Positions 1 to 64,000 of a stretch of DNA of 64,000 bases are shown here, piece after piece. Source of the stretch: Siphonodentalium dalli. Lineage: Eukaryota > Mollusca > Scaphopoda > Gadilida > Siphonodentaliidae. The stretch lies in assembly GCA_032622095.1 (NCBI GenBank), contig CP136066.1, forward strand, positions 4,239,784 through 4,303,783, in the 5' to 3' direction. A program made the translations under genes and the position numbers. The notes beneath the pieces are model-generated. The model made no database searches and had not been told where the DNA came from. It saw only the letters and a list, made by a program, of their open reading frames with translations. Every line of letters starts with the position of its first letter. Within the stretch, counting starts at the first letter, position 1.

Positions 1-42
1 TTGGGCCGCCTTGACTTTACTATGAGGGAACTGGCTTTCGCT

Positions 43-115
43 GGCCTCGTGGCCTAATGGATAAGGCGTCTGACTTCGAATCAGAAGATTGCGAGTTCGA
101 GTCTCGTCGGGGTCG
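43..115 (+). tRNA. tRNA-Arg-TCG: tRNA-Arg(TCG), unit 1
   Basis: This is a 73-nt cloverleaf without intron. The acceptor stem is 43-49 with 108-114 (pairs 2-71 and 5-68 are G-U), and the discriminator is G115. The D arm carries the A box (TGGCCTAATGG). The anticodon loop CTTCGAA has TCG at 76-78, which reads CGA codons. The T arm carries the B box (GTTCGAGTC). The internal A and B boxes are the RNA polymerase III promoter. It is the reference copy for the later tRNA-Arg entries. Confidence 0.97.
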
Positions 116-120
116 ATTAA

Positions 121-125
121 TTTTT
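121..125 (+). terminator. Pol III terminator of tRNA-Arg (unit 1)
   Basis: A TTTTT run lies six bases after the tRNA 3' end, and a second T5 follows about ten bases later. The same arrangement recurs in the other units. Confidence 0.85.
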
Positions 126-376
126 ATAACATTTTTATGTTTCCAAATGGTCAAGTTTGGTGTCACCATCGGCTACGGGTTTTACATGCGCATATTGAGT
201 GTTAATCGGCGCCATTTTCGAAGTTAGCGCATGTTGGGTATCAAATGACAGTCAAGACCATATTGGGTTAATGGAAATGTGTCCAGGTTCAAAATCAAGC
301 GCACACTTCGTTATATAAGCTGAGGACGGACACATTGTGGTCTATTGGAAATATAAAAACAAACAAAAATATGTAT

Positions 377-381
377 AAAAA
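377..381 (-). terminator. Pol III terminator of tRNA-Tyr (unit 1)
   Basis: On the minus strand a T5 run lies about 11 bases after the tRNA 3' end, with a back-up T5 at 365-369. Position 378 is A to C in units 31, 32, 35 and 41, which leaves only three consecutive T. In unit 44 the run is broken by another substitution. Confidence 0.8.
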
Positions 382-391
382 TTTTCTCCAC

Positions 392-484
392 TCCCTCGAA
401 CCGGATTCGAACCAGTGACCTAAGGATAGCTGACAACGTCGTAGCATCTACAGTCCTCCGCTCTACCAACTGAGCTATCGAGGG
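392..484 (-). tRNA. tRNA-Tyr-GTA: tRNA-Tyr(GTA) with 20-nt intron, unit 1
   Basis: The gene is 93 nt including discriminator A (392). The acceptor CCCTCGA (484-478) pairs perfectly with TCGAGGG (399-393). The A box is TAGCTCAGTTGG and the B box GGTTCGAATCC. The anticodon GTA is at 451-449. A 20-nt intron (447-428) lies one base 3' of the anticodon, the canonical position 37/38 for eukaryotic tRNA-Tyr, so splicing by the tRNA endonuclease is expected. Without the intron it is a 73-nt tRNA. It is the reference copy for later tRNA-Tyr entries. Confidence 0.97.
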
Positions 485-721
485 TCGGCTGAAATGGTGC
501 GCGCGCAAATTTCGCCTGCTTTTAATAGTCAAACGGGATGAAATTTCTAAATATCGATTCTCTTTGTTGAATCATTTATGAATGCCGGAGAATTTAATTC
601 TCACAACGGAACCTGTTTCTCGCAACACGATGTACGAAATATCTAGTATTGAATGGAAATAACTCATTTGAACATCGCATTGGGCCGCCTTGACTTTACT
701 ATGAGGGAACTGGCTTTCGCT

Positions 722-794
722 GGCCTCGTGGCCTAATGGATAAGGCGTCTGACTTCGAATCAGAAGATTGCGAGTTCGAGTCTCGTCGGGGTCG
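722..794 (+). tRNA. tRNA-Arg-TCG: tRNA-Arg(TCG), unit 2
   Basis: No difference from unit 1 seen. Confidence 0.95.
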
Positions 795-1070
795 ATTAAT
801 TTTTATAACATTTTTATGTTTCCAAATGGTCAAGTTTGGTGTCACCATCGGCTACGGGTTTTACATGCGCATATTGAGTGTTAATCGGCGCCATTTTCGA
901 AGTTAGCGCATGTTGGGTATCAAATGACAGTCAAGACCATATTGGGTTAATGGAAATGTGTCCAGGTTCAAAATCAAGCGCACACTTCGTTATATAAGCT
1001 GAGGACGGACACATTGTGGTCTATTGGAAATATAAAAACAAACAAAAATATGTATAAAAATTTTCTCCAC

Positions 1071-1163
1071 TCCCTCGAACCGGATTCGAACCAGTGACCT
1101 AAGGATAGCTGACAACGTCGTAGCATCTACAGTCCTCCGCTCTACCAACTGAGCTATCGAGGG
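1071..1163 (-). tRNA. tRNA-Tyr-GTA: tRNA-Tyr(GTA), unit 2
   Basis: No difference from unit 1 seen. Confidence 0.95.
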
Positions 1164-1400
1164 TCGGCTGAAATGGTGCGCGCGCAAATTTCGCCTGCTT
1201 TTAATAGTCAAACGGGATGAAATTTCTAAATATCGATTCTCTTTGTTGAATCATTTATGAATGCCGGAGAATTTAATTCTCACAACGGAACCTGTTTCTC
1301 GCAACACGATGTACGAAATATCTAGTATTGAATGGAAATAACTAATTTGAACATCGCATTGGGCCGCCTTGACTTTACTATGAGGGAACTGGCTTTCGCT

Positions 1401-1473
1401 GGCCTCGTGGCCTAATGGATAAGGCGTCTGACTTCGAATCAGAAGATTGCGAGTTCGAGTCTCGTCGGGGTCG
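1401..1473 (+). tRNA. tRNA-Arg-TCG: tRNA-Arg(TCG), unit 3
   Basis: No difference from unit 1 seen. Confidence 0.95.
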
Positions 1474-1749
1474 ATTAATTTTTATAACATTTTTATGTTT
1501 CCAAATGGTCAAGTTTGGTGTCACCATCGGCTACGGGTTTTACATGCGCATATTGAGTGTTAATCGGCGCCATTTTCGAAGTTAGCGCATGTTGGGTATC
1601 AAATGACAGTCAAGACCATATTGGGTTAATGGAAATGTGTCCAGGTTCAAAATCAAGCGCACACTTCGTTATATAAGCTGAGGACGGACACATTGTGGTC
1701 TATTGGAAATATAAAAACAAACAAAAATATGTATAAAAATTTTCTCCAC

Positions 1750-1842
1750 TCCCTCGAACCGGATTCGAACCAGTGACCTAAGGATAGCTGACAACGTCGT
1801 AGCATCTACAGTCCTCCGCTCTACCAACTGAGCTATCGAGGG
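1750..1842 (-). tRNA. tRNA-Tyr-GTA: tRNA-Tyr(GTA), unit 3
   Basis: No difference from unit 1 seen. Confidence 0.95.
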
Positions 1843-2079
1843 TCGGCTGAAATGGTGCGCGCGCAAATTTCGCCTGCTTTTAATAGTCAAACGGGATGAA
1901 ATTTCTAAATATCGATTCTCTTTGTTGAATCATTTATGAATGCCGGAGAATTTAATTCTCACAACGGAACCTGTTTCTCGCAACACGATGTACGAAATAT
2001 CTAGTATTGAATGGAAATAACTAATTTGAACATCGCATTGGGCCGCCTTGACTTTACTATGAGGGAACTGGCTTTCGCT

Positions 2080-2152
2080 GGCCTCGTGGCCTAATGGATA
2101 AGGCGTCTGACTTCGAATCAGAAGATTGCGAGTTCGAGTCTCGTCGGGGTCG
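2080..2152 (+). tRNA. tRNA-Arg-TCG: tRNA-Arg(TCG), unit 4
   Basis: No difference from unit 1 seen. Confidence 0.95.
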
Positions 2153-2428
2153 ATTAATTTTTATAACATTTTTATGTTTCCAAATGGTCAAGTTTGGTGT
2201 CACCATCGGCTACGGGTTTTACATGCGCATATTGAGTGTTAATCGGCGCCATTTTCGAAGTTAGCGCATGTTGGGTATCAAATGACAGTCAAGACCATAT
2301 TGGGTTAATGGAAATGTGTCCAGGTTCAAAATCAAGCGCACACTTCGTTATATAAGCTGAGGACGGACACATTGTGGTCTATTGGAAATATAAAAACAAA
2401 CAAAAATATGTATAAAAATTTTCTCCAC

Positions 2429-2521
2429 TCCCTCGAACCGGATTCGAACCAGTGACCTAAGGATAGCTGACAACGTCGTAGCATCTACAGTCCTCCGCTC
2501 TACCAACTGAGCTATCGAGGG
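2429..2521 (-). tRNA. tRNA-Tyr-GTA: tRNA-Tyr(GTA), unit 4
   Basis: No difference from unit 1 seen. Confidence 0.95.
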
Positions 2522-2758
2522 TCGGCTGAAATGGTGCGCGCGCAAATTTCGCCTGCTTTTAATAGTCAAACGGGATGAAATTTCTAAATATCGATTCTCT
2601 TTGTTGAATCATTTATGAATGCCGGAGAATTTAATTCTCACAACGGAACCTGTTTCTCGCAACACGATGTACGAAATATCTAGTATTGAATGGAAATAAC
2701 TAATTTGAACATCGCATTGGGCCGCCTTGACTTTACTATGAGGGAACTGGCTTTCGCT

Positions 2759-2831
2759 GGCCTCGTGGCCTAATGGATAAGGCGTCTGACTTCGAATCAG
2801 AAGATTGCGAGTTCGAGTCTCGTCGGGGTCG
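2759..2831 (+). tRNA. tRNA-Arg-TCG: tRNA-Arg(TCG), unit 5
   Basis: No difference from unit 1 seen. Confidence 0.95.
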
Positions 2832-3107
2832 ATTAATTTTTATAACATTTTTATGTTTCCAAATGGTCAAGTTTGGTGTCACCATCGGCTACGGGTTTTA
2901 CATGCGCATATTGAGTGTTAATCGGCGCCATTTTCGAAGTTAGCGCATGTTGGGTATCAAATGACAGTCAAGACCATATTGGGTTAATGGAAATGTGTCC
3001 AGGTTCAAAATCAAGCGCACACTTCGTTATATAAGCTGAGGACGGACACATTGTGGTCTATTGGAAATATAAAAACAAACAAAAATATGTATAAAAATTT
3101 TCTCCAC

Positions 3108-3200
3108 TCCCTCGAACCGGATTCGAACCAGTGACCTAAGGATAGCTGACAACGTCGTAGCATCTACAGTCCTCCGCTCTACCAACTGAGCTATCGAGGG
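3108..3200 (-). tRNA. tRNA-Tyr-GTA: tRNA-Tyr(GTA), unit 5
   Basis: No difference from unit 1 seen. Confidence 0.95.
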
Positions 3201-3437
3201 TCGGCTGAAATGGTGCGCGCGCAAATTTCGCCTGCTTTTAATAGTCAAACGGGATGAAATTTCTAAATATCGATTCTCTTTGTTGAATCATTTATGAATG
3301 CCGGAGAATTTAATTCTCACAACGGAACCTGTTTCTCGCAACACGATGTACGAAATATCTAGTATTGAATGGAAATAACTAATTTGAACATCGCATTGGG
3401 CCGCCTTGACTTTACTATGAGGGAACTGGCTTTCGCT

Positions 3438-3510
3438 GGCCTCGTGGCCTAATGGATAAGGCGTCTGACTTCGAATCAGAAGATTGCGAGTTCGAGTCTC
3501 GTCGGGGTCG
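3438..3510 (+). tRNA. tRNA-Arg-TCG: tRNA-Arg(TCG), unit 6
   Basis: No difference from unit 1 seen. Confidence 0.95.
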
Positions 3511-3786
3511 ATTAATTTTTATAACATTTTTATGTTTCCAAATGGTCAAGTTTGGTGTCACCATCGGCTACGGGTTTTACATGCGCATATTGAGTGTTAA
3601 TCGGCGCCATTTTCGAAGTTAGCGCATGTTGGGTATCAAATGACAGTCAAGACCATATTGGGTTAATGGAAATGTGTCCAGGTTCAAAATCAAGCGCACA
3701 CTTCGTTATATAAGCTGAGGACGGACACATTGTGGTCTATTGGAAATATAAAAACAAACAAAAATATGTATAAAAATTTTCTCCAC

Positions 3787-3879
3787 TCCCTCGAACCGGA
3801 TTCGAACCAGTGACCTAAGGATAGCTGACAACGTCGTAGCATCTACAGTCCTCCGCTCTACCAACTGAGCTATCGAGGG
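3787..3879 (-). tRNA. tRNA-Tyr-GTA: tRNA-Tyr(GTA), unit 6
   Basis: No difference from unit 1 seen. Confidence 0.95.
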
Positions 3880-4116
3880 TCGGCTGAAATGGTGCGCGCG
3901 CAAATTTCGCCTGCTTTTAATAGTCAAACGGGATGAAATTTCTAAATATCGATTCTCTTTGTTGAATCATTTATGAATGCCGGAGAATTTAATTCTCACA
4001 ACGGAACCTGTTTCTCGCAACACGATGTACGAAATATCTAGTATTGAATGGAAATAACTAATTTGAACATCGCATTGGGCCGCCTTGACTTTACTATGAG
4101 GGAACTGGCTTTCGCT

Positions 4117-4189
4117 GGCCTCGTGGCCTAATGGATAAGGCGTCTGACTTCGAATCAGAAGATTGCGAGTTCGAGTCTCGTCGGGGTCG
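4117..4189 (+). tRNA. tRNA-Arg-TCG: tRNA-Arg(TCG), unit 7
   Basis: No difference from unit 1 seen. Confidence 0.95.
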
Positions 4190-4465
4190 ATTAATTTTTA
4201 TAACATTTTTATGTTTCCAAATGGTCAAGTTTGGTGTCACCATCGGCTACGGGTTTTACATGCGCATATTGAGTGTTAATCGGCGCCATTTTCGAAGTTA
4301 GCGCATGTTGGGTATCAAATGACAGTCAAGACCATATTGGGTTAATGGAAATGTGTCCAGGTTCAAAATCAAGCGCACACTTCGTTATATAAGCTGAGGA
4401 CGGACACATTGTGGTCTATTGGAAATATAAAAACAAACAAAAATATGTATAAAAATTTTCTCCAC

Positions 4466-4558
4466 TCCCTCGAACCGGATTCGAACCAGTGACCTAAGGA
4501 TAGCTGACAACGTCGTAGCATCTACAGTCCTCCGCTCTACCAACTGAGCTATCGAGGG
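4466..4558 (-). tRNA. tRNA-Tyr-GTA: tRNA-Tyr(GTA), unit 7
   Basis: No difference from unit 1 seen. Confidence 0.95.
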
Positions 4559-4795
4559 TCGGCTGAAATGGTGCGCGCGCAAATTTCGCCTGCTTTTAAT
4601 AGTCAAACGGGATGAAATTTCTAAATATCGATTCTCTTTGTTGAATCATTTATGAATGCCGGAGAATTTAATTCTCACAACGGAACCTGTTTCTCGCAAC
4701 ACGATGTACGAAATATCTAGTATTGAATGGAAATAACTAATTTGAACATCGCATTGGGCCGCCTTGACTTTACTATGAGGGAACTGGCTTTCGCT

Positions 4796-4868
4796 GGCCT
4801 CGTGGCCTAATGGATAAGGCGTCTGACTTCGAATCAGAAGATTGCGAGTTCGAGTCTCGTCGGGGTCG
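4796..4868 (+). tRNA. tRNA-Arg-TCG: tRNA-Arg(TCG), unit 8
   Basis: No difference from unit 1 seen. Confidence 0.95.
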
Positions 4869-5144
4869 ATTAATTTTTATAACATTTTTATGTTTCCAAA
4901 TGGTCAAGTTTGGTGTCACCATCGGCTACGGGTTTTACATGCGCATATTGAGTGTTAATCGGCGCCATTTTCGAAGTTAGCGCATGTTGGGTATCAAATG
5001 ACAGTCAAGACCATATTGGGTTAATGGAAATGTGTCCAGGTTCAAAATCAAGCGCACACTTCGTTATATAAGCTGAGGACGGACACATTGTGGTCTATTG
5101 GAAATATAAAAACAAACAAAAATATGTATAAAAATTTTCTCCAC

Positions 5145-5237
5145 TCCCTCGAACCGGATTCGAACCAGTGACCTAAGGATAGCTGACAACGTCGTAGCAT
5201 CTACAGTCCTCCGCTCTACCAACTGAGCTATCGAGGG
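5145..5237 (-). tRNA. tRNA-Tyr-GTA: tRNA-Tyr(GTA), unit 8
   Basis: No difference from unit 1 seen. Confidence 0.95.
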
Positions 5238-5474
5238 TCGGCTGAAATGGTGCGCGCGCAAATTTCGCCTGCTTTTAATAGTCAAACGGGATGAAATTTC
5301 TAAATATCGATTCTCTTTGTTGAATCATTTATGAATGCCGGAGAATTTAATTCTCACAACGGAACCTGTTTCTCGCAACACGATGTACGAAATATCTAGT
5401 ATTGAATGGAAATAACTAATTTGAACATCGCATTGGGCCGCCTTGACTTTACTATGAGGGAACTGGCTTTCGCT

Positions 5475-5547
5475 GGCCTCGTGGCCTAATGGATAAGGCG
5501 TCTGACTTCGAATCAGAAGATTGCGAGTTCGAGTCTCGTCGGGGTCG
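5475..5547 (+). tRNA. tRNA-Arg-TCG: tRNA-Arg(TCG), unit 9
   Basis: No difference from unit 1 seen. Confidence 0.95.
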
Positions 5548-5823
5548 ATTAATTTTTATAACATTTTTATGTTTCCAAATGGTCAAGTTTGGTGTCACCA
5601 TCGGCTACGGGTTTTACATGCGCATATTGAGTGTTAATCGGCGCCATTTTCGAAGTTAGCGCATGTTGGGTATCAAATGACAGTCAAGACCATATTGGGT
5701 TAATGGAAATGTGTCCAGGTTCAAAATCAAGCGCACACTTCGTTATATAAGCTGAGGACGGACACATTGTGGTCTATTGGAAATATAAAAACAAACAAAA
5801 ATATGTATAAAAATTTTCTCCAC

Positions 5824-5916
5824 TCCCTCGAACCGGATTCGAACCAGTGACCTAAGGATAGCTGACAACGTCGTAGCATCTACAGTCCTCCGCTCTACCA
5901 ACTGAGCTATCGAGGG
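5824..5916 (-). tRNA. tRNA-Tyr-GTA: tRNA-Tyr(GTA), unit 9
   Basis: No difference from unit 1 seen. Confidence 0.95.
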
Positions 5917-6153
5917 TCGGCTGAAATGGTGCGCGCGCAAATTTCGCCTGCTTTTAATAGTCAAACGGGATGAAATTTCTAAATATCGATTCTCTTTGTT
6001 GAATCATTTATGAATGCCGGAGAATTTAATTCTCACAACGGAACCTGTTTCTCGCAACACGATGTACGAAATATCTAGTATTGAATGGAAATAACTAATT
6101 TGAACATCGCATTGGGCCGCCTTGACTTTACTATGAGGGAACTGGCTTTCGCT

Positions 6154-6226
6154 GGCCTCGTGGCCTAATGGATAAGGCGTCTGACTTCGAATCAGAAGAT
6201 TGCGAGTTCGAGTCTCGTCGGGGTCG
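6154..6226 (+). tRNA. tRNA-Arg-TCG: tRNA-Arg(TCG), unit 10
   Basis: No difference from unit 1 in the gene; the unit's spacer carries T to A at 6675. Confidence 0.95.
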
Positions 6227-6502
6227 ATTAATTTTTATAACATTTTTATGTTTCCAAATGGTCAAGTTTGGTGTCACCATCGGCTACGGGTTTTACATGC
6301 GCATATTGAGTGTTAATCGGCGCCATTTTCGAAGTTAGCGCATGTTGGGTATCAAATGACAGTCAAGACCATATTGGGTTAATGGAAATGTGTCCAGGTT
6401 CAAAATCAAGCGCACACTTCGTTATATAAGCTGAGGACGGACACATTGTGGTCTATTGGAAATATAAAAACAAACAAAAATATGTATAAAAATTTTCTCC
6501 AC

Positions 6503-6595
6503 TCCCTCGAACCGGATTCGAACCAGTGACCTAAGGATAGCTGACAACGTCGTAGCATCTACAGTCCTCCGCTCTACCAACTGAGCTATCGAGGG
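6503..6595 (-). tRNA. tRNA-Tyr-GTA: tRNA-Tyr(GTA), unit 10
   Basis: No difference from unit 1 seen. Confidence 0.95.
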
Positions 6596-6832
6596 TCGGC
6601 TGAAATGGTGCGCGCGCAAATTTCGCCTGCTTTTAATAGTCAAACGGGATGAAATTTCTAAATATCGATTCTCTATGTTGAATCATTTATGAATGCCGGA
6701 GAATTTAATTCTCACAACGGAACCTGTTTCTCGCAACACGATGTACGAAATATCTAGTATTGAATGGAAATAACTAATTTGAACATCGCATTGGGCCGCC
6801 TTGACTTTACTATGAGGGAACTGGCTTTCGCT

Positions 6833-6905
6833 GGCCTCGTGGCCTAATGGATAAGGCGTCTGACTTCGAATCAGAAGATTGCGAGTTCGAGTCTCGTCGG
6901 GGTCG
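6833..6905 (+). tRNA. tRNA-Arg-TCG: tRNA-Arg(TCG), unit 11
   Basis: No difference from unit 1 in the gene; spacer T to A at 7354. Confidence 0.95.
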
Positions 6906-7181
6906 ATTAATTTTTATAACATTTTTATGTTTCCAAATGGTCAAGTTTGGTGTCACCATCGGCTACGGGTTTTACATGCGCATATTGAGTGTTAATCGGC
7001 GCCATTTTCGAAGTTAGCGCATGTTGGGTATCAAATGACAGTCAAGACCATATTGGGTTAATGGAAATGTGTCCAGGTTCAAAATCAAGCGCACACTTCG
7101 TTATATAAGCTGAGGACGGACACATTGTGGTCTATTGGAAATATAAAAACAAACAAAAATATGTATAAAAATTTTCTCCAC

Positions 7182-7274
7182 TCCCTCGAACCGGATTCGA
7201 ACCAGTGACCTAAGGATAGCTGACAACGTCGTAGCATCTACAGTCCTCCGCTCTACCAACTGAGCTATCGAGGG
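7182..7274 (-). tRNA. tRNA-Tyr-GTA: tRNA-Tyr(GTA), unit 11
   Basis: No difference from unit 1 seen. Confidence 0.95.
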
Positions 7275-7511
7275 TCGGCTGAAATGGTGCGCGCGCAAAT
7301 TTCGCCTGCTTTTAATAGTCAAACGGGATGAAATTTCTAAATATCGATTCTCTATGTTGAATCATTTATGAATGCCGGAGAATTTAATTCTCACAACGGA
7401 ACCTGTTTCTCGCAACACGATGTACGAAATATCTAGTATTGAATGGAAATAACTAATTTGAACATCGCATTGGGCCGCCTTGACTTTACTATGAGGGAAC
7501 TGGCTTTCGCT

Positions 7512-7584
7512 GGCCTCGTGGCCTAATGGATAAGGCGTCTGACTTCGAATCAGAAGATTGCGAGTTCGAGTCTCGTCGGGGTCG
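7512..7584 (+). tRNA. tRNA-Arg-TCG: tRNA-Arg(TCG), unit 12
   Basis: No difference from unit 1 in the gene; spacer G to A at 7659. Confidence 0.95.
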
Positions 7585-7860
7585 ATTAATTTTTATAACA
7601 TTTTTATGTTTCCAAATGGTCAAGTTTGGTGTCACCATCGGCTACGGGTTTTACATGCACATATTGAGTGTTAATCGGCGCCATTTTCGAAGTTAGCGCA
7701 TGTTGGGTATCAAATGACAGTCAAGACCATATTGGGTTAATGGAAATGTGTCCAGGTTCAAAATCAAGCGCACACTTCGTTATATAAGCTGAGGACGGAC
7801 ACATTGTGGTCTATTGGAAATATAAAAACAAACAAAAATATGTATAAAAATTTTCTCCAC

Positions 7861-7953
7861 TCCCTCGAACCGGATTCGAACCAGTGACCTAAGGATAGCT
7901 GACAACGTCGTAGCATCTACAGTCCTCCGCTCTACCAACTGAGCTATCGAGGG
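7861..7953 (-). tRNA. tRNA-Tyr-GTA: tRNA-Tyr(GTA), unit 12
   Basis: No difference from unit 1 seen. Confidence 0.95.
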
Positions 7954-8190
7954 TCGGCTGAAATGGTGCGCGCGCAAATTTCGCCTGCTTTTAATAGTCA
8001 AACGGGATGAAATTTCTAAATATCGATTCTCTTTGTTGAATCATTTATGAATGCCGGAGAATTTAATTCTCACAACGGAACCTGTTTCTCGCAACACGAT
8101 GTACGAAATATCTAGTATTGAATGGAAATAACTAATTTGAACATCGCATTGGGCCGCCTTGACTTTACTATGAGGGAACTGGCTTTCGCT

Positions 8191-8263
8191 GGCCTCGTGG
8201 CCTAATGGATAAGGCGTCTGACTTCGAATCAGAAGATTGCGAGTTCGAGTCTCGTCGGGGTCG
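8191..8263 (+). tRNA. tRNA-Arg-TCG: tRNA-Arg(TCG), unit 13
   Basis: No difference from unit 1 seen. Confidence 0.95.
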
Positions 8264-8539
8264 ATTAATTTTTATAACATTTTTATGTTTCCAAATGGTC
8301 AAGTTTGGTGTCACCATCGGCTACGGGTTTTACATGCGCATATTGAGTGTTAATCGGCGCCATTTTCGAAGTTAGCGCATGTTGGGTATCAAATGACAGT
8401 CAAGACCATATTGGGTTAATGGAAATGTGTCCAGGTTCAAAATCAAGCGCACACTTCGTTATATAAGCTGAGGACGGACACATTGTGGTCTATTGGAAAT
8501 ATAAAAACAAACAAAAATATGTATAAAAATTTTCTCCAC

Positions 8540-8632
8540 TCCCTCGAACCGGATTCGAACCAGTGACCTAAGGATAGCTGACAACGTCGTAGCATCTACA
8601 GTCCTCCGCTCTACCAACTGAGCTATCGAGGG
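8540..8632 (-). tRNA. tRNA-Tyr-GTA: tRNA-Tyr(GTA), unit 13
   Basis: No difference from unit 1 seen. Confidence 0.95.
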
Positions 8633-8869
8633 TCGGCTGAAATGGTGCGCGCGCAAATTTCGCCTGCTTTTAATAGTCAAACGGGATGAAATTTCTAAAT
8701 ATCGATTCTCTTTGTTGAATCATTTATGAATGCCGGAGAATTTAATTCTCACAACGGAACCTGTTTCTCGCAACACGATGTACGAAATATCTAGTATTGA
8801 ATGGAAATAACTAATTTGAACATCGCATTGGGCCGCCTTGACTTTACTATGAGGGAACTGGCTTTCGCT

Positions 8870-8942
8870 GGCCTCGTGGCCTAATGGATAAGGCGTCTGA
8901 CTTCGAATCAGAAGATTGCGAGTTCGAGTCTCGTCGGGGTCG
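8870..8942 (+). tRNA. tRNA-Arg-TCG: tRNA-Arg(TCG), unit 14
   Basis: No difference from unit 1 seen. Confidence 0.95.
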
Positions 8943-9218
8943 ATTAATTTTTATAACATTTTTATGTTTCCAAATGGTCAAGTTTGGTGTCACCATCGGC
9001 TACGGGTTTTACATGCGCATATTGAGTGTTAATCGGCGCCATTTTCGAAGTTAGCGCATGTTGGGTATCAAATGACAGTCAAGACCATATTGGGTTAATG
9101 GAAATGTGTCCAGGTTCAAAATCAAGCGCACACTTCGTTATATAAGCTGAGGACGGACACATTGTGGTCTATTGGAAATATAAAAACAAACAAAAATATG
9201 TATAAAAATTTTCTCCAC

Positions 9219-9311
9219 TCCCTCGAACCGGATTCGAACCAGTGACCTAAGGATAGCTGACAACGTCGTAGCATCTACAGTCCTCCGCTCTACCAACTGA
9301 GCTATCGAGGG
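9219..9311 (-). tRNA. tRNA-Tyr-GTA: tRNA-Tyr(GTA), unit 14
   Basis: No difference from unit 1 seen. Confidence 0.95.
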
Positions 9312-9548
9312 TCGGCTGAAATGGTGCGCGCGCAAATTTCGCCTGCTTTTAATAGTCAAACGGGATGAAATTTCTAAATATCGATTCTCTTTGTTGAATC
9401 ATTTATGAATGCCGGAGAATTTAATTCTCACAACGGAACCTGTTTCTCGCAACACGATGTACGAAATATCTAGTATTGAATGGAAATAACTAATTTGAAC
9501 ATCGCATTGGGCCGCCTTGACTTTACTATGAGGGAACTGGCTTTCGCT

Positions 9549-9621
9549 GGCCTCGTGGCCTAATGGATAAGGCGTCTGACTTCGAATCAGAAGATTGCGA
9601 GTTCGAGTCTCGTCGGGGTCG
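9549..9621 (+). tRNA. tRNA-Arg-TCG: tRNA-Arg(TCG), unit 15
   Basis: No difference from unit 1 in the gene; spacer T to A at 10070, as in unit 10. Confidence 0.95.
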
Positions 9622-9897
9622 ATTAATTTTTATAACATTTTTATGTTTCCAAATGGTCAAGTTTGGTGTCACCATCGGCTACGGGTTTTACATGCGCATA
9701 TTGAGTGTTAATCGGCGCCATTTTCGAAGTTAGCGCATGTTGGGTATCAAATGACAGTCAAGACCATATTGGGTTAATGGAAATGTGTCCAGGTTCAAAA
9801 TCAAGCGCACACTTCGTTATATAAGCTGAGGACGGACACATTGTGGTCTATTGGAAATATAAAAACAAACAAAAATATGTATAAAAATTTTCTCCAC

Positions 9898-9990
9898 TCC
9901 CTCGAACCGGATTCGAACCAGTGACCTAAGGATAGCTGACAACGTCGTAGCATCTACAGTCCTCCGCTCTACCAACTGAGCTATCGAGGG
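9898..9990 (-). tRNA. tRNA-Tyr-GTA: tRNA-Tyr(GTA), unit 15
   Basis: No difference from unit 1 seen. Confidence 0.95.
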
Positions 9991-10227
9991 TCGGCTGAAA
10001 TGGTGCGCGCGCAAATTTCGCCTGCTTTTAATAGTCAAACGGGATGAAATTTCTAAATATCGATTCTCTATGTTGAATCATTTATGAATGCCGGAGAATT
10101 TAATTCTCACAACGGAACCTGTTTCTCGCAACACGATGTACGAAATATCTAGTATTGAATGGAAATAACTAATTTGAACATCGCATTGGGCCGCCTTGAC
10201 TTTACTATGAGGGAACTGGCTTTCGCT

Positions 10228-10300
10228 GGCCTCGTGGCCTAATGGATAAGGCGTCTGACTTCGAATCAGAAGATTGCGAGTTCGAGTCTCGTCGGGGTCG
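10228..10300 (+). tRNA. tRNA-Arg-TCG: tRNA-Arg(TCG), unit 16
   Basis: No difference from unit 1 in the gene; spacer T to A at 10749, as in unit 11. Confidence 0.95.
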
Positions 10301-10576
10301 ATTAATTTTTATAACATTTTTATGTTTCCAAATGGTCAAGTTTGGTGTCACCATCGGCTACGGGTTTTACATGCGCATATTGAGTGTTAATCGGCGCCAT
10401 TTTCGAAGTTAGCGCATGTTGGGTATCAAATGACAGTCAAGACCATATTGGGTTAATGGAAATGTGTCCAGGTTCAAAATCAAGCGCACACTTCGTTATA
10501 TAAGCTGAGGACGGACACATTGTGGTCTATTGGAAATATAAAAACAAACAAAAATATGTATAAAAATTTTCTCCAC

Positions 10577-10669
10577 TCCCTCGAACCGGATTCGAACCAG
10601 TGACCTAAGGATAGCTGACAACGTCGTAGCATCTACAGTCCTCCGCTCTACCAACTGAGCTATCGAGGG
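10577..10669 (-). tRNA. tRNA-Tyr-GTA: tRNA-Tyr(GTA), unit 16
   Basis: No difference from unit 1 seen. Confidence 0.95.
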
Positions 10670-10906
10670 TCGGCTGAAATGGTGCGCGCGCAAATTTCGC
10701 CTGCTTTTAATAGTCAAACGGGATGAAATTTCTAAATATCGATTCTCTATGTTGAATCATTTATGAATGCCGGAGAATTTAATTCTCACAACGGAACCTG
10801 TTTCTCGCAACACGATGTACGAAATATCTAGTATTGAATGGAAATAACTAATTTGAACATCGCATTGGGCCGCCTTGACTTTACTATGAGGGAAGTGGCT
10901 TTCGCT

Positions 10907-10979
10907 GGCCTCGTGGCCTAATGGATAAGGCGTCTGACTTCGAATCAGAAGATTGCGAGTTCGAGTCTCGTCGGGGTCG
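10907..10979 (+). tRNA. tRNA-Arg-TCG: tRNA-Arg(TCG), unit 17
   Basis: Gene as unit 1. The 5' flank has C to G in GAACTGG (about 12 bases upstream), and the spacer has G to A at 11054, as in unit 12. Confidence 0.95.
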
Positions 10980-11255
10980 ATTAATTTTTATAACATTTTT
11001 ATGTTTCCAAATGGTCAAGTTTGGTGTCACCATCGGCTACGGGTTTTACATGCACATATTGAGTGTTAATCGGCGCCATTTTCGAAGTTAGCGCATGTTG
11101 GGTATCAAATGACAGTCAAGACCATATTGGGTTAATGGAAATGTGTCCAGGTTCAAAATCAAGCGCACACTTCGTTATATAAGCTGAGGACGGACACATT
11201 GTGGTCTATTGGAAATATAAAAACAAACAAAAATATGTATAAAAATTTTCTCCAC

Positions 11256-11348
11256 TCCCTCGAACCGGATTCGAACCAGTGACCTAAGGATAGCTGACAA
11301 CGTCGTAGCATCTACAGTCCTCCGCTCTACCAACTGAGCTATCGAGGG
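11256..11348 (-). tRNA. tRNA-Tyr-GTA: tRNA-Tyr(GTA), unit 17
   Basis: No difference from unit 1 seen. Confidence 0.95.
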
Positions 11349-11585
11349 TCGGCTGAAATGGTGCGCGCGCAAATTTCGCCTGCTTTTAATAGTCAAACGG
11401 GATGAAATTTCTAAATATCGATTCTCTTTGTTGAATCATTTATGAATGCCGGAGAATTTAATTCTCACAACGGAACCTGTTTCTCGCAACACGATGTACG
11501 AAATATCTAGTATTGAATGGAAATAACTAATTTGAACATCGCATTGGGCCGCCTTGACTTTACTATGAGGGAACTGGCTTTCGCT

Positions 11586-11658
11586 GGCCTCGTGGCCTAA
11601 TGGATAAGGCGTCTGACTTCGAATCAGAAGATTGCGAGTTCGAGTCTCGTCGGGGTCG
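11586..11658 (+). tRNA. tRNA-Arg-TCG: tRNA-Arg(TCG), unit 18
   Basis: No difference from unit 1 seen. Confidence 0.95.
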
Positions 11659-11934
11659 ATTAATTTTTATAACATTTTTATGTTTCCAAATGGTCAAGTT
11701 TGGTGTCACCATCGGCTACGGGTTTTACATGCGCATATTGAGTGTTAATCGGCGCCATTTTCGAAGTTAGCGCATGTTGGGTATCAAATGACAGTCAAGA
11801 CCATATTGGGTTAATGGAAATGTGTCCAGGTTCAAAATCAAGCGCACACTTCGTTATATAAGCTGAGGACGGACACATTGTGGTCTATTGGAAATATAAA
11901 AACAAACAAAAATATGTATAAAAATTTTCTCCAC

Positions 11935-12027
11935 TCCCTCGAACCGGATTCGAACCAGTGACCTAAGGATAGCTGACAACGTCTTAGCATCTACAGTCCT
12001 CCGCTCTACCAACTGAGCTATCGAGGG
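11935..12027 (-). tRNA. tRNA-Tyr-GTA: tRNA-Tyr(GTA), unit 18, intron variant
   Basis: One substitution inside the intron (plus-strand T at 11984); the mature tRNA is unchanged. First of three copies with this variant. Confidence 0.94.
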
Positions 12028-12264
12028 TCGGCTGAAATGGTGCGCGCGCAAATTTCGCCTGCTTTTAATAGTCAAACGGGATGAAATTTCTAAATATCGA
12101 TTCTCTTTGTTGAATCATTTATGAATGCCGGAGAATTTAATTCTCACAACGGAACCTGTTTCTCGCAACACGATGTACGAAATATCTAGTATTGAATGGA
12201 AATAACTAATTTGAACATCGCATTGGGCCGCCTTGACTTTACTATGAGGGAACTGGCTTTCGCT

Positions 12265-12337
12265 GGCCTCGTGGCCTAATGGATAAGGCGTCTGACTTCG
12301 AATCAGAAGATTGCGAGTTCGAGTCTCGTCGGGGTCG
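12265..12337 (+). tRNA. tRNA-Arg-TCG: tRNA-Arg(TCG), unit 19
   Basis: Gene as unit 1; this unit's spacer has C to T in GGTCTATTGG near 12564. Confidence 0.95.
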
Positions 12338-12613
12338 ATTAATTTTTATAACATTTTTATGTTTCCAAATGGTCAAGTTTGGTGTCACCATCGGCTACGG
12401 GTTTTACATGCGCATATTGAGTGTTAATCGGCGCCATTTTCGAAGTTAGCGCATGTTGGGTATCAAATGACAGTCAAGACCATATTGGGTTAATGGAAAT
12501 GTGTCCAGGTTCAAAATCAAGCGCACACTTCGTTATATAAGCTGAGGACGGACACATTGTGGTTTATTGGAAATATAAAAACAAACAAAAATATGTATAA
12601 AAATTTTCTCCAC

Positions 12614-12706
12614 TCCCTCGAACCGGATTCGAACCAGTGACCTAAGGATAGCTGACAACGTCGTAGCATCTACAGTCCTCCGCTCTACCAACTGAGCTAT
12701 CGAGGG
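12614..12706 (-). tRNA. tRNA-Tyr-GTA: tRNA-Tyr(GTA), unit 19
   Basis: No difference from unit 1 seen. Confidence 0.95.
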
Positions 12707-12943
12707 TCGGCTGAAATGGTGCGCGCGCAAATTTCGCCTGCTTTTAATAGTCAAACGGGATGAAATTTCTAAATATCGATTCTCTTTGTTGAATCATTTA
12801 TGAATGCCGGAGAATTTAATTCTCACAACGGAACCTGTTTCTCGCAACACGATGTACGAAATATCTAGTATTGAATGGAAATAACTAATTTGAACATCGC
12901 ATTGGGCCGCCTTGACTTTACTATGAGGGAACTGGCTTTCGCT

Positions 12944-13016
12944 GGCCTCGTTGCCTAATGGATAAGGCGTCTGACTTCGAATCAGAAGATTGCGAGTTCG
13001 AGTCTCGTCGGGGTCG
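12944..13016 (+). tRNA. tRNA-Arg-TCG: tRNA-Arg(TCG), unit 20, G9T
   Basis: Linear position 9, between acceptor and D stem, is T instead of G; stems are intact. The change recurs in unit 23. Confidence 0.9.
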
Positions 13017-13292
13017 ATTAATTTTTATAACATTTTTATGTTTCCAAATGGTCAAGTTTGGTGTCACCATCGGCTACGGGTTTTACATGCGCATATTGAG
13101 TGTTAATCGGCGCCATTTTCGAAGTTAGCGCATGTTGGGTATCAAATGACAGTCAAGACCATATTGGGTTAATGGAAATGTGTCCAGGTTCAAAATCAAG
13201 CGCACACTTCGTTATATAAGCTGAGGACGGACACATTGTGGTCTATTGGAAATATAAAAACAAACAAAAATATGTATAAAAATTTTCTCCAC

Positions 13293-13385
13293 TCCCTCGA
13301 ACCGGATTCGAACCAGTGACCTAAGGATAGCTGACAACGTCGTAGCATCTACAGTCCTCCGCTCTACCAACTGAGCTATCGAGGG
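13293..13385 (-). tRNA. tRNA-Tyr-GTA: tRNA-Tyr(GTA), unit 20
   Basis: No difference from unit 1 seen. Confidence 0.95.
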
Positions 13386-13622
13386 TCGGCTGAAATGGTG
13401 CGCGCGCAAATTTCGCCTGCTTTTAATAGTCAAACGGGATGAAATTTCTAAATATCGATTCTCTTTGTTGAATCATTTATGAATGCCGGAGAATTTAATT
13501 CTCACAACGGAACCTGTTTCTCGCAACACGATGTACGAAATATCTAGTATTGAATGGAAATAACTAATTTGAACATCGCATTGGGCCGCCTTGACTTTAC
13601 TATGAGGGAACTGGCTTTCGCT

Positions 13623-13695
13623 GGCCTCGTGGCCTAATGGATAAGGCGTCTGACTTCGAATCAGAAGATTGCGAGTTCGAGTCTCGTCGGGGTCG
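13623..13695 (+). tRNA. tRNA-Arg-TCG: tRNA-Arg(TCG), unit 21
   Basis: No difference from unit 1 seen. Confidence 0.95.
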
Positions 13696-13971
13696 ATTAA
13701 TTTTTATAACATTTTTATGTTTCCAAATGGTCAAGTTTGGTGTCACCATCGGCTACGGGTTTTACATGCGCATATTGAGTGTTAATCGGCGCCATTTTCG
13801 AAGTTAGCGCATGTTGGGTATCAAATGACAGTCAAGACCATATTGGGTTAATGGAAATGTGTCCAGGTTCAAAATCAAGCGCACACTTCGTTATATAAGC
13901 TGAGGACGGACACATTGTGGTCTATTGGAAATATAAAAACAAACAAAAATATGTATAAAAATTTTCTCCAC

Positions 13972-14064
13972 TCCCTCGAACCGGATTCGAACCAGTGACC
14001 TAAGGATAGCTGACAACGTCTTAGCATCTACAGTCCTCCGCTCTACCAACTGAGCTATCGAGGG
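13972..14064 (-). tRNA. tRNA-Tyr-GTA: tRNA-Tyr(GTA), unit 21, intron variant
   Basis: Same intron substitution as unit 18 (plus-strand T at 14021). Confidence 0.94.
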
Positions 14065-14301
14065 TCGGCTGAAATGGTGCGCGCGCAAATTTCGCCTGCT
14101 TTTAATAGTCAAACGGGATGAAATTTCTAAATATCGATTCTCTTTGTTGAATCATTTATGAATGCCGGAGAATTTAATTCTCACAACGGAACCTGTTTCT
14201 CGCAACACGATGTACGAAATATCTAGTATTGAATGGAAATAACTAATTTGAACATCGCATTGGGCCGCCTTGACTTTACTATGAGGGAACTGGCTTTCGC
14301 T

Positions 14302-14374
14302 GGCCTCGTGGCCTAATGGATAAGGCGTCTGACTTCGAATCAGAAGATTGCGAGTTCGAGTCTCGTCGGGGTCG
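14302..14374 (+). tRNA. tRNA-Arg-TCG: tRNA-Arg(TCG), unit 22
   Basis: Gene as unit 1; spacer change as in unit 19. Confidence 0.95.
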
Positions 14375-14650
14375 ATTAATTTTTATAACATTTTTATGTT
14401 TCCAAATGGTCAAGTTTGGTGTCACCATCGGCTACGGGTTTTACATGCGCATATTGAGTGTTAATCGGCGCCATTTTCGAAGTTAGCGCATGTTGGGTAT
14501 CAAATGACAGTCAAGACCATATTGGGTTAATGGAAATGTGTCCAGGTTCAAAATCAAGCGCACACTTCGTTATATAAGCTGAGGACGGACACATTGTGGT
14601 TTATTGGAAATATAAAAACAAACAAAAATATGTATAAAAATTTTCTCCAC

Positions 14651-14743
14651 TCCCTCGAACCGGATTCGAACCAGTGACCTAAGGATAGCTGACAACGTCG
14701 TAGCATCTACAGTCCTCCGCTCTACCAACTGAGCTATCGAGGG
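14651..14743 (-). tRNA. tRNA-Tyr-GTA: tRNA-Tyr(GTA), unit 22
   Basis: No difference from unit 1 seen. Confidence 0.95.
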
Positions 14744-14980
14744 TCGGCTGAAATGGTGCGCGCGCAAATTTCGCCTGCTTTTAATAGTCAAACGGGATGA
14801 AATTTCTAAATATCGATTCTCTTTGTTGAATCATTTATGAATGCCGGAGAATTTAATTCTCACAACGGAACCTGTTTCTCGCAACACGATGTACGAAATA
14901 TCTAGTATTGAATGGAAATAACTAATTTGAACATCGCATTGGGCCGCCTTGACTTTACTATGAGGGAACTGGCTTTCGCT

Positions 14981-15053
14981 GGCCTCGTTGCCTAATGGAT
15001 AAGGCGTCTGACTTCGAATCAGAAGATTGCGAGTTCGAGTCTCGTCGGGGTCG
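14981..15053 (+). tRNA. tRNA-Arg-TCG: tRNA-Arg(TCG), unit 23, G9T
   Basis: Same position-9 change as unit 20. Confidence 0.9.
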
Positions 15054-15329
15054 ATTAATTTTTATAACATTTTTATGTTTCCAAATGGTCAAGTTTGGTG
15101 TCACCATCGGCTACGGGTTTTACATGCGCATATTGAGTGTTAATCGGCGCCATTTTCGAAGTTAGCGCATGTTGGGTATCAAATGACAGTCAAGACCATA
15201 TTGGGTTAATGGAAATGTGTCCAGGTTCAAAATCAAGCGCACACTTCGTTATATAAGCTGAGGACGGACACATTGTGGTCTATTGGAAATATAAAAACAA
15301 ACAAAAATATGTATAAAAATTTTCTCCAC

Positions 15330-15422
15330 TCCCTCGAACCGGATTCGAACCAGTGACCTAAGGATAGCTGACAACGTCGTAGCATCTACAGTCCTCCGCT
15401 CTACCAACTGAGCTATCGAGGG
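15330..15422 (-). tRNA. tRNA-Tyr-GTA: tRNA-Tyr(GTA), unit 23
   Basis: No difference from unit 1 seen. Confidence 0.95.
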
Positions 15423-15659
15423 TCGGCTGAAATGGTGCGCGCGCAAATTTCGCCTGCTTTTAATAGTCAAACGGGATGAAATTTCTAAATATCGATTCTC
15501 TTTGTTGAATCATTTATGAATGCCGGAGAATTTAATTCTCACAACGGAACCTGTTTCTCGCAACACGATGTACGAAATATCTAGTATTGAATGGAAATAA
15601 CTAATTTGAACATCGCATTGGGCCGCCTTGACTTTACTATGAGGGAACTGGCTTTCGCT

Positions 15660-15732
15660 GGCCTCGTGGCCTAATGGATAAGGCGTCTGACTTCGAATCA
15701 GAAGATTGCGAGTTCGAGTCTCGTCGGGGTCG
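15660..15732 (+). tRNA. tRNA-Arg-TCG: tRNA-Arg(TCG), unit 24
   Basis: No difference from unit 1 seen. Confidence 0.95.
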
Positions 15733-16008
15733 ATTAATTTTTATAACATTTTTATGTTTCCAAATGGTCAAGTTTGGTGTCACCATCGGCTACGGGTTTT
15801 ACATGCGCATATTGAGTGTTAATCGGCGCCATTTTCGAAGTTAGCGCATGTTGGGTATCAAATGACAGTCAAGACCATATTGGGTTAATGGAAATGTGTC
15901 CAGGTTCAAAATCAAGCGCACACTTCGTTATATAAGCTGAGGACGGACACATTGTGGTCTATTGGAAATATAAAAACAAACAAAAATATGTATAAAAATT
16001 TTCTCCAC

Positions 16009-16101
16009 TCCCTCGAACCGGATTCGAACCAGTGACCTAAGGATAGCTGACAACGTCTTAGCATCTACAGTCCTCCGCTCTACCAACTGAGCTATCGAGG
16101 G
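16009..16101 (-). tRNA. tRNA-Tyr-GTA: tRNA-Tyr(GTA), unit 24, intron variant
   Basis: Same intron substitution as units 18 and 21 (plus-strand T at 16058). Confidence 0.94.
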
Positions 16102-16338
16102 TCGGCTGAAATGGTGCGCGCGCAAATTTCGCCTGCTTTTAATAGTCAAACGGGATGAAATTTCTAAATATCGATTCTCTTTGTTGAATCATTTATGAAT
16201 GCCGGAGAATTTAATTCTCACAACGGAACCTGTTTCTCGCAACACGATGTACGAAATATCTAGTATTGAATGGAAATAACTAATTTGAACATCGCATTGG
16301 GCCGCCTTGACTTTACTATGAGGGAACTGGCTTTCGCT

Positions 16339-16411
16339 GGCCTCGTGGCCTAATGGATAAGGCGTCTGACTTCGAATCAGAAGATTGCGAGTTCGAGTCT
16401 CGTCGGGGTCG
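16339..16411 (+). tRNA. tRNA-Arg-TCG: tRNA-Arg(TCG), unit 25
   Basis: Gene as unit 1; spacer change as in units 19 and 22. Confidence 0.95.
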
Positions 16412-16687
16412 ATTAATTTTTATAACATTTTTATGTTTCCAAATGGTCAAGTTTGGTGTCACCATCGGCTACGGGTTTTACATGCGCATATTGAGTGTTA
16501 ATCGGCGCCATTTTCGAAGTTAGCGCATGTTGGGTATCAAATGACAGTCAAGACCATATTGGGTTAATGGAAATGTGTCCAGGTTCAAAATCAAGCGCAC
16601 ACTTCGTTATATAAGCTGAGGACGGACACATTGTGGTTTATTGGAAATATAAAAACAAACAAAAATATGTATAAAAATTTTCTCCAC

Positions 16688-16780
16688 TCCCTCGAACCGG
16701 ATTCGAACCAGTGACCTAAGGATAGCTGACAACGTCGTAGCATCTACAGTCCTCCGCTCTACCAACTGAGCTATCGAGGG
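16688..16780 (-). tRNA. tRNA-Tyr-GTA: tRNA-Tyr(GTA), unit 25
   Basis: Gene as unit 1; the 5' flank has A to C just past the GCGCGC motif (near 16803), also seen in unit 31. Confidence 0.95.
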
Positions 16781-17017
16781 TCGGCTGAAATGGTGCGCGC
16801 GCCAATTTCGCCTGCTTTTAATAGTCAAACGGGATGAAATTTCTAAATATCGATTCTCTTTGTTGAATCATTTATGAATGCCGGAGAATTTAATTCTCAC
16901 AACGGAACCTGTTTCTCGCAACACGATGTACGAAATATCTAGTATTGAATGGAAATAACTAATTTGAACATCGCATTGGGCCGCCTTGACTTTACTATGA
17001 GGGAACTGGCTTTCGCT

Positions 17018-17090
17018 GGCCTCGTGGCCTAATGGATAAGGCGTCTGACTTCGAATCAGAAGATTGCGAGTTCGAGTCTCGTCGGGGTCG
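17018..17090 (+). tRNA. tRNA-Arg-TCG: tRNA-Arg(TCG), unit 26
   Basis: No difference from unit 1 seen; the G9T change expected from the three-unit rhythm is absent. Confidence 0.95.
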
Positions 17091-17366
17091 ATTAATTTTT
17101 ATAACATTTTTATGTTTCCAAATGGTCAAGTTTGGTGTCACCATCGGCTACGGGTTTTACATGCGCATATTGAGTGTTAATCGGCGCCATTTTCGAAGTT
17201 AGCGCATGTTGGGTATCAAATGACAGTCAAGACCATATTGGGTTAATGGAAATGTGTCCAGGTTCAAAATCAAGCGCACACTTCGTTATATAAGCTGAGG
17301 ACGGACACATTGTGGTCTATTGGAAATATAAAAACAAACAAAAATATGTATAAAAATTTTCTCCAC

Positions 17367-17459
17367 TCCCTCGAACCGGATTCGAACCAGTGACCTAAGG
17401 ATAGCTGACAACGTCGTAGCATCTACAGTCCTCCGCTCTACCAACTGAGCTATCGAGGG
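17367..17459 (-). tRNA. tRNA-Tyr-GTA: tRNA-Tyr(GTA), unit 26
   Basis: No difference from unit 1 seen. Confidence 0.95.
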
Positions 17460-17696
17460 TCGGCTGAAATGGTGCGCGCGCAAATTTCGCCTGCTTTTAA
17501 TAGTCAAACGGGATGAAATTTCTAAATATCGATTCTCTTTGTTGAATCATTTATGAATGCCGGAGAATTTAATTCTCACAACGGAACCTGTTTCTCGCAA
17601 CACGATGTACGAAATATCTAGTATTGAATGGAAATAACTAATTTGAACATCGCATTGGGCCGCCTTGACTTTACTATGAGGGAACTGGCTTTCGCT

Positions 17697-17769
17697 GGCC
17701 TCGTGGCCTAATGGATAAGGCGTCTGACTTCGAATCAGAAGATTGCGAGTTCGAGTCTCGTCGGGGTCG
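17697..17769 (+). tRNA. tRNA-Arg-TCG: tRNA-Arg(TCG), unit 27
   Basis: No difference from unit 1 seen. Confidence 0.95.
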
Positions 17770-18045
17770 ATTAATTTTTATAACATTTTTATGTTTCCAA
17801 ATGGTCAAGTTTGGTGTCACCATCGGCTACGGGTTTTACATGCGCATATTGAGTGTTAATCGGCGCCATTTTCGAAGTTAGCGCATGTTGGGTATCAAAT
17901 GACAGTCAAGACCATATTGGGTTAATGGAAATGTGTCCAGGTTCAAAATCAAGCGCACACTTCGTTATATAAGCTGAGGACGGACACATTGTGGTCTATT
18001 GGAAATATAAAAACAAACAAAAATATGTATAAAATTTTTCTCCAC

Positions 18046-18138
18046 TCCCTCGAACCGGATTCGAACCAGTGACCTAAGGATAGCTGACAACGTCGTAGAA
18101 TCTACAGTCCTCCGCTCTACCAACTGAGCTATCGAGGG
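18046..18138 (-). tRNA. tRNA-Tyr-GTA: tRNA-Tyr(GTA), unit 27, intron variant
   Basis: The third intron base from the 5' splice point differs (plus-strand C to A at 18099). The terminator T run is shifted to T4 by A to T nearby. Confidence 0.93.
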
Positions 18139-18375
18139 TCGGCTGAAATGGTGCGCGCGCAAATTTCGCCTGCTTTTAATAGTCAAACGGGATGAAATTT
18201 CTAAATATCGATTCTCTTTGTTGAATCATTTATGAATGCCAGAGAATTTAATTCTCACAACGGAACCTGTTTCTCGCAACACGATGTACGAAATATCTAG
18301 TATTGAATGGAAATAACTAATTTGAACATCGCATTGGGCCGCCTTGACTTTACTATGAGGGAACTGGCTTTCGCT

Positions 18376-18448
18376 GGCCTCGTGGCCTAATGGATAAGGC
18401 GTCTGACTTCGAATCAGAAGATCGCGAGTTCGAGTCTCGTCGGGGTCG
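18376..18448 (+). tRNA. tRNA-Arg-TCG: tRNA-Arg(TCG), unit 28
   Basis: T to C at 18423, the last base of the variable loop; no stem is affected. Confidence 0.93.
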
Positions 18449-18724
18449 ATTAATTTTTATAACATTTTTATGTTTCCAAATGGTCAAGTTTGGTGTCACC
18501 ATCGGCTACGGGTTTTACATGCGCATATTGAGTGTTAATCGGCGCCATTTTCGAAGTTAGCGCATGTTGGGTATCAAATGACAGTCAAGACCATATTGGG
18601 TTAATGGAAATGTGTCCAGGTTCAAAATCAAGCGCACACTTCGTTATATAAGCTGAGGACGGACACATTGTGGTCTATTGGAAATATAAAAACAAACAAA
18701 AATATGTATAAAAATTTTCTCCAC

Positions 18725-18817
18725 TCCCTCGAACCGGATTCGAACCAGTGACCTAAGGATAGCTGACAACGTCGTAGCATCTACAGTCCTCCGCTCTACC
18801 AACTGAGCTATCGAGGG
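18725..18817 (-). tRNA. tRNA-Tyr-GTA: tRNA-Tyr(GTA), unit 28
   Basis: No difference from unit 1 seen. Confidence 0.95.
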
Positions 18818-19054
18818 TCGGCTGAAATGGTGCGCGCGCAAATTTCGCCTGCTTTTAATAGTCAAACGGGATGAAATTTCTAAATATCGATTCTCTTTGT
18901 TGAATCATTTATGAATGCCGGAGAATTTAATTCTCACAACGGAACCTGTTTCTCGCAACACGATGTACGAAATATCTAGTATTGAATGGAAATAACTAAT
19001 TTGAACATCGCATTGGGCCGCCTTGACTTTACTATGAGGGAACTGGCTTTCGCT

Positions 19055-19127
19055 GGCCTCGTGGCCTAATGGATAAGGCGTCTGACTTCGAATCAGAAGA
19101 TTGCGAGTTCGAGTCTCGTCGGGGTCG
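19055..19127 (+). tRNA. tRNA-Arg-TCG: tRNA-Arg(TCG), unit 29
   Basis: No difference from unit 1 seen. Confidence 0.95.
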
Positions 19128-19403
19128 ATTAATTTTTATAACATTTTTATGTTTCCAAATGGTCAAGTTTGGTGTCACCATCGGCTACGGGTTTTACATG
19201 CGCATATTGAGTGTTAATCGGCGCCATTTTCGAAGTTAGCGCATGTTGGGTATCAAATGACAGTCAAGACCATATTGGGTTAATGGAAATGTGTCCAGGT
19301 TCAAAATCAAGCGCACACTTCGTTATATAAGCTGAGGACGGACACATTGTGGTCTATTGGAAATATAAAAACAAACAAAAATATGTATAAAAATGTTCTC
19401 CAC

Positions 19404-19496
19404 TCCCTCGAACCGGATTCGAACCAGTGACCTAAGGATAGCTGACAACGTCGTAGCATCTACAGTCCTCCGCTCTACCAACTGAGCTATCGAGGG
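19404..19496 (-). tRNA. tRNA-Tyr-GTA: tRNA-Tyr(GTA), unit 29
   Basis: Gene as unit 1; the 3' flank has T to G next to the terminator (AAAAATGTTCTCC), shared with unit 36. Confidence 0.95.
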
Positions 19497-19733
19497 TCGG
19501 CTGAAATGGTGCGCGCGCAAATTTCGCCTGCTTTTAATAGTCAAACGGGATGAAATTTCTAAATATCGATTCTCTTTGTTGAATCATTTATGAATGCCGG
19601 AGAATTTAATTCTCACAACGGAACCTGTTTCTCGCAACACGATGTACGAAATATCTAGTATTGAATGGAAATAACTAATTTGAACATCGCATTGGGCCGC
19701 CTTGACTTTACTATGAGGGAACTGGCTTTCGCT

Positions 19734-19806
19734 GGCCTCGTGGCCTAATAGATAAGGCGTCTGACTTCGAATCAGAAAATTGCGAGTTCGAGTCTCGTCG
19801 GGGTCG
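19734..19806 (+). tRNA. tRNA-Arg-TCG: tRNA-Arg(TCG), unit 30, D-loop variant
   Basis: Two changes: G to A at 19750, in the D-loop GG pair that contacts the T loop and part of the A box, and G to A at 19778 in the variable loop. The first could weaken folding or transcription. Confidence 0.8.
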
Positions 19807-20082
19807 ATTAATTTTTATAACATTTTTATGTTTCCAAATGGTCAAGTTTGGTGTCACCATCGGCTACGGGTTTTACATGCGCATATTGAGTGTTAATCGG
19901 CGCCATTTTCGAAGTTAGCGCATGTTGGGTATCAAATGACAGTCAAGACCATATTGGGTTAATGGAAATGTGTCCAGGTTCAAAATCAAGCGCACACTTC
20001 GTTATATAAGCTGAGGACGGACACATTGTGGTCTATTGGAAATATAAAAACAAACAAAAATATGTATAAAAATTTTCTCCAC

Positions 20083-20175
20083 TCCCTCGAACCGGATTCG
20101 AACCAGTGACCTAAGGATAGCTGACAACGTCGTAGCATCTACAGTCCTCCGCTCTACCAACTGAGCTATCGAGGG
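20083..20175 (-). tRNA. tRNA-Tyr-GTA: tRNA-Tyr(GTA), unit 30
   Basis: No difference from unit 1 seen. Confidence 0.95.
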
Positions 20176-20412
20176 TCGGCTGAAATGGTGCGCGCGCAAA
20201 TTTCGCCTGCTTTTAATAGTCAAACGGGATGAAATTTCTAAATATCGATTCTCTTTGTTGAATCATTTATGAATGCCGGAGAATTTAATTCTCACAACGG
20301 AACCTGTTTCTCGCAACACGATGTACGAAATATCTAGTATTGAATGGAAATAACTAATTTGAACATCGCATTGGGCCGCCTTGACTTTACTATGAGGGAA
20401 CTGGCTTTCGCT

Positions 20413-20485
20413 GGCCTCGTGGCCTAATGGATAAGGCGTCTGACTTCGAATCAGAAGAGTGCGAGTTCGAGTCTCGTCGGGGTCG
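20413..20485 (+). tRNA. tRNA-Arg-TCG: tRNA-Arg(TCG), unit 31
   Basis: T to G at 20459 in the variable loop. Confidence 0.92.
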
Positions 20486-20761
20486 ATTAATTTTTATAAC
20501 ATTTTTATGTTTCCAAATGGTCAAGTTTGGTGTCACCATCGGCTACGGGTTTTACATGCGCATATTGAGTGTTAATCGGCGCCATTTTCGAAGTTAGCGC
20601 ATGTTGGGTATCAAATGACAGTCAAGACCATATTGGGTTAATGGAAATGTGTCCAGGTTCAAAATCAAGCGCACACTTCGTTATATAAGCTGAGGACGGA
20701 CACATTGTGGTCTATTGGAAATATAAAAACAAACAAAAATATGTATACAAATTTTCTCCAC

Positions 20762-20854
20762 TCCCTCGAACCGGATTCGAACCAGTGACCTAAGGATAGC
20801 TGACAACGTCGTAGCATCTACAGTCCTCCGCTCTACCAACTGAGCTATCGAGGG
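20762..20854 (-). tRNA. tRNA-Tyr-GTA: tRNA-Tyr(GTA), unit 31
   Basis: Gene as unit 1, but the first terminator is broken (plus-strand C at 20748). Confidence 0.93.
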
Positions 20855-21091
20855 TCGGCTGAAATGGTGCGCGCGCCAATTTCGCCTGCTTTTAATAGTC
20901 AAACGGGATGAAATTTCTAAATATCGATTCTCTTTGTTGAATCATTTATGAATGCCGGAGAATTTAATTCTCACAACGGAACCTGTTTCTCGCAACACGA
21001 TGTACGAAATATCTAGTATTGAATGGAAATAACTAATTTGAACATCGCATTGGGCCGCCTTGACTTTACTATGAGGGAACTGGCTTTCGCT

Positions 21092-21164
21092 GGCCTCGTG
21101 GCCTAATGGATAAGGCGTCTGACTTCGAATCAGAAGATTGCGAGTTCGAGTCTCGTCGGGGTCG
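21092..21164 (+). tRNA. tRNA-Arg-TCG: tRNA-Arg(TCG), unit 32
   Basis: No difference from unit 1 seen. Confidence 0.95.
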
Positions 21165-21440
21165 ATTAATTTTTATAACATTTTTATGTTTCCAAATGGT
21201 CAAGTTTGGTGTCACCATCGGCTACGGGTTTTACATGCGCATATTGAGTGTTAATCGGCGCCATTTTCGAAGTTAGCGCATGTTGGGTATCAAATGACAG
21301 TCAAGACCATATTGGGTTAATGGAAATGTGTCCAGGTTCAAAATCAAGCGCACACTTCGTTATATAAGCTGAGGACGGACACATTGTGGTCTATTGGAAA
21401 TATAAAAACAAACAAAAATATGTATACAAATTTTCTCCAC

Positions 21441-21533
21441 TCCCTCGAACCGGATTCGAACCAGTGACCTAAGGATAGCTGACAACGTCGTAGCATCTAC
21501 AGTCCTCCGCTCTACCAACTGAGCTATCGAGGG
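21441..21533 (-). tRNA. tRNA-Tyr-GTA: tRNA-Tyr(GTA), unit 32
   Basis: Gene as unit 1; first terminator broken as in unit 31. Confidence 0.93.
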
Positions 21534-21770
21534 TCGGCTGAAATGGTGCGCGCGCAAATTTCGCCTGCTTTTAATAGTCAAACGGGATGAAATTTCTAAA
21601 TATCGATTCTCTTTGTTGAATCATTTATGAATGCCGGAGAATTTAATTCTCACAACGGAACCTGTTTCTCGCAACACGATGTACGAAATATCTAGTATTG
21701 AATGGAAATAACTAATTTGAACATCGCATTGGGCCGCCTTGACTTTACTATGAGGGAACTGGCTTTCGCT

Positions 21771-21843
21771 GGCCTCGTGGCCTAATGGATAAGGCGTCTG
21801 ACTTCGAATCAGAAGATTGCGAGTTCGAGTCTCGTCGGGGTCG
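21771..21843 (+). tRNA. tRNA-Arg-TCG: tRNA-Arg(TCG), unit 33
   Basis: Gene as unit 1; spacer A to G near 21985. Confidence 0.95.
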
Positions 21844-22119
21844 ATTAATTTTTATAACATTTTTATGTTTCCAAATGGTCAAGTTTGGTGTCACCATCGG
21901 CTACGGGTTTTACATGCGCATATTGAGTGTTAATCGGCGCCATTTTCGAAGTTAGCGCATGTTGGGTATCAAATGACAGTCAAGGCCATATTGGGTTAAT
22001 GGAAATGTGTCCAGGTTCAAAATCAAGCGCACACTTCGTTATATAAGCTGAGGACGGACACATTGTGGTCTATTGGAAATATAAAAACAAACAAAAATAT
22101 GTATAAAAATTTTCTCCAC

Positions 22120-22212
22120 TCCCTCGAACCGGATTCGAACCAGTGACCTAAGGATAGCTGACAACGTCGTAGCATCTACAGTCCTCCGCTCTACCAACTG
22201 AGCTATCGAGGG
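22120..22212 (-). tRNA. tRNA-Tyr-GTA: tRNA-Tyr(GTA), unit 33
   Basis: No difference from unit 1 seen. Confidence 0.95.
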
Positions 22213-22449
22213 TCGGCTGAAATGGTGCGCGCGCAAATTTCGCCTGCTTTTAATAGTCAAACGGGATGAAATTTCTAAATATCGATTCTCTTTGTTGAAT
22301 CATTTATGAATGCCGGAGAATTTAATTCTCACAACGGAACCTGTTTCTCGCAACACGATGTACGAAATATCTAGTATTGAATGGAAATAACTAATTTGAA
22401 CATCGCATTGGGCCGCCTTGACTTTACTATGAGGGAACTGGCTTTCGCT

Positions 22450-22522
22450 GGCCTCGTGGCCTAATGGATAAGGCGTCTGACTTCGAATCAGAAAATTGCG
22501 AGTTCGAGTCTCGTCGGGGTCG
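22450..22522 (+). tRNA. tRNA-Arg-TCG: tRNA-Arg(TCG), unit 34
   Basis: G to A at 22494 in the variable loop, shared with units 30, 37 and 42. Confidence 0.92.
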
Positions 22523-22798
22523 ATTAATTTTTATAACATTTTTATGTTTCCAAATGGTCAAGTTTGGTGTCACCATCGGCTACGGGTTTTACATGCGCAT
22601 ATTGAGTGTTAATCGGCGCCATTTTCGAAGTTAGCGCATGTTGGGTATCAAATGACAGTCAAGACCATATTGGGTTAATGGAAATGTGTCCAGGTTCAAA
22701 ATCAAGCGCACACTTCGTTATATAAGCTGAGGACGGACACATTGTGGTCTATTGGAAATATAAAAACAAACAAAAATATGTATAAAAATTTTCTCCAC

Positions 22799-22891
22799 TC
22801 CCTCGAACCGGATTCGAACCAGTGACCTAAGGATAGCTGACAACGTCGTAGCATCTACAGTCCTCCGCTCTACCAACTGAGCTATCGAGGG
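22799..22891 (-). tRNA. tRNA-Tyr-GTA: tRNA-Tyr(GTA), unit 34
   Basis: No difference from unit 1 seen. Confidence 0.95.
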
Positions 22892-23128
22892 TCGGCTGAA
22901 ATGGTGCGCGCGCAAATTTCGCCTGCTTTTAATAGTCAAACGGGATGAAATTTCTAAATATCGATTCTCTTTGTTGAATCATTTATGAATGCCGGAGAAT
23001 TTAATTCTCACAACGGAACCTGTTTCTCGCAACACGATGTACGAAATATCTAGTATTGAATGGAAATAACTAATTTGAACATCGCATTGGGCCGCCTTGA
23101 CTTTACTATGAGGGAACTGGCTTTCGCT

Positions 23129-23201
23129 GGCCTCGTGGCCTAATGGATAAGGCGTCTGACTTCGAATCAGAAGATTGCGAGTTCGAGTCTCGTCGGGGTC
23201 G
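23129..23201 (+). tRNA. tRNA-Arg-TCG: tRNA-Arg(TCG), unit 35
   Basis: No difference from unit 1 seen. Confidence 0.95.
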
Positions 23202-23477
23202 ATTAATTTTTATAACATTTTTATGTTTCCAAATGGTCAAGTTTGGTGTCACCATCGGCTACGGGTTTTACATGCGCATATTGAGTGTTAATCGGCGCCA
23301 TTTTCGAAGTTAGCGCATGTTGGGTATCAAATGACAGTCAAGACCATATTGGGTTAATGGAAATGTGTCCAGGTTCAAAATCAAGCGCACACTTCGTTAT
23401 ATAAGCTGAGGACGGACACATTGTGGTCTATTGGAAATATAAAAACAAACAAAAATATGTATACAAATTTTCTCCAC

Positions 23478-23570
23478 TCCCTCGAACCGGATTCGAACCA
23501 GTGACCTAAGGATAGCTGACAACGTCGTAGCATCTACAGTCCTCCGCTCTACCAACTGAGCTATCGAGGG
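23478..23570 (-). tRNA. tRNA-Tyr-GTA: tRNA-Tyr(GTA), unit 35
   Basis: Gene as unit 1; first terminator broken (plus-strand C at 23464). Confidence 0.93.
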
Positions 23571-23807
23571 TCGGCTGAAATGGTGCGCGCGCAAATTTCG
23601 CCTGCTTTTAATAGTCAAACGGGATGAAATTTCTAAATATCGATTCTCTTTGTTGAATCATTTATGAATGCCGGAGAATTTAATTCTCACAACGGAACCT
23701 GTTTCTCGCAACACGATGTACGAAATATCTAGTATTGAATGGAAATAACTAATTTGAACATCGCATTGGGCCGCCTTGACTTTACTATGAGGGAACTGGC
23801 TTTCGCT

Positions 23808-23880
23808 GGCCTCGTGGCCTAATGGATAAGGCGTCTGACTTCGAATCAGAAGATTGCGAGTTCGAGTCTCGTCGGGGTCG
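23808..23880 (+). tRNA. tRNA-Arg-TCG: tRNA-Arg(TCG), unit 36
   Basis: No difference from unit 1 seen. Confidence 0.95.
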
Positions 23881-24156
23881 ATTAATTTTTATAACATTTT
23901 TATGTTTCCAAATGGTCAAGTTTGGTGTCACCATCGGCTACGGGTTTTACATGCGCATATTGAGTGTTAATCGGCGCCATTTTCGAAGTTAGCGCATGTT
24001 GGGTATCAAATGACAGTCAAGACCATATTGGGTTAATGGAAATGTGTCCAGGTTCAAAATCAAGCGCACACTTCGTTATATAAGCTGAGGACGGACACAT
24101 TGTGGTCTATTGGAAATATAAAAACAAACAAAAATATGTATAAAAATGTTCTCCAC

Positions 24157-24249
24157 TCCCTCGAACCGGATTCGAACCAGTGACCTAAGGATAGCTGACA
24201 ACGTCGTAGCATCTACAGTCCTCCGCTCTACCAACTGAGCTATCGAGGG
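24157..24249 (-). tRNA. tRNA-Tyr-GTA: tRNA-Tyr(GTA), unit 36
   Basis: Gene as unit 1; 3' flank variant as in unit 29. Confidence 0.95.
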
Positions 24250-24486
24250 TCGGCTGAAATGGTGCGCGCGCAAATTTCGCCTGCTTTTAATAGTCAAACG
24301 GGATGAAATTTCTAAATATCGATTCTCTTTGTTGAATCATTTATGAATGCCGGAGAATTTAATTCTCACAACGGAACCTGTTTCTCGCAACACGATGTAC
24401 GAAATATCTAGTATTGAATGGAAATAACTAATTTGAACATCGCATTGGGCCGCCTTGACTTTACTATGAGGGAACTGGCTTTCGCT

Positions 24487-24559
24487 GGCCTCGTGGCCTA
24501 ATGGATAAGGCGTCTGACTTCGAATCAGAAAATTGCGAGTTCGAGTCTCGTCGGGGTCG
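24487..24559 (+). tRNA. tRNA-Arg-TCG: tRNA-Arg(TCG), unit 37
   Basis: G to A at 24531 in the variable loop. Confidence 0.92.
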
Positions 24560-24835
24560 ATTAATTTTTATAACATTTTTATGTTTCCAAATGGTCAAGT
24601 TTGGTGTCACCATCGGCTACGGGTTTTACATGCGCATATTGAGTGTTAATCGGCGCCATTTTCGAAGTTAGCGCATGTTGGGTATCAAATGACAGTCAAG
24701 ACCATATTGGGTTAATGGAAATGTGTCCAGGTTCAAAATCAAGCGCACACTTCGTTATATAAGCTGAGGACGGACACATTGTGGTCTATTGGAAATATAA
24801 AAACAAACAAAAATATGTATAAAAATTTTCTCCAC

Positions 24836-24928
24836 TCCCTCGAACCGGATTCGAACCAGTGACCTAAGGATAGCTGACAACGTCGTAGCATCTACAGTCC
24901 TCCGCTCTACCAACTGAGCTATCGAGGG
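24836..24928 (-). tRNA. tRNA-Tyr-GTA: tRNA-Tyr(GTA), unit 37
   Basis: Gene as unit 1. One extra C in the 5' flank (near 24949) shifts all later units by one base. Confidence 0.95.
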
Positions 24929-25166
24929 TCGGCTGAAATGGTGCGCGCCGCAAATTTCGCCTGCTTTTAATAGTCAAACGGGATGAAATTTCTAAATATC
25001 GATTCTCTTTGTTGAATCATTTATGAATGCCGGAGAATTTAATTCTCACAACGGAACCTGTTTCTCGCAACACGATGTACGAAATATCTAGTATTGAATG
25101 GAAATAACTAATTTGAACATCGCATTGGGCCGCCTTGACTTTACTATGAGGGAACTGGCTTTCGCT

Positions 25167-25239
25167 GGCCTCGTGGCCTAATGGATAAGGCGTCTGACTT
25201 CGAATCAGAAGATTGCGAGTTCGAGTCTCGTCGGGGTCG
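25167..25239 (+). tRNA. tRNA-Arg-TCG: tRNA-Arg(TCG), unit 38
   Basis: No difference from unit 1 seen. Confidence 0.95.
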
Positions 25240-25515
25240 ATTAATTTTTATAACATTTTTATGTTTCCAAATGGTCAAGTTTGGTGTCACCATCGGCTAC
25301 GGGTTTTACATGCGCATATTGAGTGTTAATCGGCGCCATTTTCGAAGTTAGCGCATGTTGGTTATCAAATGACAGTCAAGACCATATTGGGTTAATGGAA
25401 ATGTGTCCAGGTTCAAAATCAAGCGCACACTTCGTTATATAAGCTGAGGACGGACACATTGTGGTCTATTGGAAATATAAAAACAAACAAAAATATGTAT
25501 AAAAATTTTCTCCAC

Positions 25516-25608
25516 TCCCTCGAACCGGATTCGAACCAGTGACCTAAGGATAGCTGACAACGTCGTAGCATCTACAGTCCTCCGCTCTACCAACTGAGCT
25601 ATCGAGGG
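25516..25608 (-). tRNA. tRNA-Tyr-GTA: tRNA-Tyr(GTA), unit 38
   Basis: No difference from unit 1 seen. Confidence 0.95.
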
Positions 25609-25847
25609 TCGGCTGAAATGGTGCGCGCGCAAATTTCGCCTGCTTTTAATAGTCAAACGGGATGAAATTTCTAAATATCGATTCTCTTTGTTGAATCATT
25701 TATGAATGCCGGAGAATTTTATTCTCACAACGGAACCTGTTTCTCGCAACACGATGTACGAAATATCTAGTATTGAATGGAAATAACTAATTTGAACATC
25801 GCATTGGGCCGCCTTGACTTTACTATGAGGGAACTGGCTTTCGCGCT

Positions 25848-25880
25848 GGCCTCGTGGCCTAATGGATAAGGCGTCTGACT
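25848..25880 (+). pseudogene. tRNA-Arg(TCG), unit 39, 5' part, split by insertion
   Basis: Linear tRNA positions 1-33: acceptor 5' strand, D arm, 5' anticodon stem and the first two loop bases. The retroelement begins immediately before the anticodon. Two extra bases (GC) lie just upstream. The A box remains but the B box is now more than 2 kb away. Confidence 0.95.
25870..25880 (+). repeat. target-site duplication, left copy
   Basis: GGCGTCTGACT, tRNA positions 23-33, repeated exactly at 28035-28045. Two preceding A could extend it to 13 bp but merge with the poly(A) on the right. Confidence 0.95.
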
Positions 25881-26031
25881 GGAACTTCCGGTTGGGTTGT
25901 TGATGACGGAGGTCGTGTTTATTTGTGTCCAATGTAATCTACGTTAATTGTGTGAATTTAATGTGCATCCGTTGCTAAATTGTGGTTGTGATATTTGGTT
26001 AGTTTATTCTGAATGTTAATGAATAGAAGAA

Positions 26032-27171
26032 ATGGAATTATGTGCTGATATTCTGGCCAAAAGTGTGAAATTATTGATAAGTGGAACGGTCGTACGTGAC
26101 CATGGATCTGTGTTAAGGTTAATCAGCCATTTTATTGATCTCAATGGGATTACAGCTGTGTGTCGCGATAGCCAGCCGGGTTTGTGGACAGTGGTGTTCG
26201 CGGACCATGACGCTGCATTGGGTGTTGTTAGACAATCGCCATTCTCCACGGGTGATTATTCGCTTTACTTCTGCGACGAGGGTTCGGCTATCTGCACTAT
26301 AAAAGTACATCGATTGCCCTACTTTATATCGGCAGCTGAATTGGCTTCGTTATGTGCGGATTTTGGGACAGTGATTGAACATCGGTATTTAGGTACTGTG
26401 TATGAAGGCGTACTAATTCATGACGGCGTGCGTGAGTTAGTGATCCGAGTGGATAACGGAAAGACAGTGCCTTACGCATTGGACTATGGGACAGGACAGG
26501 CAATTATTACCATGCAGGGGCGCCCACAGGTGTGCGTGTGCTGTCTGTCGCCTCAGCATAAAATTAACACTTGCCCTATTAGGCTGATGTCAGCTAACCG
26601 TGGTGTTATATGCAAATCGACGCAGACGACTGACGATACTATAATGTTAACCGCGTCCTCCCAGACGACTCGTGATACTACGATGGTAACCGCGTCCTCT
26701 CAGACGACTGGTGAATGTACTACGGCGGCTGCCTCCACCCAGACGGACCCCACCGTGGTACCTCTGCCACAGAAACCCACAGATATGGATCAGAAATCAG
26801 ATGACATAGGGACAGTTGTAGGTGATCAGACCGGGAAAACTGGTGAAGATTCTTCTGCTGGAGACAAATTTTATTTGACTCCGTCCACTGCTAGAGTGGA
26901 CAGGTCTCATTTGGATACTATTCCAAAAAGCTATAGGTCTAGTGCATATTACGACTCAGAAACGCAAAAGATTCCAATGAGTTCTTTATTGACATTAGAT
27001 AAAAGGCATTCCAATGAAGATATGAATAAACTGTATGCGTTGTATCTGGATGCTGTAAATATAGGGTATCGTGGAGAGAAATTGGAAAAGAGAGCAATTT
27101 TGTATATGCACTGGTATGAACGGCAACCAGGAGTGAAAATGATTGATCCAGATGACATTCAAAATGGTTAA
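26032..27171 (+). CDS. ORF1-type zinc-knuckle protein of the retroelement
   Basis: The protein has 379 residues and an intact frame, starting at the first ATG after the leader. Residues about 88-165 look like the RNA-binding region of LINE ORF1 proteins. They lead into one CCHC knuckle of the form CX2CX4HX4C (C168, C171, H176, C181), preceded by the family-typical Gly-Arg-Pro before the first Cys. After the knuckle come near-repeats of about 14 residues built on Ser-Gln-Thr-Thr (about 195-240). A polar, charged C-terminal part follows, rich in Asp, Lys and Tyr. Such proteins bind and chaperone the element RNA. No catalytic domain is present. Host genes annotated as ZCCHC3-like often derive from this family. 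Confidence 0.85.
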   Translation: MELCADILAKSVKLLISGTVVRDHGSVLRLISHFIDLNGITAVCRDSQPGLWTVVFADHDAALGVVRQSPFSTGDYSLYFCDEGSAICTIKVHRLPYFISAAELASLCADFGTVIEHRYLGTVYEGVLIHDGVRELVIRVDNGKTVPYALDYGTGQAIITMQGRPQVCVCCLSPQHKINTCPIRLMSANRGVICKSTQTTDDTIMLTASSQTTRDTTMVTASSQTTGECTTAAASTQTDPTVVPLPQKPTDMDQKSDDIGTVVGDQTGKTGEDSSAGDKFYLTPSTARVDRSHLDTIPKSYRSSAYYDSETQKIPMSSLLTLDKRHSNEDMNKLYALYLDAVNIGYRGEKLEKRAILYMHWYERQPGVKMIDPDDIQNG

Positions 27172-27332
27172 TGATAGGACTGGAATTTGTGATGTAATAA
27201 TTTTAATGACCCTGCTATGACAATCGATCCAAAAGAGAGATTTGTAACATCAACCATGAATACATAGTATATGTATAATACGGTATCGAACTTAGCATTT
27301 TGTCCAACGACTTTCGAGCAAGATAGTGTCTA

Positions 27333-27357
27333 AATATATATATATATATATATATAT
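27333..27357. repeat. (TA)n microsatellite in the element's 3' region
   Basis: An uninterrupted TA run inside the 3' non-coding part, followed by ATT-rich low-complexity sequence to about 27430. Confidence 0.9.
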
Positions 27358-27956
27358 TACCCATAAATACATTATTAATATTATTATGAATTTATTTATT
27401 TAAATTATTATTATTATTATTTTATTTTTTTTATACAATTTAAATAACCTATACTATTATTAGCATCACTGCCGAATTATATTATTTTTCCTCTTTAGTT
27501 TCCAATATTAAACATACTGAACAGTTATCTTCCAAAATTATGTTCACTAATACTTACCGCGCTCCAATGTTAAGTGTTCTCATGCTCATTGCAATCATCA
27601 GAATTATACTTACCTTCAACATTATTATCTTTCTGTGATGCTCCTCTCCTGTGTGTCTTGATCTCCACTTCTCTTGAATTCAGCTCTTTCTTTCTATTCC
27701 TCTGACTTGTCCTATTTCATTTTTCTCTAGCTACAATGATCACCTTATCTGTGGTGTTCTTTTCTATAATGGCTCCACTTCTACTAGTTATCCTTCTCTT
27801 TGCTTTAAGTTCGTTTTATCTTCCTATTTTCCATGAATTTTTGTAATTTTGAAATTTTGTAATGTTTTTCATTTGAATAAAGTTACATCGTTTCGACAGT
27901 GATGAACCGGTTTTGTATACCCGTAGACCACGAAATGCGTAATACACCAGGACTGG

Positions 27957-28003
27957 CTCAGGTTCTGGGTTGTGGTCCCGTGGGCTCGAAAACCAGAACT
28001 GAG
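27957..28003 (+). other. 3' stem-loop of the retroelement
   Basis: CTCAG-G-TTCTGG (27957-27968) pairs with CCAGAACTGAG (27993-28003) with one bulged G, closing a 24-base loop ten bases before the A tail. LINE 3' hairpins can be the recognition site for the reverse transcriptase, so this may be how a partner LINE recognises this RNA. Confidence 0.6.
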
Positions 28004-28034
28004 TCGATTTTACAAAAAAAAAAAAAAAAAAAAA

Positions 28035-28085
28035 GGCGTCTGACTTCGAATCAGAAGATTGCGAGTTCGAGTCTCGTCGGGGTCG
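28035..28085 (+). pseudogene. tRNA-Arg(TCG), unit 39, 3' part after the insertion
   Basis: It begins with the right copy of the target duplication (28035-28045) and continues through anticodon, T arm and discriminator. Without the acceptor 5' strand and most of the A box it cannot make a tRNA. Confidence 0.95.
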
Positions 28086-28361
28086 ATTAATTTTTATAAC
28101 ATTTTTATGTTTCCAAATGGTCAAGTTTGGTGTCACCATCGGCTACGGGTTTTACATGCGCATATTGAGTGTTAATCGGCGCCATTTTCGAAGTTAGCGC
28201 ATGTTGGGTATCAAATGACAGTCAAGACCATATTGGGTTAATGGAAATGTGTCCAGGTTCAAAATCAAGCGCACACTTCGTTATATAAGCTGAGGACGGA
28301 CACATTGTGGTCTATTGGAAATATAAAAACAAACAAAAATATGTATAAAAATTTTCTCCAC

Positions 28362-28454
28362 TCCCTCGAACCGGATTCGAACCAGTGACCTAAGGATAGC
28401 TGACAACGTCGTAGCATCTACAGTCCTCCGCTCTACCAACTGAGCTATCGAGGG
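28362..28454 (-). tRNA. tRNA-Tyr-GTA: tRNA-Tyr(GTA), unit 39
   Basis: No difference from unit 1 seen; first intact tRNA right of the insertion. Confidence 0.95.
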
Positions 28455-28691
28455 TCGGCTGAAATGGTGCGCGCGCAAATTTCGCCTGCTTTTAATAGTC
28501 AAACGGGATGAAATTTCTAAATATCGATTCTCTTTGTTGAATCATTTATGAATGCCGGAGAATTTAATTCTCACAACGGAACCTGTTTCTCGCAACACGA
28601 TGTACGAAATATCTAGTATTGAATGGAAATAACTAATTTGAACATCGCATTGGGCCGCCTTGACTTTACTATGAGGGAACTGGCTTTCGCT

Positions 28692-28764
28692 GGCCTCGTG
28701 GCCTAATGGATAAGGCGTCTGACTTCGAATCAGAAGATTGCGAGTTCGAGTCTCGTCGGGGTCG
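28692..28764 (+). tRNA. tRNA-Arg-TCG: tRNA-Arg(TCG), unit 40
   Basis: No difference from unit 1 seen. Confidence 0.95.
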
Positions 28765-29040
28765 ATTAATTTTTATAACATTTTTATGTTTCCAAATGGT
28801 CAAGTTTGGTGTCACCATCGGCTACGGGTTTTACATGCGCATATTGAGTGTTAATCGGCGCCATTTTCGAAGTTAGCGCATGTTGGGTATCAAATGACAG
28901 TCAAGACCATATTGGGTTAATGGAAATGTGTCCAGGTTCAAAATCAAGCGCACACTTCGTTATATAAGCTGAGGACGGACACATTGTGGTCTATTGGAAA
29001 TATAAAAACAAACAAAAATATGTATAAAAATTTTCTCCAC

Positions 29041-29133
29041 TCCCTCGAACCGGATTCGAACCAGTGACCTAAGGATAGCTGACAACGTCGTAGCATCTAC
29101 AGTCCTCCGCTCTACCAACTGAGCTATCGAGGG
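29041..29133 (-). tRNA. tRNA-Tyr-GTA: tRNA-Tyr(GTA), unit 40
   Basis: No difference from unit 1 seen. Confidence 0.95.
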
Positions 29134-29370
29134 TCGGCTGAAATGGTGCGCGCGCAAATTTCGCCTGCTTTTAATAGTCAAACGGGATGAAATTTCTAAA
29201 TATCGATTCTCTTTGTTGAATCATTTATGAATGCCGGAGAATTTAATTCTCACAACGGAACCTGTTTCTCGCAACACGATGTACGAAATATCTAGTATTG
29301 AATGGAAATAACTAATTTGAACATCGCATTGGGCCGCCTTGACTTTACTATGAGGGAACTGGCTTTCGCT

Positions 29371-29443
29371 GGCCTCGTGGCCTAATGGATAAGGCGTCTG
29401 ACTTCGAATCAGAAGATTGCGAGTTCGAGTCTCGTCGGGGTCG
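29371..29443 (+). tRNA. tRNA-Arg-TCG: tRNA-Arg(TCG), unit 41
   Basis: No difference from unit 1 seen. Confidence 0.95.
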
Positions 29444-29719
29444 ATTAATTTTTATAACATTTTTATGTTTCCAAATGGTCAAGTTTGGTGTCACCATCGG
29501 CTACGGGTTTTACATGCGCATATTGAGTGTTAATCGGCGCCATTTTCGAAGTTAGCGCATGTTGGGTATCAAATGACAGTCAAGACCATATTGGGTTAAT
29601 GGAAATGTGTCCAGGTTCAAAATCAAGCGCACACTTCGTTATATAAGCTGAGGACGGACACATTGTGGTCTATTGGAAATATAAAAACAAACAAAAATAT
29701 GTATACAAATTTTCTCCAC

Positions 29720-29812
29720 TCCCTCGAACCGGATTCGAACCAGTGACCTAAGGATAGCTGACAACGTCGTAGCATCTACAGTCCTCCGCTCTACCAACTG
29801 AGCTATCGAGGG
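29720..29812 (-). tRNA. tRNA-Tyr-GTA: tRNA-Tyr(GTA), unit 41
   Basis: Gene as unit 1; first terminator broken (plus-strand C at 29706). Confidence 0.93.
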
Positions 29813-30049
29813 TCGGCTGAAATGGTGCGCGCGCAAATTTCGCCTGCTTTTAATAGTCAAACGGGATGAAATTTCTAAATATCGATTCTCTTTGTTGAAT
29901 CATTTATGAATGCCGGAGAATTTAATTCTCACAACGGAACCTGTTTCTCGCAACACGATGTACGAAATATCTAGTATTGAATGGAAATAACTAATTTGAA
30001 CATCGCATTGGGCCGCCTTGACTTTACTATGAGGGAACTGGCTTTCGCT

Positions 30050-30122
30050 GGCCTCGTGGCCTAATGGATAAGGCGTCTGACTTCGAATCAGAAAATTGCG
30101 AGTTCGAGTCTCGTCGGGGTCG
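30050..30122 (+). tRNA. tRNA-Arg-TCG: tRNA-Arg(TCG), unit 42
   Basis: G to A in the variable loop (30094). Confidence 0.92.
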
Positions 30123-30398
30123 ATTAATTTTTATAACATTTTTATGTTTCCAAATGGTCAAGTTTGGTGTCACCATCGGCTACGGGTTTTACATGCGCAT
30201 ATTGAGTGTTAATCGGCGCCATTTTCGAAGTTAGCGCATGTTGGGTATCAAATGACAGTCAAGACCATATTGGGTTAATGGAAATGTGTCCAGGTTCAAA
30301 ATCAAGCGCACACTTCGTTATATAAGCTGAGGACGGACACATTGTGGTCTATTGGAAATATAAAAACAAACAAAAATATGTATAAAAATTTTCTCCAC

Positions 30399-30490
30399 TC
30401 CCTCGAACCGGATTCGAACAGTGACCTAAGGATAGCTGACAACGTCGTAGCATCTACAGTCCTCCGCTCTACCAACTGAGCTATCGAGGG
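30399..30490 (-). pseudogene. tRNA-Tyr(GTA), unit 42, T-arm deletion
   Basis: One base is missing from the T arm (92 nt instead of 93), removing a G of the GGTTCGA B box and T stem. Reduced transcription or misfolding is expected. Confidence 0.75.
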
Positions 30491-30727
30491 TCGGCTGAAA
30501 TGGTGCGCGCGCAAATTTCGCCTGCTTTTAATAGTCAAACGGGATGAAATTTCTAAATATCGATTCTCTTTGTTGAATCATTTATGAATGCCGGAGAATT
30601 TAATTCTCACAACGGAACCTGTTTCTCGCAACACGATGTACGAAATATCTAGTATTGAATGGAAATAACTAATTTGAACATCGCATTGGGCCGCCTTGAC
30701 TTTACTATGAGGGAACTGGCTTTCGCT

Positions 30728-30800
30728 GGCCTCGTGGCCTAATGGATAAGGCGTCTGACTTCGAATCAGAAGATTGCGAGTTCGAGTCTCGTCGGGGTCG
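30728..30800 (+). tRNA. tRNA-Arg-TCG: tRNA-Arg(TCG), unit 43
   Basis: No difference from unit 1 seen. Confidence 0.95.
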
Positions 30801-31076
30801 ATTAATTTTTATAACATTTTTATGTTTCCAAATGGTCAAGTTTGGTGTCACCATCGGCTACGGGTTTTACATGCGCATATTGAGTGTTAATCGGCGCCAT
30901 TTTCGAAGTTAGCGCATGTTGGGTATCAAATGACAGTCAAGACCATATTGGGTTAATGGAAATGTGTCCAGGTTCAAAATCAAGCGCACACTTCGTTATA
31001 TAAGCTGAGGACGGACACATTGTGGTCTATTGGAAATATAAAAACAAACAAAAATATGTATAAAAATTTTCTCCAC

Positions 31077-31169
31077 TCCCTCGAACCGGATTCGAACCAG
31101 TGACCTAAGGATAGCTGACAACGTCGTAGCATCTACAGTCCTCCGCTCTACCAACTGAGCTATCGAGGG
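31077..31169 (-). tRNA. tRNA-Tyr-GTA: tRNA-Tyr(GTA), unit 43
   Basis: Gene as unit 1; one G to C change in the 5' flank near 31199. Confidence 0.95.
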
Positions 31170-31406
31170 TCGGCTGAAATGGTGCGCGCGCAAATTTCCC
31201 CTGCTTTTAATAGTCAAACGGGATGAAATTTCTAAATATCGATTCTCTTTGTTGAATCATTTATGAATGCCGGAGAATTTAATTCTCACAACGGAACCTG
31301 TTTCTCGCAACACGATGTACGAAATATCTAGTATTGAATGGAAATAACTAATTTGAACATCGCATTGGGCCGCCTTGACTTTACTATGAGGGAACTGGCT
31401 TTCGCT

Positions 31407-31479
31407 GGCCTCGTGGCCTAATGGATAAGGCGTCTGACTTCGAATCAGAAGATTGCGAGTTCGAGTCTCGTCGGGGTCG
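31407..31479 (+). tRNA. tRNA-Arg-TCG: tRNA-Arg(TCG), unit 44
   Basis: No difference from unit 1 seen. Confidence 0.95.
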
Positions 31480-31755
31480 ATTAATTTTTATAACATTTTT
31501 ATGTTTCCAAATGGTCAAGTTTGGTGTCACCATCGGCTACGGGTTTTACATGCGCATATTGAGTGTTAATCGGCGCCATTTTCGAAGTTAGCGCATGTTG
31601 GGTATCAAATGACAGTCAAGACCATATTGGGTTAATGGAAATGTGTCCAGGTTCAAAATCAAGCGCACACTTCGTTATATAAGCTGAGGACGGACACATT
31701 GTGGTCTATTGGAAATATAAAAACAAACAAAAATATGTATAAACATTTTCTCCAC

Positions 31756-31848
31756 TCCCTCGAACCGGATTCGAACCAGTGACCTAAGGATAGCTGACAA
31801 CGTCGTAGCATCTACAGTCCTCCGCTCTACCAACTGAGCTATCGAGGG
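31756..31848 (-). tRNA. tRNA-Tyr-GTA: tRNA-Tyr(GTA), unit 44
   Basis: Gene as unit 1; the first terminator reads TGTTT instead of TTTTT. Confidence 0.93.
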
Positions 31849-32085
31849 TCGGCTGAAATGGTGCGCGCGCAAATTTCGCCTGCTTTTAATAGTCAAACGG
31901 GATGAAATTTCTAAATATCGATTCTCTTTGTTGAATCATTTATGAATGCCGGAGAATTTAATTCTCACAACGGAACCTGTTTCTCGCAACACGATGTACG
32001 AAATATCTAGTATTGAATGGAAATAACTAATTTGAACATCGCATTGGGCCGCCTTGACTTTACTATGAGGGAACTGGCTTTCGCT

Positions 32086-32158
32086 GGCCTCGTGTCCTAA
32101 TGGATAAGGCGTCTGACTTCGAATCAGAAGATTGCGAGTTCGAGTCTCGTCGGGGTCG
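32086..32158 (+). tRNA. tRNA-Arg-TCG: tRNA-Arg(TCG), unit 45, D-stem mismatch
   Basis: Position 10 is T instead of G. This breaks the outer D-stem pair and changes the A box, so function is doubtful. Confidence 0.75.
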
Positions 32159-32434
32159 ATTAATTTTTATAACATTTTTATGTTTCCAAATGGTCAAGTT
32201 TGGTGTCACCATCGGCTACGGGTTTTACATGCGCATATTGAGTGTTAATCGGCGCCATTTTCGAAGTTAGCGCATGTTGGGTATCAAATGACAGTCAAGA
32301 CCATATTGGGTTAATGGAAATGTGTCCAGGTTCAAAATCAAGCGCACACTTCGTTATATAAGCTGAGGACGGACACATTGTGGTCTATTGGAAATATAAA
32401 AACAAACAAAAATATGTATAAAAATTTTCTCCAC

Positions 32435-32527
32435 TCCCTCGAACCGGATTCGAACCAGTGACCTAAGGATAGCTGACAACGTCGTAGCATCTACAGTCCT
32501 CCGCTCTACCAACTGAGCTATCGAGGG
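32435..32527 (-). tRNA. tRNA-Tyr-GTA: tRNA-Tyr(GTA), unit 45
   Basis: No difference from unit 1 seen. Confidence 0.95.
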
Positions 32528-32764
32528 TCGGCTGAAATGGTGCGCGCGCAAATTTCGCCTGCTTTTAATAGTCAAACGGGATGAAATTTCTAAATATCGA
32601 TTCTCTTTGTTGAATCATTTATGAATGCCGGAGAATTTAATTCTCACAACGGAACCTGTTTCTCGCAACACGATGTACGAAATATCTAGTATTGAATGGA
32701 AATAACTAATTTGAACATCGCATTGGGCCGCCTTGACTTTACTATGAGGGAACTGGCTTTCGCT

Positions 32765-32837
32765 GGCCTCGTGGCCTAATGGATAAGGCGTCTGACTTCG
32801 AATCAGAAGATTGCGAGTTCGAGTCTCGTCGGGGTCG
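32765..32837 (+). tRNA. tRNA-Arg-TCG: tRNA-Arg(TCG), unit 46
   Basis: No difference from unit 1 seen. Confidence 0.95.
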
Positions 32838-33113
32838 ATTAATTTTTATAACATTTTTATGTTTCCAAATGGTCAAGTTTGGTGTCACCATCGGCTACGG
32901 GTTTTACATGCGCATATTGAGTGTTAATCGGCGCCATTTTCGAAGTTAGCGCATGTTGGGTATCAAATGACAGTCAAGACCATATTGGGTTAATGGAAAT
33001 GTGTCCAGGTTCAAAATCAAGCGCACACTTCGTTATATAAGCTGAGGACGGACACATTGTGGTCTATTGGAAATATAAAAACAAACAAAAATATGTATAA
33101 AAATTTTCTCCAC

Positions 33114-33206
33114 TCCCTCGAACCGGATTCGAACCATTGACCTAAGGATAGCTGACAACGTCGTAGCATCTACAGTCCTCCGCTCTACCAACTGAGCTAT
33201 CGAGGG
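33114..33206 (-). tRNA. tRNA-Tyr-GTA: tRNA-Tyr(GTA), unit 46, T-stem mismatch
   Basis: The second T-stem base is changed (ACTGG to AATGG), losing its pair with G. Confidence 0.8.
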
Positions 33207-33443
33207 TCGGCTGAAATGGTGCGCGCGCAAATTTCGCCTGCTTTTAATAGTCAAACGGGATGAAATTTCTAAATATCGATTCTCTTTGTTGAATCATTTA
33301 TGAATGCCGGAGAATTTAATTCTCACAACGGAACCTGTTTCTCGCAACACGATGTACGAAATATCTAGTATTGAATGGAAATAACTAATTTGAACATCGC
33401 ATTGGGCCGCCTTGACTTTACTATGAGGGAACTGGCTTTCGCT

Positions 33444-33516
33444 GGCCTCGTGGCCTAATGGATAAGGCGTCTGACTTCGAATCAGAAGATTGCGAGTTCG
33501 AGTCTCGTCGGGGTCG
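33444..33516 (+). tRNA. tRNA-Arg-TCG: tRNA-Arg(TCG), unit 47
   Basis: No difference from unit 1 seen; last tRNA-Arg of the array. Confidence 0.95.
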
Positions 33517-33792
33517 ATTAATTTTTATAACATTTTTATGTTTCCAAATGGTCAAGTTTGGTGTCACCATCGGCTACGGGTTTTACATGCGCATATTGAG
33601 TGTTAATCGGCGCCATTTTCGAAGTTAGCGCATGTTGGGTATCAAATGACAGTCAAGACCATATTGGGTTAATGGAAATGTGTCCAGGTTCAAAATCAAG
33701 CGCACACTTCGTTATATAAGCTGAGGACGGACACATTGTGGTCTATTGGAAATATAAAAACAAACAAAAATATGTATAAAATTTTTCTCCAC

Positions 33793-33867
33793 TCCCTCGA
33801 ACCGGATTCGAACCAGTGACCTAAGGATAGCTGACAACGTCGTAGCATCTACAGTCCTCCGCTCTAC
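33793..33867 (-). pseudogene. tRNA-Tyr(GTA), unit 47, truncated at the array end
   Basis: The 3' part, intron, anticodon and part of the D arm remain. The sequence leaves the repeat after GCTCTAC (33867), so the 5' acceptor strand and most of the A box are missing. Confidence 0.93.
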
Positions 33868-34230
33868 ACTGTAAACCTATGTGTTAAAAATCTTAACACA
33901 AAAATTGTAACAGATAATAAACGCGTCAATCTGTTCAAAGTCAGTACTCCAGTGTTAAAGAAGTTAACACTAAAGTTAAATCAATTCACACGTAAATGTG
34001 TTATACTTAAATTAACACTAGTGTTCATATTGTGAACACATGTGTTAAAACAATGAACACCAGTGTTTAATTTTGCACACATAATCGCGTTAAAGCTAAG
34101 CTAACACTGGTGTTCAGATTGTTAACACAAGTGTTCAGAATATTTGAACGCATACACATGTTACGAACACATGTAACAGATATTGCACACATTTACGCGT
34201 TCAAATCAAATTTTTTGAACACATGTGTTA
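33868..34230. repeat. TGTGTTAA-rich degenerate repeat block
   Basis: Many variants of TGTGTTAAnnnnnTTAACAC and AACACATGTGTT in both orientations at irregular spacing. No reading frame is evident. It directly abuts the broken tRNA-Tyr; no terminal repeat or target duplication was found to prove it is an insertion. Confidence 0.7.
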
Positions 34231-34390
34231 AAATCACACAACACCAATGTTAAGTTGGACAACGCACCAATGTTAAGTTGGACAACGCCAATGTTATCTG
34301 GGACCACATAAAATCACACCACACCAATGTTAAGTTGGACAATGCACCAATGTTAAGTTGGACAACGCCAATGTTATCTGGGACCACATA
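34231..34390. repeat. two tandem 80-bp copies
   Basis: Copies 34231-34310 and 34311-34390 differ at few positions. Inside each, the segment CACCAATGTTAAGTTGGACAA occurs twice in part, giving a nested repeat. Confidence 0.9.
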
Positions 34391-34530
34391 TCACACATTG
34401 GATTTTTATACATTTTAATATTCATAACAAATAACATATTCACATACAAACATAGATAGAAATATAGAATTGACATCATTTATTTGGTTTGTCGCAACAA
34501 CAATCAACATAAGTTTTATATAAGCATTAA

Positions 34531-34810
34531 CCCTTTCATGACTGAATACTCATTGACGGGTAGTTAGTAGATTCCCTTTAATTCATTTGTAGGGATGTTC
34601 AGATAATAAGTTCAACAAACAGCCTGAGGCTGTTTGTTGAACTTATTATCTGAACATCCCTACAAATGGGAATCCTTTGAAAAATCTCAAGGGTGATTTT
34701 TCTGTCCATCGTCTGATTATATTAAAATTACACCCCTATAAAATAACAATGGAATATTCCATTAAATATGCTTCTCATTGAGTGGGAGAGTCCATTCAGT
34801 CAACAATGGG
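34531..34810. mobile_element. TTAA-flanked MITE with long hairpin (piggyBac-type duplication)
   Basis: A 280-bp element bounded by TTAA on both sides (34527-34530, 34811-34814), starting CCC and ending GGG, with imperfect terminal inverted repeats around TGACTGAAT and ATTCAGTCA. Inside is an almost perfect hairpin (34585-34667): two 40-base arms and a TGA loop. TTAA duplication and CCC/GGG termini are typical of piggyBac-type transposition. No transposase. Related copies are at 39245-39388 and 45461-45625. Confidence 0.82.
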
Positions 34811-34879
34811 TTAAAGTGACAATGGCGGTTTACACAAAATAAAATAATACAGCAATGCCCGAAATAATTGTGCGATACC

Positions 34880-35205
34880 ACTCTGTGTGTTGAGCCATTT
34901 GACTCACTACTCATAGATACCAAGTTTCATCTCAATCGGATGGAAAGAACTTGAGTTATCATGCGGACAACATGAAAAGTTGGATTTTCGAAGTCGAAAA
35001 TGGGTGAAAAAGGGCAATAACTCTGTCATAAATCATCGGACCGAGCCCCGAGTCGAACTCGGCCTTTATTCTTGGTCACTACACATACATACCAAGTTTC
35101 ATCTCAATTGGGTCGGAGGAACTCGAGTTATCATGCGGACAACACATCGGGACGGACATGCTGATTATAATAGTCCTCCGATATTTTTCGGGGGACAATA
35201 ATGAT
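34880..35205. repeat. dispersed repeat, two units about 172 bp apart
   Basis: ACCAAGTTTCATCTCAAT plus GAGTTATCATGCGGACAAC occurs at 34919 and again at 35091. The block ends with GGGACGGACATGCTGATTATAATAG and a G-rich tail. Related GTTATCATCCGG segments occur near 48710 and 52300. Confidence 0.65.
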
Positions 35206-35787
35206 ATTTTTGTTTCTTTGTGTGAGACCCAAGTGGATTTGTAATCTCCAGATCATCAGTATTCAGAATCAACTGCAGTGCACTCTTAGGTCAGAACAAT
35301 TTGATAACTTGAATTACGAATATCGAGGATGAAAATCTGAAGATGGAGAGGAAAAACACAATTAGACCACTTTTATCTGGTGTCTGTCACCCGCGGATGG
35401 ATAATTACTGAATGACCGAATTTCATGTAGTCATACTTATACTAGTCTCCTGCTTGTTAATAGTATATGGCTTAACTTTTATATCAATCAAACACTTCAT
35501 ACAGGGAAACATGCATTGAGACTACCTTGAAAATCTCTATTATCTCACAACCTCATGAAAAATGGATTTAAAATTATGCATGCCATGTACATTAATTGTT
35601 GGCATAGAATGACATATGCACCTCTCACTCCATGGCATGTTCAGAGTGATTAACTGTTACACCCAATAGATGAACATTTCCTACTATTTTAATATGAGTG
35701 TACAAGGCTACATGCTTAATATTTAGATTAGATTGTGCCCATGTTTATTTAAACCACTGCTTTAATATTAAACTCTTTTATTGCCAG
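35206..35787. other. no gene seen
   Basis: Unassigned AT-rich sequence; no convincing frame, tRNA or transposon end. Confidence 0.5.
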
Positions 35788-35904
35788 ATAATTCCTGAAA
35801 ATGTCAATGTGAATATTGTTACTCATGAAAAGCTGGGTGTTAGTATTTGTTCAAAAAGTACCATAAAATTACTGAATCATACTGATACAGATGTTTTAGA
35901 TATG
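35788..35904 (+). CDS. possible coding exon, family unknown
   Basis: A 117-bp open stretch (39 codons) with a good acceptor (TTTTATTGCCAG before 35788) and a plausible donor (ATG/GTATAA). The peptide (IIPENVNVNIVTHEKLG...) has codon-like composition but matches no family I know, and no partner exon was found. Confidence 0.25.
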
Positions 35905-36029
35905 GTATAACTTCATATTTATGTTCACACAAAAAATTTCTAATTTGTTTGTTTTTTTAAATTCTCTCCAATTTTTATTTTTATTCAATTTCTCCTAATT
36001 TGTTATTGGCGGGTTCGTAATCCAAGTTA

Positions 36030-36335
36030 TTAAATTGGTCTAGCCTTATTTTCTATGAAAAGGGGATGCGTCTGAAAAAACTCACCATCACAAAAATCCT
36101 GCATATAATCTTCATTGGAAGAAAAATGGGGATGTTGTACATAATGCCATACCTCAGGTAGCTCTAATAAATTGTGCAGAGACTGCTCTAAAGGAATGTA
36201 GTATTCAAAGTTCGGAAATTCAACAATTTGCCCATTTTTTGTGATGTTTCGGCGGTTTAATTCAATGGATTCTGGTCCTATATATGTAATTGAGTCACTT
36301 TTCATATAACACTTCAACAATTTGCATGTATACAT
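36030..36335 (-). pseudogene. exon fragment of an uncharacterised invertebrate protein family
   Basis: The open frame resembles a recurrent uncharacterised family of fishes, molluscs and cnidarians. In that family a stretch like YIPL..SL..LL.LPEV is followed by DFCDGE.F..HPLF and then an aromatic-rich 'YYDD..NPLG' block. Here the first two are visible (FEYYIPLEQSL; DFCDGEFFQTHPLF). The frame stops before the third. Just upstream (36313-36400, minus) another frame reads as protein (EVIFSEWDGDKVGNKDG), suggesting a frameshift or a missed splice. It lies downstream of, and on the same strand as, the CIDE-N gene. Likely a decayed or partial copy. Confidence 0.4.
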
Positions 36336-36419
36336 TAATCAGGCCATCTTTATTACCCACTTTGTCGCCGTCCCATTCAGAAAAGATAACTTCATTATCA
36401 TATCTCATATTCATATTTG

Positions 36420-37022
36420 TGCTTGGTAATGTGCATGTACTTACATGTACGATGACAATTAATACGAAATAACAATTAATTTAATATAATTTTCAACAAC
36501 ATGTTTCGTAGTCAATTGATTGTAATTGGAACTTTATCTTTACTCACACCGAACAATGTCATTCACCCGCCGAATTCAATGTCAGTTCATGTCATGTTTT
36601 CAAATTCATTTTTCAAGTGGTTGTGAATGTTCAAATTGTTAATCTGGATATGATTTCCGTGAAATAGACTGCTGGGCACATTCTGACATTGGTCGGAGTA
36701 AATGGTATATGAAGATCTCCCATGTTAATGTTGACAGTTTTCAAATTTGGGTGCGAAACGACAAAGTTTGCTGGAATTTCCGCAATTTGGTTGTGTGTGT
36801 CAGTGATGGATCTGCCCGAGGTAACCTTATATATATCAGCCTGAGACCGAAGGCTGATGTGAGGTGACCGAGGGCTGATGTCGCACCTGATATCATACAT
36901 GCATAAGACTTAGTGTATTCCGTTTTACAGAATAATCATACATGCGTTCATTATTTATCTAATAAATGCAACACATCCTAAATTTATTAAATAAAATGCC
37001 ACACATAGTGTCCATAGAAGGA
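36420..37022. other. no gene seen
   Basis: Contains a weak 89-codon minus-strand frame (36631-36900) without recognisable features and a short duplicated GAAGGCTGATG/GAGGGCTGATG motif at 36848-36882. Confidence 0.5.
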
Positions 37023-37025
37023 TAA

Positions 37026-37537
37026 AGGCCCATTCAGACTGCTGCGATGTGTGCGTTGCGTCCGACACGAACATACACATTCACACTGCAACGGCGGTCG
37101 CACAGATTCCGAATATCGACAAATCAGAGATTTCCGGACTGGACAGCCGGTAACAAAACAATTATACATTTTACTTGTATTTAGTTTAGTGCTGAGCTCT
37201 GCACAGATAAATCTCTTTCATATCGGTACCCCAATAGGATAATTGTGAAACATTAGATGCAGTGGAACCCGCAAAATCATTTCTCCGACGCTTCTTAGGT
37301 TAAGTATCTGTTGACAAATGATTTCGATGGAAAGGGAGATAACACGCGCTAATGACTTGACGAACATTGCCAATGCCTGACGCTACACATGTTTTCCATA
37401 TAAGGTATGCAACAGTTGCGTTGCGTCAAAATATCTATTGTCAATGCGACGGTTGCGAATGTCGCTATGCTATTATCACTAATCTATAACTGTCGCATCG
37501 GACGCGACACACGCATGGCAGTAGTGTGAATTGGGCT
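37026..37537. mobile_element. Harbinger-like MITE
   Basis: A 512-bp element with about 40-bp imperfect terminal inverted repeats (AGGCCCATTCAGACTGCTGC at the left, its counterpart AGCCCAATTCACACTACTGC at the right) and TAA on each side (37023-37025, 37538-37540). A three-base TWA duplication is typical of PIF/Harbinger. The interior has several GCGACG/TGCGTTGCGTC motifs and no transposase. Confidence 0.75.
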
Positions 37538-37540
37538 TAA

Positions 37541-38569
37541 ATATATTGTTGGCTCTAATGGAATGTTCAAAGAAATTAAGCCATCGATCAAAATTGCCTG
37601 ACTGCAAACACATGGGTTACTGCATGGGTATAAAAAAAATTAAAACAAAAAATTATTAAAATATTGAGAAGGTATAGGACTTCCAAAGTAGAAAAAGATA
37701 GGTACATCTAATTTTGCCCCCACAAAACGGTTTTCTCTTTCCTAAATCTGTAACCAAATGCACCATTCTGTGTCCTAATATCTATAGTTTTCGAAAAAGT
37801 TTGGTTCAACACCGTACCCCAGGTTCCAGAGATGCCAGCAGCGTTCGAAAACTAAAAATCATAATTTTTATTTTGGTCGTCGAAGTCGCCGTCCACTAAA
37901 ATTGACACATACTTCATATCAGTAGCGCTGATGAAAATGCATAAAACATTAAACGGAGCCAAACAATCGTAAAATGAACCTGTTTTAGTTTAACTGAGCT
38001 AAGTTTTCACGTAGTATCGGGCCCCAAGCGCGGTTAAAATTTAATTATTTCAAATTTCTGATCCTCTCAATTTGGCTGGGATTGGTGATCGGTCACAATC
38101 GGTGACGATCAGAAAACCCCATTCAACATTACACACAGGCTGGCCTAAGTCTATCGTAGTTTCATTTTCAGTTTCACACAAATGATTGACGTGCAATGAT
38201 GACGTCGTTGACGTTTTTCATCGGCACTATTCTCACAAATTTTAAGTTACCAATTGTATATTGTGTCGTATCTGGATAATATATGAAGTTTATTGAAAAA
38301 GTAAAACAGTATGCGGCAGAAGAGAACTAGGCCTAAATATTTTTTTGACAATCGGAAAAGATGACAATTGTTTTTTTTGACTCGACTTTCCCTACTCGGA
38401 CTGCATGGGCCAGCTTCAGACTGACAGCTTGAAAAGTTACTTAAGCTACCTGGAAATGACCCAGATTTTATCGAAGAGAATTAGAATGGGCATAACTGCT
38501 TTACCACATATTATTTTATTATATTAATAAAATTTAAAAATTATGCTTTTGAGGGACAATTTAAAACAT
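37541..38569. other. no gene seen
   Basis: AT-rich unassigned sequence. A 61-codon frame at 37714-37899 shows no family features. Confidence 0.5.
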
Positions 38570-39137
38570 TATTTTGACAAGAACTCACATTTGAAGAACT
38601 TTTGGCAAATTCCATTTGGTCAAATATATTGTAGACATAAACACGCAGTGACAGTTTATAGCTATATTTTTGTCCAAGAATTTTGTAAAAAGTAAGATTA
38701 TGTAGAACATTGTAAAAATGAATAGGTTCTGCTATATTGTGTTAGTGTTTTAGTTTTGGAGATAACTGTAGCCACCCATAAGGAATTCACATCTAACCTT
38801 CAGTGAATTGAGTTGAAAAAGCTTTAATCCCATCCTGACCTCCATCATATGGCTGATGTGGGGTATTAATAGTTCAGATTAATCTGTCCCAGTTCAGTGG
38901 ATACCACTGTGTTCAGAATAATTGTCTGGCCAATTACACACATAACATAAGGAAATCTGTTAATTTTCACAATGTTCTAACTTCTACATAATCTCACTTT
39001 TTACAAAATTCTTGTGACAATTTACAAAAATTATTGCCAACTGTCACTGCGTGTTTATGTCTACAATATATTTGCCCAAATCATGGCAAATGGAATTTGC
39101 CAAACTTGCCAAAATGAGTTTAAAATAGAATCATGAC
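38570..39137. repeat. fold-back repeat
   Basis: The left arm (about 38590-38718) is the reverse complement of the right arm (about 38968-39115) with mismatches and small indels. The matched core is CACTGCGTGTTTATGTCTACAATATATTTG. About 250 bp separate the arms. No reading frame. Confidence 0.7.
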
Positions 39138-39244
39138 ATTAACAATGGCAAATTAAGTTTAACATGCGTTAAGTTAAGTAAGTTTAACATGCATGCGAAC
39201 TTTAATTAATATAAATTCTTTAAACAAACTTATATACAAGCGGT

Positions 39245-39388
39245 AGAATTTTCAGATAATAAGTTTAAGTTCAAGCAACATTGTTGAAATTATTATCTCA
39301 ACATCAGTTTCAACATCCATATAAATGAGTGAATAGGAATCTGCCACCTGTTCATATTCAAAAAAAATCCCTACATATGAACAATGGG
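39245..39388. mobile_element. diverged copy of the TTAA hairpin MITE
   Basis: Contains the CAGATAATAAGTT arm and an inverted ATTATCTCAACATC arm, and ends CAATGGG-TTAA as at 34810. The left end is lost. Confidence 0.55.
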
Positions 39389-39573
39389 TTAATCCACAGC
39401 CACTCATAGTCTCGCTTGAAAGTATGAAATGCCCCTTTAAATACACAAAGCCCTTGAGCATTTCTGTAAAATTTGCATTCTGTGACAGTACATGATATTA
39501 TCATGTTACGCACATTTGATTGGTTGTTCATACAAGCATGTCACTTTTGGCTTTCTATAACATTCTCTTTTTA

Positions 39574-39933
39574 TCAATCTTCCGGAAGCTGAACGTTATC
39601 AAATATCGGCCGAAGTTTTTTAATAAAAAACAAGAACTTTTTGGATACATCACCCCCTTTCTTTTTGTGTGAGTATGGTTCCCCCATCACAAAAATCTGG
39701 AGGGCTGCCAAAACCATGGCGAAACACCGCGGGTAGTTCAGATCGAAAATATAGTATGAACTCAACAGTTGAGTAATACCAGAATGCACCGAGCTCCCGA
39801 AGGCTTTTATAATATTCCCGTCCGCCAGGATGAACATGCCTTTCACCACATCTCCCTCGTGGAATGCTACAAGCCTTGGAGGATCCAGTAAGTTGCTTTC
39901 AAGACTACTTTCAATATCTTCATCCGCAATGCC
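39574..39933 (-). CDS. CIDE-N gene, exon 7 (last)
   Basis: Acceptor TTATTTTACAG before 39933; 120 codons including TGA. Hydrophobic stretches (GMFILADGN; SYYIFDLNYP; MVLAALQIFVMGE) match the C-terminal block of the SAMD3-like family, in which a residue run ending in 'YP' precedes a helix. The C-terminus is basic, with Lys-rich KFLFFIKKL near the end. Confidence 0.8.
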   Translation of the reverse strand, partial: GIADEDIESSLESNLLDPPRLVAFHEGDVVKGMFILADGNIIKAFGSSVHSGITQLLSSYYIFDLNYPRCFAMVLAALQIFVMGEPYSHKKKGGDVSKKFLFFIKKLRPIFDNVQLPED

Positions 39934-42900
39934 CTGTAAAATAATTTAGGAATATGCTAACAAAAAAGTTAAAATTATTGTGTCAATAGTAAATTTAATT
40001 TATCTCATCAGAACTCAGTAGCCTGGTAACTCATGTTATAGACTAGTCGTTGAACCCAAAATAGTGGGCCTACCTGGAAGAAAAATGTATAGAAGCGAAT
40101 TTGGTATCAAAATAAGCGAGAAAGTCTCTGGAAGAACATATCGAAAATCAGCTTTGAGCATTTTTTGTAATCCAAGATGGCCGCCATTTCTCCCGATTGT
40201 ACCCCAAGTCTACGTTTTTGGCCTTTGTGGCAAAATTATTCAACCAATCGTTACAAAACAACTTCGATCGTCTTCCTGATAGTTTTCCGCATAATTGTGA
40301 CTTAATTGAGTGAACCTGAATCCAAAACGGCCACCACAAAATGGCCACTATTTTAGATTTTTACTTAAAAATTACAGGTTTTTTTTTACCTAAAGCTAGA
40401 ATTTCCCATGAAAATATGGATTAATAATCACGCAACTGTTTAGTCATCCATCTGCTGTGACTGTGAAATATCTAGGTCAAGGAAGAAACAAAATGGCCAC
40501 CAACCCCAACTTCCCCCATTTCGCTTAAATTTTGAGATATTCAGTTATATGGTCATAATGATACTTAATAGTGGCATATATTGCTATTAAACAGTCATGT
40601 AGTATACCAAACCTTATATATGTAATAATGACCCAATTTAGTTGGCCACAATCCAAAATGGCCCACATAACATATTATTTATTTGAAAATTGCTATTTTT
40701 TCAACGGAAATTTAAATCAAGTTATAATTTCCCATGGTAATATTGATTAATGTGCCAGAAACGTTTCAGTAATCCATCTAATGTGTCTTGTGTGGTGTCC
40801 AGGGCCATCCTATTGATCTCCAGGGCCATACTGGGGGTGCCCTGGGTTATCATATGGGTGTCGAGGGCCATCCTATGTGTGTCCAGGTCCATACTGTGGG
40901 TGTTCCAAGCCACACTATGGGTGTCCCGTGTGTGTCCAAGGCCATCAGATGGGTGTCCATGACCATCCAATTGGTGTCCAGGGTCATATACTGTGGGTGT
41001 ACCAAGCCACACGATGGGTGTCCTGTGGGTGTCCAGGACCATACTGTTATGTCCAGGGCCACCAGGTGGGTGTCCATAATCATCATAAGGGTGTCCAGAG
41101 CCATCCTATTGGTGTCCAGGGTCATAATGTGATGTAGGTATGGAAGGGGGTGTCCCCGTCCCATTAGGAGGGGGTCTGGGGGACATTGAGAGTGAATCTA
41201 GGGCTCTCACTCACTATTTGAATCTTTACTAATGGCACTATATATTTTGTCCCCGGATTCCTTTATTAGAAATACACATGTTAAACACATTTAAATAATT
41301 TAAAACAAGCGGTAGCATCATAGATGCTGGGTCGAGTTTTAGGTGGCATACAGCAAGTTTGGTTAATATTTGTTTGAGTTATCGCACTAACGAGCTCAAA
41401 ATTCGCAAAAATGAAATAATTAGCGGTCATAGCTCCGCCCCTTATAATCGGACCGGCTCGGTTTTCGAACTCGATGAAGATATTCTTGTGAAAATGTCAT
41501 ACAGCAAATTTCGAACAAATCGGTTAATATTTGTTTGAGTTATCGCGCTAACGAGCTCAAAATTCGCAAAAATGATTTAATTAGCGGCCATAGCTCCGCC
41601 CCCTATAATCAGACCGAACGGATTTTATGTATGCAAGGAGCGGTCATAGATATAAACTCACACAACAAAATGTTTTAAGATCCGTCAATAAACTTCAGAG
41701 TTATAGGTGATTATGGCGCCCCGCCCGTCCGCCAACCGTCTCTCGCCAAACCATAAGTCTCGTTTTTTTAAATAAAACTCGACTAAAAATAATCGCCGCT
41801 TATAAAAACATAAATTAAGTTTATTAATATCAGTTTCCGGAAATTACCGAAACTTAGGCCAGATCAAATAAGTAGTTCGTTTCTCAGACACTTTTTTTTC
41901 AAAATGAGGAGGGAGGCAGATATTTATTTTTATTATTTATGGCCAAATTTAACCGTGAGGGAGGTAAGTTTTTTATTTTATTTCTCTCTGCTACCATTGT
42001 ACCACAGTGTTAGTGTTTTATACACGTATTGATCTCATCCTGTCTAAGTCTGCCTTATACAATGATAGAGCCCCATTCTCAATAATTCAGCCTAAAACAC
42101 TTCTGAAATAGATTGTCTTCTATATTGTCTGTCCTCCAACAGATAAGATGCAGTAATTTTTCTTCTCCCACAAGACTATTTTCTGCATGGATACCAGTGT
42201 GTGAGGAATTAAAAACTACATATATATATTCCTGAGATTGGGCTGTGAATGGACCTCATCTGCAACCACATAATGGGCATATGTTTTACACTTATGGTTG
42301 CTTGAAGTACACATAATATCTGGTGCATATTGAGTGATGTAGATGTGTTTTACATGCCAATAACATAGAGGGGAAAAAATTGGAAAATTGTTTTTTTCAA
42401 AAACAAAATTTGTTTCAAAAAACATTTTGACGAGGGATTTCATTTTTTATTTATTTATGATAGAATCGGAATAAAAAGCACTGAGGCGCACCTTTTTTCG
42501 GGACGCGGCGGTGTCTGAGAAACGAACTACTTATTTGATCTTAATTAATAGCAATATCACCATCATTGACCGCCCACTTCTAATCGTACATTTTGAGTAC
42601 TATAACATACAACGGAAATAGAATTTTAACTACAATTACCTATGAATTATGGATGTCATATTTAGCAAAATGACCAATCAGGGAAATATTGATGATTTGT
42701 TTACCTCTTTCATCTCGACAATCGATGACATGGACTTTGACACCTTTTGCCCACGATCGTATTGGACCTCACGTTCCACATACTTCAATACATCAGATAA
42801 GTTTAAATCCGAGTCCTGAAAAAAAGGTGTGTATTCAATTTGAGAACAAAGTCAACCAAGATTGTCACATTTAAAGGGACATACCGTGATACGGGCTTTA

Positions 42901-45900
42901 AAATGAAACCCTAATGCTATAGGCAACGTGAATGTAAAGTTTACTTCAAAACAATGCACAGATATCAGCTCAGGACCTGCTGAAATTGTTAGAATCATCA
43001 AATGAAAGCACATGTTTTCTGAATGTTCAAAGTATCTCTACAGTGATGCCCGCAATAATTGACCTGTTAACCACGAAATAATTATGGGAAATGTTTCAGG
43101 ATCTAGTCGGAAATATGGCTTGTTGCCATTCATTGACGAGAGCTTTACCATTTCTGACTAAATCCTGAAAAAATTCCCATAATTCCGTAGTGGTTAAGAG
43201 GTCAATTATTGCGGGCATCACTGTATCTGTATGTATACAGTGCAGAATTCAATTGAACAAACTGTGCAACTTTAATTGGTATATAGACTTGGAGTTTGCC
43301 CACTAATAATGACAAATTATAGCAACGGTACAGTTAGCCTGCGATTCCCCCGGCTCTAACAGCTTGGGATATTGGGATGAGATCTGCTGTTAGAGCCGGT
43401 GATCCCTTCCGTTAGTCGTCTATAGTGGCATTTCCGCCCAGCGAGCTGGGCACATGTTTCGGTACTTTTTATATGAAAATCGGATGGTGTCTCCTGAATG
43501 CAGTGATATATAACGCATCCGCATTAGAAGTAAATTAGAGGTTTACATGACAAGAAAGACTTAAAAGTTAGGAACCGAACATTTGTTTACATGGCATTTC
43601 ACGGTATATTGACAACATTAAATCAAATGTAAACAAATATATTTTTGTCTATATTTAAAGCCAATTAAAGTCATATTGGCTCCATCGTTCTCAGCTGGAG
43701 TTATATCATTGTGCAGCTAAACTATGTGGATATCCAAAGCTGTTAGAGCCGGAGGAATCGCGGGCTACGGCAGTTTGAGTACAACATCATAATACTGATG
43801 AGATACTTGCGACTGGACACTTTTGTGGTTAAAAGAACCATCAACATTTATATTTAAATGGGCCAATTGCAAAGTGGTATCATGTGAACAATTTAATATC
43901 AACCTGGGGATCCATGTTGGCGATATCCTGGACAGCTATCCGGAATTTTGTCAAATTTGATGACATCGCTACAAGTCTGTCACTCCGAAATTGTACAGCA
44001 AAGGCATAGCAGATCTGAAAGAATATATTTTAACTTTTAAGAAATGATAAATCTCCAAAAGCTCTGTGCGAGCTACACATTAGGGCTGGTGAATCGGCCA
44101 TTTTCGTTCGAATCGAATCTCGAATCGGCCCAAATGATATGACACCGAATCGAATCATGATATGCCCGATTTCGATGTAAAATGACACAATTATGATCGT
44201 TAAACATTGATTTTATATTAAGGCTAGTGACTCGTTTGGTGGAGGCATCAATAACAGCTAAGATTATATTCGAATCGGTGTCACCGGGTCTTCGCGAGCG
44301 GTACAACTCGCGCTCGGTGATTGGAATACCCGATAACGGATCGCGTGTTACGGTGTCAAGTCGAGTCGGCCTAATTGGTTGACTCAACAATCGTCACATG
44401 GTCCGTTCTCGGGTATTCGAGCAGGTTGATTGTGGTTGACTCTTGTGATGACCCAGTTCGCGTCTTTATGAATGACCAAGAACACAGATTCTATACTACA
44501 TTCAATAGTTAAGCTGTTACGACCACGTGTATGAGTATAATTTTCGTACTTAGCTAATAGCGTACCCATATCATCGAATATAACTAATCACTGAGTGACG
44601 GTGACCATTCTCAAACACTGCAAACTACAGAACTAGGAGCGGATGTGTACTATTGTGTATGGTAAGAAATTGTAAAACTGGCAATGGATAAACACAAAAC
44701 TGTGGCATGTACGTTCATTCTAATTTATAAACGATCGGGAGCGGGTATACATCTTAGGAAATATAGGCCCAATTGAAACACACCGGATATGATTGGACGG
44801 TCCATTGGCGCAAATTAAATTGACACAATGTTTCAATTTAAAAATTCAGAATTTAATGTTGCAACAATACTGTGCCAATGTCCCTCATTGAGCACAACAA
44901 AACTACACAAAAATGAACGCATTACATGTATATGAAAACAGAATGTTTCACCAATCAGTTTTGGACCTTTGGAAGCATAACAGTTCTGTCTATATACTCG
45001 ATGCCAGTCAATTTCGACAACACAGTTTCATAGTTTATATGGCAGAGTTGCAAACAGTAGATCTGTGTTAAATTTTCGGAACGCTAAACAAAATAATGAA
45101 ACGGACCGAATACTTGATTTCTTATACAAGAGGAATAACTCTATTTACATTTTTATGTCGCATTTTCACGATGACAACGCAAAAACCACACACAGTTACC
45201 ACACGCAGTCAGGTGTAGTTGAGATTCGTTTTGTGCCGAATCGGCCGACTGACATCGAATCGAATCTCGAAGCTTCGCCGGGCTCTACTACACATGTACA
45301 TGTATATCTTATGAATATGTCAATTACAAGCAATTAGCCGGGGAAATGCTACCAGATATTACTTCTGAATACAATTATATTAACAATTCACTAGCAATTT
45401 CACTCAGCCTTATGTCTTCATTTATTGTGTATGTCACACACTTGCAAAAACATAATTTAACCCTTACTTGACTGAATACTCATTGGCGGGTAGTTAGTAG
45501 ATTCCCATTAATTTGTAGGGATGTTCAGATAATAAGTTCAACATACAGCCTCAGGCCAATTGTTGAACTTATTATCTGAACATCCCAACAAATATATTCA
45601 GTGGGCGAGTCCATTCAACAATGGGTAGTGCAGGGTAGCGTCACTAAATTCACCCTCTCAATCAGGCCTCAAGCTAGAAGGCGACGTTCTCGCCCTGGGA
45701 CCGTGGAAGTCGTCCTAATATGGCCTAATTATTACAAACTCAGGCAAGTCGCTCTACTTGGGTCTAAAGTCGCCCTGAAATCTCACGAGGGAGAAGTGAC
45801 TTCGCCCTATTTTCAACCTCTAGCTTCAGCCCTCTTAATTGGCTACGGCAATCAGCAATGCCGAAGCCATTTGCTGAAGCAAAGTGGCCCCACATCAATG

Positions 45901-48900
45901 GTTGCCGTAGCGGATTGCCGAAGCCATAAAATTGAGAGGGCTGTAGCTTGAGGCCTGCTCTCAATATTATAATGGACAAAATAATAAAAAATACCTTGCC
46001 ATACGATTGGTATGTTATAATTTGGAAGTTTTAAACTAGTTTTATGAACTATACTTTACATGTAGCCTTGGGCTTGAGGGTACAATTAAAACAATATCTC
46101 ATCTTAAAATTTACTCACATAAACCCCGTCCCTCAGACAGGGGAATTTGTCCAAAACTTTATTCAAGGAACCATTATCATCGCACTTGAGCAGATCTTGC
46201 CTGTAGTTTTGTGTGGACTCGAGCAGCATCTTTATGTGGTCTGGTTTTTGGTTCTTCCTCTGTTTTTTAAACTCGAGGGTGAGGGCCTCCAAATGTGCTT
46301 CTGTATCATCAGAATTAGCAAGCACTTGCTGTACATGTGTCCTGAATAATCGCCCCTTCTTTGGCTGTGGGGGAGAGCTGCATCCAACTGAGTTCTTCTC
46401 TCCTTTTTGCTTCTCAGCCAGTCGCTTGTGACGAATCTTCTGGGATATTTGTTTGACCAGGAAGGACTGAAATTAATGAAGGATGTATAATGAAGGAGGC
46501 AAAATTTGGGTACAAAAGTTGTAAAAAAGAGCAAATGATCTGGCTAGAGTTATTTGAAAGCCAGTTTAGCGTCAATCGCCGCTTTACGTTTTTGGGACAA
46601 ATTATCAATTTTTATTATCATGATCAAATCATCCAAATTGAATAGAGATGGGCCGATACTGGTGTTATCGGTAACGCCGATACCGATAAATTACGTTTTG
46701 TTATCGGCAGATACCGATATCGATACCGATATATTATACAGACCTGTATATATCCCAATAATATGAATACAATTTAAGTAAACTGAAACATCCGTGTATA
46801 CTGTGTAAGGATATATATCGGCGGATGTCGACATAGAAATCGGGGACGACACGTAGCCACAAGTATATATACATTGTGAACATGGTAAGTATACTGGACA
46901 TTACTAGTAAGTGAATTCCCGACGGTAAGTATATACTTGGGGAACGATGGCATGACATCAGGATTGCCCACGGAAATAATTATGTTTAAAGTTTGGGCTG
47001 CACGCGGCGTCAATGTCAGAATATTGTGCACACATAAATTAAAAATCTTTCGAGTTAATGGCAGTCTTTATTGACGATCAAAGAACTTCCGCATACACAT
47101 TGGAATCTGGACAAACATTTTGTCATATATACATTGAAAATAAATTCCAATTCAGTCGTCAGAAATAAATGCTACAAATAAAAACACGGAGTCTTGCGTG
47201 GCTAAATTGTCCGTGAATGATATCAATCAGTGTTGAGTGAAAGCTTGCTTTGTTCTAAGCCGCCAGCACGTAACGTTGTATACATCAAGTATTTTTCATG
47301 TCGCAAAGCTTGTGGCATCACAGAGGTGTTTAACTTTGTCTTTGTTCATTCTTGGCGCCCTGTGAAATCGTACATTGGCCTACTGCTGGTGTGTTCACGT
47401 CAATCAAACTGTAAACATGGCTATATTAGCCTGGTCCCCGCCCACAAATTATATCGATAGATAAGGAGTCACGGGACGCTATGCTATATTGGAAACATGA
47501 ATATTAATTACCTTTCGCAGATCGGGGAATTCCCACCGATACGGAAATAAAATTTACCATGAGTGTCTAGGCAGGATATTTGTTCAATATATTATGTACA
47601 CATTATTATTAATCGAGGAATAAATATTGTTTATACTAAACTTGGTCGAGGTTTACTAAGACTGCACGGTCACGTGACGATTTTTCCCGACCCTGTGTAC
47701 AGAGGGATTATTTGTTCATCATCTTATTCACATCCATTCAATTCACTAAATGTCGGGACACCACATAAATTGGTTTCTATAGAGTATAGACAAAACACAA
47801 TTAATACTGGTTATTTCCGGGCTATATTTGTACATTCATGTACATCATTACGACAGAGTCTAAGACCGGATCAGCAGGGGTTACTGAGTACGACTCGGTA
47901 CGTGCTCAACTTGGCAGACCATCTCACACCTCGTGCGCGCGCAATTGAGCTCTTTTGGAAGCCAATGATCGGTGTGCATGATCAAAGCACAATGCAGTCA
48001 CCGGATGTGTGACTTCATGGCATGGACTGCACGTGTCTGTTTGATGTTGCCGCTAAACATTTGAGTGATGAAAGCATGAAATTGACATGTTTGTGAACAT
48101 GATGACTCGATGAGCATTTGTACTTGAGTGTTGCATTATACGCAAAATATATGCGACGTGTGATGCTTGTAGGCCTAATTAGAAAGTTTTTACACACGGT
48201 CATTGAAGTTGCTCAGCCTGAATTTCAAAGGCCGTTCATCCCGACACTATTCAACACATGTTTATTTGAGCTTTCACTCTGTCAATCAGGATACCCTATT
48301 GCTCATAATGCTCACTGCTCAGTGCTAATAGATGTTTGCGATCCCGATTTGTTTTTGTGTCACTGACAGTACACTGTAGCCCATTGCAAGTATATATCCA
48401 TAAAACGATATACTATGTCTGCATTAATTACATGTAATTATGCTTAGGCCTACCACTGAGCGATTTTTATCCAAAATGATGTACTTTATACACAAATATG
48501 ACACCTTTAAGTTACTGTTTCATCGTTTTGCCGTCATCCATACGAATTTGTAACGGTTCTGTAGTAATCTGTGCAACGTCTTCTATATCGGCGATGATAT
48601 CGGCAAGTTTGTGATATTTTGCCGATGCCGATATGTTACCGATAACAAAGTTATCGGCCAGATACCGATACCGATACCGATTATCGGCCCACCTCTAAAA
48701 TTGAAGTTATCATCCGGACACCATAAATTTGGGGTTTTCTAAATCGAAAAATGGCAATAACGCAGGTAACTTGTCAGTGAAGTGCTACATTTTATGCCCT
48801 GGTGCTTTAATTTATTTCGAAGTTGACCTGTGTTTTACTGGCAGAAAGTCACATACCAAATTTGGTCTTAATCCTCTAAACTGTACTAAAGTTATCAACC

Positions 48901-51900
48901 GGAAACAAATCCGAACCCAAATTTGGTTATGATGTGTTAATAATAGAAACTAAAGTTATCATACAGAAACGAAAAGTTTGATACACAGACGGACGAACAC
49001 TCACTGCTGATTAAAGTTGCATAGTTTGTTCACCGACCCCCAGATTATTAGTTAAGACAGTTACAGGGGACTAAAATATTACAATTGAGTCGAGGAAACC
49101 CCTACAAAATATGCTTCTATCGCCAAATATAGCCTAATAATATATTAAATTTACAATACCATCATTGAAGTCTGTAAACAATCAAAACTAGAGTGCAGGG
49201 CACCATTTTTAACATTTTCATAAACTGATTCAGCCTGATTGGCTGTTTGGTGCCGATCGATGTTTTTCATGACAGGCTCACAAACTCCAATGACAGGCTG
49301 AAACTTCTTGGCACCTGTCATGGTGACAGGCTGTAATTCTGAAATTGAGAATTATTTCAAGGCTTGTTCGGGGGACAATTTATAGAAACTAACCCATGGT
49401 TGGAGTCCAGATTCCTGTGCAATACAGGGCCATTTCCTGTACATTTTCTCACCAATGACTGCGTAATGGGACTTTTCATCCATTTGTGGCCACTTTTGGT
49501 AACAGTATGTTGCTAACTGGGTCGTCATCTTCCCCCATACTGACTCAATCTTTTTGGCTTCCAATGCGGCGGCAATATCTGATGTAAATTCAGGAAGATC
49601 TGCCTTCTGAATCTCTGCTTGGATATATTGTTGCTCTGCAAGCACTGCTGCAAGTATTAAATTGAATAAAATAAAAGCTTGCAAGTAGTATAGTTATCAT
49701 CCAGTTATTTTAGAATGTTCTATAAATTTGAAATGAAATCACATTATTTTTTATTTCAGCAGCAGCTACATGTATTTGGTAAATGCAAAAAGTAGTCAAA
49801 TCTCGGAAGCGGAATATTTAATTGTTTGGGGGAATAATTATTGACACCAAGTGATACTACAGTCTTAAAGGCACACTTTTAACTCAAACAATTGTAATAG
49901 ATGTCACAGATGTAATATTTAGACCGAAATTTAGCGTTATATAATATTCCGGTGTTACACATGGCTTATTCAAAACTGCCGCGGTTTACACTCAATTTAC
50001 TAGTAAAGTAAAAAGTAAAGTAAAGTCGCATCATTTATATAGCGCTTATCCCAGGTGGCTCTAAGCGCTTGACTTTACCCCAGTCATCAGGTTTCGTCAT
50101 ATATGCAGCTGTAATTACAGCGCTCCACGTACTACCCTTGTATGGTACTCGGTTTACGGGCGAGTCCCCCGCGAAAGAATACTTGGTACCAGAACAATGA
50201 ACAGTCTACCGACTTACGTCAAGGAAGAACACAGAAAGGAATTTGGCTTGCTCCGATTAGACCTCGATCAGAGGGCAGCGGAGTTACGACACAGGGAGAA
50301 AATCCAAAGGAACTTGTATTTAAGGATTGACTGATGATTGTTAGTGTTCCATTGGGTCATGAAGCTAATCGGGGAGTTGCAAACCCCATGACCACGAAGT
50401 TGGGAAACTGTTGGTAAATTTTGGTGCGAAAACAGATAGTAACGTTAAAATTTTAATCAACGACGTCAATCCACTCAACTGACTTCATGGGATGGTAAGG
50501 GCAATTGACTCCATGCATCTTTAGTGTGCTCCATAGAAGGGAAGGTCAATGGTGGTGGAAATATTATTTGAACGACGACGATATACATTGTAATATATTG
50601 ATTAATAACTTGGACCTTACTAGTACTATAGGGGGGCAATGGGTAATGGGGGCCCCAATGGCTAATATCAGAGTGACACAATCTGTAATGACGACTGACT
50701 GTATCTGTGTCAATCTGTGACAATGTGTATCATTTAGAAAATTTTGTTTCTGAAGTTCAAACTGATAGGCTGGTAGCCAACTAGCCTTACGTGTATGTGT
50801 GAGAGTTGCTGTTTCATTTGTTCTGCTCTACCTTCTGGAAATGCATGTATAATGTGAACAGTATTATGTTCCCTAAATAGGAAGATAATGTGATTGAGAG
50901 ATTTTAGTCATGTTTTATTTTCATTTTGTTGTTTATTTCAAATTTTATTTGTCAAATCATATCTATACACATATATCTAGTCACACACATTATATTTATA
51001 TCAATATAAATGATCATAATATTATTTCACACTTATGATGCTGATATGCTTCGAACAGCCGTCGAGTAGGGAAGTATCATTGCAATCTCATTGTGATCTA
51101 TACATTGAAAACAAGCGTGTACATTTATTCATAATTTCATTAGACTATTTGATAATAAAATTTCCCACCCTCCCTCCCATCCGTTACATTTCCAGGGACC
51201 ATCATCTCAGATAGGGGCCACTAGAAGGGGCCATGATAGGGCTCGGGCCTTGAGTGACCCTCACCTTTGTTGTCAAATATTATAAATACATAATTAAATA
51301 TTAATTATCGTATATCTGAATTTAATGTTTATAATAAACATATGGCTCTCAGTTCAGGAAACTGAGAGTCCATTTGAAACGATAATAAGAGTTGTGTCAT
51401 TTGCCAATAAGCGAAGCCGAGTCCCCTGGAAGGTGTTGCTATGAAGGTAGTCGAAAAACGACGATATACTAATGTATGACGTTGATTTTCAACTACTATG
51501 AAGGTTGTGGTTGCATATAATAAAAAGGGGTCAAAGAAGGATTGTTATAATCCTGGGTGGAGTAGATACATTAAGAGATTTCTACATAAAAGAGATATAG
51601 GATTTTCTTTTATATATAGAGTTACAAGTACTGAAGTATAACTTACAAGGAATACGGACCATGTACGACATTTTAACACACCTCTAGAGTCAAGGAAATA
51701 GCTACTTTTGACCGTGAAAGTTGCAAAATTTCTCACATCGATTTTGACTGACTGCAAGTCTGCAATCATATCATGACGTGTTTAGACTGATTGATATGAT
51801 ACTTGGAAACATGGTGTAATTAAGAACCAGTTAGCTATCTCGTTCACAAGCAGTTTACAGGGCCATTAACCCTCGCTTGTTTGTTACTCACAGAGATTCT

Positions 51901-54900
51901 AGTTATCCGAGTTCTATAGTACCATGATCAAGATCAACTTGGGAATTGTGTCATCTATATCTACACCAACAATCAACTTCATCTTCAGATGTACCAAGTG
52001 TCTATTTTATCTGTATGTTGTTGTACAACCCCCTTTTGGGTATTACGGTACAGTGTACATGTATCATGTATCATGTCACATTCATGTGACTATGCAAATT
52101 AAATTCTTCTCAGAAAATCGGTGGCACATATTGATGCAAACAAAACTATTACTTGCATGAAATGACAGAATCTTCATGTACCTCAGGTATAAAAGATAGG
52201 CGTGCGGAACCAGAAATCGAACTTGACCTGTATTTTGTGCTAGTAAACCCACATACCAAATTTCATTTCATTCAGTACATTTTTACTAAAGTTATCATCC
52301 GGAAATGAAAAAATTGAGACCAATTCCATAAACAAAGGGCCGTAACTCAGCCATGCCTGAGTTTGGATCAAATCATCATCAAAACCATGAGTTTTCTTGT
52401 GATAATTTATACTAAAGTTGGAAGTCTGATTGCTATGGACAAATATAGTCCTTACCGGTATCATGATTTCTTCAAAAATACCATCTCAATAGATGAAGTG
52501 GACGTGAAATATTTGGTCAGGTCACATACCATGCGTACACAAGTATACAGCTGTGTAAAACCTCTCAATTTTGATAAGATACTAATAATTTAAAGAAGTT
52601 ATAGGACAACTTTATTTGATATCTTTGACTCATCTTTGCAAGAATAAAGATATTGACCGCGTTATTATGGTAATCGGAACCGACAACTACAATTAAGGCT
52701 CTATTTGGGATTGGGAATGATGCTTATAACATAATTATTCCATTTATGAGACAAACTCCAAACCCCTGATGGTAGGCACATCACCTCTACTCCAATGAAA
52801 AGGACAAACCTTAAACCAATAAGAGTAAGACTGATTGCCAGTATTGGATGCATTACTGACTTTTCCTGACATTTCTCTGGCATTGTAATAGGTCAATGAC
52901 CCTGTACCCTCATCAAATCAATTGGGTAATATATGGACAGTGGCTATGCAGGCAATATGTACTAGTACATGGTTAAGTACCAATCCCATTATGGTGTCAT
53001 GGTTACACCACTCCCATGAAATGAAAAAACCCAGGACTGTGTCCCTCAGATATACATGTTTGTATGGAAAGGCCACATTAATTGTAGACCAAACCCATCC
53101 CATTATTGCTAGGGCAGCATTAGAATTGCATCATTATTTATCAATGAACAGAGATGTGTAACACATGCAAGTAACGTAAATCGACCCTTAGTCGTCATGT
53201 GCCTTGAGTCGTCACTCGAGTTCATGCGTTAATTACACAGCGAAATGAGAAATTTATAAATACAGATGGCGCGAACTTTTAAAACAAATTATTCAAGAAG
53301 CCGAAGAAATTAACCCATCTCCGCAAAAATCACGAGTTTTGTGTATAAACAGCCATTTCCGTAAGTACTACACAGTTACCCTTGCGACCACAACGGGCGA
53401 CAGCCTTTGTCGAAGACGGGTGTCTCGGGCGAAGGTCAGTTTCACAGTTGTCGTTCGATTTCGCTGATCGATGATTCCTTCATCATTGAAAGCCTGTCCT
53501 AATTTTGAAAGAGAGTAACACCCCTTCACCCATTACTCGCCAGGATCCACTAAAACGGGGAGTTTGTGTGGTGACGACAATACAACGGGTCTGACGACTC
53601 AAGGGCGGGGGAAAATCAACACTATCAGCGATAAAATTAAACGCAGAGCAAGCACCTAGGGGGGTGTTTCTGATAAATAAGTATGGTTATCTGCCTCAGT
53701 GAAGTCAATTATCACAAAGAATACCCTATCCGAACAATATCTGGTCGAAAAATATAACCAGCTAGTATGTAAAATAGCGACCAACATTGTTCGAGAGACA
53801 TGCGACACAGTCGACTTACCATGCGACGTACGCGCTCGACAGTCAGACTTTGATGTGCTATGGTGGAGTCTGTCAACTGACGTGGCAAGCCCGGAACTGT
53901 CAAGTGTCAACCCGAAACAAACTCACATGTCAGAAATATATGATATTTTACTATTTGAATGTTACAGTATGCACATGTACCATGAGGGGGTCCGCTACCT
54001 TGCATATATAGGATAATATATTTAATGTTGTTGTCTTGTTTTTGCTATGCAGGCGTAAGTTTGTTTTACAGTCAACGTACGTGAAACTAAATCAGACGTT
54101 ATACTCATGGGGTGGTCGGTCGGCCCACATAATGTAGCCATGCATATGCCTAGCTGACATGGCTATTACTATATATAATGGTATAAAAGAGAGGTCCCGG
54201 TTGTAGTGTTTTTTTCACACTTAAGTACATTTATTTCGTAACAAATTACCTGAATCTGATAATGATCGTCAGATGGTATACAGGTAGTCTGTAGTGCCGA
54301 TTAATAAACATTCATTGTGTGACACAAGTACATGTACTGAAATTCAAGATGGCCGATGGTGACTATGATTGTTTTAATACTGACACCCCCATATGGCTGA
54401 CGACGGCAAGTTTTTCTCGATGATTCACATCTATATACATGTACATGTATCGATGTCAACAGCAATGACACATTTCATAATGATCGGACCAAGACGATAT
54501 TATTTTTATTTGAACATGCTCTCTCGAAAATGATAGGTACCGCATTCAAGGTCGACATGCACCACTATAATCGAGGGAACGCTCTCTCGGTGTTGCCTTG
54601 ACACCCGAATCAAATGAGCCCCATGTCGACCGTGTGCTGTACACTATTGTCCCGTCGTTGGAGAGAGAAACATTCCCAAATCCAAACTGACATGTAGAGG
54701 TTCGGGCGGGTGGCCAAGGTGTGTGGGTAGTTGGCACACCATATCCCCCGGGACGCCGGAGCAGGATGCGTTGTGGGCAAGCATCCCTTGCCCTGGTGAC
54801 TGGGTAGACAGCATATTTGATGGGGCCACATGGGCTGCATGCATATCATTCTACTGATTTCTGCCACCAACGATTAAATTATTGTTGAACATGTATTTCA

Positions 54901-57900
54901 AACACAAATATTCGGAGTTCCCCAGGGGCGGCGAAAGCTGTCAAAGTGGGGGGGGGGGGGGGGTCACAAATATTGGTATAAGTTGAATAGGTGGGGGTCA
55001 CCAATTTGTTAGACAGTTGAATACATTTGAGTATGTATTTCACAATTGTCTTTGTAACATGGTACATGTGTATGCCAAAATTTTAATATCTAGAACTGTA
55101 TAGAAGAATGATAAGCATGCACAGACAGCATGGGACCTTTTGCAGCTGACTATCTTGTGCATGCATCGACAACATCGTATATTTGGTTGTGGTTGATCAT
55201 CATTGGTTTATCAAAGCACCATTGAAGTATGTTTAGCATTTTAGAATTAACAAGCAGTCGCAGACGACGGTATCCCCCGCCGAAATTGTGCAAGTGCATT
55301 ATTAATAATGTTTGCGTTCTCAGTATGTGCTAAATAAGAGGTGGGATTTTGTCAAAAAGCCAGGCTTGCGAATTCATTTTAGGTACTGGTCATGTGAACT
55401 CATATACCAAAAATCTTTGAAATCAGTTGACATTTGTGGAAATGAGCCCTGTGACGTCGTCCATTTGCACACAAAAAAATAAACAAAGTCCAATAAGTCC
55501 GCTTAAAATATCCGGCCGGACCTGGTTTGCGAACTCGTTCTAGATACTGGTCATGTGAACTCATATACCAAAAAACTTTGAAATCCGTGGACATTTGTGT
55601 AAATGAGCCCTGTGACGTCGTCCATTTGCACACAAAAAAATAAACAAAGTCCAATAACTCCGCTTAAAATATCCGGCCGGACGTGGTTTACGAACTCGTT
55701 CTAGATACTGGTCATGTGAACTCATATACCAAAAATCTTTGAAATCCGTGGACATTTGTGGAAATGAGCCCTGTGACGTCGTCCATTTGCACACAAAAAA
55801 ATAAACAAAGTCCAATAACTCCGCTTAAAATATCCGGCCGGACCTGGTTTGCGAACTCGTTCTAGATACTGGTCATGTGAACTCATATACCAAAAAACTT
55901 TGAAATCCGTTGACATTTGTGGAAATGAGCCCTGTGACGTCGTCTATTTGCACACAAAAAAATAAACAAAGTCCAATAACTCTGCTTAAAATAACCGGCC
56001 GGACCTGGTTTGCGAACTCGTTCTAGATACTGGTCAAGTGAACTCATATACCAAATATCTTTGAAATCCGTTGACATTTGTGGGAATGAGCCCTGTGACG
56101 TCGTCTATTTGCTATTTGGTAAATTCGACAAAAATAATAAACAAAGTCCAATAACTCCAGTAAAAATATCCGACCGGACCTGGCTTACTAACTTATTCTA
56201 GGTAATGGTCAGGTGAACTCAAATACCATAAATCTTTGAAATCCGTTGACATTTGTTCAAGTTATGACTCTTACAAATTCGGGACGGACGGACGGACGGA
56301 CGGACGGAACCCATTACTATATCCCCCGCAAATTTTCAATTTGGCGTGGGATAATAAGTCGAAAATGAGGCATAACTTTAACAAAATAATTCGGACCGAA
56401 CCCAAATTTTCAGCATGCTGAGAGCCTGAGATGTTCTTGCAAGAAGATTGTCTACCACAAATTATTGAAATTGGTTCATATTTGATAAAGTTATCAAGTC
56501 TGACGGACGGACGGACAAACAGACTGAGCAACTCGGATGGACGGACAGACGGACGCAGTCAATCCAGTTTACTACTTTGGTAGTGGGGGTATAATTAAAT
56601 TATTCTTTCATTGTGGATGTCCCTCATGGTAGGATTTGTCCAACTGGGCTGGATGTTATGATGACCACCATCTATTGTTGGGTAGTGATTGATAAGGGAT
56701 TATCACTGGAGTGACCCAGATTTTTACCCTGGCCAACCTACCCTACTAGTAAGTATCCTTGGCTGATTGCTTCCAATAAGATTGACATGACCCACATGCT
56801 TAACTCACCATTTGCCTTGCCATGTCAGAATCTGGCTAGCATTTACAATTATATTATGTAGGCAACTCATAAATATGGTTCCTTTTCAATACATTCCTCC
56901 GATATTTTCATATTTTGTTCTTGTTCATCATCTTTGGACTATTGAGCAAATGTTACTATTTTTTCTATTGATGTTTGGAGATTGGGTATACTGGGTTACA
57001 GCGCAAGAGATTGCCTTTCTAAATCTTGAATTAAAGTTAAATTTAAAATTTCAAAAGCAATCCAGCATGATTTATACTGCTGGAATAGTTAATAAATTAT
57101 GTAGGTAACACAGTAGGTTTATATTTATGCTCCAAAAAATGACCAGAACACTGGATTTTACACCCTCAATATTTTGAAACATTTGGCTTCCGGAAGACAC
57201 ATAGAACTTTGTTTGTTGGGCAAAGTTGGCATACTAATAATAGGGTCGGTCGGGTAACCCTAAACACAGGTATTTTTTTGTTTGGCCTAACAATGACCAG
57301 ATTTCTTGCAGAGAATCAGGGTTTTTGTCTATATTATCTGGAAAGTGCATGGGCTTCTTGTATTTTGTTCGCCCACTGTGGATAAGCTAAAAATATTGGC
57401 AGAAAAGAGACAATTTTCATAACATACTAACCATATGGTTGACTCGGAGGTGTTAAAGATGATGATGAAATTGAATCCACAGCTGGCATGTCTGCAACAC
57501 TCTGCTCCGAAGTGGCCGAACGTTCTTTAACGCCATTGTTTGAGTTTGCCGAGTCTGGCCGGGCCCATACCTGGCCTGCTTCCAGGAATAGGAATATTTC
57601 ACTCCGTAACTCCGACAAAACCTCATCGTCCTCAATGTCCGTCCCGTCGCACTCCAGAACTATTTTGCAGCCATCTGACTTGACCATAAGTTTTTCTGCC
57701 GCTGAAAAAAAAAACAACAGCAACATGAAGCTAGTTTATGTGTTAGCACTTACAAAATTTGGACAGACAAAACTGTTCAGACCAAATAGTTATCAACTTA
57801 GAATCATGCAGTTTGACATCCAATATTTGTCAAATACCTGAGATATTACCTATTATTCGTTTCCGCGTTCCGTATAATACACATTCAGCGTGCCGCCTCA

Positions 57901-60900
57901 GGCCCGTTTTAAACGTCAAACTAACGACGCGCCGTGCTGGCTCGACGAAAGTTTGACAATAGCGTGTCCGACTCGCTTTCTGACACGTGCTAAGTATAAA
58001 GACAATGTGCACTCAAGATGTCTTTTTCTCAAACCCATACACAATCCGAGACACTGAAACACGCTTCAAAAGTTTGATTGCAAAAAAATATCTCGGTTTC
58101 TCGTGAAAAGTATCATATTCGATAACAAAAACAATTTAAATCATAATAGCACATCATGTCACCGATTAAGGGCCAGAAGTCCACATTTCGGTTGTTTGTG
58201 AAAACTAAATATTTATATATTAAAAGGGCTCTATGTCATCATACTTGGTTATTTTTTCGTTCAGAACTGTTGAGACCAAATAGTTATCAACTTTAAGTTA
58301 TAATCATGTCCGACTTCCAATATATGCCAAATGTCTAAGATATATGCCTCCGAATGACAAGTTTTTATCCACTTCGAAAGTTAAACCGACCCGCTCTAAA
58401 TATGTAACCGAGATGTTTCTGTAGCCGAATTGTACGATAAGCGAGAATGCCACAAAACTTGGTTCCCGCGAGTTATATCGGGCCGATGTACGTGTTAAAT
58501 TGGGTGATGATGCAGGCTCCCATAGAAGTAACTCGCTGCCGATATGTGATTATCGCATTTCTCGACTGGGTGGTATGGTAAAATGCAATATTATTTAATT
58601 TGGCCCAATTTTCCACTCCCTACTATTATTCCGCCCCTTACTATTATTTGGAACACTAGAGTAACTCAGATGGAAATAGGCTGGCATAACCCAAAATCGA
58701 ACTTGACCTGTCTTTAGTGCTAGTAAACCTGCATACCAAATTTAATTTCATTCAGTACACATTTAGTGCAACCTCAGACGAGACGGTTTTAATCTTCGGT
58801 CAGCTGTCAAACCGTGGCTGTCAAACCAAAGACTATCCTCACACAGCTCGGTCGTCGTACGATAAAACCAAGGTCGAGAATAGACATGACCCGATCATTG
58901 ACATCATTTCTATTCACTTGTGCTATTTGCGAGTTGAGAATAACTGATGCGTATTTAGATTTTAATATATAGAGGTATTTATTATTATTATCCCAACATA
59001 TCCTATCACATACATGTATGATATATGGACATACGGTGGTCTAATATTAACGTAGTAACAACCGTGGTCAAATCCACAGGCAGGCGACATTTTTTGACGT
59101 GACATCTGCGCAGACAGCGCAGTCCAAATCTAACCGATGCTTGACGCAACTAAATCAAGCAGTGTCTGATAACGTCAGTCAGGCTCAGTTATCTGTCGTC
59201 ATCATGCGCAGTAAATTACCTCGGTCAAGACCGAACGAAAACAGATGTCATGTGAGGTTGCACTTTATCAGCGTATTTTTTTTTCGGTTTCGCATCGCAA
59301 TATGCGATCCAATATCAAGTGGATGCGATTCATTTCCCGACAAGTGAATCGCACGTGCGAATCATCATTCCTTCCGAGATTTTCATCACTCGTCGTGTTT
59401 TATTATCAATCAAATAAATTATTATGATCGTCAGATGTACAGACGTCCAAAAATAACCAAAATGTGTGTAGCCCCCCCCCCCCCCCCCCGAGTTTATCCG
59501 CTGCGTTTTCAATGTAACTATCACATCTCATCGAATTGCGCTCGACATTACGAAAATTGCTAGGATTAGAAATAGAATTATCCCTCTTTGATAAACTGTT
59601 GTCAAATAATGCGATCGTCCGATGATAGTCCCCTAAAAAATTAAGCGCGGTTTTAAACTCGAAACGAAACGTATTTGAGCGTGAAAACGTGCAAGAGACT
59701 TTATTTCTGCTCAGAAAATATAGGCACGGACATATTGCAAATGGATGACATTCACATGAAGTTACTTTTCAATTAAGTATGTTATTTGAACTTGACGTGT
59801 GCCAAATTATAATTTATATATCATCTTTCGTATGAATGTCACCTATTTTCGGTGTATACACCAGGTAACAACGGTGATTCTACAATTGAATTACCATATT
59901 ATGATTCTAGTATTAGACTATTGTATGTTAACCCGATATTTGGTTGATCTCTCAGCAATAACTATAAATTGCATAGTAATTAGAATAAACAGACAAAATA
60001 GTTTACAGAAATGGTTAGAACTGGAAGGAAAATTGAAAAATAGAAGGGCCATGCAGGTCTGCCACATCCAGAATTCAATTTCAACAGCACTTAATTAATG
60101 ACAGATCACTGAGACCAGTGAAAATAGACTGATCAGTTTGTTCCATGCCTGCGTCACAGGGGGCAGGAATCGTTTATAGTGGATAATTATAATATTCTTG
60201 GTAAAAGGACACGGCATTTAAAAATGGTAGCTTCAGGATAAAAATTGCCTTTAAAAAAATAAAAATATTATTCACCATTTGTCATCATCCATCATTCCCC
60301 AAGACACTACTCTACGCGTAGAAACAAACCCCGTCCGATCGGACATATAATTCCAGAGATATTCATCATTAAATCCAGATCAATTCCAAAACTTTTCATT
60401 GAAAGACTTACATGTAAGTTGTCACAAAACAGAATTTCAGAAAGGCCAAATTTGATCCAAAACACCCACATTCCGCCAGATTCCACTACGATAAAAACAT
60501 CTTTTATACACACCATTTCGTTTACTAAGATCTAACATTGGTTGAATCACGTCTGTACTTTGACAATGACTGACATGCTCAAATTCGGTTTTTATTTGAC
60601 TTTGAAACATGTTTTGTCGCTCAAATGTGACAGTGTACACAGTTTGAATTTTTGATAATACTCGCAGAATGTGTAACATGCGACGTGATTGGCTTATATT
60701 ATTTTAAAGATTTTTCATGAAAGTAAAATAGCTGTGGAAGGGCTCTAAAGGGGTTTTTTTTCATCAATTTTCACAGGCCAGGAACATGCGGTAATTTGGA
60801 TTTCCCCAATTACATCGATTTCACGTCGACCAATGAAAATGGGTATATCGACAGGCATGGAATAGGTACTGGGATCAAGGTCAAGTGATCTCCACAGTAA

Positions 60901-61691
60901 ATATTGATTATTTTCCGGCCAAGTTTGAGCGACAAAAACATGTCAAACTCAAATAAAAACCGAATTGGAGCATGTCAGTCATTGTCAAAGCACAGACGTG
61001 ATTCGACCCAAGTTAGATCTTAGTAAACGAAATGGTGTGTTGAAAAGATGTTTTTATCGTGGCGGAAAGTCGGTGTTTTTGAATAAATTTGGTATTAATG
61101 AAATTCTGTTGGTGACAACTTAAGGTCTTTCGATGAAAAGTTTGGAATTTATCTGGATTTAATGACGAATATCTCTGGAATTATATGTCCGATCGGGACG
61201 GGGTTTGTTTATACGCGTAGAGTAGCCTATTGGGGTATGATGCATGATGATGATGACAAATGGTGAATAATATTTTTATTTTTTTAAAGGAAATTTTCAT
61301 CCTGAAGCTACCATTTTTAAATGCTGTGTCCCTTTACCAAGAATATTATAATTATCCATAATAAACAATTCCTGCCCCCTGTGGCCTGCGTGCATCTGGG
61401 CTAAGGGGAGTCACTCTACAATGTTCTATATAAGACTATAACTTGTATAACATAATTATCCCGGCCCAGAAACTGCTAATTAATTTCAAGCAACTGCTGA
61501 CCAATATTTTAGGATTGAAAAAAAAACCGCTAATCAATATTTTCAAAACAAAAAATACCCTGCTTTATATACTAATAATAAACCAAATCAATGTACAACT
61601 CACCTTTTTCTTTCAAAGAACTCAAAGTTGTATCACACACTACAAACTTCTTGAGGCTGCGGTCACAGTTCCGGACTTTAAATATACCCAT
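39574..61691 (-). CDS. spliced gene: CIDE-N domain protein with SAMD3-like C-terminal region (7 exons)
   Basis: Joined exons: 61691-61604, 57701-57432, 49647-49394, 46466-46119, 44014-43904, 42815-42705, 39933-39574, about 513 residues ending in TGA. Every junction is AG/GT and all phases agree (1, 1, 0, 0, 0, 0). Residues 3-75 form a CIDE-N domain, recognised from VRNCDRSLKK at the start, then VLECDGTDIEDDE, and GQVW at the end. Basic N-terminal and acidic DGT-containing patches are both present, the arrangement that lets CIDE-N domains of DFF/CIDE proteins bind head to tail. Residues 76-120 are Ser-rich linker. Residues about 121-394 are helical and Lys-rich, and 395-513 resemble the C-terminal part of invertebrate proteins labelled SAMD3-like. 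No nuclease domain is seen, so it is not a DFF40-type nuclease. Exons 5 and 6 and the absence of further exons are the least certain points. Confidence 0.75.
39934..40784. other. intron 6, part: degenerate AAAATGGCC repeats
   Basis: No gene. The motif AAAATGGCC(A/G)CC or close variants recurs near 40177, 40325-40345, 40490 and 40655, so this is probably an old dispersed repeat. Confidence 0.5.
40785..41145. repeat. degenerate minisatellite, about 30-bp unit
   Basis: Many variants of GGTGTCCAGGGCCATCCTATGG follow one another at roughly 20-30 base spacing. Long open frames on both strands here (up to 114 codons) are a by-product of the period. Confidence 0.85.
41333..41790. repeat. 161-bp tandem duplication within a GTCGAGTTTTA-bounded block
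   Basis: The segment from GGTTAATATTTGTTTGAGTTATCGC through AGCTCCGCCCC starts at 41361 and again at 41522, a spacing of 161. The block begins near GTCGAGTTTTA (41333) and ends near its reverse complement TAAAACTCGAC, suggesting transposon ends. No target duplication was found. Confidence 0.6.
41861..42541. mobile_element. DNA element with perfect 31-bp terminal inverted repeats
   Basis: AGATCAAATAAGTAGTTCGT... (41861-41891) is repeated in perfect inverted form at 42511-42541. Between them is 619 bp, AT-rich, with no transposase; a 75-codon minus frame (42216-42443) is unassigned. Flanks show no obvious target duplication, so superfamily is open. It lies in intron 6. Confidence 0.7.
42705..42815 (-). 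CDS. CIDE-N gene, exon 6
   Basis: 111 bp, 37 codons, phase 0 at both ends. Acceptor CACCTTTTTTTCAG, donor GAG/GTAAAC. The peptide is acidic then basic (DSDLNLSDVLKYVEREVQYD, then a Lys/Ser stretch) and probably helical. Confidence 0.65.
43041..43223. mobile_element. palindromic MITE with TA duplication (mariner/Tc1-type)
   Basis: A 183-bp palindrome starting CAGTGATGCCCGCAATAATT and ending in its inverse, flanked by TA on both sides. The whole left half pairs imperfectly with the right half. A partial copy is at 62527-62633. Confidence 0.82.
43335..43767. mobile_element. DNA element with TAGCC...GGCTA inverted ends
   Basis: Terminal inverted repeats of about 35 bp share CCGGCTCTAACAGCTT. 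A third, internal copy of the inverted motif GCTGTTAGAGCCG lies near 43392. The flanks GGTACAGT and CGGCAGTT are similar but not identical, perhaps a decayed 8-bp hAT duplication. No coding capacity. Confidence 0.65.
43904..44014 (-). CDS. CIDE-N gene, exon 5
   Basis: 111 bp, 37 codons, phase 0 at both ends. Acceptor ATATATTCTTTCAG; the donor CAG/GTTGAT is weaker. The peptide (ICYAFAVQFRSDRL... FRIAVQDIANMD) is open throughout. Only 66 bp separates it from the hAT element at 44081. Confidence 0.6.
44081..45287. mobile_element. non-autonomous hAT element, 1207 bp
   Basis: Exact 8-bp duplication CTACACAT (44073-44080 and 45288-45295). Ends are TAGGGCTGG and CCGGGCTCTA, with subterminal CGAATCGAAT motifs in both orientations. 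An 8-bp duplication and TAGRG ends fit hAT. No transposase frame; located in intron 4. Confidence 0.85.
45461..45625. mobile_element. second TTAA hairpin MITE copy
   Basis: 165 bp, TTAA at 45457-45460, same CCC start, TGACTGAATACTCATTG and long hairpin as at 34531. The right TTAA is mutated to TAGT. Intron 4. Confidence 0.75.
45663..45957. mobile_element. hAT-type MITE, 295 bp
   Basis: Exact 8-bp duplication CTCTCAAT (45655-45662 and 45958-45965). Terminal inverted repeats CAGGCCTCAAGCTA. Starts 37 bp after the TTAA MITE, also in intron 4. A 116-codon frame across it is accidental. Confidence 0.85.
46119..46466 (-). CDS. CIDE-N gene, exon 4
   Basis: 348 bp, 116 codons, phase 0 at both ends. 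Acceptor TCATTAATTTCAG, strong donor TAT/GTGAGT. The peptide has a basic stretch (IRHKRLAEKQKGEK), a Pro/Lys segment, and a helical part with KPDHIKMLLESTQNYRQDLL followed by KVLDKFPCLRD. That last order, a run of charged helices then 'KYPCL', recurs in SAMD3-like proteins. Confidence 0.85.
46643..48697. mobile_element. non-autonomous hAT element, 2055 bp
   Basis: Exact 8-bp duplication AAATTGAA (46635-46642 and 48698-48705). Terminal inverted repeats are TAGAGATGGGCCGATA/TAGAGGTGGGCCGATA, with dense ACCGATATCGG repeats just inside both ends. Internal frames (the longest 149 codons at 47563-48012) show no hAT transposase motif. It fills most of intron 3. Confidence 0.87.
48698..49330. repeat. 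dispersed GTTATCATCCGG repeat and GACAGGCT cluster
   Basis: 48706-49010 resembles the repeat at 34880 and 52190. Near 49260-49330 the motif GACAGGCT occurs several times. No gene. Confidence 0.5.
49394..49647 (-). CDS. CIDE-N gene, exon 3
   Basis: 254 bp: two bases completing a codon, then 84 codons. Acceptor TTAATACTTGCAG. A second AG 12 bases further in (start 49635) keeps the same frame, so two isoforms differing by four residues are possible. Donor TGG/GTTAGT. The part YCYQKWPQMDE ... GEKMYRKWPCI is a typical repeated 'KWP' helix motif of this family. Confidence 0.82.
49648..50190. other. intron 2, part: no gene; short dispersed repeat
   Basis: 50034-50110 contains TTTATATAGCGCTTATCCC and a partly inverted TCTAAGCGCTT, a small dispersed repeat known from many animal genomes. 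Confidence 0.45.
50197..50334 (+). CDS. possible small ORF, unknown
   Basis: 45 codons ending in TGA, charged and coil-like (LRLDLDQRAAELRHREKIQR). It lies next to a dispersed repeat and could be the tail of a mobile-element protein. No family recognised. Confidence 0.2.
   Translation: MNSLPTYVKEEHRKEFGLLRLDLDQRAAELRHREKIQRNLYLRID
50335..52189. other. intron 2, part: no gene seen
   Basis: AT-rich unassigned sequence; the many short frames lack splice or codon support. Confidence 0.5.
52190..52340. repeat. dispersed repeat
   Basis: AAATCGAACTTGACCTGT, GTGCTAGTAAAC, CATACCAAATTT and TTCATTCAGTAC occur in the same order at 58690-58765. The right half has GTTATCATCCGGAAA as near 48705. Confidence 0.7.
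52341..54545. other. intron 2, part: no gene recognised
   Basis: Plus-strand frames at 52922-53161 (79 codons) and 53699-54016 (105 codons) are the longest; neither has domain, splice or family support. Confidence 0.45.
54546..54870. other. GC-richer block with overlapping open frames
   Basis: Clearly higher GC than its surroundings, with three overlapping minus-strand frames (63-86 codons) in different phases. No family recognised. GTCGAC motifs in opposite orientation occur at 54551 and 54622. Confidence 0.35.
54948..54963. repeat. poly(G) tract, 16 bases
   Basis: Uninterrupted G run on the plus strand, within intron 2. Confidence 0.95.
55381..56270. repeat. 161-bp tandem repeat, about five and a half copies
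   Basis: AGRTACTGGTCATGTGAACTCATATACC starts at 55381, 55542, 55703, 55864 and 56025, always 161 apart, and a diverged copy at 56200. Each unit holds GAGCCCTGTGACGTCGTC and ATCCGGCCGGAC. Frames of 64-84 codons repeat with the unit and are not genes. Confidence 0.93.
56282..56307. repeat. (GGAC)n microsatellite
   Basis: Uninterrupted GGAC run just after the tandem repeat. Shorter GGAC runs follow near 56503 and 56535. Confidence 0.93.
56308..57431. other. intron 2, 5' part: no gene seen
   Basis: Dispersed-repeat remnants to about 56590, then AT-rich unassigned sequence. A 98-codon frame (56812-57108) is hydrophobic low-complexity and not supported. Confidence 0.5.
57432..57701 (-). CDS. CIDE-N gene, exon 2
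   Basis: 270 bp: two bases, 89 codons, one base. Acceptor TTTTTTTTTTCAG, donor G/GTTAGT. Carries most of the CIDE-N domain (VLECDGTDIEDDE, AGQVW) and the Ser-rich linker (SISSSSLTPPSQP). Confidence 0.9.
57705..58680. other. intron 1, part: no gene seen
   Basis: Two similar ACTGTTCAGACCAAATAGTTATCAACTT segments (57770, 58265) and two ATATTTGNCAAAT... segments following them suggest an old duplication about 495 bp apart. Confidence 0.5.
58690..58765. repeat. dispersed repeat, partner of 52190-52280
   Basis: Same ordered motifs as at 52219-52285 with few mismatches. Confidence 0.75.
58766..60154. other. intron 1, part: no gene seen
   Basis: Unassigned, with a few GATCG and TGCGAT motifs near 59290-59360. 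Confidence 0.45.
59472..59489. repeat. poly(C) tract, 18 bases
   Basis: Uninterrupted C run, in intron 1. Confidence 0.95.
60155..61385. repeat. large inverted repeat (arms about 470 bp)
   Basis: The left arm 60155-60626 is matched in inverse by 60923-61385 at roughly 90 percent by eye, separated by about 296 bp. Shared segments include CTCTACGCGTA, CCGATCGGACATATAATTCC and the CACAGGGGGCAGGAAT end. No transposase, and target duplication not found. It lies in intron 1, so the pre-mRNA could form a long hairpin. Confidence 0.88.
61604..61691 (-). CDS. CIDE-N gene, exon 1 (start)
   Basis: 88 bp: 29 codons and one base, donor G/GTGAGT (consensus). The ATG sits in a good context (AACATGG). The first residues MGIFKVRNCDRSLKKFVV begin the CIDE-N fold. 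No acceptor is evident upstream, so this is probably the first coding exon. Confidence 0.85.
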
Positions 61692-62526
61692 GTTCAACTT
61701 CTCGAGAAATAAGGATTTTTTAGAATTAGACAATTTATCAGGTATTTATCAACTTGCAAGGCAACGTACGTGCATCTAAAAAATAAGCTTGTGTTCGAGG
61801 ATAAAAGCCCCATTTAAGAGGGAGTTTTTAAATATCTTAAAATTGTAATGCTTTCTGGCTCTCGAAGACAATGATTAATAGTTTGATTACATTGTAATAG
61901 AAACTATTATTAGAAAGTCATACTAGTTACAGTACCTGTGATACCTACATGTAAAATGACATACTAGTACTTGTTGATATGTCCCAGAAGATACATCCAT
62001 GGGTTTTACACACACACGCAGAACACATTTTGCCTAATTAAAAGTAAAGATGTTGACTCTGTACTTAACACATGTACATTATGCACAGTAGAATCAATCT
62101 GCTGTACCGTCTACAGACAATTAAAAGGAATACACCACCCCCCCCTAAACATTATACAGTTTTGTAAGCAGGTGGTGGTTACAATTTTTTGTATTGATTC
62201 CGGTTGTGACACAAAAGAGTACATCTATTAGGGTTGTATCCAGACCATAAACAAACTGTTTTAGGCCTGCCAAAATCGATTTCCTGTTTTTTCAAGCCAA
62301 ACAAATTTGAAATACATGCACGCACGCGATTTTTTTTTCTTTATATAATATTTATTCTGGGGGAGATGTTTTATCAACAAGAATAATCTGAACTTTTGAC
62401 TCCCTGTAAATGGTAATCAACAAAAGAATGTGTTTTGCAGGCTTTTATAACATTGATAGAAGTTTATATAGTTGTGTACACAAGTCTTTGAGTAGGCTAG
62501 ATCATTCATTCATTGAGCTTCAGTTG
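61692..62526. other. upstream of the CIDE-N gene: promoter region not resolved
   Basis: AT-rich; no TATA box or other element stands out clearly enough to call, and no other gene is seen. Confidence 0.4.
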
Positions 62527-62633
62527 GCCATTCCGATGAATGGCAACAAGCCATATTTCCAACTAAATCCTGAAAAATTTCCCATAATTCTGTTGTGGTT
62601 AACTTAAGAGGTCAATTATTGTGGGCATCACTG
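62527..62633. mobile_element. partial copy of the TA-flanked palindromic MITE
   Basis: Matches one half of 43041-43223, ending GTGGGCATCACTG before TA. The other half is missing. Confidence 0.7.
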
Positions 62634-62709
62634 TATGCGGGTTAGCATCACTAAATTTATCCTCTGGGGACCTCATTCTGCAAATGACTGACGTCTTATT
62701 TTGTGCCTT

Positions 62710-63886
62710 GATCACTAGTCCAAGTCTTCTCGTACTAAAGCCGGCTAAGATATCGGGATGGAGGTGCCGGTCTTTAGTCCGAGTTCCAGGCCCATGCATT
62801 CCTTTGACAGGACTTAAGCGTTAGTGATCCGCTCAAATAAAACCACAATTATATGAAATAAAATATCACAATTGCTACAATAAACGGATAGTTTCCGCAG
62901 AAGACATGCTATTTTATCTGAAACCCACATCGGTTGTGAATTGAAAGCGGTAATTTAATGTGAAAAGAAACATTTGCCGCAGTGTTTACATATTTTTTAA
63001 AGTATGCGAACTCAGTTGACCTTGCGAACTGCGTTCGGCATTTTCCGTTGAAAATATTCCGTAGATTTTGGACAACAACGCAAATTACGATGAATTCTCC
63101 ATTGTAATCGTAATTATGTGTGTCAATAAATAAAATAATAAATAGATTAATTAAACATTGGAGATATAAATGTAATACACTAAATAAATGAACCTTAAGT
63201 TTGAAAAGTCCCACTAAAACGGAAGAACTATATTTCGAAACTGTGTGATTCGGTTCTCCGATTATTTTATCAACACAGATGTCAAATGCACATCACGCAT
63301 GGCAAGTCAGACACAAGAGTTCTAATTTGCTCCAATTTTGACAAGTTGCTTGCGAAAATTGTCAACAAAACTACCGTTCTGATCCTCCATTATGTCATTA
63401 AGTTTTTAGTGCGGGAATTGTTCTGAAAGCACATAGAAAACTGGACTTTCGGGCGATCGGTTTTCGCTATTTTTGTTCGGAAAACCCGCGCTATATATAG
63501 AAACGGAAAGTAGAATTAGTAGAACAAACAGCGGATTATGCCGAACTTATTCGGACCACTTCGGCTTTCGGTTAAAATGTAAACAAACAGAGAAACAAAT
63601 CGATGTGTGTGGCAATCAACCGGAATATTCTATGTGTAATTTAACATTAAAGTTAGATTATTATACACCATTATGACCATAAGATGTAAGCCTTTCCGAT
63701 GCATATAGCATCATGTATTGATTTGCTAGGTAAATCCAGTAAAATACACCACAAATTCCCGCCACAGATCGTGGGCGTAAGTCGTGTCAAAGGATTGGTA
63801 TACAAGCGGTCTTGGACTAAAGACCAGCATCGCCATCCCAATATCTTAGCTGGTTTTAGTACAAGAAGACTTGGACTACTTGATCA
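62710..63886. mobile_element. possible DNA element with about 110-bp inverted ends
   Basis: 62710-62815 and 63772-63886 are inverted copies at about 80 percent by eye, sharing TAGTCCAAGTCTTC and GCTAAGATAT. No clear target duplication and no transposase; the interior frames are short. Confidence 0.6.
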
Positions 63887-64000
63887 CGTGATATTTATTT
63901 GTAACATGTTTTAATAGATTCGCAGTGTCTAAAAGGCTGTTTAAGGCTCAATGTCTAAAAATTAGCCATGTTTTCGCTGACACCGTTCCGGAATTAAGTC

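Follow-up and report, generated by a model that had tools for sequence, protein, structure and literature searches.

Retroelements that carry only a first open reading frame (HAL1, HeT-A) and LINEs with fixed target sites (Keno, Dewa, R1, R2) are already known. HeT-A belongs to the jockey clade, Keno, Mutsu and Dewa to the Tx1 clade, and LIN15_SM, LIN25_SM and NeSL-1_TV are related to NeSL, of the restriction-like-endonuclease lineage. To our knowledge, HAL1 is not site-specific, HeT-A makes no target duplication, and Dada-tL and its relatives have no poly-A. HAL1 (half-L1) of mammals is described as an ORF1-only, non-autonomous derivative of L1 with several independent origins (PMC5753468). 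HeT-A, at Drosophila telomeres, is described as a gag-only non-LTR element without a reverse transcriptase (RT) that uses repeated landing sites beside RT-bearing partners (PMC5537684). Multicopy RNA-gene targets (U2, 5S rRNA and the tRNA-Leu spacer) are reported for Keno, Mutsu and Dewa, and the Keno endonuclease is given as APE-like (PMC4640811, PMC3706591). LIN15_SM, LIN25_SM and NeSL-1_TV are listed as LINEs specific for tRNA-Arg, tRNA-Glu and tRNA-Pro genes (PMC4640811), and Dada-tL and related DNA transposons as inserting inside tRNA and snRNA genes (PMC3706591).

The locus described here lies in a 64,000-nt stretch of DNA that was analyzed as a whole (the window; C6:4239784-4303783) in a genome of 2.23 Gb in nine contigs, and holds a young, ORF1-only copy of an element without RT. 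HAL1 has several origins; what we found is a single family, diverse, strict in its targets and provided with a C-terminal domain of its own. HeT-A sits at chromosome ends in head-to-tail arrays without target duplication, whereas the present insertions occupy internal RNA genes, with duplications at their tRNA sites and a probable L1-group partner. Keno, Mutsu and Dewa are autonomous and Dewa enters the tRNA-Leu spacer, whereas the site used here lies within many tRNA genes; LIN15_SM, LIN25_SM and NeSL-1_TV possess RT and use one isoacceptor class each, and Dada-tL and its relatives differ in their DDE transposase and 6-7 bp duplications. By analogy, trans-mobilisation by resident site-specific LINEs would be the simplest account, resembling HeT-A and HAL1 in logic and Keno, Dewa and Mutsu in targets. 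The new feature is an ORF1-only family that has persisted for long and is bound to several RNA-gene targets; we found no report of such a family in the open-access literature, an absence that counts only weakly towards novelty.

The interrupted tRNA-Arg(TCG) gene and its element

A 2.13-kb element disrupts a tRNA-Arg(TCG) gene directly 5' of the anticodon. The initial annotation had described an interrupted tRNA-Arg, an 11-bp duplication, a 21-base A tail, one intact zinc-knuckle ORF and the lack of RT, all of which we confirmed in the sequence:

42-33517, no strand assigned: 679-bp units in tandem, tRNA-Arg(TCG) lying on the + strand and tRNA-Tyr(GTA) on the - strand; supported by 92 tRNA genes and their spacing
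25847-25880, + strand: 5' half of tRNA-Arg(TCG), agreeing with the 5' part of intact neighbours
25870-25880, + strand: left copy of the 11-bp target-site duplication, GGCGTCTGACT
25881-25892, + strand: element 5' terminus, GGAACTTCCGGT, common to other ORF1-only lineages and two tRNA-site LINEs
26032-27171, + strand: ORF1, 379 aa
26032-26526, + strand: predicted tandem RRM domains, about residues 1-165
26533-26574, + strand: CCHC zinc knuckle, residues 168-181, C-x2-C-x4-H-x4-C
26896-27168, + strand: predicted C-terminal helical domain, present in the ORF1-only family and absent from the three LINE ORF1s compared
27901-28013, + strand: conserved 3' tail with terminal stem 27963-27968 / 27993-27998, then CTGAGTC
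28014-28034, + strand: A tail of 21 bases
28035-28045, + strand: right copy of the 11-bp target-site duplication, GGCGTCTGACT
28046-28086, + strand: 3' half of tRNA-Arg(TCG), its first bases being the anticodon TCG

Because the 679-bp array unit is repeated, the empty site can be read from adjacent units. The 26-base target string occurs 43 times in the array, including the left flank of the interrupted gene; 34 of the 42 spacings are exactly 679 bp, four are 1358, three are 678-681, and one, at the place holding the element, is 2844. Between 27172 and 28013 there is no ORF2, since none of the three + frames stays free of stops for more than 64 codons, and the window element carries no ORF2 with endonuclease (EN) and RT as an autonomous LINE would. 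The family does show what is expected of non-LTR elements inserted by target-primed reverse transcription, namely poly-A or A-rich 3' ends, target duplications of variable length and variable 5' ends, which bears out the earlier claim about its ends. Past the tRNA array, the window contains further tandem repeats at 34229-34390, 40794-41119 and 55366-56256 (80-bp, about 21/63/97-bp and 161-bp units).

The ORF1 protein is predicted to comprise two RRMs, a zinc knuckle and a C-terminal helical domain. Residues C168, C171 and H176 are invariant across 16 aligned ORF1s, while Pfam gave no match to the window ORF1 and none above cut-off for the six relatives scanned. VIA-align coverage falls mostly on residues 1-86 and barely touches the C-terminal domain, and has no bearing on the novelty of that domain. 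Judged from substitution ratios, ORF1 evolves under purifying selection, with dN/dS values of 0.29, 0.30, 0.38 and 0.40 in the four informative pairs out of 15. Five near-identical pairs gave 0.43-1.05, values that rest on 5 to 12 changes; the remaining pairs comprise the mosaic copy in L011 (0.49), two near saturation (0.16) and three saturated.

One site in many tRNA genes

A whole-genome search with the element (64 match rows) recovered at least eight near-full copies with 97-100% identity along their entire or almost entire length, a lower bound since the best 40 of 105 first-look candidates were scored. The right flank is a tRNA gene in all eight, and the proposal of a tRNA-specific element therefore stands. 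These copies are spread over five different tRNA genes on four contigs: Arg-TCG (the window), Leu-TAA, a Leu-CAA-like gene (two copies), Arg-ACG and Asn-GTT (three copies). The Leu-CAA-like gene is intron-bearing and was read by us as Leu-CAA, but is called Ser-CGA by ARAGORN. Each copy has poly-A and most have their own duplication, and ORF1 is open in seven of the eight, being broken in L008. Diverged subfamilies, with ORF1s 41-82% identical, occur in Arg, Leu, Asn, Thr, Tyr and Glu tRNA genes, the older ones also occupying Leu-TAG, Leu-AAG, Thr-CGT, Tyr-GTA, Glu-CTC and Glu-TTC. A target described as tRNA-Arg was thus correct as far as Arg genes are used and too narrow in that the site is common to six amino-acid classes of tRNA. 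As for the suggestion that a tandem array offers a safe, renewable landing site, the landing sites are indeed repetitive, and tRNA arrays may act as a safe haven for the element. Two copies in L011 are mosaic, their first 739 bp being about 95% identical to the window subfamily and the remainder, with the tail, belonging to another subfamily.

Among 33 ORF1-only tails found by motif in 42 loci, 30 are followed by tRNA sequence (29 placed by script and one by eye); tails in L024, L025 and L026 lie outside tRNA genes. Of the 29 script-placed flanks, 19 begin at linear nt 21-22 of the tRNA, with one or two ambiguous A, four at nt 25-26 and two at nt 16 of tRNA-Tyr, and four stop short at mismatches, three of which (L004, L006, L009) have equivalent first bases by eye. 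In tRNA-Tyr the entry point is shifted upstream by about 6-8 nt relative to the common one, and L019 retains GGATT of tRNA-Glu followed by a deletion. The mapped right flanks thus indicate that, in many tRNAs, the first cut usually falls immediately 3' of the D-loop and adjacent to box A. This is a natural case of a single site, just 3' of the tRNA D-loop, being exploited across many different tRNAs.

The second cut was assessed in 16 insertions whose 5' junctions were compared, with ambiguous A excluded from the duplication lengths. Left junctions were read separately, as the mapping script sometimes picked intact tRNAs or other reference variants. Duplications measure 7 bp in L004, 11 in the window, 12 in L005, L014, L015, L018 and two L027 copies, 14 in L007, 13 in L013 and 14 in L023 (both by eye) and 35 in L016. 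In L002, L003 and L009 they are roughly 160-290 bp, with the left flank ending inside the array spacer, and at the 5' junction of the 5'-truncated L008 no duplication was seen. Long or missing duplications in some copies indicate that the second, top-strand cut is loose.

Resident LINEs as candidate enzyme donors

A tRNA-Glu array harbours an autonomous LINE with ORF1 in a 386-codon frame and ORF2 in two pieces with EN and RT; it starts with GGGACTTCCGGTTG, has poly-A and is flanked by a 12-bp duplication, GGATTCGGCGCT. Over EN and RT, the ORF2 piece of L030 is closest in the PDB to LINE-1 ORF2 chains (best E 2.4e-66), and the piece in L028 matches Pfam zf-RVT and RVT_1 below cut-off. The proposed partner LINE combines an APE endonuclease with an RT of the L1 group, and such LINEs would belong to the Tx1 clade. 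In all four LINE 3' junctions that were read (in Glu-CTC, Arg-ACG, Leu-TAG and Leu-CAA-like genes), the right flank starts at tRNA nt 21-22, and all four sites are used by ORF1-only copies too; for a further LINE, at C1:135.66 Mb, L040 yielded no 3' end. A genome search with a 724-aa ORF2 (best 62 of 25503 candidates) placed matches of at least 43% identity and one 37% fragment in a restricted number of stretches, ORF1-only elements being present in many of them too, and matches of 34% identity or less lay elsewhere or in U1 and U2 regions.

Because the insertion nucleotide is that of the tRNA LINEs, it is most simply explained by their endonuclease, and tRNA-site L1-group LINEs likely supply the enzymes. 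The earlier proposal that the element depends on another LINE gains support from these resident LINEs, which enter the same tRNA nucleotide. We estimate a probability of roughly 0.7 that this is a non-autonomous, protein-coding non-LTR element inserted with the enzymes of resident autonomous L1-group (Tx1-like) LINEs. Under this reading, element RNA would be transcribed from its own promoter and bound by the ORF1 protein through its two predicted RRMs and zinc knuckle, and target-primed reverse transcription would be carried out by the EN and RT of tRNA-site LINEs. The LINE enzyme would cut the bottom strand of the tRNA gene just 3' of the D-loop and the top strand usually 7-14 bp further, the first nick would prime reverse transcription of the poly-A end, and at the 5' end the enzyme would either join the target or jump onto a free Pol III-like RNA.

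Other EN-RT sequences were set aside. The 1035-aa EN-RT ORF at L023:2142-5246 (-), of another LINE type in a tRNA-Glu array spacer, was rejected as a donor because it starts in the spacer, its 3' end differs and it lies on the opposite strand. The EN-RT ORF near a tail in L024 adjoins a stray tail copy, within a longer repeat common with L025 and without a tRNA, and no tie to a tail could be made for the EN-RT fragments in L012.

The 5' terminus GRACTTCCGGT is common to ORF1-only elements and LINEs (two LINEs read), and resembles an ETS/GABP promoter site. In 291 kb of sequence from 42 loci, themselves selected for containing elements, ACTTCCGGT occurs 18 times against 2.2 expected at equal base frequencies; 14 occurrences are ORF1-only 5' ends, two are LINE 5' ends and two lie elsewhere. 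Some 5' ends carry in addition a 430-nt unit with a tRNA-like head, which we take to contain consensus A and B boxes, and a T-run end:

L013:4229-4660, - strand: 430-nt Pol III-like unit
L028:3164-3591, - strand: 430-nt Pol III-like unit

The unit is fused 5' of ORF1-only copies in L006, L013 (twice) and L028 (twice) and of one LINE (L042), one to four times per 5' end of tRNA-site elements. In L013, two units and the element lie by eye within a single 13-bp tRNA-Leu duplication. When the 33 genome matches of the unit were compared with the best 53 of 127 ORF1 rows, the best 32 of 63 ORF2 rows and all 40 tails, 24 proved to be followed on the same strand, within 3.5 kb, by an ORF1-only ORF1, a LINE ORF2 or a tail; because the ORF1 and ORF2 rows were partial, the nine misses may be false. 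The unit in L042 had no Rfam match at E 0.01, and apart from matches of 45 nt at C3:51.2-51.4 Mb no source gene was found. An unassigned unit match is located near the U2 array, at C5:203.4 Mb.

By analogy, these chimeras look like RT switching from element RNA onto free RNAs. Comparable jumping has been reported for L1 and U6 RNA (PMC4476161, PMC13174262). If instead the units were promoter monomers of the element, they would be no proof of a shared enzyme. Outermost units are often 5'-truncated and the units stand in tandem, as do the monomers of mouse L1, whose outermost copies are 5'-truncated. However, the units span from the tRNA-like head with its A and B boxes to the T run, the extent expected of a free Pol III RNA; their 3' ends are mostly complete and their 5' ends variable, and several copies, including that in the window, are without any unit. 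We therefore regard promoter monomers as unlikely, though worth keeping in mind, and template jumps as the better reading.

The 3' tail and the U2-type LINE

At the other end, the last 110-120 nt are conserved across subfamilies (mean column identity 82% in 14 sequences). A 17-mer from the tail has 40 exact genome matches and its reversed control none; an ORF1-only ORF1 lies 0.66-0.85 kb upstream in 35 of the 40 (best 53 + 14 ORF1 rows of 127). An ORF2 match lies within 8 kb upstream of one of the 40 tails (best 32 of 63 ORF2 rows); the LINE concerned terminates before the tail and has a flank of its own. The eight ORF1-only tails compared end in ACTGAGTC (seven) or ACTGCGTC (one), each followed by a few bases and an A-rich end. 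Stray tails with some 3' UTR and without ORF1 occur at L024:1050-1180 (-) and L025:946-1071 (-), in a longer repeat outside tRNA arrays.

The predicted fold of the window tail does not stand out clearly from those of shuffled sequences (z -0.94), and four other pieces range from -1.54 to -3.15. Among tRNA-site tails we found no two-sided compensatory change in the stem and no covariation. The terminal stem differs in sequence between targets, and an ad hoc stem search found its pairing kept in most of eight folded pieces, with weak or alternative stems in U5 and U2; this conservation of pairing between targets is suggestive.

The initial annotation had proposed a search for a full LINE with the same 3' stem-loop, and the outcome was not as expected. 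At the 3' ends read from four tRNA LINEs the tail is missing; these LINEs end in TTTATAATAAAAGAT or similar, then A, so that no 3'-end sharing of the usual LINE-SINE type was seen there. A U2-type LINE in a U1 array, by contrast, has a homologous tail (GATGACCC ... GGGTCC ... stem ... ACTGAGT) with 14 genome matches. The donor evidence is thus split, which is a weak point of our account: the 5' end and the site seem to point to tRNA LINEs and the tail to U2-type LINEs.

U2-type LINEs might therefore give the enzymes, with the ORF1-only protein itself steering the element to tRNA genes. The homologous tail, with its terminal stem and ACTGAGT, would fit such an arrangement, as would the closer relationship of ORF1 to that of the U2-type LINE (hhalign probability 93%, 3e-7) than to those of tRNA LINEs (38%, E 3.4e-4, which is weak). 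HeT-A, for which telomere targeting by Gag is described and the RT source left open, provides a precedent (PMC5537684). The insertion nucleotide, however, is the same as that of resident tRNA LINEs, and the assignable 430-nt chimeras are all on tRNA-site ORF1-only elements and LINEs, which makes this alternative improbable. Enzymes from tRNA-site LINEs remain our preferred reading, and both sets of evidence could be reconciled if the lineage arose from a U2-type LINE and turned afterwards to tRNA LINEs for which poly-A suffices.

Relatives in snRNA and histone genes and the origin of the family

As identified with Rfam, ORF1-only relatives occur in U2 (L031; also L032, which has a U2 leader), U1 (L033, from its right flank alone) and U5 (L034), and by eye at a second U2 place (L044). 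Another, at L045:98-391 (-), lies in histone H4 just inside the coding region; it was placed from its right flank alone, which translates as H4 through its stop. L044 and L045 are 95% identical over 1 kb, so that this subfamily struck at least two different genes. The RRM-knuckle region is kept in the ORF1s compared, a set to which the L045 ORF1 did not belong. In an ORF1 tree rooted on LINEs, with moderate inner supports and long LINE branches, the tRNA lineages group together (97.8/82), U1 is adjacent and U2 and U5 fall outside. The existence of sister lineages at U1, U2, U5 and histone H4 points to target switching.

Several observations concern individual snRNA loci. The copy in L032 (400-760 and 2305-2420) bears the U2 RNA 5' end, within U2-like sequence ending in poly-A (SINEU-like), suggesting that U2 lineages use the U2 promoter. 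At C4:20.82 Mb, L041 with L036 forms an autonomous LINE with a U2 5' leader in a U1 snRNA array, and its 3' end is at the same U1 place (AAAA/GGCGGTGG) as that of the U1 ORF1-only element in L033. Beside the U5 insertion, L034 reads as N from about position 2790 onwards, and beside the U2 insertion all of L037 does. Micro-RNA matches in L044 and L045 were far below gathering scores and were disregarded.

Our reading is of an old family that has retained ORF1 and that, as these relatives suggest, changes its target, perhaps via a change of LINE partner. We tentatively extend this, at somewhat less than even odds, to a single ancient ORF1-only hyperparasite of several site-specific LINEs that moved among tRNA, U1, U2, U5 and histone H4 genes by changing donor. 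If so, the ORF1 protein and tail would be constant and the target borrowed, and target specificity would be modular and separable in nature. The family would offer a natural test of the role of ORF1 protein in trans, of whether a tail or poly-A recruits a foreign RT, and of how target specificity is acquired.

The element could instead be an ordinary recent internal-deletion derivative of one autonomous tRNA LINE, with ORF1 as a passenger. HAL1 arose thus from L1 several times (PMC5753468), and the element and the tRNA LINEs have a common site and a common 5' terminus. However, the window ORF1 is only 26-27% identical, over about 100 aa, to two tRNA LINE ORF1s; the C-terminal domain is missing from three LINE ORF1s, and the relatives include U1, U2 and U5 elements. 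Purifying selection on ORF1 and 3' ends that differ from those of tRNA LINEs also argue against it. The best 40 of 90, 108 of 425 and 62 of 25503 candidates included no ORF2-bearing parent sharing the ORF1 or the tail. A simple deletion copy, the alternative named in the initial annotation, is improbable: the matches listed include no ORF2-bearing relative with this ORF1 or tail, and the family is diverse with its own C-terminal domain.

Chance insertion, or spread solely via array duplication, is already refuted by the flanks, since eight near-identical copies in five tRNA genes on four contigs each have poly-A and a tRNA right flank, even though array duplication is evident for some copies, such as three at C6:4.57-4.60 Mb. 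These three, in a tRNA-Tyr gene at C6:4570532, 4579466 and 4588401 (the region of L014 and L015), are spaced at about 8.9 kb and probably spread by duplication of the tRNA array, not by retrotransposition.
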